Virus record (IMG/VR): IMGVR_UViG_3300036846_000860 | Coordinates: 1-50,937 of that record | Strand: one strand, 5' to 3' | Length of the DNA: 50,937 nucleotides | Source: a virus | The notes under the pieces: generated by a model | What the model was told of the DNA's origin: nothing | Database searches by the model: none | Seen by the model: only the letters and a program-made list of their open reading frames with translations | Made by a program: the position numbers and the translations under genes | Shown here: positions 1 to 50,937 of the stretch, one piece after another | Numbering within the stretch: the stretch's first letter is position 1 | Layout: each line of letters starts with the position of its first letter

Positions 1-184
1 GAGAAACTCCCATCACGGGCATGCCGGTTGAGAACACCTGTAGTGAGTCCCGGATTGGGATCGATGCACGCAGACCCAACCCAGCCGCATACGACCAGAT
101 CATTAACTTGTTGATCACGGTCTTGGGAGCGGAAAACTCAGTAGGCAGCTGAGCGTACGACGGGAGGTGTTTATTCATCGCCTC
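1..184. repeat. Terminal direct repeat, left copy
   Basis: These bases are repeated at the right end of the window (50754-50937) with a single difference, A at 128 versus G at 50881. The difference turns a GCT alanine codon into GCC and is therefore silent. The large minus-strand reading frame continues in phase across the join. The repeat is best read as the overlap of a circular assembly (circularly permuted or circularised phage genome, unit about 50,753 bp). A true short terminal repeat cannot be excluded from sequence alone. Confidence 0.9.
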
Positions 185-3100
185 AGCTCGGTTACCGAGA
201 AACGACATAAACTCACCAACGGTCTTATTCATCACCTGAGACGTTACATCCGGCACTCCCCTCATATACCGTACATAGTTCTCCAAAGGGTACCTCATAT
301 TACCCAGCATATACTGACCATTCTTAGCCTTCTGCCCAATGAGCTTCTCTAATGCTTTCAACGGTTTATCTGTGTATTTTTGCGCCATCCCTTCTCTCAT
401 CATAGTGTCGATGAAGGATCCGATATGTCTCGCCTTCGGGTCGAGCTTACCCTCTTTAATGAGGCGTTCAAAGGTGGACATCTGCTCTGAGGTCTTCTTA
501 AGGGTACCATAAACTGAATCGGTGTTATAATCAAACCCACGCAGACGAGGGAGCTCATCTCTGAGATAGTTTTTGACAAGTATTCCGGTTTCATTACGAA
601 ACTGACCGAGCCACTCGTCAAGTTTTTGCAGTTTTGGAAGGTCACTCTGATCAAGTCCAAGTTGCTTGGCCATCTCTGGCCAGTGCTTGGGATCAGTGGC
701 GAGTACGTCGAAATAAGCATATTGTTTCTGGCCCAACCCCTTCAACGCCTCTGCCGCACTACCATACTGTCGCTCCATCCATTCCGATCCTGTTCGGAAG
801 GCATCATCGACATCTTTCCAGCGGTCGTAGATGGGAAGTCTCATACCGTGTTTTGATAACGCGTCGTTAACGCGTGTGTGGAGGTCTCCCACCCAAGGCT
901 CCATTGGGCGGAACAACCCTGAGATGGCCGTCCAACCGGACCACTCAGTCTTTGGAGGTTCGCTAGTCATAATCGGGCGGTTGACGCTCTCCCCGTTGCG
1001 AGGTACGAACGGTCCACGTACCCCACGCGCCTCCGCCCATAACGTCTCACTCGGTGCCCATTCGGTCCCGTCGCGCTTCCCGAGTCCGTCGACGAAGCTT
1101 TTATAGTCACCGAACACTTTCTCTGTACCGCGATCAATCCCCTTCCAGGTCTTGCTTGCTGGGTCGTAAAAATAATCCGATAACAAATCCTTCGTTGAGG
1201 TTGTTAACTCCCAAGCTTTATCTCCGGTAGTTCGCCAAACCAAGTCCTGCATCTTACGTTGGAGTACCCTCCCAGGAGCTGTATCCATCGCTTTTGTTGT
1301 TGCTTCAAAAATCGAAGTTGCCCGGTCGTGTACCATCTTAAACACATCGTCAACCGTCCCGTCCATAAAGACCAGTTCACGAAGTGCGTTTGCATCACCC
1401 ATTCGTATCGCAGTTGCGGCGTGGACGAAAGCCTCCTCCACCCCATGCGCGATTGAACTACCACGGTACGTCGATATCCTACGTAATCCTTTACCAATAG
1501 AATACGCTGCAGCGTTATCATCCGCCTGCATGATATCCTCAACACCAGGGACGTGGTATTTATCGACGTGCAAGCCTTCGTGGTAGATCGTTCCTCGTCT
1601 CACCCCTTCCGGATACGCCATCACGGGTCGCCCCTCTGCTCCAGCCGGAGGTTCCTGTTCAACTCCCATCCGTTCGAGGATATGACCCAACGAACCGGGC
1701 TCTCCCGTTATCGCGGTGGCACCAGGCAGTACAGTAATAGAATCACTAACGCGTACAGCAGTATAGCGAGGGCGAACACTGATGACGACTCGGCGAGGTC
1801 CATACGGAGTTTGATGTACTTCAAACCTTTCTGAATCCGGGATAGAGTTTTCGACATGAGTCCAATCTTTAGACTCAGCCTGTACTTCAGGCGTTGTAGT
1901 TCCAATATCCTCAAACCGTTGACGACCAAATCTTTCAGGCTCATGTTCGCCAATCTCCTGTTGGCGTAACTGTTCTATCTCACCCGGCGTCTCACCCGGT
2001 TCGATGTGTTCAACCTCGCTTAACTCTTTGGGGCGTTTCCACTGCTCGGGGATCATATCGCCGAGCTCCCAGTTTGACACTCGCTTTGCAATCTCCTCCT
2101 TTGCGGTGTCGGGTAGGTCCTTATTCCACAACGCGTTGACATCACGTGTCACCGACATCATCGCACCTTTTGATAACTCATGTCCCTCTTCATCCTTCAA
2201 CTGCTTAACACCGTTAACGATCTCGTTCATGCCGGGCTTTGCGCGATGAGGGTCTTGCACAACCATTTCGCTGTCGGAGACGGCAACAGTACCCTTCCCG
2301 TCGAGATGATCCTCAACCGCGATGGAAGGAGCGTGGCCAGTAGCGGTACGAATGACCCGAACGCCTTCGTACTTCTCCGCTCCCTCATCAGCGCTTGCCC
2401 GCATGAAGCGTTGCAAGACCTCGTTGTAGTTGGGAGGGTGCATTAAACCATCAACCGCACCTCCAGCTCGGGTGTAAGCCAATACCTCCTTAACCGCCGC
2501 CTTCTCCATTCCGGGTTGTACCTTAATCGTGAAGGGCTTTCCTTCGCCGTCGTGACCCAGTACGGAAAGCCCTTTCGCGGTGGGCTCCTCTTTGATGAAT
2601 TGAGGTCTACCCTCAGCACGCGACTCTTGTACATCCTTCTGAACCGACTTCGCGATCTCGTTATCGATCTCGGGAGGGATGTCTACCTTCTCACCGGACA
2701 GTACAGACTTAACGATGTTGTCGACGTCCTTCGCTGGGATGCCACGTTTGATGAGTTTGCCGGCTAAACCGAGTGCGCCCTCAAAGGCGAGACCGGTACC
2801 AAAGCCCTTAACACCAGCTGTTAACCTCGAACCTTCATTCGCCGTCGCCGATTCAAACAAACCAAAGCTCAATCCTCCTCGCAAGAGTTTGGCTGCGAAG
2901 GAGGCTGTTTCAATCCCCGTCGCTTCGAGTGTGGCTCCCCCCGTTTCCGCTGCAAGTGCAAATCCGGGTAGTTGGCCGGCAAATTCACCCGCGTAGGACG
3001 GTAGAACGCTTGCTCCTTCACGGCGGGCTTTGACGTTGAGGTACTCTTCTGCTTTTCCAAGGGCCTTGGGGATGCGCCTAGCAGTTTTGTCGCCAGGGAA

Positions 3101-3367
3101 AATAGTAGGGAGCGGAGTACTGAGGGCATGTGCAAATCCCGTAATCGCTTGCGCCGCCGGCAACAACGTGCGTGAGGTCGGGTCCATCTTAGGTCGTTCT
3201 GTGTTTGTTTTGAACGAATTCCACGCGGCGACTGGGTTATCACCATGCCCCAACCGAGGCTTGACCACCGTGTCGAAGTAGTGCTGCCGCACCTGATCAT
3301 AGAGCTCCGCCGGCATGTTAGGATCGAACTTAGCAGCCAGCTCGTTGAATGGGGTTGGGTCTGCCAT
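1..3367 (-). CDS. Giant internal virion protein with HEGLH zinc-peptidase motif (N-terminal 1122 codons)
   Basis: The ATG at 3367-3365 overlaps the upstream stop as TAATG. The frame is open to position 1 and resumes at 50753, ending at 49765, for 1451 residues in total. Residues about 80-170 are Ala/Gly-rich and amphipathic. A pentapeptide HEGLH lies at residues 596-600 (bases 1568-1582), followed by a helix with two Glu (E644/E645) and HA. This spacing fits a gluzincin-type zinc metallopeptidase. The rest is mainly helical and charged. Its position at the distal end of the late operon and its size match the large internal or ejection proteins of short-tailed phages. That role is inferred; the peptidase motif is seen directly. 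No homolog is claimed. Confidence 0.88.
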   Translation of the reverse strand, partial: MADPTPFNELAAKFDPNMPAELYDQVRQHYFDTVVKPRLGHGDNPVAAWNSFKTNTERPKMDPTSRTLLPAAQAITGFAHALSTPLPTIFPGDKTARRIPKALGKAEEYLNVKARREGASVLPSYAGEFAGQLPGFALAAETGGATLEATGIETASFAAKLLRGGLSFGLFESATANEGSRLTAGVKGFGTGLAFEGALGLAGKLIKRGIPAKDVDNIVKSVLSGEKVDIPPEIDNEIAKSVQKDVQESRAEGRPQFIKEEPTAKGLSVLGHDGEGKPFTIKVQPGMEKAAVKEVLAYTRAGGAVDGLMHPPNYNEVLQRFMRASADEGAEKYEGVRVIRTATGHAPSIAVEDHLDGKGTVAVSDSEMVVQDPHRAKPGMNEIVNGVKQLKDEEGHELSKGAMMSVTRDVNALWNKDLPDTAKEEIAKRVSNWELGDMIPEQWKRPKELSEVEHIEPGETPGEIEQLRQQEIGEHEPERFGRQRFEDIGTTTPEVQAESKDWTHVENSIPDSERFEVHQTPYGPRRVVISVRPRYTAVRVSDSITVLPGATAITGEPGSLGHILERMGVEQEPPAGAEGRPVMAYPEGVRRGTIYHEGLHVDKYHVPGVEDIMQADDNAAAYSIGKGLRRISTYRGSSIAHGVEEAFVHAATAIRMGDANALRELVFMDGTVDDVFKMVHDRATSIFEATTKAMDTAPGRVLQRKMQDLVWRTTGDKAWELTTSTKDLLSDYFYDPASKTWKGIDRGTEKVFGDYKSFVDGLGKRDGTEWAPSETLWAEARGVRGPFVPRNGESVNRPIMTSEPPKTEWSGWTAISGLFRPMEPWVGDLHTRVNDALSKHGMRLPIYDRWKDVDDAFRTGSEWMERQYGSAAEALKGLGQKQYAYFDVLATDPKHWPEMAKQLGLDQSDLPKLQKLDEWLGQFRNETGILVKNYLRDELPRLRGFDYNTDSVYGTLKKTSEQMSTFERLIKEGKLDPKARHIGSFIDTMMREGMAQKYTDKPLKALEKLIGQKAKNGQYMLGNMRYPLENYVRYMRGVPDVTSQVMNKTVGEFMSFLGNRAEAMNKHLPSYAQLPTEFSAPKTVINKLMIWSYAAGLGLRASIPIRDSLQVFSTGMPVMGVS

Positions 3368-4788
3368 TAGATCGGTTCCTTTGCCGCCGTACGCATACGT
3401 TTGATTGTATCACCAATCTTGTCGAGAGTGCTCTTCTTTGAAGGCTGAGCTTTACCTGAAAACTTATCGACGGTACCTTTCCCTTCATCCGACAAGTGTG
3501 GGCTGAACTCGAGGTTAGTACCGCCGGTGAGGAAATGCCAAAAGGAATCAACCTCCTTCACATCCATATTGAGTGCGGTGGCAGCCTTTATCTGCGCCCC
3601 CTTAAGTAGGTCAGGAGGGATGTTGCCACCCATCTTTTTAAGCTCCACGAGATCCTTAAATGACTGAAGATCGGCCTTCGACTGTTCAGAGAGCGCTTTG
3701 TTTGCCTCCACCGCAGTTGCCCTCTTAGCAATTTCAATTTCCTTCGCATAGCGTAACTGCTCCATCCCAAGCCGAGCTTGTTCTAACCCTAGCTGTTGGA
3801 CAGCGATTGGTTTAAGCCCGGTAGGCATTGCGTTCTCGAGTCCACCTGCTGTCGCAGCTCGCATGACGCTACCGATACGACCTGGAGGCACCCCCATTTG
3901 GATGAGGTGTTCTCCCAACGTAGCTTGATCTGCCATCTCACTGAACGTGTAAGGTTTAACCTGAGCGCGTAGATCAGCAGGCACCTGTCCCCCGCTAGCT
4001 AAGATATCCCCCATTCGATAAGCGGAGGCTGGGTCTGTTAACCGGCCAGACGTAACCAACGATTCCCCAATTCGTTGACCTCTCGCAGCCCGTTCAGCAT
4101 CACTCTCATGCCCCGCCATGATATCGAACATCCCCTTCTTTTGGGTGTCCGTCATTGCGTTCCACTTCTCAAACTCAACGTTGATTGGGATGTTCCCCAT
4201 CGCCATTAACCGCCCGCGTGCTTGGTTGTCACCCTGCATCGCCTGACCGCGCAGACCCTCAATATGCAGTTCGTTGTTCGCCTTCTCCTGGTCGGTAGCA
4301 GCCTTCGTCGACATCATCTGACGAGCTCGTCCGGCTAAAACATTCATATACTGCCCCATCATTTCACCGGGAGATAACGCCTTACCCGAGCTGGTAATTC
4401 GGTTGTGAGCATCAACCGCTGACTTGACATAGTCGGGAGAACCAGGTTGCGCTTCCATCGGTTTGGGTTGACCCTTCATCATCGACATCGGGTCAGCGAC
4501 AGTTTTCCCATCCCGTTTGTTGGCGATCTCGGTGTCGTAGAACGCTCGGAGAGTTTCGTCATCGGTAGCGATTGGTAACTTGGACTTCTTCACCATCTTA
4601 CCAAACGCCTTGACGTCGATCGGAAACCCGCTCTGCGCGAGAGTGATAGCCGACTGTAACTGCTCACCTGCTTGCGCCTGTTGGTGTTGTTTGATCGATA
4701 AAAACCGACCGACGAAGTCAAGTACACTATCACTCTTACCGAGGTAGGAAAGAGCACTTTGAGGTTGAGGTGTTCCTGGTTGTCCCAT
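3367..4788 (-). CDS. Probable internal virion protein, 473 aa
   Basis: I do not recognise a named family. The protein is rich in Gln, Ala, Met and Lys, predicted mostly helical, with no signal peptide or membrane segment. The N-terminus has a Gln-rich stretch (residues about 33-47), and the middle contains long charged helices (about 340-400) likely to form coiled coil. An AGGA ribosome-binding site precedes the ATG, and its stop overlaps the start of the giant peptidase-motif protein by one base. The composition and location, between tail-hub type genes and the giant protein, suggest a second internal/ejection protein delivered with the DNA. That is inference from position. Confidence 0.8.
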   Translation of the reverse strand: MGQPGTPQPQSALSYLGKSDSVLDFVGRFLSIKQHQQAQAGEQLQSAITLAQSGFPIDVKAFGKMVKKSKLPIATDDETLRAFYDTEIANKRDGKTVADPMSMMKGQPKPMEAQPGSPDYVKSAVDAHNRITSSGKALSPGEMMGQYMNVLAGRARQMMSTKAATDQEKANNELHIEGLRGQAMQGDNQARGRLMAMGNIPINVEFEKWNAMTDTQKKGMFDIMAGHESDAERAARGQRIGESLVTSGRLTDPASAYRMGDILASGGQVPADLRAQVKPYTFSEMADQATLGEHLIQMGVPPGRIGSVMRAATAGGLENAMPTGLKPIAVQQLGLEQARLGMEQLRYAKEIEIAKRATAVEANKALSEQSKADLQSFKDLVELKKMGGNIPPDLLKGAQIKAATALNMDVKEVDSFWHFLTGGTNLEFSPHLSDEGKGTVDKFSGKAQPSKKSTLDKIGDTIKRMRTAAKEPI

Positions 4789-4790
4789 AT

Positions 4791-5243
4791 TTATCCTGGA
4801 GCCATCCCACTGATTAACTTCGCTGCGAGGTTGAATCCAAACTGATTACCAGACCCGGTTGTCGTTCCCGACCCCGACGCCATCGAGATAATTTCCCCCA
4901 ACGCTGCTAGCTGGTCGGAGATTCCCGTTTGGGTGAACTGTGCGATTTGGGTACCTAACGCAGTTGATTGATCGGTTGTGAACTTACCGATCGAGCGAGC
5001 GATGTCGGTTGAACCAGCCATCCCACTCGCAGCGAACGCGTTTTTGATTGCGCCGACACCATACGCGGTACTGGTTTGACTTGACTTCGTGAGCGCGTCA
5101 ATTCCCGTTTGGGTAGCAGTGCCTCCGCCAACACCCCGCAACCCACTAACGAGTGTTGAAGTTAGTTGAGGTAACAACCCGGTTAAGGGAGTACTCGACG
5201 TAGACTTACTTGAAGAGTGCCCTCCGCCAATGCCAAAGCTCAT
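4791..5243 (-). CDS. Small Gly/Ser/Thr-rich virion protein
   Basis: This 150-residue protein is of low complexity. A Gly/Ser-rich N-terminus (GIGGGHSSSK) is followed by alternating small and hydrophobic residues with many Gly, Thr, Ser and Ala, and it ends in Gly-Met-Ala-Pro-Gly. No catalytic motif or clear signal peptide is visible. Its start overlaps the GNAT gene stop (ATGA). In short-tailed phages this slot often holds a small, membrane-active internal protein, and the glycine-rich, helix-poor character would allow that, but I cannot assign a function. Confidence 0.75.
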   Translation of the reverse strand: MSFGIGGGHSSSKSTSSTPLTGLLPQLTSTLVSGLRGVGGGTATQTGIDALTKSSQTSTAYGVGAIKNAFAASGMAGSTDIARSIGKFTTDQSTALGTQIAQFTQTGISDQLAALGEIISMASGSGTTTGSGNQFGFNLAAKLISGMAPG

Positions 5244-5797
5244 ACCAACCTCGCGCGGAAGTTTTCATACTCCCGTTCCAATACACCGTAGATGTGAGTC
5301 GCGTAGTAACGTCCTTCGTATTTGAAGTTCTCTCGGATTTCACCCTCAAACTTCATCCCCACGCTCTGCGCGAAGCGGATCGCACGTTGGTTGTTGGAGG
5401 GGATAAACCCAACCACATGATGAACCTTACGTTGGTAAAATAGGTAGTCAAACAACTCCGCGGCTGGTTGACGTTGCTTGTGGAGGTCGAGAGAGTGATC
5501 CCAAACAACGTAGTGGATGTCCGCGCTCCCGCCCTCGATCGCTTGGTTGATCACGACAAGGGCGGAGTTCCCAACGGTGTAAAACTCATTGTCGGTGTTG
5601 GCAAATTGCGCGAGGAAGAAGTCAACATTCCCCCGTGTGAAGTCGTCAAAGACATTCTCACAGTCCTGCATTTGGTCCCATATCCACTTCAAGCGCTGAG
5701 CACTGACAGTGTTTTCAGTCAGCCGGGTTAGATAACGAAACCCTGCAAAGCTACGGTTGCCACGTTGCACTTGAAGAACGCTTGCGTTGTTGTCCAT
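5240..5797 (-). CDS. GNAT-family N-acetyltransferase
   Basis: The 185-residue protein has the C-terminal GNAT pattern. A strand ending VVGFIPSNN is followed by helix QRAIRFAQSVGM, then KFEGEIRENFKYEG and YYATHIYGVLERE, the usual acetyl-CoA-proximal helix and final strands. The family transfers acetyl groups from acetyl-CoA to amines. GAGGAAA sits upstream of the ATG. The first 70 bases overlap the preceding gene, and its end overlaps the next start by four bases. A GNAT protein within the structural operon suggests modification of a virion or host protein late in infection, but the substrate is unknown. Confidence 0.85.
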   Translation of the reverse strand: MDNNASVLQVQRGNRSFAGFRYLTRLTENTVSAQRLKWIWDQMQDCENVFDDFTRGNVDFFLAQFANTDNEFYTVGNSALVVINQAIEGGSADIHYVVWDHSLDLHKQRQPAAELFDYLFYQRKVHHVVGFIPSNNQRAIRFAQSVGMKFEGEIRENFKYEGRYYATHIYGVLEREYENFRARLV

Positions 5798-6063
5798 GAT
5801 GTTTTCCTCGACGCGTAAATTATCGCTGCTTGGTCCAGCGACGCTACTAATATTCCTGTTGGCACTCTACCTAGCGTATGTGTTACGGTGAACTCGACGT
5901 TAGCTCCTGGAGTGGTAATATTCACCCACGAACCCGACATGTTAATCGGACCGGTAGCGGGAGAGCCAAACTCTAACTGACCGTTGACAGCTCGTGCGAT
6001 ACGGATCATCCGATCTTGTAAGTGCGCGGGAGTGTTGTTTGTTACAGCCTGTTCTACCTTCAT
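5728..6063 (-). CDS. Small virion protein, 111 aa, unknown
   Basis: This is a predicted beta-rich small protein. The N-terminus has a helix (residues 12-27), then alternating hydrophobic strands including GSWVNITTPGANVEFTVTHT and a Gly-Arg-Val-Pro turn. The start overlaps the stop of the Ig/ASH-repeat gene (ATGA), and the 3' end overlaps the GNAT gene by 70 bases. Both reading frames look like genuine protein. The family is not recognised. Similar short beta proteins near tail genes are often appendage or tail-tip components, so this one is tentatively structural. Confidence 0.78.
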   Translation of the reverse strand: MKVEQAVTNNTPAHLQDRMIRIARAVNGQLEFGSPATGPINMSGSWVNITTPGANVEFTVTHTLGRVPTGILVASLDQAAIIYASRKTSWTTTQAFFKCNVATVALQGFVI

Positions 6064-7208
6064 ACTCTATTAACCTTCTCACCCTTATCCTCAAGCTCGG
6101 GGTAAAACCCAATCATGTTTAGTGCGCCAGCGTTAGCTGCACGACTAACTTGAAGAAAGATCATCTCTCCCGAGATCTGTAAATCAGCAGCAGCTGAGTA
6201 CTCCCCCGACCCCATTGTAACATCCCCGATCGTGATCGTACTCTGTACGAAGTCAACAATCTTATTGCCGAGTGGGTCGTATCGAATTGAGCTCGCGGTG
6301 AATGTTATTGTACACACCCCGATGTTTTCATACAACACCCATACCCTCCTCAACACCTTCTCATACCCCAACGAGTTCCAGATTGGGTTGTTGAATTGGA
6401 GGTTGCTGGCGAGTTCCGAGTTGAAGTTTGTTGGATCGACAAGGTACGTTTGGGAAGGGGAGCCCTCAAACCCTAACAAAAAATTACGCGTAGTGTTCTG
6501 TAACGCGTTATCCTCAACAAACAAAATCCCAATCACCGCTGCGGGAATTACAATACTAAACGGTCCAGCGATGTTGGTGGTGATCGTAACCGTTCCATTA
6601 TCAGGACCGGATACACTCGGGGTGACCTGAAAGCTGAGGGTGGTATTCGCTCCATTCGCTAGCGTGATTGGGAAAGTGGGAGCACCCCCACTAAACGCGT
6701 AGTCGGGATTGGAGAAGGCCGCTCCCGTTAACTGGATTGAAACGCCCGTGTGGTTGGTAATTACGACGTTTAAAGGACCGTTAACGGTGTTAATCACCGT
6801 CGGAACAAAGTTCAACGCAGCGGGAACTACCGTAATGTTGGTGGTAATTCCGTTTGCTTTTAATGAGCTACTCGGACTATTAAAATTACTATGCGCTTGT
6901 ACAATACCGGTAAGTGGTCCTGCCCCGGGAGCAGTACATACAACCTGGAATGTTACCTGCGAACCGTTGGAGGGTAGTGAGTGGGGGAAGGAGGGTAAAC
7001 CCGAAAGTGAAAACCCAGCCCCCGAAATAGTCACAAGCGTTAACGAACACGGTGAGCTTGTGTTAGTGTGGTAGGTAACGGTTACGTCAAGAGTTGTTGG
7101 AGTACCGGTAGGAATATTACCGAAATCAACAGTCGACGGGAATAGCTGTATGTCAGAAAAAGTTGGTGGCCGTCCACCATTTCCATCAGGTAATACGCCG
7201 CCAGGCAT
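6060..7208 (-). CDS. Virion-associated protein with ASH/choice-of-anchor-D Ig-like repeats
   Basis: Residues about 20-235 contain two consecutive Ig-like repeats of the ASH (HYDIN/choice-of-anchor-D) type. The first begins with VDFGNIPTGT and includes ISGAGFSLSG; the second begins at ALNFVPTVINTVNGP and includes TGAAFSNPDYAFSGG. These repeats are frequent in exported acidobacterial proteins. The remaining 150 residues form a different beta-rich domain. There is no signal peptide. It lies just after the tail-nozzle candidate with a one-base TAATG overlap, so it is probably a tail appendage or adhesin-type decoration. The structural role is inferred. Confidence 0.82.
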   Translation of the reverse strand: MPGGVLPDGNGGRPPTFSDIQLFPSTVDFGNIPTGTPTTLDVTVTYHTNTSSPCSLTLVTISGAGFSLSGLPSFPHSLPSNGSQVTFQVVCTAPGAGPLTGIVQAHSNFNSPSSSLKANGITTNITVVPAALNFVPTVINTVNGPLNVVITNHTGVSIQLTGAAFSNPDYAFSGGAPTFPITLANGANTTLSFQVTPSVSGPDNGTVTITTNIAGPFSIVIPAAVIGILFVEDNALQNTTRNFLLGFEGSPSQTYLVDPTNFNSELASNLQFNNPIWNSLGYEKVLRRVWVLYENIGVCTITFTASSIRYDPLGNKIVDFVQSTITIGDVTMGSGEYSAAADLQISGEMIFLQVSRAANAGALNMIGFYPELEDKGEKVNRV

Positions 7209-8374
7209 TATGCCACCGCCACATTCCCGATACAGCGCAACGCGCCATACGGGAGTTGTTCGTTAATCCAAGTGTTGTCGTCGAAGTGATAGATCCACAC
7301 TGACGTAGTTGTATCATTGTTCTGCGGGATTGCCAACCAGTAGGTTAGATAATCGATGTAGTTACCAAACGTCCCAACCATCTGCCCGAATGGTTGACTC
7401 GACTGCGCTGCGAGGTCTTTGAAGATTGAACGTCGAGCGTTGGTACCGATCGGTTGAGGAGCGGATCCCGTAAACATATAAACGTTGTCAGCAGAAACAA
7501 AACACGCCAACGCTCCGTAGGATGAAAGCGTGAATGGGATGCTACACCCAACTCCAACTGGACCGACTGAATACGATTCGATAAAGAATGGGATTACGTC
7601 GCTCCCCGTCGCCGACATTGGTGTAATACCAGCCTGACGGAAAATAAACCCGGTTTGGTTGATTGTCACAAACCCGGAGATTTGATCTTCAACCTCTGGG
7701 ATTGTCAATACCCCAGCGGTCTCATCCACCGAACTATCCCACTCGAACGGGTTGTTAACAGCGCACCAGCGTACGCGAGAAGGGTATGGAGTTGATCCTG
7801 CGACGCCTGGATAAGGTTCAACTGTATAAAGAGCGAGGAGGCGGCTTGCGAGTTTACCCAAGAAAAAACACGCTCCCGGGAAATCCCCAATCGGGTTGAG
7901 ATCGGGTATTGGAGGAGTGAACATCGGTCCAACCGGATATGCGCGACCATCTCCTTTATGCATCGTCAACGGGATATACCCGTTACTGAAGAATGCTTGG
8001 TTTTGGTAAATCTGGTATGAGAATAAGTTAGATCCATCATACACCGGATATGCATCATTCCAGAACGCGTTCGGGGAAAGGATTGGTGTCGGAGGACTTA
8101 CCTCCTTAATCCCACGTTTCGTCAACAAGATCGTATGCCAGTTCGCTTGCTGGTCGAGGTATGTAATAGGCTGCATCAACACCTCGTTAAACGAAAGCAT
8201 TGGCGCCCAGGGAGGCCACAACGAGTTCTGGGGTGCGGCGACGATCCGGTTGTCACGTAACAAAAAGTTCGTGATCTTCTTGAACGAGTTCGCCGGCGCG
8301 AAGAGAGAAGGCATATAGTCATTCCATCCTCCCCACGGCGGTATCATATTTGGATCGCGTCGATACATTATCAC
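7208..8374 (-). CDS. Probable tail nozzle / tail tubular-B-like protein
   Basis: The 388-residue, aromatic- and proline-rich protein has many short strands and the look of a beta-propeller tail hub: recurrent Gly-Asn/Trp-Thr-Ile strands and motifs such as RVRWCAVNNPFEWDSS and CFVSADNVYMF. That pattern is usual for the stopper/nozzle proteins of podovirus tails. The start overlaps the adaptor gene stop (ATGA), and a second ATG lies two codons downstream. The family assignment rests on overall character and its place immediately after the adaptor, not on a diagnostic motif. Confidence 0.78.
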   Translation of the reverse strand: MIMYRRDPNMIPPWGGWNDYMPSLFAPANSFKKITNFLLRDNRIVAAPQNSLWPPWAPMLSFNEVLMQPITYLDQQANWHTILLTKRGIKEVSPPTPILSPNAFWNDAYPVYDGSNLFSYQIYQNQAFFSNGYIPLTMHKGDGRAYPVGPMFTPPIPDLNPIGDFPGACFFLGKLASRLLALYTVEPYPGVAGSTPYPSRVRWCAVNNPFEWDSSVDETAGVLTIPEVEDQISGFVTINQTGFIFRQAGITPMSATGSDVIPFFIESYSVGPVGVGCSIPFTLSSYGALACFVSADNVYMFTGSAPQPIGTNARRSIFKDLAAQSSQPFGQMVGTFGNYIDYLTYWLAIPQNNDTTTSVWIYHFDDNTWINEQLPYGALRCIGNVAVA

Positions 8375-9159
8375 CCCACGTTGGTGTAAGAACGTTTCGG
8401 TTGACGAGGTTGGATGTTGTAATCCATATTCCCCGACATTACCTGCCTGCGTGTTAATACTTGTGCGATTAACCCCGGGACCTGTTTACCGGTTTGCGGC
8501 ATTGTGAATCCGAACAGTAACTGTTGAATTGATTGCGCCTTCTCAGGTTCACCTAACGCGATATGCCCACGCATCATCGCGCCGTAGTCGATGATCTCCA
8601 ACCAGTCGTCACCAACCAACAATACGCTCGCGCCGATATCAGCAGCGCCTTGGTTGGTGTAAGGAGGTGTAACACTATCCTGACCAATCGTCTGTTGAGG
8701 TTTGAGGAAGTAGTCAAGTATGTAAGTATATACCGTTGTATCAGCGTAAGGACGTACGAATATATTTTGCCCAAACATCGCTGTGATTGCAGGAGGACCA
8801 ACCGCGGCGAGAGGATTAGTAACCGGGATTGTTGCTTGGCTAGCTGGGTAGCGACGTAGGTAATCAATGTTTTTCCAACTCGTCTTAATCGCGGTTCCGT
8901 TGGGGTAGTAGAACTTAATCGAGTCAATCCCGCGAGTTTGAGGAGGCCAGGAGATACTCTCCATCCCAGTCTGCCACTGACCCGTCACCGTCTCCTGCGC
9001 ATCGTCGAAGTCGTACGTCATCCCGATGTTTAAATACGACGCCCAGATCCAGTTGTCGATACGGGAGGGAGCTCCTGCCGTTCCCAATGCGGAGATGTCA
9101 GCTCGATTACCCAACTCGAGTAAAACGTTCTGCCGTCGGTTTGCAAGTATGTCTGTCAA
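8371..9159 (-). CDS. Probable head-tail adaptor / tail accessory protein
   Basis: The N-terminal third is helical (LLELGNRADI, then IDNWIWASYLNIGMTYDF). This resembles the helical bundle start of phage adaptor proteins (P22 gp4 / T7 tail tubular-A class) that bind under the portal. It continues with a beta domain and a C-terminal helix-rich region ending in basic residues. It overlaps its neighbours by four bases on both sides and directly precedes the nozzle candidate, which is the canonical order. Identification is from fold-like pattern and gene order. Confidence 0.75.
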   Translation of the reverse strand: MTDILANRRQNVLLELGNRADISALGTAGAPSRIDNWIWASYLNIGMTYDFDDAQETVTGQWQTGMESISWPPQTRGIDSIKFYYPNGTAIKTSWKNIDYLRRYPASQATIPVTNPLAAVGPPAITAMFGQNIFVRPYADTTVYTYILDYFLKPQQTIGQDSVTPPYTNQGAADIGASVLLVGDDWLEIIDYGAMMRGHIALGEPEKAQSIQQLLFGFTMPQTGKQVPGLIAQVLTRRQVMSGNMDYNIQPRQPKRSYTNVG

Positions 9160-9398
9160 AACGTTAACTCCTCTGGGTCGATGAATACCTCAGGTTTGTC
9201 AGTACGACCTTCCTGATCGTCGGATAGAATCTCCGAGATGGTTTGTTGACGGTAGTAATTCGAGAGATCATCCCAACATCCATGACATCGACACAACTTC
9301 AACCCGAGCTGCATCGACAACATACTTATAGGGTGAGGGAAGCCACACCTATCGCAGAAGTCCCATTCCTGTCTCCAAACACCTTGCCAGCGTGGCAT
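9156..9398 (-). CDS. Small zinc-binding protein, 80 aa
   Basis: Four cysteines arranged as CxxC (DRCGF) and CRCHGC, separated by about 20 residues, suggest a zinc ribbon or knuckle. The C-terminus is acidic. A GGGGAGA site lies six bases upstream of the ATG. The gene sits between the four appendage genes and the adaptor. The function is unknown; zinc-binding miniproteins of this sort occur in many phage head-tail regions. Confidence 0.75.
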   Translation of the reverse strand: MPRWQGVWRQEWDFCDRCGFPHPISMLSMQLGLKLCRCHGCWDDLSNYYRQQTISEILSDDQEGRTDKPEVFIDPEELTF

Positions 9399-9408
9399 AA
9401 AATCTCCC

Positions 9409-11373
9409 CTACCACTTAGGAGTACATTCCATATAGTAAAACGAAAAACCAGAAGCCGTGTTGGTGTTCTTATTATCTGTCACTACAAATAAATCTCCAA
9501 ACGCCTCTCGTTGATTTGCTGGAGTGGGGTTTGGAAGATTGGACGAAATTGTAGCTACCAAGTTCCCATCAATTAAAAAGGCAATAGCAGTCCCAGCGAA
9601 GTTGGGAACAAACTCAAACAAGTGCGGGTTGGTATCCGCAGTGACACCGGTATCAACCACGTTTGATATCCCCGCTGCCTGAATCGTTACAGCCTTAAAA
9701 GTCGTATCTGTTCCGTCGGAGTACCTGAAACCCACGGTCGTCGAATTCGGGGTGTCTGTAGCGTACTTCGTCGTTCCAAGAATTGCCGTCCCGTTCGTTC
9801 CGTTAGCGCTGGCATTCGTCCAGTTCCCAAGCCCGAACCAGTATCGGCTGTTGGTCAGGGTATTCAACTTCACTAAAAAACTCGTCCTGGCGATCGCTAA
9901 GAATGGGAAGTTTACGCTGCTGTTCCCGTCTTGCCCTAAAACAATTCCAAAGGCATCAACACTAGCAGTTGCATTGTTACTGTATGATCTACCTGCTGCG
10001 CGTGTTTGAGTTGGAGGAACTTCGGCTACAACCATCCCAGCGGATGTGGCTAATCCACTAGCTATACCGACGGAGGCTGGACCTCCACCATAAACTGCGT
10101 AAGCAGCTCCGAATCCGTTGGTATAGCGCGACGCCGCCCAGTGATTGTCGCCTTTGATGTTGTAACGAAGTATGTCTCCGTACTCAGCCGTTCCATTGAT
10201 ATTGCTTATCGGGCTACAATCAGATCCAGTACCGCTGAGCAGCCCGGCGTTGTTGACTCTCAAGCATTGGTTCCCGCTTCCAGCAGAGCCTGACAGGGTG
10301 AGCGTAGTTCCCAGGATATCTTTGAACTCTGACGTCCCAGCTTCGACTTTGATTGCTCGCTGAACAGAGCCCCGCAACGGGGTCATGTCCTCGATGTGTA
10401 TTCCGTAAACCTTCGCAGGCTGCACGTTCGGCACGTTGACGCCTGGGGTGATGTGTATTCCGTCTAATTCGCCAGTGATGACCGAATCAACTCCAGCATC
10501 GAGTAGCGTATGAATCGACGACATCTCAACTACTGTCGTGGTTATGCCGTTCAGGCCAGCTAAAGCATCAAAACTTCCACCGTAAAGGGTTTCAACCGTC
10601 GTTGGACTAGTGTTGTGGATAGAACCCGTAAACTTAGCAGCTACTCCGTCGAGAACACCGGTGTCAGCGAGATCCGAAGTGATGTTCGCTGCGACAGGAC
10701 CTCCTGTGATCATCAGAGACTCGTTCGTGGTGAGCCAATTGAAGTTATCGTCACCACCGAAAGTCCCCGCATTATTAAACTGAACATCTGAATTGTTTCC
10801 GCCTGGAGTTCCACCGCCGCCTATTGGACCTCCATTAACGCAGTTGGTGTAAACACATGCATATTTATGTTGAGGGTCTCCAACCGTCCATACACTGTCT
10901 GTTGCCGGGATAACAGACATCGTAACGAGCGGATTACCGTTAACGACTGTCCCTACAACCTGGCTTTGGGGAGAGACAAATTCAAAGCTTGAGATCGGTT
11001 GTGGGTTAACCGCTGACTTAATTAAGACGTTGTTGTACGTACGCGAGACTTTGTTATTGGGTGCGATCGTTACCTTGTACAACGTATTGCTCGGAATGAT
11101 TAAATCATTCGGCCAGACAACGCAGGTGTTAGATGAACCTGACGGATAAAGTGTTGGTTGACCCGAAGCGTTAATCGCGCACTTAGATGAAAGCGCCACC
11201 ACCGTACTGGGAGGGATATTGTAGTTAAACCCTTGATTAGTTGGCACAAGGTCGAACTGGATATACCCACTCGTCGCAACGTTATTGGACGTGTCGGTGA
11301 TAGTTCCCGTAATCACAACGGGCGTTTGCGCCGCGCACGATAACGTTAACAACATCCAAAGTAAGTGTTTCAT
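9409..11373 (-). CDS. Signal-peptide-bearing appendage/fibre-like protein, 654 aa
   Basis: The N-terminus MKHLLWMLLTLSCAAQ is a typical Sec signal peptide with an AQ cleavage site. The lipobox is imperfect (T at -3), so SPase I is more likely. After it comes an Ig/transthyretin-like strand region (VVITGTITDTSNNVATSGY), a Gly-rich linker GGPIGGGGTPGGNNSD, a beta-rich middle typical of phage fibres (NLGS/GGTG style repeats), and a C-terminal jelly-roll-like domain (residues about 470-650). This is the last of four adjacent genes with signal peptides. It may be a secreted or surface-displayed adhesin or a captured host protein used as a fibre; which of these is unresolved. Confidence 0.85.
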   Translation of the reverse strand: MKHLLWMLLTLSCAAQTPVVITGTITDTSNNVATSGYIQFDLVPTNQGFNYNIPPSTVVALSSKCAINASGQPTLYPSGSSNTCVVWPNDLIIPSNTLYKVTIAPNNKVSRTYNNVLIKSAVNPQPISSFEFVSPQSQVVGTVVNGNPLVTMSVIPATDSVWTVGDPQHKYACVYTNCVNGGPIGGGGTPGGNNSDVQFNNAGTFGGDDNFNWLTTNESLMITGGPVAANITSDLADTGVLDGVAAKFTGSIHNTSPTTVETLYGGSFDALAGLNGITTTVVEMSSIHTLLDAGVDSVITGELDGIHITPGVNVPNVQPAKVYGIHIEDMTPLRGSVQRAIKVEAGTSEFKDILGTTLTLSGSAGSGNQCLRVNNAGLLSGTGSDCSPISNINGTAEYGDILRYNIKGDNHWAASRYTNGFGAAYAVYGGGPASVGIASGLATSAGMVVAEVPPTQTRAAGRSYSNNATASVDAFGIVLGQDGNSSVNFPFLAIARTSFLVKLNTLTNSRYWFGLGNWTNASANGTNGTAILGTTKYATDTPNSTTVGFRYSDGTDTTFKAVTIQAAGISNVVDTGVTADTNPHLFEFVPNFAGTAIAFLIDGNLVATISSNLPNPTPANQREAFGDLFVVTDNKNTNTASGFSFYYMECTPKW

Positions 11374-14300
11374 TTTATCACCGCGTGTCGTATAACAACC
11401 GGACCGAATACCTGTGGGTTATTACTCTGCACATCCGGGAACGGCCCCGTCCCACAAGCTGTTGGACAGACATAAAGTGTTGACGTTTGTGCTTGATCAA
11501 ACAACGCGAAGTTCGCTCCCATGTCAGTGCCATCATCAGCCTGAAACGCTCCACCCGCAGCGTACTGGCTAGTCTGTCCGTTACAGGCAGCTTCCCCATG
11601 ACACAACGCGTAATCATGCCAGTTAGGCAACGCGTAGTTGAATGAAGATGTTGTTATATTACCCCGCACACCCAAACAATTTTCGGTTGCAGGGTTATTT
11701 GTTGTACAGTTAGGTGTTGACGTTCCCCACAACGTTTGAGGAACAATCGCTGCGTGGGTGGTTGTATACTCAGTATAACAAGCTGCAATCCCACCAGCTC
11801 CCGCAGCGTGACCCGAACAAGTAACGGCGGTGTCGCGACCCGGAATGGCGTTGTGATGATACGCCTCAGTCAGCTCATCCATCTCACAGCTTGTCGTTCT
11901 CGTACCTTCACCAACCGGAGGAGCGTTAGCACCACCGAAGGTTGAGATTGTATTAATCCAAGTAAACGCTGTTGTTAACGTACATGCGTGGGTACCAGCG
12001 AGTGCTGGTGAGCTGGGGTCTGCTGCTTGACCCGCCGTAAACCCATAGTCACTATTATGAGCTCCAAACCAGTGATCGGGAGACCCCTGTAGGTTGTTGA
12101 CGGTACACGTGACGGGAGTGCTTTGGTCTGTGCCTGGGTTAGCGTATGTTACAGTCAGCGCTGTTGGATCCACGCCAGGTAAAACCGGAGGACCTAACAC
12201 TTTCGAGTTGAACGCTGGTGTTGAGTTAAACGTCGTGTCACTACAGTTGTATACCAAAATTGGATCGCCCGCGTGGAATCGAGACTGTCCGTTTGCGTTA
12301 GCGTCGGAACCTGTCAACACCGCGGTGGCCACTCCGTTCAACCTTGTCACGGACGCTGGCCAGTTCGTACCAGAGTTGTCAGCCGCCATCCGGGTTGTAA
12401 ATATAGCTGCCAAGTTGCATTGAGGAGTGGTAGCGTCGATGTTATATTGAAGGTTGTTGACGAAGTGATAATTAGCTACAATATCAGATACTCCGCCTCC
12501 AGCGCCTACTCCGTTGTTGGAACGGAACCCTTGTGAGGTACCCGAACAATCGTTACGGATGATGTTGTTCGTAATCGTGTTATTCATCTGGGTGGTCCAA
12601 TAATTTATACCCCCACCCACGGCGCTTGTTTGATTCGCCTTACTCGAGATTACCTGTCCCTGCCCTCCGCTGAAGTCGCCATTCTCAAGGATGTCACCAT
12701 CGATAACAATACGGTTGTTGAACTTACCCTCATGAGCGTTTTTACGAACGTAACCGTTTAATGAATAACCCGTTCCAGCTTGTACGCTGACGGAAGTGAT
12801 AACACCCGCAGAAACCGTATTGACAGCAATGTTACCTCCCGACCCACCCGCTTGCGTTACCGTCAAAACATTCGATGCTGTGTAGGTACCACTCGTACCA
12901 CCACTCCCTAATGTGATGCCCGTGATACCACCAGCTGGACTCACACTCGTGATATTGATAGTTGCTCCAACCCCAGTTCCAGTGTTAACTGTCGTTGCAA
13001 GTCCGTTTTGAACGTGGTAACCCGTCCCAGATACAACAGTTATCCCTGTGACAGAGTTACCCGCTCCAAGGCTCGTTACCAACACAGTACCACCAACACC
13101 ACCAGCATCGTAAGGGCTTGATAACGTCAATACATCGTTTAACGCATACCCCGATCCGTTATTCATCGGAGAGACGGTAACAATCCCTTGTTGGTTAGGA
13201 GCGCCGTTGGTTGTTTGTAAATGGACTGTTGCACCCGTGCTGCCGCCCGTCCCACCCGTTGTCGGGTAAACACTATTCGGGTCAAAGCCAGCTGCCTGCG
13301 CTAACACCCATGAGTAAGGGTAACTAAACCTGTTACCTCGATCCTCCATATCCGACCCGACATCAAAGTTCGGGATTGAAACGTTAGCAGCAAACCCACC
13401 CGTCATTGTTGTTTCGGTCTCACCCTCAAACCAGTTATGAACCTGTTTAATTTGTTTACCGTATAGAATCGAGACAACCTGCCCTTCATTACCAGGTCGC
13501 CACATTTGATCGCCGTACATATATGAGTCAGAACACTGCACGCAGTTATAATCGATACCATGGGGAATGACGTTGAATCCTGTACCACCGCCAACCGCTA
13601 CACCAGCAACGACCGGTGCGTCCTGTGCATCACCGTGGATGTAGGTATACGCAACATGCATATGGTGAGCGAGTTCACTTTCCAACGTCTCACTTTCCTG
13701 ACCGAACTTAATGATTGCTTGGTTGCTCGTATCTCCCGGTGACGGGTGAATGTTCGCGTTCAGTATAGCGTAATGATGGGGGCCTATAAAATTAGAATCC
13801 CACATCGCGGTTAAGATTTGGTTATTACCCCCATTAAGCTCCCACATTGACGCCACGTCGTTGTACGCGCTCGTGTTTGTGTTTACCCCGTTCGCTAATG
13901 TGAACGCTCCACTCACTGGGGTTACAACCGTACCTAACTGGTATGACATTTGTGTAGCGTTACAACCAACGTTACGGATACCAGGTTGGGTTGATTGTGG
14001 AACGTTATCTTGTATCCCATGCGAGCAGACTGTACGCCCCAGCGGGAGGGGAGCTGTACTAGTTAGGATAATGAAGTTGGTTGAGTTATCATTCACTGTC
14101 TGTGGGAGTGTAAGACCTGTCAACCCCGGTGCGGTAAATACGTGACCCGCTGGAATAAAGATTGTCGTTCCTGTACCGTTACTAGTTCTGCAAGTTTCAG
14201 CATCGTTGATTGCTTGTTGTAAACTCGTCCACGAATCGGCGGTGTACGCTGGAAAGGTGGTTGCTCCACACGTCCATCCTCCTCCCGTACCAACCGACGG

Positions 14301-17093
14301 GAAGTTAATTACATTAACTGTCGTTCCCACATACTCCAACGAGTTAACCCAGATTTGGGGGAGCTGGGTGATGTCAGGAGGGAAGGCGGTGAAGTTAACT
14401 CCGGTGACATTGCCACTCGCTACGATAACGGCGATACTACGCGGTTTAAACGTCCATACCACCCCGGTAGGGATGATTGTGTAATTACCGTTACCTAAGC
14501 TTGGGATTGTGTAATTACCGGATGCGTTTGCGACAACCGAGCCTGTAGCCGTTCCGCTGTATGTAACGGTCGCGTTAGCGCCTTGTGACCCCAACGCTCC
14601 CGAGATTGAAAACGTAGCTGCTGCTACGGATTGATACGCACCAAAATCAGGTAACGCTGGACGGGTCACTCCATCTTTATCAAGTGGAGCTACCGTGTTA
14701 ACGTTTGTTGTGGAAGCATGATGTGCGGTTAGGTGGTAATCATGCGCTGCTTGGTTTGCGACAAAGGCAGCGTTGAAGGCGAGGTTAGTACCTACATTAT
14801 AACCGAAATTGTTCGTGACCGTAGGCGTGGAGCCGCTAGCAACGTTCAGGAAGCGGGCTGCGGTGACGTCAGCTGTGTTTTGGTAGATCAGGCGTGTGTC
14901 ACTATTATCAGTGTAGAAGGCGAAGCCCAGCGAGGCGAGATTGGGCCCATAGATGATGTTGTTATAGACAGTTGCCTGGTGCTGTAAGCGGATGGCTGAG
15001 TTGACCGCAGTGCATGAAGGCGTCAGATTGCAGGTAGAACCCGGGCCAGTGTTCGAGATTACGTTATTGGTGACGAAGTCGTTGGCTGTGTTAGTGGGCG
15101 TGGACGACTTGAGCATGATGGCTGAGTCTACGAACTGGTTGTTACCCAGCGAGTTGTGATCGCAGACGTTGCTATCTATGACCGTGTTGTTCGTGAAGTC
15201 CTTCACGTTCACGCACTCGGTTTGAGTGTTCGTAATCGTGTTGCCCTGGAGGGTGACGTGATTGGTTGTGTCCGTGTTATCGCCCGAGGTGCCGAGGTAG
15301 AAACCATCACCGTTCGTTGTCGTATCCAAGCCACAGTTATTGATAGTGGAGTTGGACCATGTAACGTTGCTGGGGACGGCGCCTGAGCAGAATGCAGACG
15401 TACATTTCTTGATATAGTTGCAAGCCCCCTGTGCATCATGGATATTCATATTAGAGAACGTGATATTCGAGCCGCCTTCGACCTGCGTCTCCTCCTCCGC
15501 ACCACTAATCTCTAATCCGCTGATGTCCATAAACTGAATGTTTTGTAGACGAAACCCAGACCCAGTAGTAACACCTGTAATGTGAGGATTATCACCAGGG
15601 AATTTTGTAATTACAGTATGAGCTCCGCTAGTACCTGAAGGACCTTGAACGAGTAAGAACCCACTGGTCATTGGATACGTTCCGGTTCTCATCTGGACCG
15701 TATCACCACTCGCCATACGTGTTAATGCGAATGACAATGTACAAAACGGAGCTGCTAACGTACCCGCCTGCCCCGCTGTATCTGCGCAGTTTGGCCCACT
15801 CCCACCAGGAGCGTTTGAGTTGTTTACGATATAGGTTACATTACCAGCTACAGCATAACCAGATGCACCGACGACCGCGTAGTTACAGGTACCGGATAAC
15901 CCCGTTGCTGGATTAGGGCAAGCCGCAGGACTGTAACTATACGTTACAGGACAACCTGCAGTTACATCAGCAGCTGACTCACAACGTAAGAGTGATGTAG
16001 GAAATGTCTTCGCGGGTGTTGTAACAATACCATCACACTTACTACCTGGGTTCGAACAAACAAGCGCTGCTGAACCAACCTGTACAAGTGTGGTGCCCTG
16101 AACCAAAGCCGTAAAGCCGGGGTTATTCCAAGCATACAACGGATTCCACTTTGTTGGATCCGACGTGCTTGTACCCGTACTAGCTGCAGGTTCGATACCC
16201 TGTGATAACATCGCTTGGATAGGCCAAGTACCGGAAGGACAATCATCTGTGAGGATAATGTTTTGTCCACTAACCGTCGTATCGTTTCCAAAAATAATTC
16301 CAGAACCGCCTCTGATTTTAATCGGTACGGTATTACCGTTCGGGTGAGTATGATGGTTGTTATAAAACTCAAACCAACGGGCACCGTTTTCTCCCGTACA
16401 AGTTCCAGGAGAACTACCGTGGGTTTCTACACCAGCATTGATAAAGTCGTTGAAACGTGCAACAAACCTACCACCGTAGTATGTTTGAAAGAAGGCGTAG
16501 TTTGAAGTTGTAGTACCCGTTATCGTGTTCCCTTCGATATAGACGAGGTTTAAACCGCCGGGAGTAACATCGTTAGTACGACCGGTCATGTCACTCGGCC
16601 CGCCACCTCCATTAATCGTAATCTCTTCCGCGAGGGCGGTAGCGTCGGTTAGTGTGTTGTGGTAGATTACCCCACCACCAAACCCGTTTGTTTGGATACA
16701 AGCATCACAACCGTTGAACGTGTTATCGTGGACAAGCCAAGTTTGTCCTGTTGGAGAGAACCGAACGGTTACCTTACCGTTGGCTGTACCGTTAAACGTG
16801 AAGTTCTCAATCTCGAGATGCGTACTAGCTGTTGCTGTGGTTGTTGCGTTAATGATGTTTGAACCCGACGAAGTAACGATACATCCACGACCGTTTAGAA
16901 TAATATTCTTCGTGAACGTAATGTTTGTAGACCATGTAACCGTTCCGGGGCTAGCTGGTCCTTGTACTGTATCACCATCAGCTGAAGCTGTAATCTGCGT
17001 GTTGAAATCGGCAGCAGCACAGGTGGCTGCAGTCCGAACAGTAGCGTGTGCTACTCCGACGAGTACTAGAAGTGCTAAGATGAGTTTGCGCAT
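11370..17093 (-). CDS. Exported giant beta-helix protein, 1907 aa
   Basis: The start is taken at 17093 because it forms TAATG with the upstream stop and begins MRKLILALLVLVGVAHA, a clean Sec signal peptide. A longer frame to 17129 is less likely. Residues about 20-300 form a pectate-lyase-like right-handed beta-helix. A second helix (about 420-780) ends with the choice-of-anchor-Q hallmark LDKDGVTRPALPDFGAYQ. Next come an SdrD/carboxypeptidase-regulatory-like domain (about 785-870, GNYTIIPTG) and a third large beta-helix/Gly-rich region to the C-terminus. This architecture is common in acidobacterial exported proteins, and beta-helices also form phage tailspikes. Polysaccharide binding or cleavage is inferred; no catalytic residues were identified. 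Confidence 0.88.
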   Translation of the reverse strand: MRKLILALLVLVGVAHATVRTAATCAAADFNTQITASADGDTVQGPASPGTVTWSTNITFTKNIILNGRGCIVTSSGSNIINATTTATASTHLEIENFTFNGTANGKVTVRFSPTGQTWLVHDNTFNGCDACIQTNGFGGGVIYHNTLTDATALAEEITINGGGGPSDMTGRTNDVTPGGLNLVYIEGNTITGTTTSNYAFFQTYYGGRFVARFNDFINAGVETHGSSPGTCTGENGARWFEFYNNHHTHPNGNTVPIKIRGGSGIIFGNDTTVSGQNIILTDDCPSGTWPIQAMLSQGIEPAASTGTSTSDPTKWNPLYAWNNPGFTALVQGTTLVQVGSAALVCSNPGSKCDGIVTTPAKTFPTSLLRCESAADVTAGCPVTYSYSPAACPNPATGLSGTCNYAVVGASGYAVAGNVTYIVNNSNAPGGSGPNCADTAGQAGTLAAPFCTLSFALTRMASGDTVQMRTGTYPMTSGFLLVQGPSGTSGAHTVITKFPGDNPHITGVTTGSGFRLQNIQFMDISGLEISGAEEETQVEGGSNITFSNMNIHDAQGACNYIKKCTSAFCSGAVPSNVTWSNSTINNCGLDTTTNGDGFYLGTSGDNTDTTNHVTLQGNTITNTQTECVNVKDFTNNTVIDSNVCDHNSLGNNQFVDSAIMLKSSTPTNTANDFVTNNVISNTGPGSTCNLTPSCTAVNSAIRLQHQATVYNNIIYGPNLASLGFAFYTDNSDTRLIYQNTADVTAARFLNVASGSTPTVTNNFGYNVGTNLAFNAAFVANQAAHDYHLTAHHASTTNVNTVAPLDKDGVTRPALPDFGAYQSVAAATFSISGALGSQGANATVTYSGTATGSVVANASGNYTIPSLGNGNYTIIPTGVVWTFKPRSIAVIVASGNVTGVNFTAFPPDITQLPQIWVNSLEYVGTTVNVINFPSVGTGGGWTCGATTFPAYTADSWTSLQQAINDAETCRTSNGTGTTIFIPAGHVFTAPGLTGLTLPQTVNDNSTNFIILTSTAPLPLGRTVCSHGIQDNVPQSTQPGIRNVGCNATQMSYQLGTVVTPVSGAFTLANGVNTNTSAYNDVASMWELNGGNNQILTAMWDSNFIGPHHYAILNANIHPSPGDTSNQAIIKFGQESETLESELAHHMHVAYTYIHGDAQDAPVVAGVAVGGGTGFNVIPHGIDYNCVQCSDSYMYGDQMWRPGNEGQVVSILYGKQIKQVHNWFEGETETTMTGGFAANVSIPNFDVGSDMEDRGNRFSYPYSWVLAQAAGFDPNSVYPTTGGTGGSTGATVHLQTTNGAPNQQGIVTVSPMNNGSGYALNDVLTLSSPYDAGGVGGTVLVTSLGAGNSVTGITVVSGTGYHVQNGLATTVNTGTGVGATINITSVSPAGGITGITLGSGGTSGTYTASNVLTVTQAGGSGGNIAVNTVSAGVITSVSVQAGTGYSLNGYVRKNAHEGKFNNRIVIDGDILENGDFSGGQGQVISSKANQTSAVGGGINYWTTQMNNTITNNIIRNDCSGTSQGFRSNNGVGAGGGVSDIVANYHFVNNLQYNIDATTPQCNLAAIFTTRMAADNSGTNWPASVTRLNGVATAVLTGSDANANGQSRFHAGDPILVYNCSDTTFNSTPAFNSKVLGPPVLPGVDPTALTVTYANPGTDQSTPVTCTVNNLQGSPDHWFGAHNSDYGFTAGQAADPSSPALAGTHACTLTTAFTWINTISTFGGANAPPVGEGTRTTSCEMDELTEAYHHNAIPGRDTAVTCSGHAAGAGGIAACYTEYTTTHAAIVPQTLWGTSTPNCTTNNPATENCLGVRGNITTSSFNYALPNWHDYALCHGEAACNGQTSQYAAGGAFQADDGTDMGANFALFDQAQTSTLYVCPTACGTGPFPDVQSNNPQVFGPVVIRHAVIK

Positions 17094-17806
17094 TAGTTTG
17101 TGCTCATCGCGACTGACATTGACACCCAACTTGAACCAGCTGCTGTGTTACGACCTACCGACGGTGTGTATGTAGCAGCTCCAACGTTAATCTGATAAAC
17201 CTCAGCGCTCACCTGACCGCCTGCGCTTTGATTACCCAACGTCCACGAACCGCTGGCTGTTAATGTTTCAACTGTAACCTGTTGGGCTAACTCTCCAAAC
17301 ACGACGTAAGCTGCACCTGGGACGACTACTGACACGCCCACTACAGGGTTGGCGTCACTTACAGCTGCTGACGTTCCGTGAACGAAATTAGCTGTGTTCC
17401 AACCGTTGGTTGAGCTGAATGCGTAGTAGGTTACGCGACAACTGGGGGTGCAGTTAGTTCCACCAAACACTGGTGTAGCAGAACTGGCTATACACCATAA
17501 GCCTGTATTCTGGGCTGATGTACCACCACTACCTGTAGTCGCTCCGGTAAATGTTCCGCTTGCACTACAACCTGAAGTAACCGAAAGAGTTGAGGTTGGA
17601 CTAACGGCGTTATTGGATGAAGTAACAATCAACAGATTGCCAACGGCTTGACCGGTGGGAGAGATACCTGGGCCTCCAGATGCGCCTGCGGTGACCCACG
17701 CGATCGTGCCTGTGCCTCCTCCGCCACCCGCGCCCTTATTACGCATGGGAGTTATATACTGACCCATCAGAGGTATAAGCAACAACAATGTAGTTAGTAG
17801 TTTCAT
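17093..17806 (-). CDS. Exported beta-rich protein, 237 aa
   Basis: The N-terminus MKLLTTLLLLIPLMGQ is a hydrophobic signal peptide, followed by a Gly-rich linker (KGAGGGGGTG) and a predominantly beta domain rich in Ser, Thr, Ala and Gly with four to five Cys that may form disulphides. Start and stop overlap both neighbours by one base (TAATG), so it belongs to the same coupled block. It resembles small exported Ig/jelly-roll domains found in soil bacteria. Function unknown; a fibre subunit or secreted adhesin is plausible. Confidence 0.83.
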   Translation of the reverse strand: MKLLTTLLLLIPLMGQYITPMRNKGAGGGGGTGTIAWVTAGASGGPGISPTGQAVGNLLIVTSSNNAVSPTSTLSVTSGCSASGTFTGATTGSGGTSAQNTGLWCIASSATPVFGGTNCTPSCRVTYYAFSSTNGWNTANFVHGTSAAVSDANPVVGVSVVVPGAAYVVFGELAQQVTVETLTASGSWTLGNQSAGGQVSAEVYQINVGAATYTPSVGRNTAAGSSWVSMSVAMSTN

Positions 17807-20800
17807 TAGTTTGCTTGAACCGTGATTAATCTCGGGACGGTTAACGTTATCTGAGCTACGTTGACAGTAGCGGTTGCAGTACCGTTTCCACTTGTTACCT
17901 TCAGAACCACCGTCGATCCAGCTACACAGTTGTTGCCGCTGGTGAGGTTAGCGAACTGTCCAGTCTCCGACCACATACGGTTCGCGACCGCCATTGTCTT
18001 ACCGGTGGAGGTAGTTTCAGCCACAAACGCGGGATCGTCACTTACCGACCCGTCAGATTTAGTACATGCGGTTGAGATCGTCCACTTTATCGTACCGGTG
18101 GTGTTGGTTCCTGAACCGTAAACGATGTTCCAGTACGGTTGGGTTGCTGTATCCCAATCGAATGGGAGTTGGAAGACGAATTGAGAGTTGGTGGTTGTGT
18201 TGTTGTTAGCCCATTGCAACACACCGCCGAGGTTGTTAGTACCTGCACGACAAGCTATAGTTGGAGCGTTTGTCGCTGGGATAGACCATCCCGCTCCAGC
18301 GGTTGCGTTGTTGCAGTTGGCTGCGGGTACGATTAAGTGTTCCGGGAAGTCGACGTAAGTGATTGCTCTACTCGCGCCTCCTGCTACCGCGACTTGGTTA
18401 GCAGCGGTGGCTGCTAGCGTTGCAGTGTTGACGTTCCCTATCAGCGTTCCCGAATCAGCAATCTGCCCGGCGGTGCCAGAAAAACTAACAATCCTACCAC
18501 TCGTTACGCTTGACGGTCCTGTTGGGATCGCTGCACCTGCACCCGCGATTACTTTCCCGCTCAACTGAGTTGCGTTGATATTACCGGTACCGATCGCGCT
18601 TAACAAACCGGTTGTATCTACTCTAACACCGTTTGCGGTACCTAAAGCAGTGACTTGGAGTGGGTTTAACGTACTTGCCGCTAACGTGTTAATGTTAACC
18701 AAGAACGGAGTACCGGTTGAGGTGGAAGCAGCTGACTCAGTAAACGTGTTAGCTGACGCGCTAGCTGTTGTCAACTGGTTCTGCCACGTCATCGTGAAGT
18801 TACCGTTAACAAACGTTTTGCTGACAGCCAAGTTGTTGATTTGGTCGAGGGTGGCGGAACTACCACTACACGCTCCCCACGTCATCGGACTAGTGCCGCC
18901 ACCTGCGGACGTTAAACACTGTCCTGCTGATCCCGCGGTTGTCGGAAGGTTGAAGTTGTAAGTGCCAGCAGCTGACTGTGGTTGGATTGTGATCGTGCCG
19001 CTACCACCTCCAGCAAGTCCGAGTGTACCGGTTCCTATTGTTGAAGAACCGATTGTGGGAGTTCCAGAAAAGTTTGCCGCGTTAGAGGTGACGCCGGTTA
19101 AAAGCGTACCGGTAGCACCCACCGAAATTTGAGCGAGAGAAGAAGTACCGTTTCCTACCACCAACCCGTTAGTTGTAAATGAAGAGTTACCAGTTCCACC
19201 GTTGGGTACTGATGTGGTACCAGTTACATCTCCACCCGCTGCAAGATTAACAGGACCAATCGTTAACTGTGAGATGTGAGTGGAAGCAGCTCCTACATGC
19301 ATAATACCCGCTGTACCGTTCTCACCCGTTGGAGGTTGCCAAGCATAGTTTGTGATGCTAGCAGCGTTGGGGGCGATTAAGTTAAACGCGCTAGTTACGA
19401 GGGTTGGTGAAACCGTTGTTGCGGGGATACCGATTAAGTTACCCCCGCCAGTTCCAGTGATTGTTAAGCTGTTAGCGCTGAGGTTACCGGACGAGTCGGT
19501 GGTTAGTCCGGAGTTAGAGGTGATTGCCGACGCGCCAGAAGCGTATGTAACTTGGTTGGCGACTAGCGCCGCTCCCGTGATACTACCAGTAGTACATGCT
19601 CCCCATGCTGGGTCTGTACCGTTGGAGGTTAAACATTGGTTGGTTGTACCGACAGCTAACCGCGTATCTCCTGTAGCACCCTGGTAAATCATATCACCAC
19701 GGGTTGTAGTTGGAGAGAGGTTGTTGAAAGCTGCGCTGGCGGTTGTTGCTCCGGTGCCACCTTGTAGAACTGTAACAGCAGCGTTGTCGGTCAGGACGTT
19801 GGCGCTAGCGTTGGGGAACGTGAATGTTTTTGCGCTGGTTGCTGGACCTGCGACGGTAAAGAACGCGTTAGCTGTCCCGCCCTGCGCCGAAGGTAACGGA
19901 GAAGCGAGATGTGTGGCTGTTACTTGATTGGAGGTGTTAATGTCTGTACCGGTTAGCGCGATCGAGCTGTTGACGAAGGCAGACGTTAACGTTGTACAGG
20001 TTGGTGCTGCATCAGCGTTTTCTGCCGTTACTACCTGGTTGGTACATGTTCCATTACCTGCTGGGGATAACGACGACGCGATGAACGCTCCAGCGCCGTT
20101 TGATTTAGGCACACGACCGGATGCTGCTGCTGATAGGTTGGTTCCCGTACCACCTTGTGCTGCCGTCACCAACGCAGCATCCGTTAATACGTTCGCGTTC
20201 GAGTTAGGGAAGGTAAAGGTTTTTACAGACGCAGCTGGTCCTGCCACCGCGAAGAATGCGTTCGCTGTACCGCCTTGAGCTGCCGGGAGGGCAGAAGCTA
20301 AGTGGGTTGCTGTGACTTGATCACTCGTGTTGATATCTACACCGGAAGCAACCACGTTGATAGCTGTATTACTACCATTCTTCATCAACCAACGGGTTGC
20401 TGTAGTGTCATACCACAACCAACCGGAGCCTGCAATTCCCGTCGGAGCGGCTTGTGCGGTACTAACTAACGGGCCTACGGACATTACCAAACCGCCAGTG
20501 TCAGCGATCGTCACCTTCGTTGCGTCGTCGGACACGCTAGAATCACCCAACGTTAACGAAGCTGTGGCTTTGGGGATTTTGTTTGTAGTCATCCCAGCGC
20601 CAGCACCTACCGCACCTGTAGCGCAGTTACCGGGTGCCCAAGTACCGCTTACACCCACAACGCATTGTCCGTCGGTACCATACGCTACGTTACCGTAGGT
20701 GTTTAATCCCGTACCAACGATTAAACCTCCCTTTGCTGTAGCGGGAGCGAGACCGTTGAATAATGCAGCTACACTAGCAGCGTTTATACCTGTTCCACCG

Positions 20801-21627
20801 TTGGCCAAAGGAACTAGCCCGGTAGTGATATCGCTTCCACTTACCACAACGTTTGATGAAAGCGCGTGTCCGTTTACGGTTGTAGTGGTAGGAACCTTCG
20901 TACTGTCGGCTACTGTACAGGTGCTGCTTAATGTACATGTCGTTCCGTTGACGGTAGTTGAGGCGTTTGAGGCTGCAAGACCGGATACTAACACACCTGA
21001 GTCTTTGATGATATTGCCGGTTGTTCCATTGAATAAAACGATATCACTGTTGACTGAAGTACCTGGACCGGTTACAGTTCCTGTTCCTGCGGTGCAACCT
21101 TTCGCGGCGCCTGTTTTATCAATACCTGTCGGCACCTGACCTGCGGTACAGTTTGTTGGATCAACTGCCAATACCTTAATATCAGCGTTACCGTTGCCGA
21201 TTACTAACGAGCCGACGGTTAAAGTACCAGCTGTGTTTGTTACTGTTCCTGATCCACCACCTGGAACTGATGGGTAACCGCTATATGTTACGGTAACAGA
21301 CCCGCCACCAGTCAACACCGTCATGTTCAAACGGATAAAGTTCGCGCTTGTAGTAGCTGTCGTAGACCCGTTTGTTGAACAGTTTTGGCTAGCAATCAAA
21401 CCAGCAGACGTGTAGGTAATACCGTCAGTTGAGCTGTCGACCTGAATCGCGCAGGTTGTTACAGTTCCAGACTTCACCCAATTGAGAGTGTGATACAACG
21501 AAGTACCTAATTCACGGATAGGTGGGGCTGTCCCCGTCGCATTGAAGGTGAAGACTTGGTGAGCGTTAAACTGAGCGAAGCACGATCCGACAAATAAGAA
21601 GAGGGGTAGTAATTTTCTCAGCCTCAT
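17806..21627 (-). CDS. Exported long fibre-like protein with internal repeats, 1273 aa
   Basis: The first 20 residues, beginning MRLRKLLPLFLFVGSCFAQ, form a Sec signal peptide with cleavage predicted after CFA. The rest is Ala/Gly/Thr/Ser/Asn-rich with recurrent GGTGT/GGTAN turns and NANVLTD strands, the style of phage fibre shafts. Two copies of a roughly 70-residue unit (DINTSxQVTATHLAS ... QGGTG) occur. The C-terminal 170 residues form a distinct beta-domain (FPEHLIVPAANCN onward). It is the first of the four exported appendage genes; its start overlaps the small head gene upstream (ATGA). A signal peptide on a fibre is unusual and unexplained. Confidence 0.87.
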   Translation of the reverse strand: MRLRKLLPLFLFVGSCFAQFNAHQVFTFNATGTAPPIRELGTSLYHTLNWVKSGTVTTCAIQVDSSTDGITYTSAGLIASQNCSTNGSTTATTSANFIRLNMTVLTGGGSVTVTYSGYPSVPGGGSGTVTNTAGTLTVGSLVIGNGNADIKVLAVDPTNCTAGQVPTGIDKTGAAKGCTAGTGTVTGPGTSVNSDIVLFNGTTGNIIKDSGVLVSGLAASNASTTVNGTTCTLSSTCTVADSTKVPTTTTVNGHALSSNVVVSGSDITTGLVPLANGGTGINAASVAALFNGLAPATAKGGLIVGTGLNTYGNVAYGTDGQCVVGVSGTWAPGNCATGAVGAGAGMTTNKIPKATASLTLGDSSVSDDATKVTIADTGGLVMSVGPLVSTAQAAPTGIAGSGWLWYDTTATRWLMKNGSNTAINVVASGVDINTSDQVTATHLASALPAAQGGTANAFFAVAGPAASVKTFTFPNSNANVLTDAALVTAAQGGTGTNLSAAASGRVPKSNGAGAFIASSLSPAGNGTCTNQVVTAENADAAPTCTTLTSAFVNSSIALTGTDINTSNQVTATHLASPLPSAQGGTANAFFTVAGPATSAKTFTFPNASANVLTDNAAVTVLQGGTGATTASAAFNNLSPTTTRGDMIYQGATGDTRLAVGTTNQCLTSNGTDPAWGACTTGSITGAALVANQVTYASGASAITSNSGLTTDSSGNLSANSLTITGTGGGNLIGIPATTVSPTLVTSAFNLIAPNAASITNYAWQPPTGENGTAGIMHVGAASTHISQLTIGPVNLAAGGDVTGTTSVPNGGTGNSSFTTNGLVVGNGTSSLAQISVGATGTLLTGVTSNAANFSGTPTIGSSTIGTGTLGLAGGGSGTITIQPQSAAGTYNFNLPTTAGSAGQCLTSAGGGTSPMTWGACSGSSATLDQINNLAVSKTFVNGNFTMTWQNQLTTASASANTFTESAASTSTGTPFLVNINTLAASTLNPLQVTALGTANGVRVDTTGLLSAIGTGNINATQLSGKVIAGAGAAIPTGPSSVTSGRIVSFSGTAGQIADSGTLIGNVNTATLAATAANQVAVAGGASRAITYVDFPEHLIVPAANCNNATAGAGWSIPATNAPTIACRAGTNNLGGVLQWANNNTTTNSQFVFQLPFDWDTATQPYWNIVYGSGTNTTGTIKWTISTACTKSDGSVSDDPAFVAETTSTGKTMAVANRMWSETGQFANLTSGNNCVAGSTVVLKVTSGNGTATATVNVAQITLTVPRLITVQAN
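19744..19952 (-). repeat. Intragenic repeat unit, downstream copy
   Basis: This encodes TDINTSNQVTATHLASPLPS and the following FFTVAGPATSAKTFTFP and NVLTDNAA segments. It matches the copy at 20134-20342 in protein with a few substitutions, while the DNA has diverged, so the duplication is not recent. The unit is part of the fibre shaft. Confidence 0.75.
20134..20342 (-). repeat. Intragenic repeat unit, upstream copy
   Basis: This encodes VDINTSDQVTATHLASALPA and the following FFAVAGPAASVKTFTFP and NVLTDAAL segments. It lies 390 bases from the second copy and marks an internal duplication of about 70 residues in the shaft of the exported fibre-like protein. Confidence 0.75.
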
Positions 21628-21896
21628 TTGAAGTACACCCGCAGTCTACCGGATGTCAACACGGTACATGCAAATCCATAAAGCCACTCGCAGGTGAAGC
21701 TCTCGACGAGGGAGATATCTCCCTTACCGGTTGCAGACCAAACGATCTTACCGAACCGGTCCTGCACCTGTACTTGATCACCCTGAGATCCGTAATCGGA
21801 CCATTCAAAATGGGCGTTTTTAACGTCGGTAGCGTATAAAATAGCAGAACCTGGGGTGTCAATTACCCAGGGGTTAGAGCCTAGTGAATTAGCCAC
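21624..21896 (-). CDS. Small virion protein, 90 aa
   Basis: The start is GTG at 21896, preceded by TTTAGGAGG at a good distance. The product is beta-rich with several Trp and two Cys (CEWLYGFACTV) and a strand-turn-strand ending GRLRVYFK. It lies between the major capsid gene and the exported fibre gene and overlaps the latter by four bases. The family is not recognised; it could be a minor head or fibre-attachment protein. Confidence 0.75.
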   Translation of the reverse strand: MANSLGSNPWVIDTPGSAILYATDVKNAHFEWSDYGSQGDQVQVQDRFGKIVWSATGKGDISLVESFTCEWLYGFACTVLTSGRLRVYFK

Positions 21897-21900
21897 AATC

Positions 21901-21937
21901 CCTCCTAAAGAAGGAGGCTCCCAGAGGAATGAGAGCC
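21901..21937 (-). promoter_or_regulatory. Hairpins between capsid and 90-aa gene
   Basis: Two stem-loops can be drawn in the 63-base gap: 21901-21905 with 21913-21917 (CCTCC/GGAGG), and 21916-21920 with 21933-21937 (GGCTC/GAGCC). The first covers the ribosome-binding site of the 90-aa gene. No U-tract follows, so it is not a convincing terminator. It may reduce expression of the downstream genes relative to capsid. Confidence 0.4.
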
Positions 21938-21959
21938 CCCTAATCCCAGAACAATGCCC

Positions 21960-22853
21960 TTATTGTCCTGGGCTCCCGGCAACTCCATGCCAATACGTAA
22001 CTCCCGGAACAAACCTAAAGTACACGCTGTAGGATGCACCCTTTGTGAAGAAGTCATCCTGAGAGTCGAATTCCGGCATGATACGCCAGAAGTACTTCAA
22101 TGTTTGATCGGTCTTACGAGCTGCGATCCACCAAGCGGTGGTTGAGGAGAAGAAGTGGTTGATGCGTGGCAATAACCTACCCTGCATCACGTTCACTTCG
22201 TTGTTGCCTGTGTAAGGTTTGTAAGCGGAGTGTAAGATCTCTCCCGCTTTAAACTGCAGGTCGACCGGCAGCCAAACCTCCTCAGGCATCATCCGTTTGA
22301 GCAACCCACGCTCGTTCACCATCTTTTCGAACAAGATGATAAGCTCCTGCATACCTGTCACGCTGAACGCGACGTTGGTTGCAGATTGGTTGCTGTAGGT
22401 ACCACCACCTAGTAATGGGTGGGCTGTATTGATGAAGCTAACTCCGTCAATCGTGTTTTGGGTGGTGAAGGAGTTGTTAAGGACCGCGGCCGCACCCGAC
22501 TCGATGGTCTGACGGATACTACCACCAAAGTCTTGCGAAACCTTCTTCATCACACCATATTGGTCGTCATCCCACATCTCACGCGTGACTTGAAAACCAA
22601 GTCCGTACGAGACTGGTTGGTAACGAAGTGACCCACCCTGGATGGGTTGATCCAGCTTGATTACCTCGCCCTCAGGCTTAGTCGGTACTTGAGCAAGCCC
22701 GGCGATTAATTGGTCTTCTTCATACGCCTTTGTCGTACTGTAAACGTTGAAGAACTCCGGAAACTCCTCCGGATGCATAGCAAGGTCTTCGTAGATAACC
22801 GAGAAGAGCCCTGCCGCCAATAACTGTCCAAACTGTCCACGTGTGACTGGCAT
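21960..22853 (-). CDS. Major capsid protein
   Basis: The 297-residue protein has the features of an HK97-fold major head subunit of the Mu gpT-like type. An N-terminal helix (RGQFGQLLAAGLFSVIYEDL) is followed by an E-loop-like stretch, a spine region around residues 90-130 with GFQVTREMWDDDQYG, and the characteristic segment FINTAHPLLGGGTYSN in the A-domain. The length is typical for the class. It follows the probable scaffold and decoration genes, as expected. A GGAG site lies upstream. The subunit assembles the icosahedral shell. Confidence 0.9.
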   Translation of the reverse strand: MPVTRGQFGQLLAAGLFSVIYEDLAMHPEEFPEFFNVYSTTKAYEEDQLIAGLAQVPTKPEGEVIKLDQPIQGGSLRYQPVSYGLGFQVTREMWDDDQYGVMKKVSQDFGGSIRQTIESGAAAVLNNSFTTQNTIDGVSFINTAHPLLGGGTYSNQSATNVAFSVTGMQELIILFEKMVNERGLLKRMMPEEVWLPVDLQFKAGEILHSAYKPYTGNNEVNVMQGRLLPRINHFFSSTTAWWIAARKTDQTLKYFWRIMPEFDSQDDFFTKGASYSVYFRFVPGVTYWHGVAGSPGQ

Positions 22854-22864
22854 GTAAGGTCTCC

Positions 22865-23473
22865 TTAGTTACCGGACAACTGTTGAGCCGCGTGCAGGAC
22901 TTTGAACTCCATACGACCGTTGAGGGTACCAACGGGATCGACGAGAGTAGTAATTTGCACGCAAGCACCGGTTCCGACGGTTGTTTTGTTTTTGTCGATG
23001 TACCAGAAACCGTTGCCGGCGTCTTTGGTCAAGCCGTAGATCGCGCCGAGATCGGTTTGAGCGATGGTTGCGAGGGTGCCGTCACTGCCGTTACCGGTTA
23101 CACCCAGGAAGAGGGTTGTGTCGATTGCTTCGTGCAATCCCATAGTACCATCGTTTGGCCACGCACCGATAGGGATTGGGAAGGCTGCTGATTGGTTTTG
23201 AACCTTTCCCTGTGTGAGGGTTTTCGCTACCCCAGACGAGGAAAGGTTATTTCCGAACTCGGTTGCGAATCCGGCGATTAACGCCGTTGCCGCGTTCGTG
23301 ATTGCAGCGCACTCGATGATGAAACCGCTCGCTACTTCGACTTGCACAGGAACAGCGATGTTGAAGGTTTGGCTAGCCTTCTCCGGAAAACGCCGGATTA
23401 TCGCTTGTAGAGATCCCCCCGGGAGCACGCGATACGGGAAGATCGGTTGCGCAATGCTAGATGACGCTGGCAT
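22865..23473 (-). CDS. Probable capsid decoration/head protein, 202 aa
   Basis: GGAGGACG precedes the ATG. The protein is beta-rich and Ala/Gly/Thr-rich with a long central Ala-rich segment (ECAAITNAATALIAGFATEF) and a C-terminal strand region FWYIDKNKTT ... RMEFKVLHAAQQ. There is no signal peptide. It lies 11 bases upstream of the major capsid gene in the same orientation. Proteins with this look are often decoration or cement proteins; the role is inferred from composition and position. Confidence 0.78.
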   Translation of the reverse strand: MPASSSIAQPIFPYRVLPGGSLQAIIRRFPEKASQTFNIAVPVQVEVASGFIIECAAITNAATALIAGFATEFGNNLSSSGVAKTLTQGKVQNQSAAFPIPIGAWPNDGTMGLHEAIDTTLFLGVTGNGSDGTLATIAQTDLGAIYGLTKDAGNGFWYIDKNKTTVGTGACVQITTLVDPVGTLNGRMEFKVLHAAQQLSGN

Positions 23474-23475
23474 TG

Positions 23476-23988
23476 TTAACGTCCTCCTACTTTAGATTTG
23501 TCAACTTCGAACGTGGGGACACCTGCCTTTTCCGTTTCGATGAGGAAGTTGTCTTTAGCCGCGTGGAATTGACCAGCTGCACGTTCCTCGTTTTCCATCA
23601 TAAGGAAGTCGTACGTGTCTTGGTCACATTCCATCAGGATGGTGTCTCCTTGGATGTAGGTACCATCCTCACGAAGACCTCCAGCGCTGATTGCTGGTTT
23701 GGCTTTCCCGGCGAGTACTTCAGCAACGTTCGGTTCACGAACGATGATGTAGCCGAGAAGGTCGAGACGGTCCAACTCATACGTATCCGGACGGTGAGCC
23801 CAGAAGTAGTGCTTTCCGGGTTTACCTCGTACTTCAAGGCGGGGTTTCCCTATGCGTGCTCTCAGCTCTGCGTAGCGAGCTTTTCGTTCCTCTGCTGTGA
23901 GAGTAGCGACAGGTGTCGCGGAGATTGGGGTGATTACGTTAGCGCCGGGTTGTGCCTTCGGCTGTGCCTGGCTTGTAGTTTGCATCAT
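23476..23988 (-). CDS. Head-region protein of unknown function, 170 aa
   Basis: An N-terminal Gln/Ala/Pro-rich low-complexity tail (residues 1-27) precedes a basic helix (ERKARYAELRARIGKP) and a mixed alpha/beta domain with WAHRPDTYELDRLDLLGYI and a C-terminal helix. The start overlaps the scaffold candidate stop by one base (TAATG). It may assist capsid assembly given its neighbours. I do not recognise the family. Confidence 0.78.
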   Translation of the reverse strand: MMQTTSQAQPKAQPGANVITPISATPVATLTAEERKARYAELRARIGKPRLEVRGKPGKHYFWAHRPDTYELDRLDLLGYIIVREPNVAEVLAGKAKPAISAGGLREDGTYIQGDTILMECDQDTYDFLMMENEERAAGQFHAAKDNFLIETEKAGVPTFEVDKSKVGGR

Positions 23989-24659
23989 TAATTGCCTCCG
24001 ATCGTACGACGCTTACCACCGACGTTATCGGAGGTTAACGGCCAAACACCGTTATTGATATTGTTTTGAGCGGTGCGGTATTGCTCTTCACTAATGTTGA
24101 GGCCGGGTAAGATTTTCGCCGTTACCTCAACCGGGAGGGGAAGAGGAGCAGCGATAGTTTGTGCTGGAGTTTGGGCACGTTCTGCCGCACTGCGTGCTGC
24201 TGCTTCGGTTGTTTCGCGATCCTCACGGAGTAGACGCTCGAGGTTCATACCTACGAGAGTGTTGTAAGCGGTTTCCCAAACGTTGACGTCGACCTGGTTT
24301 TCTGGGGGTTGTTGGCCCATTATTTTGAGGATGTCAGCTTCGAGACGACTCCAATACGTTTTCCCCGCCATCGCAGTACGTTTCGCTGTCTCGATTAGCG
24401 TTCCACGAGCGGCTGTCGCCTCTGCAGGACTGAAAGTTACAGGAGCAGCTGGAGGGGTATCAGTCCGCTGTTCGATGGTGCTTGTTGTACGAGGCGGTGG
24501 GGTTGCTGCCCGGCGAAGCTCGTCGCGAAGTGTTGCCTCACGTGCTTGGTAGTACTGCGCGATTTTAACAGGGTCTGTAACCCCGCGAAGCTCTGCAGGA
24601 AGTTCGGTTTGTGTTGTTCGGACTCGATCTTCCGATCCGAATACTGGTTGGCTGCTCAT
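23988..24659 (-). CDS. Probable scaffolding protein, 223 aa
   Basis: This is a highly charged, Ala/Thr/Pro/Glu-rich, mostly helical protein. Predicted coiled coil covers residues 30-52 and 125-160 (NLERLLREDRETTEAAARSA), with Pro-rich linkers, and the C-terminus is basic and Gly-rich (GGKRRTIGG), suitable for binding the capsid interior. It lies between portal and major capsid genes, the standard location of scaffolds. Start and stop overlap both neighbours. Scaffold identity is inferred from composition and order. Confidence 0.7.
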   Translation of the reverse strand: MSSQPVFGSEDRVRTTQTELPAELRGVTDPVKIAQYYQAREATLRDELRRAATPPPRTTSTIEQRTDTPPAAPVTFSPAEATAARGTLIETAKRTAMAGKTYWSRLEADILKIMGQQPPENQVDVNVWETAYNTLVGMNLERLLREDRETTEAAARSAAERAQTPAQTIAAPLPLPVEVTAKILPGLNISEEQYRTAQNNINNGVWPLTSDNVGGKRRTIGGN

Positions 24660-24901
24660 CTCTGCTCCTGTTTACGTTGTTCTCGTTCGAGTAGCCCGCT
24701 TAGTTGGGCTTCAATCTCGTTTGGCAGGTTTTCAATAACCCGCAACATGTACAATTGACCTTGCACATCACATAACTCCTCGCGAGTCAGGGCCGGGTTG
24801 AGGAGCTTGTGGATTAAGACCACCCGCGACTTTACCAATTGACTGAGATAGGTCTTGTAACTGGGATCCTGAAACAGCGCCTTCAGCCTGTGGCATTCCA
24901 A
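24656..24901 (-). CDS. Small helical protein overlapping the portal gene end, 81 aa
   Basis: The stop overlaps the next start as ATGA, supporting a real, translationally coupled gene. The frame could extend to an ATG at 25279, but that would overlap the portal gene by more than 500 bases. I prefer the TTG at 24901. The product is two to three charged helices (LKALFQDPSYKTYLSQLV, ALTREELCDVQGQLYMLRVI, EIEAQLSGLLEREQRKQ), like small head-assembly proteins seen next to portals. It overlaps the portal gene by 134 bases. The start codon is uncertain. Confidence 0.65.
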   Translation of the reverse strand: MECHRLKALFQDPSYKTYLSQLVKSRVVLIHKLLNPALTREELCDVQGQLYMLRVIENLPNEIEAQLSGLLEREQRKQEQR

Positions 24902-26699
24902 CTTGCTCAGCGACGTTATTTGGTTGTTGCTGGTTAGCGTCTCCTCCACCCAAGATTTTCCGGATGTCGGGGAGAAGTTTGGAACGGTCGTAGACGTCGA
25001 AGGAGAAGAGGATTCGGTTTGCAAGGTCTCGAGCGCCGTCGAGTATTTGGAGTCCAAGCGCTTTGAAAGGCGAACCCTCCGGAGCTTGAACGACAGCAGG
25101 TATAAGCCCCATGATCTGCTGATAATATGCAGCCATTGTGTTAGCCATGAGGAGAAGGTTTTGACGATCGACTTCTTTGTTGGCGGAGGCGTCACTAGCT
25201 CCGAGATCGAAGAAGTATCCTTTAAGGCCAGTGATATCCTGTTGCTTGAAGGCTTGACTGAGAAGAGCTCCGTTTTCACCGAATTGACTCCAGTTTGCGT
25301 TGGATGCGTAATCCCTGTAGGACGTGAAGATTTGTGCGCCGACTTGATGGAACGGTCGACGGAGACGTTTTAGGAAGATATCGAGGCGTTTGTTGCCTTC
25401 GCTGATGAGAGCGAGTGTACCTTGCGAACTGTAAATCCCCTTCTTACCTACCGTGCCGGTACCGAACCCTTGCATTGGTTGGCTGATACCGGTGTAACGT
25501 TCCGATAATTGTAGTAGTGCGTTCTCTTCTTCGATCAACGAATTGTAGTTGGTGTTGAATGCGAGGGTATCGAGATCATCCATTTGGTCGACTTCAAAGA
25601 CTTTACCAGGGTACCACTCGTCTGCTGGGTTACCAACGTTAGCGAGACGCTTTTTCTTCCAGCCAGGGATGTTAGCGATGAGGTTAGCGTCACGACGACC
25701 GTTATGGATTTGGGCTTGTTCTTCTTGGGATTGTTCGAGGATCTCGGGGATGCTGTAACCCCAGTAGAGGTTTTCACGCGGCATGAAGCGAAAGTCTGTA
25801 AAAGGACCTTGACATTTAGGGGTGTAGTCGTAGAGTAGTCTTAAAATACCGTCAGCTGTACGGCTGTATGGATTAAAGGTACACACAAGTGAACTGATTT
25901 TACCTGGTTGAAGCTCGTACCTAACCCAACCTTCTACCGCGTTGAAGGGACGAATTACGTCGGTGCTTAGAGAAATACCGGCACCTGCTGCAGCACCTTC
26001 ACGCGGGTTACCTTCGCTTGTTTTGCCACCGGTCTTTAAGAATAGTTCACAGGCGCGTTCATCCCACAGTTTAATTGACTTACGATACTCTACTTCCTCC
26101 TTCGCGAAGCGTAAGCGATGGAAGTTGGCGATTGTTTGTTTGGATGTACGTGCTGTGATTGGGTAAGGGAAGAAGTCGTCGAAGGGAATAACGTCGAATT
26201 CTAACCCTTCCTCGTGGAGGGGTGAGTCCGTCCCGTTGTAGGTGGTGTCATCACACCAGATTGACTTTAATACCTGGGTACCGGTTTTACAAGTTAGGAA
26301 CGTAGTCATATCTACAGGTTCGTAGAAGTTGATCGCGTTCATACACATATAGTCCATCCACTCGCCGAGACACATCAAAACCGGATTGTCGATGGTACCG
26401 AATGTGCGAGGTCTCCAAAAGGGCTTCGTGCCGAAGATTAAACCAAGCATGCGTGCCGATAAGATATCAGTATGCATCCTGATTAATTGCGGCACGAAGT
26501 TGGAGGCTTTATAGAAGGGGGTCGTACGGGTTGTTTGTAGCGGTTTTCCAGCGTAGTTATCAAGCCAGCGTTGGTACATTCCCTGCACTTGGTTGTTGCG
26601 AGCGACGCAGGTTGCCCAGAATTTATCCACGCAGTAGTTTTGTAACGCCTGTAGTTTCTCTGACGGTACTCCGTTAACTGGGACGAACTTAATGGGCAT
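24768..26699 (-). CDS. Portal protein
   Basis: The 643-residue protein sits directly downstream of the terminase genes and has portal-like character. It has a basic N-terminal domain (residues 25-110), an aspartate-rich strand region VIPFDDFFPYPITAR, a wing region with repeated Trp/Tyr strands, the stem-like helix EILEQSQEEQAQIHNGRRDANL (about residues 325-345) and a Gln/Pro/Gly-rich C-terminal tail (NQQQPNNVAEQVG). It forms the dodecameric DNA entry ring at one capsid vertex. AAAGG lies eight bases before the ATG. Length is typical of podovirus portals. Confidence 0.85.
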   Translation of the reverse strand: MPIKFVPVNGVPSEKLQALQNYCVDKFWATCVARNNQVQGMYQRWLDNYAGKPLQTTRTTPFYKASNFVPQLIRMHTDILSARMLGLIFGTKPFWRPRTFGTIDNPVLMCLGEWMDYMCMNAINFYEPVDMTTFLTCKTGTQVLKSIWCDDTTYNGTDSPLHEEGLEFDVIPFDDFFPYPITARTSKQTIANFHRLRFAKEEVEYRKSIKLWDERACELFLKTGGKTSEGNPREGAAAGAGISLSTDVIRPFNAVEGWVRYELQPGKISSLVCTFNPYSRTADGILRLLYDYTPKCQGPFTDFRFMPRENLYWGYSIPEILEQSQEEQAQIHNGRRDANLIANIPGWKKKRLANVGNPADEWYPGKVFEVDQMDDLDTLAFNTNYNSLIEEENALLQLSERYTGISQPMQGFGTGTVGKKGIYSSQGTLALISEGNKRLDIFLKRLRRPFHQVGAQIFTSYRDYASNANWSQFGENGALLSQAFKQQDITGLKGYFFDLGASDASANKEVDRQNLLLMANTMAAYYQQIMGLIPAVVQAPEGSPFKALGLQILDGARDLANRILFSFDVYDRSKLLPDIRKILGGGDANQQQPNNVAEQVGMPQAEGAVSGSQLQDLSQSIGKVAGGLNPQAPQPGPDSRGVM

Positions 26700-26715
26700 T
26701 TGACCTTTCGACGAC

Positions 26716-26910
26716 TTAGACCGGGCCGGTATTGAACACGTTTACGCACACCGTATCCATGCGCGGGCTGAACAACATGCAATGAACGGGAGGATACGGT
26801 TGTGGTAGCCGAGATCCTGCGAACGCTCGCCGACAAACTCTGTGGACGATCACGTCCCGGGATAGTGTTCCTCGGACATCATTACGCGACTCCCGTTCAT
26901 TACGTGTCAT
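26716..26910 (-). CDS. Possible small ORF between terminase and portal, 64 aa
   Basis: The ATG follows the terminase stop directly (TGAATG), and the frame fills the 210-base gap before the portal gene. The predicted product is Arg-rich at the N-terminus (MTRNERESRNDVRG) with three Cys, but its composition is not strikingly protein-like. The context of a tightly packed operon favours coding. If it is not translated, this stretch is an unexplained spacer. Confidence 0.4.
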   Translation of the reverse strand: MTRNERESRNDVRGTLSRDVIVHRVCRRAFAGSRLPQPYPPVHCMLFSPRMDTVCVNVFNTGPV

Positions 26911-28587
26911 TCAGATGTACCCCCCAACATCGTAGGTTTGGGCGGTGTACTGGCTCTTGGCTAACTCCCGCTTTGTGCGGTCACGTTCCAACGCTTCCTG
27001 TTCATCGATTGTGTGGGGCCGGCGTGCCAAATTCAGGGTGTAGGCAAGCGCATCAAAACGGTCGATCATATCGCCGTAGGGGAACCTTAAAATCTGGTTA
27101 CGGGTCTTAATATCGTTCTCGTGGATGTAGACCCGACCTTCCTCAAAGTCCGACTGTGCGTAGGTTAGGATCCGGTCTTCCTTGTTCACGCGACCGCCCG
27201 GAGGAGAGATAGGCACGGGAGCTAACCGTTTGTGGCGCACGCCTGACTTCCCAGCCTGTTTGCAGACGGAACATTCCCCTTCCTGTTGGCGAAGCTCGAT
27301 CACGGTGGCGAGCTCTTTATGTGCTCCAACAGCCTCGAAGTAGTTCGGCCAGGTGAAGAATTGATCGTTTAATTTAAACCACTCCTCAGCGGCTTTGCGA
27401 AACCCTACCGGCTCGGACCAGATTTTAAAAGCGAATTTACGTCCGTCAGCGCTGGTGCCGAGACAGCAGATCGCGTGCTCGCATTTTGCTGAGTTACCCC
27501 CTGAACTCGGGTCGTTAAACGAGATCCGGGCGAGCTGCGAGAGCTTGATTGGTGGGGTGCCATCATTCGGGACGAGCAGATCCTTTTTACCATCCACCCC
27601 TACCGTAATGTGGAAGGTCTTGATCATCTCGTGAGTAAATTTACTCCCCTCCGGCGCGCTGGGGTCATTCAGGTACTGGCAGGAAAACTTGTACTCCCGT
27701 TCTCGTTTCCGGATGTCCTGTAGGATTGAGTGGGTAAAACGTTGGTAAAACCTGGGCTCACCCTCCTCGTCGTAACACCCCTCGACATCCCACGCGAAGC
27801 CCGACGCACGTTCGCCCTGCTCTTCATTATGCGAGAGCTCCTCCATGATATAACCATACAGGTCTGCGGAACCGTGCTTCCATCGTGTACCAATCAAGAT
27901 CTCTTCAACCGTGGCTGGATCGTTGGCAAGACCGGATGCATACGAGAACCAGTCGATCGCGGACTTCATCTCCGCTTCCGAGTTTGCAGCCTTGATCCCG
28001 ATGATGTCGTCGTAAATTAAGCAGTCGAAGTGGAAACCGGTTGACTTCGCGCCCACACCAACCGATTTGATCGACGGTTCGTCGAAGGACTGTGGACGGT
28101 TGATCTCGATCTCGTCATCGCGCCAAACGACCTTATTGAAGTCGGGGGGTACGATCTGAGGGAACAACGCGCGTAACAGCTGGTTGTTCTCGAAATGCCA
28201 GGTAAGGTCTCGAATGTTTTTCTGCGCGACGGTGTCAGACTCGCCGACGTAAAGGAAGCGAAGGTTGCGCGGATCGCGTAGATCCCCAGCTTGTTTACCT
28301 CCCCCGCACCATCTCCACAACGGGTAGGCCTTCATCAACGTCGATTTAAAATGTCCGCGAGGGCGAAGAAAGCCTCGCCTCCGTCGGGGAATTGTACTTT
28401 GGATCTTATTCGCGAAGGAAAGGTGGTAGGTCGGTACTAGATCCTTGTACGCCATCACAACCTTGGCGAAGTAGTACAATCCCCCGATGGGAGCGAGACA
28501 TTTGTCCCGGAGTAACTCAAGCAGGTCGTCAGCTCTCCCGTCCTGCGCGAGTAACATTATCTCCGAGTTGTCGAGGTTGTTGATCAC
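26911..28587 (-). CDS. terL: Terminase large subunit
   Basis: The start is GTG at 28587, overlapping the preceding small gene by four bases. The ATPase domain has a Walker A-like loop RPRGHFKST (K81) and Walker B IYDD (D193/D194) after a hydrophobic strand. The C-terminal nuclease domain begins at about residue 360 with ISFNDPSSGG, whose Asp would be the first metal ligand, and a CSVCKQAG insertion may bind zinc. The enzyme packages DNA through the portal and cuts concatemers. At 558 residues it is of normal length. Confidence 0.93.
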   Translation of the reverse strand: MINNLDNSEIMLLAQDGRADDLLELLRDKCLAPIGGLYYFAKVVMAYKDLVPTYHLSFANKIQSTIPRRRRGFLRPRGHFKSTLMKAYPLWRWCGGGKQAGDLRDPRNLRFLYVGESDTVAQKNIRDLTWHFENNQLLRALFPQIVPPDFNKVVWRDDEIEINRPQSFDEPSIKSVGVGAKSTGFHFDCLIYDDIIGIKAANSEAEMKSAIDWFSYASGLANDPATVEEILIGTRWKHGSADLYGYIMEELSHNEEQGERASGFAWDVEGCYDEEGEPRFYQRFTHSILQDIRKREREYKFSCQYLNDPSAPEGSKFTHEMIKTFHITVGVDGKKDLLVPNDGTPPIKLSQLARISFNDPSSGGNSAKCEHAICCLGTSADGRKFAFKIWSEPVGFRKAAEEWFKLNDQFFTWPNYFEAVGAHKELATVIELRQQEGECSVCKQAGKSGVRHKRLAPVPISPPGGRVNKEDRILTYAQSDFEEGRVYIHENDIKTRNQILRFPYGDMIDRFDALAYTLNLARRPHTIDEQEALERDRTKRELAKSQYTAQTYDVGGYI

Positions 28588-28757
28588 TTTGTCTTGTCGT
28601 CGGGTGGTGTGAGTGGTTTTGGAGGCGGGGGAGGTGTTGACGTTACAGCCTGTGCGTTTATAACCTCGAGAATGTCACAAACTGCCTCATCGAATTTATA
28701 CCCATCCCCTATCAACGTGCGTAGTTCTTTAACCTTCTTGCTGAGAGTGTCCGGCAT
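28584..28757 (-). CDS. Small ORF between the terminase subunits, 57 aa
   Basis: The ATG at 28757 lies inside the end of the small-terminase gene (29-base overlap), and its TGA overlaps the large-terminase GTG (GTGA). The product begins MPDTLSKKVKELRTLIGDGY, has a short helical segment with one Cys, and ends in a Pro-rich tail (TPPPPPKPLTPPDDKTK). An AAAAGGA site lies upstream. Perfect coupling to both neighbours supports a real gene. Function unknown, perhaps a terminase accessory peptide. Confidence 0.72.
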   Translation of the reverse strand: MPDTLSKKVKELRTLIGDGYKFDEAVCDILEVINAQAVTSTPPPPPKPLTPPDDKTK

Positions 28758-29253
28758 TGCGCGATGCGTCCTTTTCTACACCCGATGGGAGTTGAGGTGC
28801 GGCTTTCTCCTGTATCTGCGCTAGCTCTGTTGCGGTGAGCGCAGCATGCATGAGGGTTACTGGATCGATAGTGAAACGCCCTGTTAAGTCGGTTTCGACC
28901 TTCTTATTCCGTGCGGTTTCCGAATTACGGTCCAACACGCTGTCGCAGGCCTTTAACGAGATCCCCTCCTGAGGGCTGTTGATTAACTCTTCAAGCCGAG
29001 CGAGGGCTTTGTCGCTGGCCTCGAGCATCCGCTGTTGGAGCGTTTTGTGTTCGGACTTGAGATCCTGCAACACCTCACTATAAACAGACTGCGATAAATT
29101 CCGCAGGTTGTCGAGGAACTCGGGCTCGGAGGCATACTTCCTAACTGTTGCGTATGAAAGGTGAACGCGCTCCGCACATTCCTTCAGCGGGATGTGGAGC
29201 AGGAGGAGATTTAACAGCTCTTCCTGCCGGACGAATTTGGGTGCTTCATGCAT
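28729..29253 (-). CDS. terS: Terminase small subunit
   Basis: Residues about 8-45 form a helix-turn-helix (LKECAERVHLSYATVRKYAS) for DNA recognition, followed by a long coiled-coil/helical oligomerisation region (residues 50-125) and a flexible Gln/Ser-rich tail. This is the usual small-terminase layout, and the gene directly precedes the large subunit. The protein would select phage DNA for packaging. The length of 174 residues is typical. Confidence 0.83.
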   Translation of the reverse strand: MHEAPKFVRQEELLNLLLLHIPLKECAERVHLSYATVRKYASEPEFLDNLRNLSQSVYSEVLQDLKSEHKTLQQRMLEASDKALARLEELINSPQEGISLKACDSVLDRNSETARNKKVETDLTGRFTIDPVTLMHAALTATELAQIQEKAAPQLPSGVEKDASRNAGHSQQEG

Positions 29254-29261
29254 GGCAAAAC

Positions 29262-29783
29262 CTACATCTGCACTACACCATACGTAAGGATAACGTTGAG
29301 CGATCCATCCCCCAACGTGAACTCAGCAGCACCGGCGTTAGCGATCGTGATCGCGACGTTTTCCGACTGCGCCTGAGACTTTGCTCCGGGCGAGATTGTT
29401 GGCTGCCCCACAATATCAGTTACCGCCGCGGGTGTTAAAACAGCCGACATATCGGCAGTCAGCGGGATCGCGTTCGCAACCGGACCTTGGTAAATAATAA
29501 GGGTGCCGGCGTTAAGTGTGTACGCGGTCGCGATGTAATTACACCGTAAGCTAACCTCCTCAACAACATACGCGAGCCCAGCACCAGGCGCTGGCAGTAA
29601 AACCTGCGGGGTTGCCTTCAGCGCCTTCAGCTGAGCGGATGTGATATTGGCGCGCAAGATCTGGATACTTTCCGCCCGGATACTTTCCGGAATCCCAGCC
29701 TTGCTCAGCGGCTTGATAAAATCCCCGGTCGGGACCGAGATCAGTCCACGTAAGTCCAACGGTAACTGTGCGGGTGTTGACAT
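29262..29783 (-). CDS. Structural-type protein, first gene of the late operon, 173 aa
   Basis: A GGAGGG ribosome-binding site precedes the ATG. The protein has an N-terminal helical part (residues 1-45), the segment ITSAQLKALKATPQVLLPAP, and then a beta-barrel-like domain with alternating strands (VVEEVSLRCNYIATAYTLN) ending in NVILTYGVVQ. Similar short beta proteins occur as decoration or tail proteins in many uncultured phages. It is the promoter-proximal late gene, so probably abundant. The family name is not known to me. Confidence 0.78.
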   Translation of the reverse strand: MSTPAQLPLDLRGLISVPTGDFIKPLSKAGIPESIRAESIQILRANITSAQLKALKATPQVLLPAPGAGLAYVVEEVSLRCNYIATAYTLNAGTLIIYQGPVANAIPLTADMSAVLTPAAVTDIVGQPTISPGAKSQAQSENVAITIANAGAAEFTLGDGSLNVILTYGVVQM

Positions 29784-29818
29784 GACGAACCCTCCGAATT
29801 GATTGCCGTTATAAGGGT

Positions 29819-29824
29819 ATTATA
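29819..29824 (-). promoter_or_regulatory. Candidate late promoter -10 (TATAAT)
   Basis: A perfect TATAAT on the minus strand lies 36 bases before the first late gene. No TTGACA-like -35 sits at the right distance, so activation by a phage factor would be needed if this is the late promoter. It is the only consensus -10 in the gap upstream of the late operon. Confidence 0.45.
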
Positions 29825-30033
29825 CGGACGCACATTGAGGTGGGCCTATCTTTTTCTCAATGGGCTTCCCACTTCCCTACATCTATATTTTCAGTGATTA
29901 ACCCCCGGCCGGGCGCCCGTCGTTTTGGGGGGGACCCGGGGCCGTTTCCTACGAAAGAACCGCCCGAAAGGGTAATACCGAGACGGGCAACCGTTAACTG
30001 TAACAAAACAAAGGAGATAACAATGTCACAAGC

Positions 30034-30126
30034 ATGGACGAAGACGATACCGACACGCTCTACCGGTTGAGGAAGCAAGGTAAGGTTACCAGGGATGGTA
30101 ATGGTGTTTACCACGTAACCCGATAA
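30034..30126 (+). CDS. Possible leader peptide or micro-ORF, 30 aa
   Basis: The box AAAGGAGATAACA, used by several early genes here, precedes an ATG at 30023 that opens only a 15-codon frame (to 30070). Eleven bases further, the ATG at 30034 opens a 30-residue frame starting MDEDDTDTLYRLRKQGKVTR and ending YHVTR, which looks more like a folded fragment (wing of a winged helix). Either could be translated. The strong ribosome-binding site argues that something is. Confidence 0.4.
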   Translation: MDEDDTDTLYRLRKQGKVTRDGNGVYHVTR

Positions 30127-30141
30127 TCTCACGTAACCTAC

Positions 30142-30185
30142 TAGGGATTCTCACGATACTTACCATACGTGGTGAAGAATCCCTA
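30142..30185. repeat. Inverted repeat / stem-loop TAGGGATTCT
   Basis: TAGGGATTCT (30142-30151) pairs perfectly with AGAATCCCTA (30176-30185) around a 24-base loop that contains a further CACG/CGTG pair. Just upstream, CACGTAACC occurs twice (30112-30120 and 30130-30138), 18 bases apart. It may be an operator, transcript hairpin or replication element. No U-tract follows. Confidence 0.6.
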
Positions 30186-30245
30186 CCAACTTGAGAGGGA
30201 AAGGAGTGATTCAGAAAAAGAATCAGAACGATTCAAATTTGGATG

Positions 30246-30274
30246 TTGACTGTTTTTCGTAGTTGTTGTATTAT
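30246..30274 (+). promoter_or_regulatory. Early sigma70-like promoter
   Basis: TTGACT (30246-30251), a 17-base spacer and TATTAT (30269-30274) give a near-consensus host promoter, predicting transcription from about 30281. It lies 46 bases before the first early gene. A GATTC-N7-GAATC inverted repeat lies at 30208-30224 with a further GATTC at 30230, positions suitable for an operator. Confidence 0.8.
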
Positions 30275-30319
30275 GTATTTGTAGTTGAGAGTTGAAAAAC
30301 AAAAAACGGAGATAACACA

Positions 30320-30556
30320 ATGCCAACACTACACACGCCCGAAGCCACCAACAACTTCAACACGACCCACTACACCGATGATGTCTTCCGCCGCTTGGTT
30401 GATGCCGGCTTCACCGTCCGTGAGATTGAACGCGCGGCCGCCGCTGAGTTGTACCGGCTCGAGTACAACTCCCGTCCTGATGTGAAAGCCAAGCGAGCCG
30501 TGTACAACGCCAAGCGAGCCGAGAGAATGAAACAGCTCAAGGCGTTGTTGAAGTAA
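30320..30556 (+). CDS. Small basic protein, first early gene, 78 aa
   Basis: An ACGGAGATAAC site precedes the ATG. The product is helical. Residues 20-45 (DVFRRLVDAGFTVREIERAA) could form a helix-turn-helix, followed by a Lys/Arg/Ala-rich helix (RPDVKAKRAVYNAKRAERMK). It may bind DNA or RNA. As the first gene after the strongest early promoter it is a candidate host-takeover or regulatory protein. No family is recognised. Confidence 0.78.
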   Translation: MPTLHTPEATNNFNTTHYTDDVFRRLVDAGFTVREIERAAAAELYRLEYNSRPDVKAKRAVYNAKRAERMKQLKALLK

Positions 30557-30572
30557 ACAACAAAAACAATTC

Positions 30573-30595
30573 GGAGGGGGTGATGAACTCCCTCC
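30573..30595 (+). terminator. Weak hairpin after the first early gene
   Basis: GGAGGG (30573-30578) pairs with CCCTCC (30590-30595) around an 11-base loop, followed by a modest T-rich stretch. It could attenuate transcription before the next gene, but the stem is short. Confidence 0.35.
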
Positions 30596-30617
30596 TACTT
30601 TATCTTGGAGGATATAT

Positions 30618-30845
30618 ATGTTGGTGAATCGGAAGAAGAAGGATAAGAAGCATGGTCGGTACGGCTACCAAACTGGTTGTAGGTGTGAGGTTTGTATAGA
30701 TGCGCAGAGAACGTATGCGAGAGAGTATACTCGCTCACAGAAGGTTGTCGAAATACTTGATGATCTAACCGCATGCGATACTTGTGGTAGGTCGATGTAT
30801 CAATGTCCATGTTGTGGGGCGTTTATTTGTCTAACTTGTTCGTAA
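30618..30845 (+). CDS. Zinc-finger-like protein with three CxxC-type clusters, 75 aa
   Basis: A strong GGAGG site precedes the ATG. The N-terminal half has HGRYGYQTGCRCEVC, a motif common in short phage and actinobacterial DNA-associated proteins (His-Gly ... CRCExC). The C-terminal half has CDTCGRS and CPCCGAFICLTC, able to bind one or two zinc ions. It may bind nucleic acid or a host protein. The function cannot be named. Confidence 0.8.
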   Translation: MLVNRKKKDKKHGRYGYQTGCRCEVCIDAQRTYAREYTRSQKVVEILDDLTACDTCGRSMYQCPCCGAFICLTCS

Positions 30846-30861
30846 CGTAACGGAGATAACA

Positions 30862-31194
30862 ATGAGGATTGAAAAATTACGGGATAAACTTCTCCTCGTT
30901 CCGAGGAATGATGTGGGAGATCCCTGTTTTGTTTACCTCGACATGTTGGATGGGAAACCTTCCTATGGCGTGAAAGACTTGTTTACCGACTTGGAGATTG
31001 TAGAGTTGGTTAATCGTTGTCTTTACCAACTCGAATACCAACAACGTTCTCACAGTAAGTATCGCCAGGAAAGGGAGGACTTACTCAAACCGGTTAAACG
31101 GATATTTAAGGAACTCTTCCCGAATGAGAGCTTTGCTAAAGCTACGGACGCACAACTCAAAACGTGTGTTGAGAGGTTGAAGACCGAACGTTGA
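30862..31194 (+). CDS. Early protein of unknown function, 110 aa
   Basis: The ATG follows CGGAGATAACA, the same initiation box as other early genes. The protein has a short beta N-terminus (KLLLVPRNDVGDPCFVYLDM) and a helical, charged C-terminal half, likely coiled coil in residues 60-85. There is no recognisable family. It is the last gene before the AT-rich region at 31.2-31.4 kb. Confidence 0.75.
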   Translation: MRIEKLRDKLLLVPRNDVGDPCFVYLDMLDGKPSYGVKDLFTDLEIVELVNRCLYQLEYQQRSHSKYRQEREDLLKPVKRIFKELFPNESFAKATDAQLKTCVERLKTER

Positions 31195-31217
31195 GGTTAC
31201 TTCAATTAGGGATTGTC

Positions 31218-31384
31218 CACAACCCAAGTACGATAGTCATGCATCTATATATAGTCATAGTCATCAACTACAACACACACTATAAACTATATATATATAT
31301 GATTTGAGGGAAAACAATTAGATCGATTTAAGTACGAGATTCTATGACACGCTAAAGCGGCATTCCTCCGCTACTTGGGTTGTG
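31218..31384. repeat. AT-rich region bounded by a 13-bp perfect inverted repeat
   Basis: CACAACCCAAGTA (31218-31230) and TACTTGGGTTGTG (31372-31384) are exact inverted copies. Between them lie three copies of AGTCAT (31235-31261), an alternating AT tract at about 31291-31301 and a short AGCGG/CCGCT hairpin just inside the right arm. The gap 31195-31470 contains no gene. This is a candidate replication origin or regulatory loop; the interpretation is inference. Confidence 0.6.
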
Positions 31385-31404
31385 CCTGTTTCTTAATTAA
31401 AGGA

Positions 31405-31447
31405 GAGACCACTGGGACTTGAATTAAAGCTCTAATTGTAGTAAAAT
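31405..31447 (+). promoter_or_regulatory. Boxed early promoter P1
   Basis: The element GAGACCACTGGGACTTGA (31405-31422) leads into -35 TTGAAT (31419-31424), a 17-base spacer and -10 TAAAAT (31442-31447). It matches the promoters at 32571-32612 and 33563-33605 in box, spacing and -35. It would drive the gene at 31471. Confidence 0.75.
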
Positions 31448-31470
31448 GAAAGGAGTAATGGAGGAGTTTA

Positions 31471-32268
31471 ATGCCCGAATACGTCAAGGAAGTACTTGAT
31501 AAATGGCCGGACTTTCTCGAGGTGTATGAGACTGATGATAATGCTGCCACACGTCGGTTAAAACTCGTCGTTGTTCGGCGTAATTCCCGCTCGTTGCAGA
31601 TGGATCAAATGCGTTTACTGCAACACCTCGAGGATGTTGGGCTTAATGTAGTTGTTCGTGTAGGACAACTCGACCTAACACTCGAGCAGTTTACGAGGGG
31701 AGGAACCTACGCAGCGCAACAAACGAGCTCGCCTTCACGTCAGGGACAATACAACGCACGCTCTGAGTTGAACTCGTTGTTGAAGGCGAGAGCGACGTTT
31801 AAGGAGGACGATCCGAGATTGTTTAACCTCAACAGGAGGATCAAGCTACTCGAGGAGATGCTCCAGCTGGGAAATCAAGAGTTCTCGCGTGACGCGTTGG
31901 AGAAGTCGGATAAAGCCCTTCGTCGGATTGAGGAGATGGTTAACACACCAAAGTCAAAACCAGCTCCACGCGAGCTGAGTGAGGAATTCTACCTGAACAA
32001 CAAACATGGAAAGTTCGTTGAACTCTACGGAGCGGGAACGGTCGAACTGTTTGAGGCGTTCGCGCGGAAAGCGATGTTGACGTGTAAACGCAACGTTGCC
32101 GAGTACACCGCTCATTTAACTCTCGACCCGGCCAATCTCGAACTACGCACGCGTCTCGACAACGAACAACAGTTGTTGGAGAAATACACAAACGAGGTTG
32201 AAAAATACACGCCCACGGGCACCGTGCATAATGCTCTAATCGCTAATAACAACCAACAAGGAGAGTAA
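31471..32268 (+). CDS. Coiled-coil early protein, 265 aa
   Basis: The protein has a beta-rich N-terminal part (residues 1-75, RLKLVVVRRNSRSLQ), a flexible Gln/Ser segment, and long charged helices from residue 95 to the end with heptad character (LFNLNRRIKLLEEMLQL; LDNEQQLLEKYTNEVEKY). There is no motif of a known enzyme. Promoter P1 lies immediately upstream, and a GGAGGAG-like site precedes the ATG. Function unknown. Confidence 0.78.
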   Translation: MPEYVKEVLDKWPDFLEVYETDDNAATRRLKLVVVRRNSRSLQMDQMRLLQHLEDVGLNVVVRVGQLDLTLEQFTRGGTYAAQQTSSPSRQGQYNARSELNSLLKARATFKEDDPRLFNLNRRIKLLEEMLQLGNQEFSRDALEKSDKALRRIEEMVNTPKSKPAPRELSEEFYLNNKHGKFVELYGAGTVELFEAFARKAMLTCKRNVAEYTAHLTLDPANLELRTRLDNEQQLLEKYTNEVEKYTPTGTVHNALIANNNQQGE

Positions 32269-32269
32269 C

Positions 32270-32557
32270 GTGGAACAGTTACAAAACTTCGTCGAGAAGG
32301 TGATTATGTCAAACCGCAACCCAAGTATGGGGGTGAGGATCTCGCTCACCGACCGTCAATTCGAGAAACACTACGCGTTGTTGAATGTTTTGATTGGAGG
32401 CTTGTCTTGCACGTATCATGAGGAGGTGGGGGCGATATTGAAACACCAGATTACAGTCGTCACGCCCAAACGAGTTGTTGACAACGTACGCTGGGCGGAA
32501 AATCTCGCAAAGTACGCTACCAGCCAGGGGTTCTGCGCGCTGGCCGTGCGACTTTAA
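32270..32557 (+). CDS. Small early protein, 95 aa
   Basis: The start is GTG at 32270 with AAGGAGAG upstream, two bases after the preceding stop. The product is a compact alpha/beta protein (QNFVEKVIMSNRNPSMGVRI ... QGFCALAVRL). No recognisable family. It is cotranscribed with the 265-residue coiled-coil gene. Confidence 0.72.
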   Translation: MEQLQNFVEKVIMSNRNPSMGVRISLTDRQFEKHYALLNVLIGGLSCTYHEEVGAILKHQITVVTPKRVVDNVRWAENLAKYATSQGFCALAVRL

Positions 32558-32570
32558 CCTCCTCCAGAAA

Positions 32571-32612
32571 GACCACTGGGCTCTTGATTAAAAAACAACG
32601 CTGTAGTATAAT
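32571..32612 (+). promoter_or_regulatory. Boxed early promoter P2
   Basis: GACCACTGGG (32571-32580) stands four bases before -35 TTGATT (32584-32589), with a 17-base spacer and a perfect TATAAT (32607-32612). It is located in the gap before the gene at 32664 and is the strongest of the three boxed promoters by consensus. Confidence 0.8.
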
Positions 32613-32663
32613 GTTTCGTCTTTGAAAATGACCTTTGCAATGAAAGTTGATGACGGAGATAAC

Positions 32664-32993
32664 ATGAACAACAACAACAACGGACCTAAATGTCCGAAGG
32701 TAGAACGCCTCATCGAACTCGTTGAGCTCGTCCAAGCGTGTGATGGCATCGACGGCAAGATCGAATCCGACCTGGTTGACGCACTCGAGTGGTTAGCCAA
32801 CATGTTAGACAACCGCTCGTTGTACCACAAGAAGCGGAATTTAAAGAACAAAATCCTCATCGACCTTGCTCGTGAAAACGGTTTGATCGACCAAGCAAAC
32901 GCGCTGACGCGGGACGCCCTCCACGACTTCGTCAGTAAACAAGAACCGGACAAAGACGACTTCGAAATCAACATCGAAAGTGATAGGAGATAA
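32664..32993 (+). CDS. Acidic early protein, 109 aa
   Basis: The start at 32664 is chosen because it follows GACGGAGATAAC; an in-frame ATG at 32622 has no such site and lies close to the transcription start. An Asn-rich N-terminus (MNNNNNG) leads to helical segments (VERLIELVELVQACDGIDGK) and an acidic tail. Promoter P2 lies upstream. No family recognised. Confidence 0.78.
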   Translation: MNNNNNGPKCPKVERLIELVELVQACDGIDGKIESDLVDALEWLANMLDNRSLYHKKRNLKNKILIDLARENGLIDQANALTRDALHDFVSKQEPDKDDFEINIESDRR

Positions 32994-32994
32994 C

Positions 32995-33207
32995 ATGCCG
33001 TACTTCGACGATGAAACCATGCGCGATGCTATCGACACAGTCACGCGATTAACACGTGACTGTTGTCTTGAACCCGACAACTACGAACACCAACAAGCGT
33101 TGGTTGTTGCAGTACGTCATTACAACGTGTTGGGTTATGGGTTTAAACTAACCCGCGAGGGGATTACCTGCAGGAGGATAAACGGTGCCCAGTCACTTCA
33201 TCGTTAG
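32995..33207 (+). CDS. Small early protein, 70 aa
   Basis: ATAGGAGATAAC precedes the ATG at 32995, immediately after the previous stop. The product is mostly helical with a double Cys (TRDCCLEPDN) and a beta C-terminus. It overlaps the next gene by 23 bases. Function unknown. Confidence 0.72.
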   Translation: MPYFDDETMRDAIDTVTRLTRDCCLEPDNYEHQQALVVAVRHYNVLGYGFKLTREGITCRRINGAQSLHR

Positions 33208-33580
33208 TACGAAGGTTGAAACACCCAACTTATACGTGAGTCAACGAGATTTGAACGTTATCGTTGACAGCTTACGCACGTGGTCAGGCCTTCACGACCA
33301 TACAGGTTGGGTGTTCGCTCCTCGCATGATCACACCCTTCGGTTCACAAATCGTCGGTACACCAGCAGACTGCGCTCAACTCGCGCTCGTCTCGGTTGTA
33401 CGCCCTTACAACCAACCTCGGATATTAATCGGCTCGTGGGGGAATAGTGTCGACGACATGCCTTACGAGATGGCGCTTGAAGAAATCCAAGACGCTCTCG
33501 ACTACATTGAAAGAAAACGATTGAGCGTCGAAGCCCGCAACGCCCGTACCGAGGAAAAGAGTGAGACCACTGGGACTTGA
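33185..33580 (+). CDS. Early protein of unknown function, 131 aa
   Basis: The start is GTG at 33185 after AGGAGGATAAACG. It is an alpha/beta protein with strands (LALVSVVRPY; RILIGSWGN) and a C-terminal helix (ALEEIQDALDYIERKR). The last codons overlap the conserved box of promoter P3, so its end (SETTGT) is shaped by that DNA element. No family recognised. Confidence 0.75.
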   Translation: MPSHFIVSTKVETPNLYVSQRDLNVIVDSLRTWSGLHDHTGWVFAPRMITPFGSQIVGTPADCAQLALVSVVRPYNQPRILIGSWGNSVDDMPYEMALEEIQDALDYIERKRLSVEARNARTEEKSETTGT

Positions 33581-33605
33581 TTAATTTTTCAAGTTCAATT
33601 ACAAT
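33563..33605 (+). promoter_or_regulatory. Boxed early promoter P3
   Basis: GAGACCACTGGGACTTGA (33563-33580) is identical to the P1 element. It overlaps -35 TTGATT (33577-33582), with a 17-base spacer and -10 TACAAT (33600-33605). It lies over the end of the previous gene and drives the one at 33666. Confidence 0.75.
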
Positions 33606-33665
33606 TGTCTTGTGATTGAGTTTTTGCACAACACTTTAGTACCACAACACGAGGAGAACAACAAC

Positions 33666-33971
33666 ATGAGCGCAACGCCCGTTACACCCGAAATCGACCT
33701 GAGCGCGATTCAGGACGAAATCTCGAAGTTAAGCCCCGAACAACTGCAGGAACAGCTGTTGAAGGCACGCGTACGGCAGAAAAAGCAACAGAAGAAGCAG
33801 CAGGGTTCCGGCGCACAGAAGCAATACCAGCTCAAGCAGCGCGAGCGGATGAAGCTGTTGAAGGCTGAAGCACAGCGACTCGGTCTCTGGGATAAAATCA
33901 ACGAGCAAGCGGAAGCGCAGGCTGAGAGCGAGTTGGCGGCCGAAGAGCCGGAGACAGTCGACGCGGAGTAA
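33666..33971 (+). CDS. Gln/Lys/Ala-rich helical protein, 101 aa
   Basis: The ATG at 33666 follows GAGGAGAACAACAAC. An in-frame ATG at 33612 coincides with the predicted transcript start and is less likely. The product is almost wholly helical, with a Lys/Gln-rich basic stretch (RVRQKKQQKKQQ) and QYQLKQRERMKLLKAEAQRL, then an acidic tail. The basic helix resembles the one in the first early gene. It sits between its own promoter and a terminator, as a separate monocistronic unit. Confidence 0.78.
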   Translation: MSATPVTPEIDLSAIQDEISKLSPEQLQEQLLKARVRQKKQQKKQQGSGAQKQYQLKQRERMKLLKAEAQRLGLWDKINEQAEAQAESELAAEEPETVDAE

Positions 33972-33986
33972 GTCGACGCGGAGTAA
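33957..33986 (+). repeat. Tandem 15-bp duplication carrying a stop codon
   Basis: GTCGACGCGGAGTAA occurs twice in direct succession (33957-33971 and 33972-33986). The first TAA ends the helical protein gene, and the second copy is untranslated. It looks like a recent slippage or unequal crossover event. Confidence 0.9.
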
Positions 33987-34037
33987 TGGTCTTGCCGGGT
34001 TGGTAACTCTAATGAGGGAGATACCAAAACCAGCGGG

Positions 34038-34074
34038 GAGAGGGAGATCGTTATCTCCCTCCCTCTCTCTTTTT
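34038..34074 (+). terminator. Rho-independent terminator
   Basis: AGGGAGAT (34041-34048) and ATCTCCCT (34053-34060) form a perfect stem with a CGTT loop, extended by flanking G/C pairs and followed by CTCTCTTTTT. It would stop transcripts from P3 after the helical protein gene. The next gene starts 34 bases later, so some read-through or an unseen promoter is needed. Confidence 0.8.
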
Positions 34075-34107
34075 ACCCACCAGCACATTGCAACGAAAGG
34101 AGCAAAC

Positions 34108-34299
34108 ATGAGCATCATCGGTTTAATCCTCGTCCTGATCTTGATCGGGGTGGGGTTGTGGTTAATCAACAGCTTTATACCAATGGATCAGCGCATTAAA
34201 ACAATCCTGAACGTTGTTGTGGTTTTGCTCGTAATCGTTTGGTTACTGCAGGTGTTTGGTTTGCTCGGCCCGTTAAACACACCGGTTAGGATACGTTAA
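34108..34299 (+). CDS. Thivi_2564-type small membrane protein, 63 aa
   Basis: The start at 34108 follows AAAGGAGCAAAC. Two transmembrane segments (GLILVLILIGVGLWLI and ILNVVVVLLVIVWLLQVFGL) flank a short loop with the hallmark INSFIPMDQRIKTILN. This matches a small two-helix membrane protein widespread in bacteria (Thivi_2564 type). The role is unknown. In a phage it could act on the membrane during lysis or host takeover. Confidence 0.85.
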   Translation: MSIIGLILVLILIGVGLWLINSFIPMDQRIKTILNVVVVLLVIVWLLQVFGLLGPLNTPVRIR

Positions 34300-34535
34300 T
34301 GAAGATCGACTGGGAGAAGCACACTAGGGAAGAGTGGTTCTGTGCTGGCTTGGTGGTGGGAGCACTGGAAGCGACTATAGTCCTATCGCTATTTTTTACA
34401 ACAGGGTGCGCTCCAGCCCGGGCGATGTATTGTGAGCAGCGGTCGGCTGACGGGAAGCATTGTATAGTATGGGCTAAGCACAGATATCCATGTGTGAGTA
34501 GACCGGATGGGAGCTGTACACCGGAGACACGCTAG
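34299..34535 (+). CDS. Cys-rich small membrane protein, 78 aa
   Basis: The start overlaps the previous stop (TAATG). One hydrophobic helix (residues 16-36) ends FFTTGC, which recalls a lipobox but lacks the usual Leu at -3. It is followed by a Cys-rich exterior domain (five further residues of Cys type, e.g. YCEQR, HCIVWAK, YPCVS). It might be a membrane-anchored periplasmic protein. A spanin-like role is possible but unsupported. Confidence 0.68.
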   Translation: MKIDWEKHTREEWFCAGLVVGALEATIVLSLFFTTGCAPARAMYCEQRSADGKHCIVWAKHRYPCVSRPDGSCTPETR

Positions 34536-34563
34536 GTGGCTCTAGGAACGAGGAGGGGGCAAA

Positions 34564-35316
34564 ATGACACAGAAATTAATGTTCCACATCGTCACGTATC
34601 ACGGTAAGGATGGTAAGTCAAGACCAGGTTACCTCAGTATCGACCCGCTCGTAATCGCAGACCAACTAACAGCAATCCAAAAACTCGGCGGGAGTGGTGC
34701 TGTCGCGCTCACCTACGGCCCTTACGTTAGTATGTTCATGCACCAGGCGAGTATGGAGATTTGTCGTCAATGTTCCGAACGACGAATGTTGTTTGCGTTG
34801 TGTTACGATCCTTGGACGGTTAAAAACACACCGGACGTAAACGCAGCGATGGATAAGGTGTTACAAAACCCCGACACCCAAACGATGTTGAACTCTCGCG
34901 CATATATCCCCGAACGCGCTGTACTCGACTTCTCCACGGGAGTTGATCCAACGAAGTTAAAAACCCAGGGTGTTGGGTATTGGATGAAACACATCCAGTT
35001 TTCATGGCCGGAGATAACAAACACTCTCGAAACACTGGCGAAGGATAACAGCAACCCGCAAATGAAAATGCCAGGTGTGTTCACACGGTTTTTCGACGGC
35101 GACCCAACCAACTACAATAACAGTGTGTGGGGAGGCCCAGTCCGTGTGATTGACTCAGAGGGTGGGGATATGTTAGCAAAGTCAATTCTCAGCGCTGACA
35201 CCGCGGTTAACGCTCCCTACCGCCAGTATGTCACGTGGAATGATTATGCCGAAGGGACCGAAATCGAACCATTCACAGCTGCGATGCTGGAGGGTGGGTT
35301 TGGAGGTGGGGTGTGA
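34564..35316 (+). CDS. GH71/GH99-like glycoside hydrolase, 250 aa
   Basis: The protein is TIM-barrel-like: repeated strand-helix units, ending with YVTWNDYAEGTEIEPF, which closely resembles the WN(D/E)x(x)EGTxIEP signature of GH99/GH71-type glycosidases (alpha-glucan or mannan hydrolases). Other barrel segments are SGAVALTYGPYVSMF (residues 41-55) and MLFALCYDPWTV. It lacks a signal peptide. At 250 residues it is short for a full barrel family member. It may act on host surface glycans or serve as a lysis factor. The substrate is unknown. Confidence 0.7.
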   Translation: MTQKLMFHIVTYHGKDGKSRPGYLSIDPLVIADQLTAIQKLGGSGAVALTYGPYVSMFMHQASMEICRQCSERRMLFALCYDPWTVKNTPDVNAAMDKVLQNPDTQTMLNSRAYIPERAVLDFSTGVDPTKLKTQGVGYWMKHIQFSWPEITNTLETLAKDNSNPQMKMPGVFTRFFDGDPTNYNNSVWGGPVRVIDSEGGDMLAKSILSADTAVNAPYRQYVTWNDYAEGTEIEPFTAAMLEGGFGGGV

Positions 35317-35699
35317 GTGAGCAACTTGTCATCGATCTAGCTCGAGAACTCTACGACCGTTTTGTGATGGGCGGATGGGAGCCGCAGGATGCTTATCCGC
35401 AAATTCGGGCAATGTTGAGTGGCGAGGCTCCCGCACAGGCAGCGCAATCAAAGCTCACAACATTTCGGTGCGACTGTGGGCTTAATTTATTGGTTGAGGG
35501 ACAAGTCGTCGGCAAAGAGTTTAGGGCGAGCGCAGCACAGGCAGCGCAGGAGGAGAAAAACGCTCTCATTGAGAAATGGTTTCAGGCCAAGCGGGAAAGG
35601 AGATTCGAGGAGTCTGACAAGATCAGGCAAAAGCTGATCGATCTCAATGTGGATGTACAGAAAGTACAGAATGAACGGTTAGGGCCATTGAAGAAATGA
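35313..35699 (+). CDS. Small protein with CysRS-like C-terminal helix pair, 128 aa
   Basis: The start is GTG, overlapping the glycosidase stop (GTGA). Residues 50-70 hold CDCGLNLLV. The C-terminal 45 residues (FQAKRERRFEESDKIRQKLI) resemble the helical R-x-A-R-x-x-x-D-x-A-E-x-D-x-I-R-x-x-L pattern of cysteinyl-tRNA synthetase C-termini. No catalytic domain is present. It may mimic or bind a translation component; this is inference from one motif. Confidence 0.72.
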   Translation: MSEQLVIDLARELYDRFVMGGWEPQDAYPQIRAMLSGEAPAQAAQSKLTTFRCDCGLNLLVEGQVVGKEFRASAAQAAQEEKNALIEKWFQAKRERRFEESDKIRQKLIDLNVDVQKVQNERLGPLKK

Positions 35700-35851
35700 G
35701 TAACAGCCAAATACTAGCGCTCTACTGCCTCCTCTTCGCGATCTGGACCGCGTGTTTAGGTCTAAACATCGTAGTGTGGTTGGTTTACAAAGCCGTTTAC
35801 CACATAGCATACGGCGAGGAAATAAATGATCATCAACGTGAGTCGAAGTAA
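35696..35851 (+). CDS. Single-helix membrane micro-protein, 51 aa
   Basis: The ATG overlaps the preceding TGA (ATGA), and the frame ends 26 bases into the nuclease gene. It begins MSNSQILALY, has a hydrophobic helix (LLFAIWTACLGLNIVVWLVY) and a short charged tail. Coupled starts and the clean transmembrane segment support a real gene. Possibly a small holin-like or membrane-regulatory peptide. Confidence 0.65.
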   Translation: MSNSQILALYCLLFAIWTACLGLNIVVWLVYKAVYHIAYGEEINDHQRESK

Positions 35852-36830
35852 ATCATTCCAATCTTGCCAACAATACGCGTACAACTGGGATGAGTTACGG
35901 TTGTACCCAACCCGTGAGGCAGATCCGTTAGTAATCGGAGAAGGGTACCACCTCGGTAGTGAAATCATCACGCGCTCGGCTGACGTTAACGAAGCCGTAA
36001 AGTCGGTCGAAACCCGCATGCGTGAGCGTTACGCGAACCAGATGATTTTACCAGAAGAACGAGCCGACATCGAACGCAACATCGAATGGGCGAAACACGC
36101 AACGGTGCAGTGGGCGGAAAACTACAACAAAGCAGACTTCCGTGTGTTGTGGCCGGAGGTGAAAGGTTGTGTACCGTTACCGAAGACAGAACACCACTGT
36201 TTCTTCGCTCACCGTATTCTGCACCCAGACATCCCTTACAGTCTAACCGGTTGTGTCGGGCGTTATAACGACTGTTATATCCCACACTACTTCGCATTCC
36301 GCACCGACGGCATCATCGAGATGTATAGACAAATCTGGTTGCTCGAACAAAAGACAACCGCGAAAGCCGGCAGCCAAACATTCTGGACTCACTTCCAACT
36401 CGACAACCAAATCCGTGGGTATTGTTACGGGGTTTGGAGAGCGACCGGTGCGCTCGTCAACGGAGCGTTAATCAACGCGATTATCAAACACCACAAGGTT
36501 GTCACCGTCAACGGCGAGCGTAAATACCAACTCGACCCGACAAATGTGGGGTTTGAGCGCGAGCCGATCTTGGTAACGAAAGCAGACATGCTCGACTTCG
36601 AACGTGAATTAACACTGCTCGCGGATGAATACGAGCATAAATTCGCCCACCCAGACCTGATCGTGAAGAACCCACAAGCGTGCTTTAACTACAACCGAAA
36701 GTGCTACTACTGGGATCGGTGTAAACGTCATCAGGAACCCTTCGATGGAGAGTTTGCAGTACGGCAAGCCGACTATGTCGAGGAGAACTACAAAAAGGTA
36801 CTCGGATTGGAGGAGAAAGTTGAAGCCTAA
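35826..36830 (+). CDS. PD-(D/E)XK nuclease with Cas4/AddB-like Fe-S cysteines
   Basis: The core shows RTDG (D161) and LLEQKTT (E174, K176), the D-(x)n-ExK catalytic set, followed by the conserved QLDNQIRGYCYG helix (QxxxY motif) of RecB-like nucleases. Four Cys (C14, C286, C293, C299) bracket the domain as in Cas4/AddB iron-sulphur nucleases. The enzyme would resect DNA ends. It is the first gene of the recombination module with the permuted ATPase and the ssDNA-binding protein. A role in phage recombination or host DNA breakdown is likely. Confidence 0.85.
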   Translation: MIINVSRSKSFQSCQQYAYNWDELRLYPTREADPLVIGEGYHLGSEIITRSADVNEAVKSVETRMRERYANQMILPEERADIERNIEWAKHATVQWAENYNKADFRVLWPEVKGCVPLPKTEHHCFFAHRILHPDIPYSLTGCVGRYNDCYIPHYFAFRTDGIIEMYRQIWLLEQKTTAKAGSQTFWTHFQLDNQIRGYCYGVWRATGALVNGALINAIIKHHKVVTVNGERKYQLDPTNVGFEREPILVTKADMLDFERELTLLADEYEHKFAHPDLIVKNPQACFNYNRKCYYWDRCKRHQEPFDGEFAVRQADYVEENYKKVLGLEEKVEA

Positions 36831-37539
36831 ATCAGTTGTGTTGTTATCCGGCGGGCTCGATAGCTGTGTAGCACTCGCATGTGCTTACGAAGACACCGAC
36901 CCCGTCTTAGCTCTCTCTGTCTACTACGGACAGAAACATCAACGCGAGTTGAAAAGCGCTGTACAGATCTGTGAGCATTACAAACTCGACCATGAACTCG
37001 TCGATCTCTGCGACCTCGGTAACATTTTAGCCGACATGCACGCAACCGCGCTGATCGATCGGGAGGAGAAATTACCCTCCGGTCGGCGGATGTCCGAAAT
37101 GACCGCTCGCGTGCCACGCTCGTACGTTCCCGGTCGTAACACAATCCTACTGGCAATCGCACAGAGCATCGCGGAGGCACTCAATGCGGATGAGATTTAC
37201 TGTGGATTTAACGCAGTCGATTTCTCTGGATATCCAGACTGCAGACCCATCTTCGTTGAAGCCTTCAACCACCTTGCGCATTATTCGACCAAACGAGGGT
37301 ACGAGAACAATCCTATTATCCTCCGAGCTCCAGTTATCAATCTATCAAAAGCTAGTGTCGTACGCCGCGGACTTGATCTCGGGGCTCCTCTCGGCTTTAC
37401 CTGGAGCTGTTACAACGGCGGTGAACGCCCATGCGGAACCTGTGACTCCTGTATTATTCGATGGAACGCGTTTAAAGAAAATGGAGTAGACGATCCCAGC
37501 GGAGCCTACGAAGTAATCCCTCACAGGTCGGTGTTGTAA
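36820..37539 (+). CDS. queC: 7-cyano-7-deazaguanine (preQ0) synthase QueC
   Basis: The start is taken as TTG at 36820 after GGAGGAGAAAG, which gives the family's usual N-terminus. It has the PP-loop ATP motif LLSGGLDS (residues 8-15), YVPGRNTILL and the zinc cluster CYNGGERPCGTCDSC near the C-terminus. QueC converts carboxydeazaguanine to preQ0 using ATP and ammonia. At 239 residues the length is normal. It acts with FolE, QueD and QueE encoded nearby. It overlaps the nuclease gene by 11 bases. Confidence 0.93.
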   Translation: MKPKSVVLLSGGLDSCVALACAYEDTDPVLALSVYYGQKHQRELKSAVQICEHYKLDHELVDLCDLGNILADMHATALIDREEKLPSGRRMSEMTARVPRSYVPGRNTILLAIAQSIAEALNADEIYCGFNAVDFSGYPDCRPIFVEAFNHLAHYSTKRGYENNPIILRAPVINLSKASVVRRGLDLGAPLGFTWSCYNGGERPCGTCDSCIIRWNAFKENGVDDPSGAYEVIPHRSVL

Positions 37540-38282
37540 TGCCGCCTAAATACGCAACGGTAGCAATCGACAGCGCTGGTGAGCTAGCTCGCTTGTTCTT
37601 CAGTAAGGATATGGGCAAGACAAGCGGTGACCTCGACAAAATCCGGGCGATGAACAACTACCCGGGTAGCACAGAACGGATGAACATGCTCGTCCGGGCA
37701 ATGAAACAAAAACGCGACTCGGGGGTGGAAATTGTCTTCACGGCGCACGAGGATATCGAGAAAGTCTACGCGAAAGGGGGGCTCGGCGATAAACAAGAAC
37801 CGATCGCTGTCAAAGGATGGCCTGACCTCCCTGGAAAACGCGCCCCAGATGAATTTTGTCGAGCTGCTGACAACGTGCTCCACGTTCGGCGGATTAATGG
37901 CGTTGCTCACTGGATCAGTAGGAGAGAACCGATCGGGACCGGTGCTGAGTATTGGGAGGTTAAAGATCGGTTCAACGGACCCGCGGTTAATTCTGGAGTT
38001 CTCCCCGCCGATTACAGTGCCGTTGCTGAAGCTGTCAAAAAAGTCAACCCTGAATTCTGGCGTCCGCCTTACATATGGATGTTGTACGGCGCATTTGGAA
38101 TAGGTAAGACCCGCTCGTTGTTAACGTTTCCTCAACCGATTTTGTTAATCAACCTCGATAAGGGGGAGAAATCATTAACCCCAACCGAGGTGAAGAAAGC
38201 ACAAATGACGATTGATAGTACAGTCGACGTCGAGGACCAGAAAGACTACAACAAGTTCGTGAGCTTGATCTCGGGGGTTTAA
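37539..38282 (+). CDS. Circularly permuted Sak4/AAA_24-type recombination ATPase
   Basis: The start overlaps the QueC stop (TAATG) and the end overlaps the next start the same way. The N-terminus opens at the Walker B strand, YATVAIDS (D11), and continues through VEIVFTAHED, LPGKRAPDEF and DRFNGP, which is the order of the C-terminal half of Sak4/AAA_24 proteins. Only after this comes a Walker A strand-loop IWMLYGAFGIGKT (G184-T191) and TFPQPILLINLDKG, normally at the N-terminus. The domain halves are thus exchanged, with the cut just before the Walker B strand. Sak4-like ATPases assist single-strand annealing. The neighbouring nuclease and ssDNA-binding gene fit that role. Confidence 0.85.
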   Translation: MPPKYATVAIDSAGELARLFFSKDMGKTSGDLDKIRAMNNYPGSTERMNMLVRAMKQKRDSGVEIVFTAHEDIEKVYAKGGLGDKQEPIAVKGWPDLPGKRAPDEFCRAADNVLHVRRINGVAHWISRREPIGTGAEYWEVKDRFNGPAVNSGVLPADYSAVAEAVKKVNPEFWRPPYIWMLYGAFGIGKTRSLLTFPQPILLINLDKGEKSLTPTEVKKAQMTIDSTVDVEDQKDYNKFVSLISGV

Positions 38283-38500
38283 TGTTACGCATCGAATTCA
38301 CCATCCATGACCAACTCTGGCCGATGATCACAATGACCTGTATTCGGGAGTCATTCATCAACGGTAAGGTTGTACAACAGGAAAAGAAACAGTACGACCT
38401 CGCGGAGGTGAAAGCACAAGAGATGTTGAACAACCACCTCCGAGTGGCAGTAAACGAGATTATCGCGCGACACAAACCAAACACCACAGTCCCGCGGTAG
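38282..38500 (+). CDS. Small early protein, 72 aa
   Basis: One-base overlap (TAATG) with the permuted ATPase. Two beta strands (IEFTIHDQLWPMITMTCIRE) are followed by a helix (AEVKAQEMLNNHLRVAVNEI). No known family. It may be an accessory of the recombination module. Confidence 0.72.
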   Translation: MLRIEFTIHDQLWPMITMTCIRESFINGKVVQQEKKQYDLAEVKAQEMLNNHLRVAVNEIIARHKPNTTVPR

Positions 38501-38545
38501 TGACGCATACAACGTCAATAACTAACCAAAGGAGAAACAAACGTA

Positions 38546-38968
38546 ATGGCGATACACACTGACAATATGTCCAACGTCGCAGCACCTTCGGAGGCGGTAG
38601 ACGAAGGTTGGTACCACGTTCGAATCAGCAAGGTTGAGGAGACCTTGTCTGAATCGAGCAAGCAGCCGGTGGTTAAACTCCAACTCAAGATCCAGACCGA
38701 AGGAAACATGTTCGGTCGGACGGTACCGGACAACGCTAGCCTGCAATCCCACGCGTTGTTCAAACTCAAGGGGTATTACAAGGCGGTTGGCTACAACCCC
38801 GGCCCGGAAGGTCACGACCCGGAGAAGTTACTCGACGGGGAGTGTTACGTTTACGTCCAACACGCAACGTATCAGGGTAAACCAACAATCAACATCCCTC
38901 CGTACAGCATCCGATCGTTGAATGAAGGTGCGGGAAGGGGTACTCCTACAGCGAAAGCGGAAGAGTAA
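38546..38968 (+). CDS. DUF669-like single-stranded DNA-binding protein
   Basis: It starts with an ATG preceded by AAAGGAGAAAC. The 140-residue product has the OB-like pattern of phage DUF669/ssDNA-binding proteins: EGWYHVRISKVEETLS, VVKLQLKIQTEGN, LFKLKGYYKAVG and GECYVYVQHATYQGKP, ending in a charged flexible tail. It lies next to the Sak4-like ATPase, the usual partner arrangement of phage annealing systems. It would coat ssDNA during replication and recombination. Identity is inferred from pattern and context. Confidence 0.75.
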   Translation: MAIHTDNMSNVAAPSEAVDEGWYHVRISKVEETLSESSKQPVVKLQLKIQTEGNMFGRTVPDNASLQSHALFKLKGYYKAVGYNPGPEGHDPEKLLDGECYVYVQHATYQGKPTINIPPYSIRSLNEGAGRGTPTAKAEE

Positions 38969-39082
38969 ATGTGGGCTCTGTTGTTGATCGTTTGTTACGG
39001 CGCGTTCGTCTATTGGTTTGAGGGGCGGCTTGACCTTAAATCGGGCGAACGCGCCCGCCTTAAACGCCACCGAGGTGAGTAA
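38969..39082 (+). CDS. Single-helix membrane micro-protein, 37 aa
   Basis: It starts directly after the previous stop and ends overlapping the QueD start (TAATG). It has an N-terminal hydrophobic helix (MWALLLIVCYGAFVYWF) followed by a basic tail. Too short for a family assignment, but coupling on both sides supports translation. Confidence 0.6.
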   Translation: MWALLLIVCYGAFVYWFEGRLDLKSGERARLKRHRGE

Positions 39083-39438
39083 TGTATGTCATCCGAAAGC
39101 AGTTCAAGTTCAGCGCCGCTCATCATCTGGCGGGTCTGCCTGACGATCATCCTTGTTCGAGGCCTCATGGGCATAATTATACTGTTGAGGTCGTTTTAAA
39201 CAGCAAAGACCTCAACGATGTAGGGTTTGTCCGTGACTACCGCAACCTTGACATCTTAAAGAAGTTTATCGACCAAAACTGGGATCACCGTGACCTGAAT
39301 GAGGTCTTTCCCTACAACCCAACCGCCGAAAACCTCGCAGGTTGGTTGTACCAGTACTGTAAGGGGTTGTGGGTTGAAACCAACGGTGTGAGAGTGAGCG
39401 AGACCGACAAAACCTGGGCTGAGTACTGGGAGTATTAA
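39082..39438 (+). CDS. queD: 6-carboxytetrahydropterin synthase QueD
   Basis: A T-fold protein of 118 residues. It has AAHHL at 12-16, the catalytic and zinc signature CSRPHGH (C25, H29, H31), FVRDYRNLDILKKFI (Asp/Lys region) and a C-terminal ETDKTWAEY, all in family positions. QueD makes carboxytetrahydropterin from dihydroneopterin triphosphate, the second step to preQ0 after FolE. It overlaps the HNH gene by one base (TAATG). Confidence 0.93.
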   Translation: MYVIRKQFKFSAAHHLAGLPDDHPCSRPHGHNYTVEVVLNSKDLNDVGFVRDYRNLDILKKFIDQNWDHRDLNEVFPYNPTAENLAGWLYQYCKGLWVETNGVRVSETDKTWAEYWEY

Positions 39439-39818
39439 TGTACAACGCTGAGTTACAGATGCTGCGGGAGTTCTTCTGGTTCCACGCGCCGAAAATTCAC
39501 TGCGTATTCTGTAAACAGCCGTTGATCGAACTCCCTCCCAAAATGACGTTCGGACATAGACGTCACCCTAAAGTCCGTGCGAAATTCACAATCCACCACG
39601 ATAACGAAGATCGCTCCGACAACCGGTTTGAAAACCTTTTTCCGGCCCACAGTGGCTGCCACCGACGCTACCACAAACAACTCTTGATGAAGGGAGGTAA
39701 ACTTTATGGCGAAGAAGATGAAGAAAGAGAAGAAAGAGAAGAAAAAGGGGAAGTACTAAATGTGGGGAATCCACAGAACCCTCAAGCTAATCCTGCATCT
39801 GGTGAGGGAGATACGTGA
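39438..39818 (+). CDS. HNH endonuclease
   Basis: A zinc site from CVFCKQ (residues about 22-26) and CHRRYHK frames the HNH core FTIHHDNEDRSDNRFENLFP (His-His, Asn, then His). The family nicks or cuts DNA. After about residue 90 the protein becomes a Glu/Arg-rich low-complexity tail (EEDEEREEREEKGE) which may be disordered. A second ORF of 17 codons sits in another frame inside this tail. It could be a freestanding homing-type or packaging-associated nuclease. Confidence 0.85.
   Translation: MYNAELQMLREFFWFHAPKIHCVFCKQPLIELPPKMTFGHRRHPKVRAKFTIHHDNEDRSDNRFENLFPAHSGCHRRYHKQLLMKGGKLYGEEDEEREEREEKGEVLNVGNPQNPQANPASGEGDT
39706..39759 (+). CDS. Possible Lys-rich micro-ORF nested in the HNH tail
   Basis: GGGAGG lies nine bases before an ATG that opens a 17-residue frame, MAKKMKKEKKEKKKGKY, ending directly before the next gene's ATG (TAAATG). 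The HNH frame runs through the same bases in another phase. Either the Lys-rich peptide or the Glu-rich HNH tail is the selected product, or both are. Confidence 0.4.
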   Translation: MAKKMKKEKKEKKKGKY

Positions 39819-40200
39819 TTTACTAAAATTCCTCGCTCAGGTGAACGGTTTCACGATCGAACAGATACAAGGAGACAACAGCGTGGCGATCACAGGCGTC
39901 GGACCAGGAGCGGTGGGGACTTTCAAAGCCACACCGACAAATAACGGCAACCCAGCTTCACTCCCACCAGGTGTAGTTCCAATCTGGACTTCGAGTGACA
40001 CAACAAACGCACCGATCACGTCGGTCAGCCCGGATGGATTGACAGCTCAGGTTACGGTTGCTCCAACAGCCGCACCAGGCACTCAGTTCGTCCTGACGGT
40101 AACTGCGACGTTGCCGGACAACACTCAACCAAACGGCACGGCAACCGTTCCGATTTTGACCTTAGAGGTCAACGGTTTCGTGATTGATCAAACGTCGTAA
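39760..40200 (+). CDS. Ig-like domain protein in the early operon, 146 aa
   Basis: An amphipathic helix (HRTLKLILHLVREIRDLLKF, residues 5-24) precedes one Ig-like beta domain of BIG/invasin type (VGTFKATPTNNGNPAS; DGLTAQVTVAPTAAPG; LTVTATLPDNT). The phrase VNGF(T/V)I(E/D)Q occurs at both the start and end of the domain, as if it were one unit of a longer array. There is no signal peptide. Among nucleotide-metabolism genes its purpose is unclear; it may decorate the virion. Confidence 0.75.
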   Translation: MWGIHRTLKLILHLVREIRDLLKFLAQVNGFTIEQIQGDNSVAITGVGPGAVGTFKATPTNNGNPASLPPGVVPIWTSSDTTNAPITSVSPDGLTAQVTVAPTAAPGTQFVLTVTATLPDNTQPNGTATVPILTLEVNGFVIDQTS

Positions 40201-40210
40201 AGGAGGCGTT

Positions 40211-40918
40211 ATGCAGGAAGGGGTTCTCCCACTCGCTGAGAAATTCATCAGCGTACAGGGTGAAGGGCAATGGGTAGGAACGCTCATGTTGTTTGTTAGG
40301 TTGGCTGGATGTAATGTTGGTCGTCCAGCAGCTGCGGTGAAAGCTGAACAACACCCCTTCCCTGTTTTACCAAACGGCCGAGAGGCGATGGCGTGTACGA
40401 CATACGATGGTCGTACTTTCCCATGTGATACCGATTATTTACGTTCGTCAACAATCGCCCGGCATGAAATCGTTGACGAAGCCCGTCACGAGCGTATCGA
40501 ACACGTTTGTATTACCGGCGGCGAGCCGATGATGTATGCTGATAAACTGTTGTTACTCGCCGACGATCTCCGCCCATTCAACACAAAAATGCATATTGAG
40601 ACGAGTGGCACGATCATGCCGCCGAAGGTGTTGTCGCGCTTGATCATGCCGGATGTTTGGATTACCGTCAGTCCTAAGATCGGCGCGCTGGATGAGATGA
40701 TTAACCGTTCCGACGAGCTTAAGTTGTTAGTCGACGACAGCTTCGATATGTACAAGTTAACGCAAGCGATGCTCGACCACCGGAACGTTTTCCTCTGCCC
40801 AATCAACGGTGTTGACGAAATCACCAAACACAACGTGGAAAAGTGTTGTGAAATCCAGCGCACAATGCCTTGGTGGAGGATCTCATTCCAAGTACATAAA
40901 TTGTTCGGGTGGCGGTAG
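40211..40918 (+). CDS. queE: 7-carboxy-7-deazaguanine synthase QueE (radical SAM)
   Basis: The start at 40211 follows AAAGGAGG. It has the family N-terminus EKFISVQGEG, then RLAGCNVG (C34), a spaced cysteine C62 and FPCDTDY (C72) in place of the compact CxxxCxxC, and the SAM-binding segment ITGGEPMMY. QueE uses SAM and a 4Fe-4S cluster to form carboxydeazaguanine. The wide cysteine spacing (34/62/72) is unusual and seems to be the extended phage-type variant. It fits with FolE, QueD and QueC. Confidence 0.88.
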   Translation: MQEGVLPLAEKFISVQGEGQWVGTLMLFVRLAGCNVGRPAAAVKAEQHPFPVLPNGREAMACTTYDGRTFPCDTDYLRSSTIARHEIVDEARHERIEHVCITGGEPMMYADKLLLLADDLRPFNTKMHIETSGTIMPPKVLSRLIMPDVWITVSPKIGALDEMINRSDELKLLVDDSFDMYKLTQAMLDHRNVFLCPINGVDEITKHNVEKCCEIQRTMPWWRISFQVHKLFGWR

Positions 40919-41142
40919 TGCGAGCGCGCGTGAGGTTTTGTCCACGTGGTCACGATAGAGATGCTCCTGGCGCATCTCGCTGGTATCCCCGACGTACGTT
41001 GAAGGGCACTATAACCTACCACCGTGTGTGTCTTGAATGTCAAAAAATATTTTCACACCAACAAGCGGAGCGTAGACATGCTACTAGACTTTCGCAAACC
41101 CAAATGCGTAGTGGTAAAACACTGCGAGAGCGCGTCGGGTAA
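40918..41142 (+). CDS. Zinc-ribbon/HNH-like small protein, 74 aa
   Basis: The start is GTG overlapping the QueE stop (TAGTG). CPRGH near the N-terminus and CLECQ (about 30 residues later) form a zinc site resembling the N-terminal part of short HNH-type proteins, but no catalytic His-Asn-His is evident. The rest is basic. It may be a DNA-binding or degenerate nuclease protein. Confidence 0.62.
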   Translation: MRARVRFCPRGHDRDAPGASRWYPRRTLKGTITYHRVCLECQKIFSHQQAERRHATRLSQTQMRSGKTLRERVG

Positions 41143-41416
41143 GTACACGTTGTTCTACGGTCATCACTACGTGAAGGGTCACACCTGTTATGACGTCGGT
41201 ACGATCAACCGACAAACGGATGAGATCATAACACGTCATTACCGAGATGAAGGAAGAGGAAATCCAAAGTCGGAGGCGTTACACATCTACCATGAATATG
41301 AACAGACACTTACGCGTAAGTCCGGACCCGAAGAACAAGACGACAACAACCCCAGAGTTGCAGACGCCTTTAGGCGGGCACTTACCCAACGTACCCAACG
41401 TAAGGGATCGGATTGA
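41078..41416 (+). CDS. Early protein, 112 aa
   Basis: The start at 41078 follows AGCGGAGCGTAGAC. It has an alpha/beta N-terminal part (PKCVVVKHCESASGKYTLFY; TCYDVGTINRQTDEI) and a charged C-terminal tail. It overlaps the previous gene by 65 bases and the following one by 125. No family recognised. Confidence 0.65.
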   Translation: MLLDFRKPKCVVVKHCESASGKYTLFYGHHYVKGHTCYDVGTINRQTDEIITRHYRDEGRGNPKSEALHIYHEYEQTLTRKSGPEEQDDNNPRVADAFRRALTQRTQRKGSD

Positions 41417-41657
41417 GGTAAACCACGTACGTTACGGAGATTATGCAAAACAATCCCGTACCGTTCGAATGTTGAAAGACGTATTGTGTGAAGGTGCAAG
41501 CTGGCATCTCACGACTTGCGCACAACGCGAAAGCCTCGATATGATCTGCAACAAAATCGGTCGTATCGTTAACGGTGACCCACGCTTGATCGACAGTTGG
41601 CTCGACATCGCTGGCTACGCTCAATTGGTCGTAGACGAACTAACAAAGGAGGAGTAG
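41292..41657 (+). CDS. DUF6378-like protein, about 121 aa
   Basis: The C-terminal half, CAQRESLDMICNKIGRIVNG followed by DSWLDIAGYAQLVVDEL, matches the pattern of the DUF6378 phage family (helical, with a conserved DSWxDIAGYAxL). The start is unsure. ATG 41292 gives a long overlap with the preceding gene, and a TTG near 41359 is an alternative. It overlaps FolE by one base (TAGTG). The biochemical role is not established. Confidence 0.72.
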   Translation: MNMNRHLRVSPDPKNKTTTTPELQTPLGGHLPNVPNVRDRIEVNHVRYGDYAKQSRTVRMLKDVLCEGASWHLTTCAQRESLDMICNKIGRIVNGDPRLIDSWLDIAGYAQLVVDELTKEE

Positions 41658-42199
41658 TGAAGACCCATCTCGTTGAAAAAGGTGTAACATTAATCCTACA
41701 AGGATTGGAGGTCGACCCCAACGACCACAACTATCTTGACACCCCGGAGCGTTATGCAAGAGCACTCTACGAGATGTTCAACCCTACCGACACCGAGTGG
41801 GCCACCTTCACTGAAGAGTTCAGCGACTTTATCCTTCTGCGTGGGCACCAGTTGTTCTCACTCTGCCCTCACCATTTATTCCCCGTTAAGTTTAACGTCA
41901 GCGTGGCGTATATACCGAACGGTCACGTCCTCGGTCTTTCGAAACTCGCGCGTCTTCTCCATGAGTGTAATCGTAACCCTCTTCTCCAGGAGGGCTTTAC
42001 CAAAATGGTTGTTGATAAAGTCCACCAAGTTTGTTCGGGGGTTAAAGGAGTGGCGGTTTTTATTCAAGGCGAACACGGTTGTCTATCCATGCGAGGGGTT
42101 AAATCCGACGCCGACTTCGTCACATACCGTCTTGACGGTTTATTTAACGAGGATAAAGACCTAGAGCGGAGGTTCTTCGACCTTGTCAGAAAACGTTAA
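41657..42199 (+). CDS. folE: GTP cyclohydrolase I FolE
   Basis: The start is GTG at 41657 with AAAGGAGGAG upstream. The zinc and catalytic signature SLCPHHLFPV (C70, H72, H73), HVLGLSKLARL and GEHGCLSMRG (C142) are all present. The enzyme converts GTP to dihydroneopterin triphosphate, the first step toward preQ0. At 180 residues it is slightly shorter at the N-terminus than cellular FolE but complete in its core. It overlaps the polymerase gene by 17 bases. Confidence 0.93.
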   Translation: MKTHLVEKGVTLILQGLEVDPNDHNYLDTPERYARALYEMFNPTDTEWATFTEEFSDFILLRGHQLFSLCPHHLFPVKFNVSVAYIPNGHVLGLSKLARLLHECNRNPLLQEGFTKMVVDKVHQVCSGVKGVAVFIQGEHGCLSMRGVKSDADFVTYRLDGLFNEDKDLERRFFDLVRKR

Positions 42200-44693
42200 C
42201 GACGGGATCGTCTGGGGGGAAGGACCCTACAGCGCGAAGGTAATCATCCTCGGGCAAAACCCTGGAGAGGAGGAAATGCGTCATGCACGTCCATTCGTTG
42301 GTGGATCAGGCCGCGTATTGGATCGGGGTCTTCAGCGTGTTGGTTTGGCTCGGTCTGCTTGTTATGTTAGTAATATTTGTAAGCATTTCGTCCCGCCGGG
42401 TCAACCCCTGCCCCACTCACTTGTTCAAGCTGACCGTCACCTACTCGAACGGGAGCTGGACACACTCACCCGTGCTGAAATCATCCTCACGTTAGGGAAG
42501 GAGCCCTTCGATGCACTCACCGGACGAGATTTCAAGACCCGGCATAACAGAAAAAACGCCGAAAAAAGCAGTACTTATTGGCTTCGAGGTTGTCCTTACA
42601 AGTGGGAACGAAATGGTAAAAGCTACTGGATTGTGCCCGCTGTACATCCCAGCTTCGTTATGCGCACCGGATTTGTGGAAAGCCCGCTCTTTGAAGTTGA
42701 CCTGGAGCGGGTTGCCCGTTTCAACAACGGAGCTCGACCTCCCGACGAACACTTCAACTACCACCCCACGGATAGAGAGGTAATAGAATATGTCGACGAG
42801 TGTATCGCTGCAGGAGAGTTTGGAACTGATATTGAGACTCCAGAAGCTGCAGTTGATGATGATGAGCTTGACCCAACCTACATCACCCCCGTCGAACTCG
42901 TTGGTTTATCTGCGCGAGTTGGTGAGTCTGTGGGAGTCAGACCTGACCAATTTGATCTCATCAAGAGGTTATTTGCTGCGAGACCGGACGGTAAACGCCT
43001 GACGTGCTGGACTCATAACGGAGGTAACTTTGACTACCCCAAACTACGCGCCTGGTTCGACCTCGACGGGATCAGAAAAGCTGACACTATGCTGGGAATG
43101 CATCTCCTGTGGCCGCATCTCACCAATAAAGACGCAGCTACCTGCTTTAGTATTTTCGGCGACATTCCGTACTATAAAAACACACGGCTTATCGATCCCG
43201 GTTTTTACAACACAGTTGGCAACTGCAGAGACACGTATGGAGCATTATGGGCCGGCCGTAACATTCTGCGGGCGATGCGACAATTCCCGAGGATGGAGGA
43301 TTTGTTTTGGAATCATATGATGGGGATTGTTGATTGGATCACGGAGGTACGTGTTAAAGGCACGAACTGCGATACCGTTCAAGCTGACCGGGTCTTTTTA
43401 ACGCTGATGAAAACGCTGGAAGCGTACGAGGTTTGGTGGAATAAAAACATTCCCGCGTTTAGCTGGTCGAGTCCGAAACAGTTGATTAACTTGTTCAGTC
43501 AGATGGGAATGCCGATCTTCAAACGTAAAAGGGAGAAGAAGGATGAGGATGGGAATAAAGTCAGAACCTTCACCCCAACGTGCGACGACGAAGCGCTTGA
43601 AGAGTACGTCAAACGGGGGAACAAAACCGCGGCGCTGGTCCAAACCATGCGAGGGCTCAAGCATGCAGGCGACTTTATGTCAATTGCCAAGTCAGATGGC
43701 AGAATTCACCCTCGACTTAAAGCTCACGGTCAAGTCGGCGGTAGAATACAAGCGGTTGATGGCAATGTTCAGACAATCCCAGAGGAGCTCGCAGGGATTT
43801 ACCCGCGTGAGATCGTGGTACCGGATGATCCGTCAACGCAATCGATCGGTTGTGCGGATTACAGCCAGATCGAACTCAGGTTATATGCAATTCAATCAGG
43901 TGCTAGAAGCCTTCTTGACCGAATGGCAACGGGTGACTACATCTATGGTTTTTTCTACGAGGACATTTTCGGCAAACCGTTCTTCAAAGCCGGCCAGCCC
44001 AGAACTAAGCGCGCTATACTCCCAGAGATTCGCCCGTGGGAAATCTTAGTTGTTAAATCCTGGCCGTTGGGGTTTATTTACGGGAGGGGAATCCCCGAAC
44101 CCACCCCGGAGATGATAAAGACGTTGGGAGCGGTTGCAGCGCGTAAACGTCCTAGGGAGATACATGATAGATTCCACCGAGAAAACCCCGAGATCAAACG
44201 CTTCCACACGCAACTCGAATTCCAAGCAAGTCGAACGGGTTATCTCATATCTCCGTTCGGGCGTATACGACGCTTCCCCAACGTTAAAGGTGCGTACAAT
44301 GAGATTTTGGCATTCCCGGGACAGAGTGTCGCGGTTGACATCCTCATCCGGAACGCTCTTCGCAAACTTCCTACGCTACTTGCTCCGTTCGGGGGGAGGT
44401 TACTGTTCCCGGTGCACGATTCAGCAGTATTCCAGTTCGAGACGAAGTACGTTCGAGAGGTAGATCAGGTTGTCGCCAACGCGATGGAAGCACCTCTCCC
44501 TGAACTAGACAACTGGGCGATCCCAACAGAGCGCAAATACGGACCGAATTGGGGGAAGTTGACCAGCCTTGACAAATTCATTGAAAGAATGGACCCGCTC
44601 GCAGTTGGAGCAGTTGGAGACACTCAAACAGCTGTTAGCGGGCAGACAATTAAACCCGAAGTTGTTACCGGAGATAATATCGTGGCTTCGTAG
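42183..44693 (+). CDS. UDG-PolA fusion DNA polymerase
   Basis: Residues 1-190 form a uracil-DNA-glycosylase superfamily domain with LGQNPGEEE, RPFVGGSGRVLDRGL and AVHPSF. The N-terminal CxxC of family-4 iron-sulphur enzymes is absent. Residues about 200-390 are a 3'-5' exonuclease (FGTDIETP, NGGNFDYPKL, CRDTYGA). Residues 420-800 are family A polymerase: motif A DYSQIELR (D559), motif B with K625 and YG (Y633), motif C HDS (D746). In the O-helix the residue equivalent to E. coli Phe762 is Leu629, and the Arg754 equivalent is Ile. It would replicate the phage genome; uracil handling is inferred. Confidence 0.9.
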   Translation: MSENVNDGIVWGEGPYSAKVIILGQNPGEEEMRHARPFVGGSGRVLDRGLQRVGLARSACYVSNICKHFVPPGQPLPHSLVQADRHLLERELDTLTRAEIILTLGKEPFDALTGRDFKTRHNRKNAEKSSTYWLRGCPYKWERNGKSYWIVPAVHPSFVMRTGFVESPLFEVDLERVARFNNGARPPDEHFNYHPTDREVIEYVDECIAAGEFGTDIETPEAAVDDDELDPTYITPVELVGLSARVGESVGVRPDQFDLIKRLFAARPDGKRLTCWTHNGGNFDYPKLRAWFDLDGIRKADTMLGMHLLWPHLTNKDAATCFSIFGDIPYYKNTRLIDPGFYNTVGNCRDTYGALWAGRNILRAMRQFPRMEDLFWNHMMGIVDWITEVRVKGTNCDTVQADRVFLTLMKTLEAYEVWWNKNIPAFSWSSPKQLINLFSQMGMPIFKRKREKKDEDGNKVRTFTPTCDDEALEEYVKRGNKTAALVQTMRGLKHAGDFMSIAKSDGRIHPRLKAHGQVGGRIQAVDGNVQTIPEELAGIYPREIVVPDDPSTQSIGCADYSQIELRLYAIQSGARSLLDRMATGDYIYGFFYEDIFGKPFFKAGQPRTKRAILPEIRPWEILVVKSWPLGFIYGRGIPEPTPEMIKTLGAVAARKRPREIHDRFHRENPEIKRFHTQLEFQASRTGYLISPFGRIRRFPNVKGAYNEILAFPGQSVAVDILIRNALRKLPTLLAPFGGRLLFPVHDSAVFQFETKYVREVDQVVANAMEAPLPELDNWAIPTERKYGPNWGKLTSLDKFIERMDPLAVGAVGDTQTAVSGQTIKPEVVTGDNIVAS

Positions 44694-46020
44694 TTACCCG
44701 AAATCGTTCAAACCACTCGAGCGTGATGCAGTACGGCAGTTAGTGTGTGATGCTTTCGGGATGACGAAGGATAAGCTAGACGAGTTGTTGATCGGTCACG
44801 ATAATACCAACGGACAAGGTGTTCTCCCCGTTGTCGACGCCACAGCCGCGGTGAGGGCAGAGCAGGAGTTGTTAGACCTACTCCCCTCCCGCGGTTTGTT
44901 ACGGGATTATGTTGAGTACACATCGCATTCAGAGGCACCGCTTGCCTATCACGTGTTCAGCGCGCTGTGCGCGATTGGGACGTTGTTAAATAGACGGGTT
45001 TGGTTTGACATGGGGATTTATAAAGTATACCCCACACTTGGTATTATCATTTTGGGCCCGTCCGGCATCAAGAAGACCAGCGCAGCCAACATCATCGTGA
45101 ACATGCTACAGGAGTTATCACTCGTGAAGGTGTACAGCGAAAAGCTAACCCCTGAAGCGTTAATCGAGAGCATGAAGGGAGATAACGCGGTAGGTTTAGT
45201 TTACGCGCCCGAAATGACAGTGTTCTTAAACAAACAAAAATACAACGAAGGGTTGGTGCAAGTCATCACGCGCTTCATGGATTGTCCTGACATCTGGGAG
45301 AGCAAGACAATCGGGAGGGGTACAAGTGTCATACGTAACGTGGCCATTAGCAGCCTTATGTGTTCTACACTTGATTGGTTCGTCAAGGCTACGCCGGAAG
45401 ATAGTTTCGGAGGCGGCTTCATTGCACGAAATCTCCTCATTGTGCAGAATACTTCGACACGGATTGAACCTATACCGCAACCTGGAGATCCTCACCTACG
45501 TGGTAATCTTATTTCTGGGCTTGCTACTATACACGCATTCGCTGGACAAATCCACTTCTCCAGCGCAGCCCGCGAACGATACATTGATTGGTACTCCACA
45601 ACCCATCTCGAAGATATCAGACAACCAGCGCACGAGTTGTTGGCAACTTACCATAACCGAAAACCCGACCACGCTAAAAGGATCGGGATTTGTCTGCATC
45701 TTAGCGAGCACGGGACGTTTGAGATGTGTGAGCGATGTTTTAGTAAAGCCCTTGACTTGCTCGGGTGGGCAGAGCAGTTCCTTCCCGAGTTATTGAAGCA
45801 GATGTTTAAGACCGGGGTTGGGGAGAGTCACGACGAGGTTGCGAGACTGGTTGCAATCAACGCTCCGATGCCGCATTCTGACTTGGTACGGAAAATGTCC
45901 GGTAAAATGTCCGCGATCGATCTCCGCACAATCATCAACTCGTTGAAGGAAGCAAACATCATCCGTGAGCATGCTGACAACGTCGGGCATTACTACGAGA
46001 TGGTGAAGGAGGAATCGTGA
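44569..46020 (+). CDS. DUF3987-like P-loop ATPase, probable replicative helicase/primase partner
   Basis: The 483-residue ATPase has SEAPLAYHVFSALCAIGTLL ahead of the P-loop ILGPSGIKKTSA, a KKT variant of GKT, and LVYAPEM as Walker B/sensor. This order is typical of DUF3987-like phage replication proteins. The C-terminal 70 residues form a winged helix (HSDLVRKMSGKMSAIDLRTI). The annotated TTG start overlaps the polymerase by 125 bases, and the true start may be further in. It likely unwinds or loads at phage forks. Confidence 0.75.
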   Translation: MTNSLKEWTRSQLEQLETLKQLLAGRQLNPKLLPEIISWLRSYPKSFKPLERDAVRQLVCDAFGMTKDKLDELLIGHDNTNGQGVLPVVDATAAVRAEQELLDLLPSRGLLRDYVEYTSHSEAPLAYHVFSALCAIGTLLNRRVWFDMGIYKVYPTLGIIILGPSGIKKTSAANIIVNMLQELSLVKVYSEKLTPEALIESMKGDNAVGLVYAPEMTVFLNKQKYNEGLVQVITRFMDCPDIWESKTIGRGTSVIRNVAISSLMCSTLDWFVKATPEDSFGGGFIARNLLIVQNTSTRIEPIPQPGDPHLRGNLISGLATIHAFAGQIHFSSAARERYIDWYSTTHLEDIRQPAHELLATYHNRKPDHAKRIGICLHLSEHGTFEMCERCFSKALDLLGWAEQFLPELLKQMFKTGVGESHDEVARLVAINAPMPHSDLVRKMSGKMSAIDLRTIINSLKEANIIREHADNVGHYYEMVKEES

Positions 46021-46418
46021 AAGAACGCTTTGACAAAAACTGGGATGACCTTGCTCGTCAGGTTGGTTACGCCAACCGTCATGATATGTTGTTTAACATG
46101 TACGTCGAGCAGGGTTTGTCGTTAAAGGAGATAGGTCAACGGATAGGTGCTAGCGGGCATGCCGTCATGCGCCAGCTCGACAAACTCTTTATCGAACGAC
46201 GTTCACGTGGGGGGTTTAATAATTTGGCAGGACAAACGCGCAAGCTCCACCGTCTCGACCAACGCGTTATCATGCGGTATAACCTCGACGCGACGGCGAA
46301 GCTTGTGGGGGTGTCAACAAGTTTGCTGTATAAATACCGACGCGCAATTAACGAGGAGGACGTGTGGAATTCTGTATCATGTGCCCAACCGACAAACTTG
46401 AGCGATACGCAACCTTAA
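46017..46418 (+). CDS. Helix-turn-helix DNA-binding protein, 133 aa
   Basis: The start is GTG, overlapping the previous stop (GTGA). Two HTH-like segments are visible: LSLKEIGQRIGASGHAVMRQ (about residues 35-55) and TAKLVGVSTSLLYKYRRA (about 93-112). It could regulate the boxed promoters or act in replication. The 3' end overlaps the DpdA-like gene by 55 bases. Target unknown. Confidence 0.78.
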   Translation: MKERFDKNWDDLARQVGYANRHDMLFNMYVEQGLSLKEIGQRIGASGHAVMRQLDKLFIERRSRGGFNNLAGQTRKLHRLDQRVIMRYNLDATAKLVGVSTSLLYKYRRAINEEDVWNSVSCAQPTNLSDTQP

Positions 46419-47050
46419 GTAACCACCATTTGTTATTGTGTCAAGAACGCGACCCGGCATACTGGGAGTTTTACAAAACCCGAGCGGCACAGGGGGATCA
46501 TTTAATCCTCGACAACGGTGCGTATGAGGGGCAGAAGGATTGGTCAGTACTACGCAGACGGATTGTATCCGCCGAACCTAATGTAGTTGTCCTGCCGGAT
46601 TATATCTGCCTGAAGTGGCAAGAAACGTATTTTATAGCTCGCAGGTTTCTCGATGAGAACTTCAAAACATTCCCTCACGTGCAATGGATGTATGTACCGC
46701 AAGCCAAACAGGGCGATATCATCGGTTGGTGTTTTGGTTTAATGACAGCGCTGGAGGATCCGAGAATTACCTGGGTTGGATTACCGCGCGCTCTCGCTTA
46801 CCTCTACACGGAAGATCGCTTCATCCGTGCGCGGATCGCTGAACACCTTAAACTTTACCACCCGCATATAACAATCCACGCGCTGGGGATGGTAATGGGT
46901 GACGTAGATGAATTAAACTCATTGAGCGCTTGTGGGTGTGTGGAGAGCATCGACAGTCACTGGCCGGTGAAGGGTAAGACCGAGACGGAGATTTTAGAAA
47001 GACTGGAGGTGTGCGGTGTCAACACAATTAGCGCTCGGCCAGGAAATTGA
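46364..47050 (+). CDS. dpdA: DpdA-like DNA 7-deazaguanine transglycosylase
   Basis: The start is GTG after GAGGAGG. The 228-residue protein has a TGT-like TIM-barrel pattern: LILDNGAYEG (putative catalytic Asp), VVLPDYICLKWQET, VQWMYVPQ and ITWVGLPRAL, with HPHITIHALGM near the end, as in phage DpdA proteins. DpdA enzymes exchange guanine in DNA for preQ0-type bases. Together with FolE, QueD, QueE and QueC it completes a DNA-modification route. No QueF or Gat-QueC is present, so dPreQ0 is the expected base. Confidence 0.85.
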   Translation: MEFCIMCPTDKLERYATLSNHHLLLCQERDPAYWEFYKTRAAQGDHLILDNGAYEGQKDWSVLRRRIVSAEPNVVVLPDYICLKWQETYFIARRFLDENFKTFPHVQWMYVPQAKQGDIIGWCFGLMTALEDPRITWVGLPRALAYLYTEDRFIRARIAEHLKLYHPHITIHALGMVMGDVDELNSLSACGCVESIDSHWPVKGKTETEILERLEVCGVNTISARPGN

Positions 47051-47273
47051 ACACATGGGGACGTTGTACCTCGTTGTGAGGATTGTTAAATCAACAAGTT
47101 TGTTTGAGAATGAAGATGGCACCGTCAACAAGGCGGAGGAGGAGTACGCCGAACTACGCAGTCAACGTGGGGAGATAAACTTCATCGCCTTCACCGAGAT
47201 TGAGGAACCGTTCTTAACCAAACGCAGCACTATCAGAGCACTACCGTGCTTTCCTTGGAGGGTGAAGAAATGA
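47016..47273 (+). CDS. Small early protein, 85 aa
   Basis: The start is GTG at 47016 after GGAGGTG, overlapping the DpdA gene end by 35 bases; the end overlaps the GroES-like start (ATGA). It is a beta-rich N-terminus with acidic middle (NEDGTVNKAEEEYAELRSQR) and basic tail. No known family. Confidence 0.7.
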   Translation: MSTQLALGQEIEHMGTLYLVVRIVKSTSLFENEDGTVNKAEEEYAELRSQRGEINFIAFTEIEEPFLTKRSTIRALPCFPWRVKK

Positions 47274-47638
47274 CGCAGTTATATAAACCGTTTGGAGCAC
47301 GCTTGTTGGTTGATCCGATCGAGACGACGTTATCGTTGGAGGATCGAGCTCAACGCGCCGGACTTGAGATTGTACTCGAACAAGATCACCGTCCCCGCCC
47401 AACACAAGGACGTGTTGTGGCACTCGGCGCCGATCCATTACTGCAAGAGAGCATAAAAATAGGGGACGTAGTGTTCTTCGCCCCCTACTCCGGCAACGAT
47501 GTCGTGCTCGAAGGTGTAACATTCCGTCAGCTCGAACTTCAGGATGTGACAGGTGTTATGACGTCTTCACCTCAGACTGATCAATCGAGTTCAGAAGGTC
47601 AACTGTCGCCTGTGTGTACTCCTGAATCGCCTGAGTAA
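47270..47638 (+). CDS. GroES-like co-chaperonin
   Basis: It starts at 47270 (ATGA with the previous stop). The 122-residue product shows the GroES fold: YKPFGARLLVDPIET, a mobile-loop region, GLEIVLEQDHRPRPTQGRVV, ALGAD, KIGDVVFFAPYSG and a final strand ELQDVTGVM. Phage GroES homologs (for example T4 gp31) adapt the host GroEL to fold large capsid proteins. No GroEL gene is seen. The last 20 residues are Ser/Gln/Glu-rich, and their coding bases overlap the convergent late gene. Confidence 0.85.
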   Translation: MTQLYKPFGARLLVDPIETTLSLEDRAQRAGLEIVLEQDHRPRPTQGRVVALGADPLLQESIKIGDVVFFAPYSGNDVVLEGVTFRQLELQDVTGVMTSSPQTDQSSSEGQLSPVCTPESPE

Positions 47639-47933
47639 ACAGGGCTTCGTTGGCGATCTTCTTACCAACCACCATCTCACTCGTTTTGATGATGTTACCA
47701 ACAAGCGGGATCGCGGCTTGCAACTTCTGCGCTCCAGTACTGTTGGGGATTGCGGCGAAGGCGGTTTCGATTGTTGTGACGACCGATCCGATTTGCGTGA
47801 GGTCGTTCACAACGGTTGTGGTCGTTGTCGCCGCTTTTCCACTTCCCAAAAACGGTTCGATGATTGGACCAACGCCCGCCGCGATCCCGACGATCTTCAA
47901 CAACACCTGTCCTAACTTCTTCAAAAACGTCAT
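47556..47933 (-). CDS. Small late protein with hydrophobic N-terminus, 125 aa
   Basis: It starts MTFLKKLGQVLLKIVGIAAG, an amphipathic or membrane-associated helix, followed by Gly/Pro (EPFLGSGK), a Thr-run and helical segments. It is the last gene of the late unit. It overlaps the opposing GroES-like gene by 83 bases tail-to-tail and the holin-like gene by four bases. Position next to a holin-like gene hints at a lysis role, but there is no enzymatic motif. Confidence 0.72.
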   Translation of the reverse strand: MTFLKKLGQVLLKIVGIAAGVGPIIEPFLGSGKAATTTTTVVNDLTQIGSVVTTIETAFAAIPNSTGAQKLQAAIPLVGNIIKTSEMVVGKKIANEALFTQAIQEYTQATVDLLNSIDQSEVKTS

Positions 47934-48190
47934 GCTGGTGTCTCCTTTGCGTTCACTCCGTTAGATTTAACAACAACCTCAGAAGGTTTGGTACCTGACG
48001 CAGTAGAAATACTCGGGTGTATAGTGCTCCGACCGTTGAGAGCAACATACCCAACGATAAATACGAAAAGCTTGTACGCTTTCTGAAAAGTTGGGTAGTC
48101 GTTAAAGACTTCCCACGGGGGTAGTAACGTGTGTGCGACAGAAGCAATTGCAACAATCTCACCACCGGTTTTAATCAGATCTACGCTCAA
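47930..48190 (-). CDS. Holin-like small membrane protein, 86 aa
   Basis: The hydrophobic segments IVAIASVAHTLLPP and YKLFVFIVGYVALN flank a short loop with EVFNDYPTFQ. The C-terminus is polar and charged. Start and stop overlap both neighbours by four bases. The arrangement resembles small phage membrane proteins predicted as holins. No endolysin is adjacent, so the holin label is tentative. Confidence 0.6.
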   Translation of the reverse strand: MSVDLIKTGGEIVAIASVAHTLLPPWEVFNDYPTFQKAYKLFVFIVGYVALNGRSTIHPSISTASGTKPSEVVVKSNGVNAKETPA

Positions 48191-49491
48191 GGGTTCCCTC
48201 CAACGAATTTAAGTTGATTGTGTCCAACGGCTAGCTGTCTGTACAGTTCGGCGTAGTCCGCACTTAACTCCGCCACGGCATCTGTACGGTATTGCTTCTC
48301 GGGGATCCGCATCCGTTTACAAATCTCATACGGCTCACGGAACGAACCCTCGATGCTGTCTCCCAATCCCGTTACTGCCGCGATAGCTCCACCGCCCCTG
48401 GTAGAGACCAACCTATCACGTGCGTCGAGCATGACCTCAAAAAAGTACAGGTGAGGTCTATCCGAACGCGTTAAACCCTGTATTGGGATACCGCCTGGGT
48501 GAACAAACTCATCACTAGGATGTGGTGGTATGCTTACCCTAACCGCACTTGCATATCCTGCCTTGAGAGGGATTTCATCAGGCTGTTCCCCCCTCGCCAT
48601 CTTCGCGACGATCTCACCCAGGTCACCGTCAACCAACTCAAGCAAGGATGGAAATGCGTCGTAACCAAAGCGTGGTGTAAACTCAAGCGCCCAAACACCT
48701 TCTTCATTCACAACAGTATTGAGGTCGACAGGGCCGACGTAGTTGTAGTCGCGCAGTAGGGGAGCCATCAACTTGATGCCCTCCTCAATCACACGGTTAG
48801 TTTGCCGTACAGCCCAAACAACGTTGAAAGCACAACCGCTGGACGGACCGAGGTCCTCATTCATAACAGCTTTATGTTCGATCGTGTGGTTGAACGGCTC
48901 CATCCACTCATACCCGTTGAACCATCCCTCTGTGCTAACCGCGATACCTTCGACAAAGTTCTGAAAGATGAACTCAGGCGACTTGCGCGAGATTGACTCA
49001 AAATAATCCAACATCGTGAGCATGTCGAGTTTGTCACATGATACGTACGACCCCACCCCATGCTCGTCAGAAAACTTTCCGGTTGGCTTAAAGACCAGCT
49101 TGCCGGCATGTTTATTGACATACGCTCGCCCCTCCTCCCACGAGTAGAACGTTTTGAACTCCGGCACCTTTATTCCAGCTTGCGCCATAAGTTCAAAGGC
49201 AAGTTCTCGATCCAGTTCCAGATTGTCTGCAAAGACACTACCGAGAAATACAAAGTGACCACGAGCACGAAGACGATCAGCAGTGCTACCCCCTCCAGTA
49301 CTGTCAAACACAACGATTGTATCTTTCGCCAGATGGTCATCCCACTTGTCGATCTTGTCGATCAACCCCTCGTAGTTTTGGCGTTCGGTCTTTCCAACAA
49401 TGCGTGCTTTCACCTCATGTCCTGCTGCGCGTAGACGGAGGGCGAAGCCCAACCCGTCGCCTTTCAACGACATAAGAAGGAACTTCGCCAT
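48187..49491 (-). CDS. PurD-like ATP-grasp ligase
   Basis: The 434-residue protein follows the GAR-synthetase (PurD) plan: N-domain with SLKGDGLGFALRLRAAGHEV, ATP-grasp strands KLVFKPTGK and FIFQNFVEGIAVSTEGW, then the metal-binding ALEFTPRFGYDAFPSLLEL. The superfamily joins a carboxylate to an amine via acyl-phosphate. The PurD substrate loop is not clear, so the true substrate may differ. It lies in the late operon between a 63-residue protein and the holin-like gene. A role in purine supply, DNA modification or peptide ligation is possible. Confidence 0.83.
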   Translation of the reverse strand: MAKFLLMSLKGDGLGFALRLRAAGHEVKARIVGKTERQNYEGLIDKIDKWDDHLAKDTIVVFDSTGGGSTADRLRARGHFVFLGSVFADNLELDRELAFELMAQAGIKVPEFKTFYSWEEGRAYVNKHAGKLVFKPTGKFSDEHGVGSYVSCDKLDMLTMLDYFESISRKSPEFIFQNFVEGIAVSTEGWFNGYEWMEPFNHTIEHKAVMNEDLGPSSGCAFNVVWAVRQTNRVIEEGIKLMAPLLRDYNYVGPVDLNTVVNEEGVWALEFTPRFGYDAFPSLLELVDGDLGEIVAKMARGEQPDEIPLKAGYASAVRVSIPPHPSDEFVHPGGIPIQGLTRSDRPHLYFFEVMLDARDRLVSTRGGGAIAAVTGLGDSIEGSFREPYEICKRMRIPEKQYRTDAVAELSADYAELYRQLAVGHNQLKFVGGNP

Positions 49492-49497
49492 CGCGTG

Positions 49498-49689
49498 TTA
49501 ACCCCCATGCGTTTTTGGACCGCTTACTAGGTTTGGATCGAGTTTTGTGTTGGTTGTTTGACGTCGGCAGGAGACCGTCTTCGGATCGATGTGTTCGTAG
49601 GTTTCCTCTCCCGGATGTTTGTTTGGACCGGTGCAGAGTTTTGGATCGATTTGAGTGTTTGGTTGTTCAAGCCTTGGTTTCATCCCCAT
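49498..49689 (-). CDS. Small repeat protein (DPxxxxGPxxHxG), 63 aa
   Basis: GAGGAGGAAACGTA precedes the ATG, which overlaps the acidic gene stop (TAATG). The sequence contains IDPKLCTGPNKHPG and LDPNLVSGPKTHGG, two copies of a 14-residue unit, plus a third partial IDPKTVSC. Function unknown; the periodicity suggests an extended or ligand-binding fold. Confidence 0.68.
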   Translation of the reverse strand: MGMKPRLEQPNTQIDPKLCTGPNKHPGEETYEHIDPKTVSCRRQTTNTKLDPNLVSGPKTHGG

Positions 49690-49829
49690 TACGTTTCCTC
49701 CTCGTAGGTTTCCTCGTGGCCGTCATCCGGCTCGTAGGCGTGTTCGTCTTCATCTTCCTCGTCCTCAACGTCCGGGTCGATGATGTTCTCCGTATCCGAG
49801 TTCGAAAAGCATTTGATGTTCGAGATCAC
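49689..49829 (-). CDS. Very acidic micro-protein, 46 aa
   Basis: AAAGGAGGT, a perfect ribosome-binding site, precedes GTG at 49829. After a short N-terminus (MISNIKCFSNSDTEN) the product is about two-thirds Asp/Glu (VEDEEDEDEHAYEPDDGHEE). It overlaps the last 65 bases of the giant virion gene in another frame and the next gene by one base. It could be a DNA-mimic or inhibitor peptide, which is speculation. Confidence 0.65.
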   Translation of the reverse strand: MISNIKCFSNSDTENIIDPDVEDEEDEDEHAYEPDDGHEETYEEET

Positions 49830-50937
49830 GTTCTGGCACCTCCTTTAAAGGTTTAAATCCTAACACCTTCAAAAGCGCTGGCGTTGGATGACCGTTCTCG
49901 TCGAACGGATCCTCCCCGCTCTCGATTACTTGGTAGATGTTTTTTGCCTCTAACCCCGTTGGGAAGAAGTTCATTGGGTATTCTAACACCTGCCGACGTG
50001 CCTCGCGACCATCCGGACTATCCTTCGGCGCTTGCAACAGGTTCTCGATGAACTTCGCATGAGGCGACATATCAACCCCAGCCGGGCTGAACCAGAACCA
50101 CTTACCTACATCCGCCCCCGCTCCGTTCATTGCTGATACCGCAGCGTAGTTGCTAGCAGCCCAGAGCGCGGTAGTCTTCATCGCCGTTTGTGGGTGCTCG
50201 CTGAATTTTGACGCCCCACGTTTCAAAAAGTCCATATAATTCAACGGCCACATTCCAAACTGCCCAAAGATACGACCCGCGCCAGTACGAAGAACGGTAG
50301 GTTGAGTTCCGCGTCGATACGGCCAGAGGGTGAGATCGAGTGTCTCAAGCGCTATGTTGCGGGCGATATCCTCATCACTAAACCCTGTGTCGTGTAACTG
50401 CGCTAGCGTCCGATCGACGAAGGGTTTGTCCGCCCACCACAATGAGGTGTTATCCTGGTGGATTAGTTCATCAACTCCCATCTTACCCGCGCGGTATTGA
50501 CGTACTGCGTTAAGGGCAGAATCGTACTCCCCATTGAAAACCACAGCTCGTGCGATGTTATGACCCCACCGGGATGGAGACAGTAAGCGGTTAGCAAATT
50601 GGGTGATGCGGTCTGTACTAGCACCAGCTGGCAGTTCTGAGAAGATATCTCCATACAGCTCTCCGATCGTATGCTTGCCTAGTAATGCTCCCTGTTCCTC
50701 AGCAAGCTGCCAACCCTGTTTTGTTAGGCCCTTCGCCAACCCGGACATGAAGCGAGAAACTCCCATCACGGGCATGCCGGTTGAGAACACCTGTAGTGAG
50801 TCCCGGATTGGGATCGATGCACGCAGACCCAACCCAGCCGCATACGACCAGATCATTAACTTGTTGATCACGGTCTTGGGGGCGGAAAACTCAGTAGGCA
50901 GCTGAGCGTACGACGGGAGGTGTTTATTCATCGCCTC
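49765..50937 (-). CDS. Giant internal virion protein, C-terminal part
   Basis: This is the continuation of the frame that starts at 3367 and leaves the window at position 1; the two parts share the 184-base repeat. It is about 330 residues beyond the shared segment, helical and basic-aromatic, ending ELGYGEHHRPGR. It includes WSYAAGLGLRASIPIRDSL and a Gly/Met-rich helix (VSAMNGAGADVGKWFW). In the circular unit the protein is 1451 residues. The C-terminal codons overlap the acidic micro-protein. Confidence 0.88.
   Translation of the reverse strand, partial: EAMNKHLPSYAQLPTEFSAPKTVINKLMIWSYAAGLGLRASIPIRDSLQVFSTGMPVMGVSRFMSGLAKGLTKQGWQLAEEQGALLGKHTIGELYGDIFSELPAGASTDRITQFANRLLSPSRWGHNIARAVVFNGEYDSALNAVRQYRAGKMGVDELIHQDNTSLWWADKPFVDRTLAQLHDTGFSDEDIARNIALETLDLTLWPYRRGTQPTVLRTGAGRIFGQFGMWPLNYMDFLKRGASKFSEHPQTAMKTTALWAASNYAAVSAMNGAGADVGKWFWFSPAGVDMSPHAKFIENLLQAPKDSPDGREARRQVLEYPMNFFPTGLEAKNIYQVIESGEDPFDENGHPTPALLKVLGFKPLKEVPERDLEHQMLFELGYGEHHRPGR
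50754..50937. repeat. Terminal direct repeat, right copy
   Basis: Repeats bases 1-184 with G instead of A at the position equivalent to 128. It joins the window into a circle and preserves the frame of the giant minus-strand gene. Confidence 0.9.

What the first reader, a model, noticed from the sequence alone, without database searches (positions are those of the whole stretch)
37539..38282. Circularly permuted Sak4/AAA_24-like recombination ATPase
Seen: the protein opens at a Walker B strand (ATVAIDS, D11), runs through segments that normally close a Sak4/AAA_24 protein, and only then shows Walker A (residues 184-191) and the strand that normally opens it, ending just before where Walker B would follow. 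Both gene ends have one-base stop/start overlaps with neighbours, so the permuted order is built into the operon and is not an obvious misassembly. The flanking RecB/Cas4-like nuclease and DUF669-like ssDNA-binding gene support a recombination role. Circular permutation is known for some P-loop GTPases (RsgA/YjeQ); I know of no described permuted Sak4.
Basis: partly seen in the sequence, partly recalled or inferred. Interest (0 to 1): 0.87.

Follow-up and report, generated by a model that had tools for sequence, protein, structure and literature searches.

The report
Circularly permuted phage Sak4 recombination ATPase
In a family of environmental phages, the gene for a Sak4/RecA-like recombination ATPase has been cut in the middle and rejoined at its old ends, so the two halves of the same enzyme are encoded in swapped order; this order is kept by selection in at least 15 independently assembled phage contigs and appears not to have been described before.

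Summary
Window 37539-38282 (+) encodes 247 aa that open on the Walker B strand (D11), run through the His-Glu and KDRFN segments that end ordinary Sak4 proteins, and only then show Walker A (184-191) and the Asp-x-Gly strand. Canonical Sak4 profiles match it in two stretches in swapped order. Rotating the sequence about residue 170 turns these into one longer, higher-scoring match (hhalign: 37 columns, E 5e-12 becomes 204 columns, E 5e-22). The same order occurs in 14 further IMG/VR contigs from 14 metagenome datasets, at about 46-67% identity. There it forms one clade (support 100/100) with saturated synonymous sites, low dN and conserved gene order. The 11 records searched whole hold no second, canonical Sak4. 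Misassembly, chimera and pseudogene are therefore excluded for the clade. AlphaFold2 gives a compact domain (pLDDT 80, pTM 0.82) whose elements are a rotation of a canonical Sak4 control. The control matches 308 PDB chains by order-dependent Foldseek; the permuted model matches none. Most likely it is a working ATP-dependent ssDNA annealing protein, acting with the nearby Cas4-like exonuclease and DUF669 ssDNA-binding protein; activity is inferred. New variant of a known kind; no held paper describes a permuted Sak4 or RecA-fold recombinase.

The parts
37539..38282 (+). cp-Sak4: circularly permuted Sak4/AAA_24 ATPase gene (247 aa + stop)
   Evidence: two swapped stretches of phrog_124 and AAA_24; 14 relatives with the same order
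37539..38006 (+). residues 1-156: the part that is C-terminal in canonical Sak4 (Walker B strand to the last strands)
   Evidence: phrog_124 positions 107-236 match residues 3-146; alignment
37551..37574 (+). Walker B strand YATVAIDS (residues 5-12), D11 invariant where covered
37746..37751 (+). H70-E71 of the AHE(D/Q) motif after the following core strand (sensor-like), invariant where covered
37770..37844 (+). residues 78-102, low-confidence glycine/lysine-rich loop, candidate ssDNA-binding loop (inferred)
   Evidence: pLDDT below 50; conserved ARGG..KGQ..EP.AVKGWPD
37962..37976 (+). K142-D-R144-F-N motif; aligns with canonical AK[ND]R motif
38007..38069 (+). residues 157-177: canonical C-terminal helix plus short linker that joins the old C terminus to the old N terminus
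   Evidence: alignment; helix 159-169
38070..38279 (+). residues 178-247: the part that is N-terminal in canonical Sak4 (beta1, P-loop, alpha1, beta2, alpha2)
   Evidence: AAA_24 positions 5-61 match residues 180-234; alignment
38088..38111 (+). Walker A GAFGIGKT (residues 184-191)
38157..38159 (+). D207 of the beta2 DxDxG motif, position of the RecA-family catalytic carboxylate (inferred), invariant in 15 members
35826..36830 (+). Cas4/RecB-like exonuclease, part of the same conserved cluster
   Evidence: phrog_1218 exonuclease E 6.5e-15; conserved upstream in every locus that reaches that far
38282..38500 (+). 72-aa conserved small ORF of unknown function between cp-Sak4 and the ssDNA-binding gene
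   Evidence: no family match; detected at 26-44% identity in most loci
38546..38968 (+). DUF669-type ssDNA-binding protein, likely partner
   Evidence: PF05037 E 1.4e-05; phrog_378 SSB E 0.0015; present in all loci

Best explanation
The gene encodes a natural circular permutant of a phage Sak4-type RecA-core ATPase. The canonical order is beta1/Walker A/alpha1-beta2(DxDxG)-alpha2 | beta3 Walker B ... AHE ... KxR ... C-terminal helix. Here the chain is opened at the loop between alpha2 and the Walker B strand, and the old C-terminal helix is joined to the old N-terminal strand by a linker of about ten residues. The order becomes WB-AHE-KDRFN-linker-WA-DxDxG. Shown: the order, full retention of both halves, conservation, a single clade in this sample, purifying selection, and absence of a canonical copy in the records searched whole. 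Inferred: the halves fold into one RecA-like core with an intact nucleotide site (K190/T191, D11, D207), which binds ATP and ssDNA. It then works as the phage's single-strand annealing protein on ends resected by the Cas4-like exonuclease and coated by the DUF669 protein. It probably arose by tandem duplication or fusion of a sak4 gene followed by loss of the outer halves.
For: Profiles: phrog_124 gives 2 stretches/77 bits native against 1 stretch/88 bits rotated; AAA_24 49.7 (2 stretches) against 55 (1); the members with both halves intact give two swapped stretches natively and one after rotation. hhalign against canonical Sak4: 37 columns E 4.6e-12 native, 204 columns E 4.9e-22 rotated. tblastn against phages: native order no match at 0.01; rotated order 246 records at E up to 10, 56 covering at least 80%, several annotated Sak4. 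Fourteen other contigs with the same order; clade support 100/100; dS saturated or nearly so, dN 0.09-0.45; motif residues invariant apart from one Walker A glycine. AF2 pLDDT 80.1, pTM 0.82; element order is a rotation of the canonical control, which finds 308 PDB matches at E<=0.001, the listed best being RecA/Rad51/Sak4-type, while the permuted model finds none. Exactly one Sak4 gene per record in 11 records, both halves in swapped order. Conserved cluster exo-QueC-cpSak4-small ORF-DUF669-...-polA-primase. Canonical relatives also sit next to a Cas4-type exonuclease or near an SSB. Canonical HK620 Sak4 is an ATP-dependent annealase stimulated by its neighbouring SSB (PMC5928155).
Against: No biochemical data. 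No permutation-aware structural superposition could be run, and the AF2 alignment has only 9 sequences (models range 68.7-80.1 pLDDT). Two members (L019, L055) have Q or E in place of the last Walker A glycine, so ATP turnover may not be uniform in the clade. The DUF669 match is modest. Foldseek non-matching could partly reflect divergence rather than permutation alone. The duplication origin has no intermediate to support it.
Confidence: 0.8

Rival explanations
1. Domain-swapped version: the two halves do not close on each other within one chain, but the Walker A part of one subunit completes the Walker B part of the next, so the permutation forces an obligate oligomer or filament.
For: The chain is broken inside the core, the connecting linker is short, and canonical Sak4 forms filaments (Sak4 of phage 52A, PMC11846896). 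Sequence data alone cannot tell intra- from inter-chain completion.
Against: AF2 of a single chain gives a compact fold with pTM 0.82, and the element order is a plain rotation of the canonical control's.
Confidence: 0.1
2. A permuted but repurposed Sak4 relative: it keeps the fold but serves another role (for example a regulator or loader of the exonuclease or replication proteins) rather than annealing.
For: Walker A glycine is lost in two members. The whole clade sits on a long stem (2.27 changes per column). It lies in a replication/deazaguanine gene cluster.
Against: Catalytic positions K190, T191, D11, D207 are invariant where covered. The exonuclease + Sak4 + ssDNA-binding context is the usual one. 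No other Sak4 gene was found in the records.
Confidence: 0.15
3. Artefact: misassembly, chimera or a decaying gene fragment.
For: Only metagenome-derived contigs carry it; no isolate phage was found. One relative (L017) has an apparent frameshift.
Against: Same order in 15 contigs (window plus 14 from 14 dataset numbers); saturated dS with low dN; conserved synteny. The window carries a 184-bp direct terminal repeat, so it looks closed and the gene lies far from its ends.
Confidence: 0.01
4. Not Sak4 but a different permuted P-loop family (for example a GTPase or ABC type) that only resembles AAA_24.
For: Direct sequence matches to solved structures are weak (8rc5 Sak4 at E 0.017).
Against: phrog_124 and AAA_24 are the only significant family matches, and all motifs align end to end with canonical Sak4.
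Confidence: 0.02

Closest known systems
Sak4 single-strand annealing proteins (phrog_124; phages HK620, PA73, 52A; Pfam AAA_24 PF13479)
   Same: All core motifs and secondary-structure elements; exonuclease and ssDNA-binding neighbours; profile match E 1.6e-24 once rotated.
   Different: Order of the two halves is swapped; forms its own clade on a long stem; linker between old C and N termini; Asp in the DxDxG motif where many canonical members have Glu.
RecA/Rad51 superfamily recombinases
   Same: Canonical Sak4 control model matches RecA/Rad51 structures; same motif set.
   Different: No RecA N- or C-terminal extra domains; permuted core.
Circularly permuted GTPases (RsgA/YjeQ, RbgA, YqeH)
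   Same: Also a natural circular permutation of a P-loop NTPase, with Walker A after motifs that usually follow it (G4-G5-G1-G2-G3).
   Different: Different NTPase class (GTPase, ribosome assembly); cut at a different place; unrelated origin.
Circularly permuted phage DNA methyltransferases
   Same: Permuted enzymes are known in phages (PMC7824862).
   Different: Unrelated fold and function.

Membership tests
Sak4 (phrog_124) / AAA_24 | Significant match to the family profile over the core | tested here: met
   phrog_124 E 3e-21, AAA_24 E 5e-13 above curated cut-off
Sak4 (phrog_124) / AAA_24 | Walker A, DxDxG, Walker B, AH(E) and KxR motifs all present | tested here: met
Sak4 (phrog_124) / AAA_24 | Canonical linear order Walker A then Walker B | tested here: not met
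   Order reversed in all 13 members that cover both halves, including L017, whose Walker B segment is split off by an apparent frameshift; hence filed as a permuted variant, not an ordinary member
Sak4 (phrog_124) / AAA_24 | RecA-core-only fold | tested here: inconclusive
   AF2 compact, element order is a rotation of the control; no permutation-aware superposition available
Sak4 (phrog_124) / AAA_24 | ATP-dependent ssDNA binding and annealing, stimulated by cognate SSB | not testable with these tools
   known for HK620 Sak4 (PMC5928155)
Sak4 (phrog_124) / AAA_24 | Genomic neighbourhood with exonuclease and SSB | tested here: met
   canonical comparison
Circularly permuted GTPases | G4/G5 (NKxD, SA) motifs before G1 | tested here: not met
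   sequence has no NKxD; family scans give only Sak4/AAA_24 as significant

The most novel reading that the evidence does not exclude
This is the first natural circular permutant of a RecA/Rad51-fold recombinase. It is a single-origin clade that has replaced canonical Sak4 as the only Sak4-type protein of its phages, and moving the chain ends to the Walker B edge changes how subunits polymerise on ssDNA.
Probability: 0.55. Interest if true: 0.8.

Novelty: new variant of a known kind. Interest (0 to 1): 0.72.

Why it matters
Natural circular permutations of P-loop NTPases are rare; the textbook case known to me is the RsgA-type GTPases. A permuted RecA-core recombinase under strong selection shows that the fold of the recombination ATPase tolerates moving its ends into the middle of the core. 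Polymerisation and the in-trans nucleotide site in this family depend on where the ends lie, so this provides a natural experiment on which parts of filament or ring assembly are essential. It also shows that order-dependent annotation (tblastn, Foldseek, one-stretch HMM reading) misses or halves such proteins, so more may be hidden.

Tried and rejected
Misassembly or chimera: rejected by 14 other contigs and an apparently closed genome. Pseudogene: rejected by dN far below dS. A second canonical Sak4 elsewhere in the phage: none in 11 whole records. An N-terminal extension carrying another Walker A upstream in frame: the frame is closed 21 codons upstream in the window and 0-26 codons upstream in relatives, with no Walker A there. 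Circular RNA or trans-splicing restoring canonical order: not pursued, since members end in a stop codon and no intein or intron was seen (inference). Searches without result: INPHARED phages in native order, plasmids, GTDB genomes (these rely on exact peptide patterns and can miss distant relatives). Foldseek with the permuted model gave no reliable match, explained by the control. No close canonical sister of the clade was found by scanning with the Walker A half.

Full report
What is there. The ORF at 37539-38282 (+) encodes 247 aa, and both ends overlap the neighbouring genes by one base in TAATG. The protein starts on the Walker B strand (YATVAIDS, D11). It passes the AHED (H70-E71) and KDRFN (142-146) motifs and a helix (159-169), and only then reaches beta1/Walker A (GAFGIGKT, 184-191) and the INLDKG strand (D207). 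It ends after the helix that in ordinary Sak4 precedes Walker B.

Family and order. The only significant Pfam family is AAA_24 and the only PHROG is phrog_124 (Sak4-like annealing protein), each in two stretches. Residues 3-146 match phrog_124 positions 107-236, and the Walker A part (window 38067-38240) matches positions 43-97. Rotating the chain at residue 172 gives one stretch and a higher score in both libraries. I built a profile from 13 canonical Sak4/AAA_24 proteins and scored rotations of the window protein in steps of five residues. The native order gives 47.8 bits in two swapped stretches; rotations that open the chain at residues 120-175 give about 54 bits in one stretch; 200 shuffles reach at most 2.9 bits. 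The other members with both halves intact behave the same way. Profile-profile comparison gives 37 aligned columns (E 4.6e-12) natively and 204 (E 4.9e-22) rotated. In the alignment of rotated members with canonical proteins nothing of the core is missing, and both junctions fall in loops.

Not an artefact. Relatives with the same order were found in 14 other IMG/VR contigs from 14 dataset numbers: L001, L002, L003 (cut), L007, L008, L009, L010, L011 (cut), L013, L015, L017, L019, L051, L055. L003 and L011 are cut by the contig end, so L011 shows only the Walker A half with its stop codon. L017 carries an apparent frameshift near the Walker B end. The rotated sequences form one clade against 20 canonical proteins with support 100/100 and a long stem. 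Synonymous sites are saturated or nearly so, with dN about 0.09-0.45, in both halves. The order exo-QueC-cpSak4-(small ORF)-DUF669-QueD-(HNH)-QueE-FolE-polA-primase is conserved as far as each contig reaches. Eleven records searched whole each have one phrog_124 gene, always swapped. The window has a 184-bp direct terminal repeat with one mismatch, so it looks like a closed genome of about 50.75 kb with the gene far from the ends.

Structure. AlphaFold2 with 9 permuted sequences gives pLDDT 80.1 and pTM 0.82, low mainly in loop 78-102. A canonical control (L038, 9 sequences) gives pLDDT 74.5 and pTM 0.77. The control's elements are beta1-alpha1-beta2-beta-alpha2-beta3(WB)-alpha-alpha-beta4-...-helix. 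The permuted model's elements are essentially the same list started at beta3. Foldseek, which needs the same order, finds 308 PDB matches at E<=0.001 for the control (best ones RecA, Rad51, DMC1, Sak4 8rc5) and none for the permuted model; BFVD also gives none at that level. This is the pattern expected of a permutation, although a permutation-aware superposition was not available.

Distribution. No match in native order was found in 50,697 phage records, 72,556 plasmids or GTDB representative genomes. With one divergent permuted query, canonical Sak4 genes of Pseudomonas and Serratia phages were hit in two pieces, and several of these sit directly after a Cas4/PD-(D/E)XK exonuclease gene. Salmonella phage BP63 has Sak4, an SSB and a Cas4-domain exonuclease close together. 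These show the same functional neighbourhood.

Mechanism. Shown: order, completeness, selection, single clade, and invariance of K190, T191, D11, H70, E71, D207, K142 and R144 among members that cover them. Inferred: the protein binds ATP between beta1/P-loop (now C-terminal) and the Walker B strand (now N-terminal), binds ssDNA through loop 78-102, and anneals complementary strands exposed by the exonuclease and covered by the DUF669 protein. This follows HK620 Sak4, which needs ATP and is stimulated by its SSB (PMC5928155), and 52A Sak4, which forms filaments (PMC11846896). Two members lack the last Walker A glycine (GPQGYQKT in L019, GTIGMEKT in L055), so turnover may vary. A tandem duplication or fusion with loss of the outer halves is the likeliest origin; no intermediate was seen.

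Novelty. No paper in the held open-access library joins Sak4 with circular permutation, and searches for permuted P-loop or RecA-type recombinases gave nothing relevant. Permuted GTPases and permuted phage methyltransferases are known. Subscription literature and preprints were not searched. I file this as a new variant of a known kind.

Noticed in passing
window 1-184 and 50754-50937: 184-bp direct terminal repeat with one mismatch, indicating a closed (complete) phage genome of about 50.75 kb.
   Followed up: yes
window 36745-37539, 39082-39438, 40226-40918, 41597-42199: QueC, QueD, QueE and FolE (preQ0/deazaguanine synthesis) interleaved with the recombination genes; QueC lies between exonuclease and cp-Sak4. 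Suggests 7-deazaguanine DNA modification; no DpdA search was made.
   Followed up: partly
L019 and L055, Walker A: Last glycine of Walker A replaced by Q (GPQGYQKT) and E (GTIGMEKT) while K, T and other motifs are kept.
   Followed up: no
L017:4380-4560: Apparent frameshift just after the Walker B strand in this relative; real or an assembly error.
   Followed up: no
window 38282-38500: Conserved 72-aa ORF of unknown function between cp-Sak4 and the DUF669 gene, detected in most relatives.
   Followed up: partly
window 48187-49491 (-): 434-aa protein with weak ATP-grasp GARS (PurD-like) match (E 1.3e-06).
   Followed up: no
L002:9523-9999: ORF with AAGLFDGEGSF, a LAGLIDADG-type homing endonuclease motif, inserted between the DUF669 gene and QueD; other relatives have an HNH gene nearby.
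   Followed up: no
window 44569-46020: DUF3987/primase-like protein next to a PolA-type DNA polymerase (42183-44693).
   Followed up: partly
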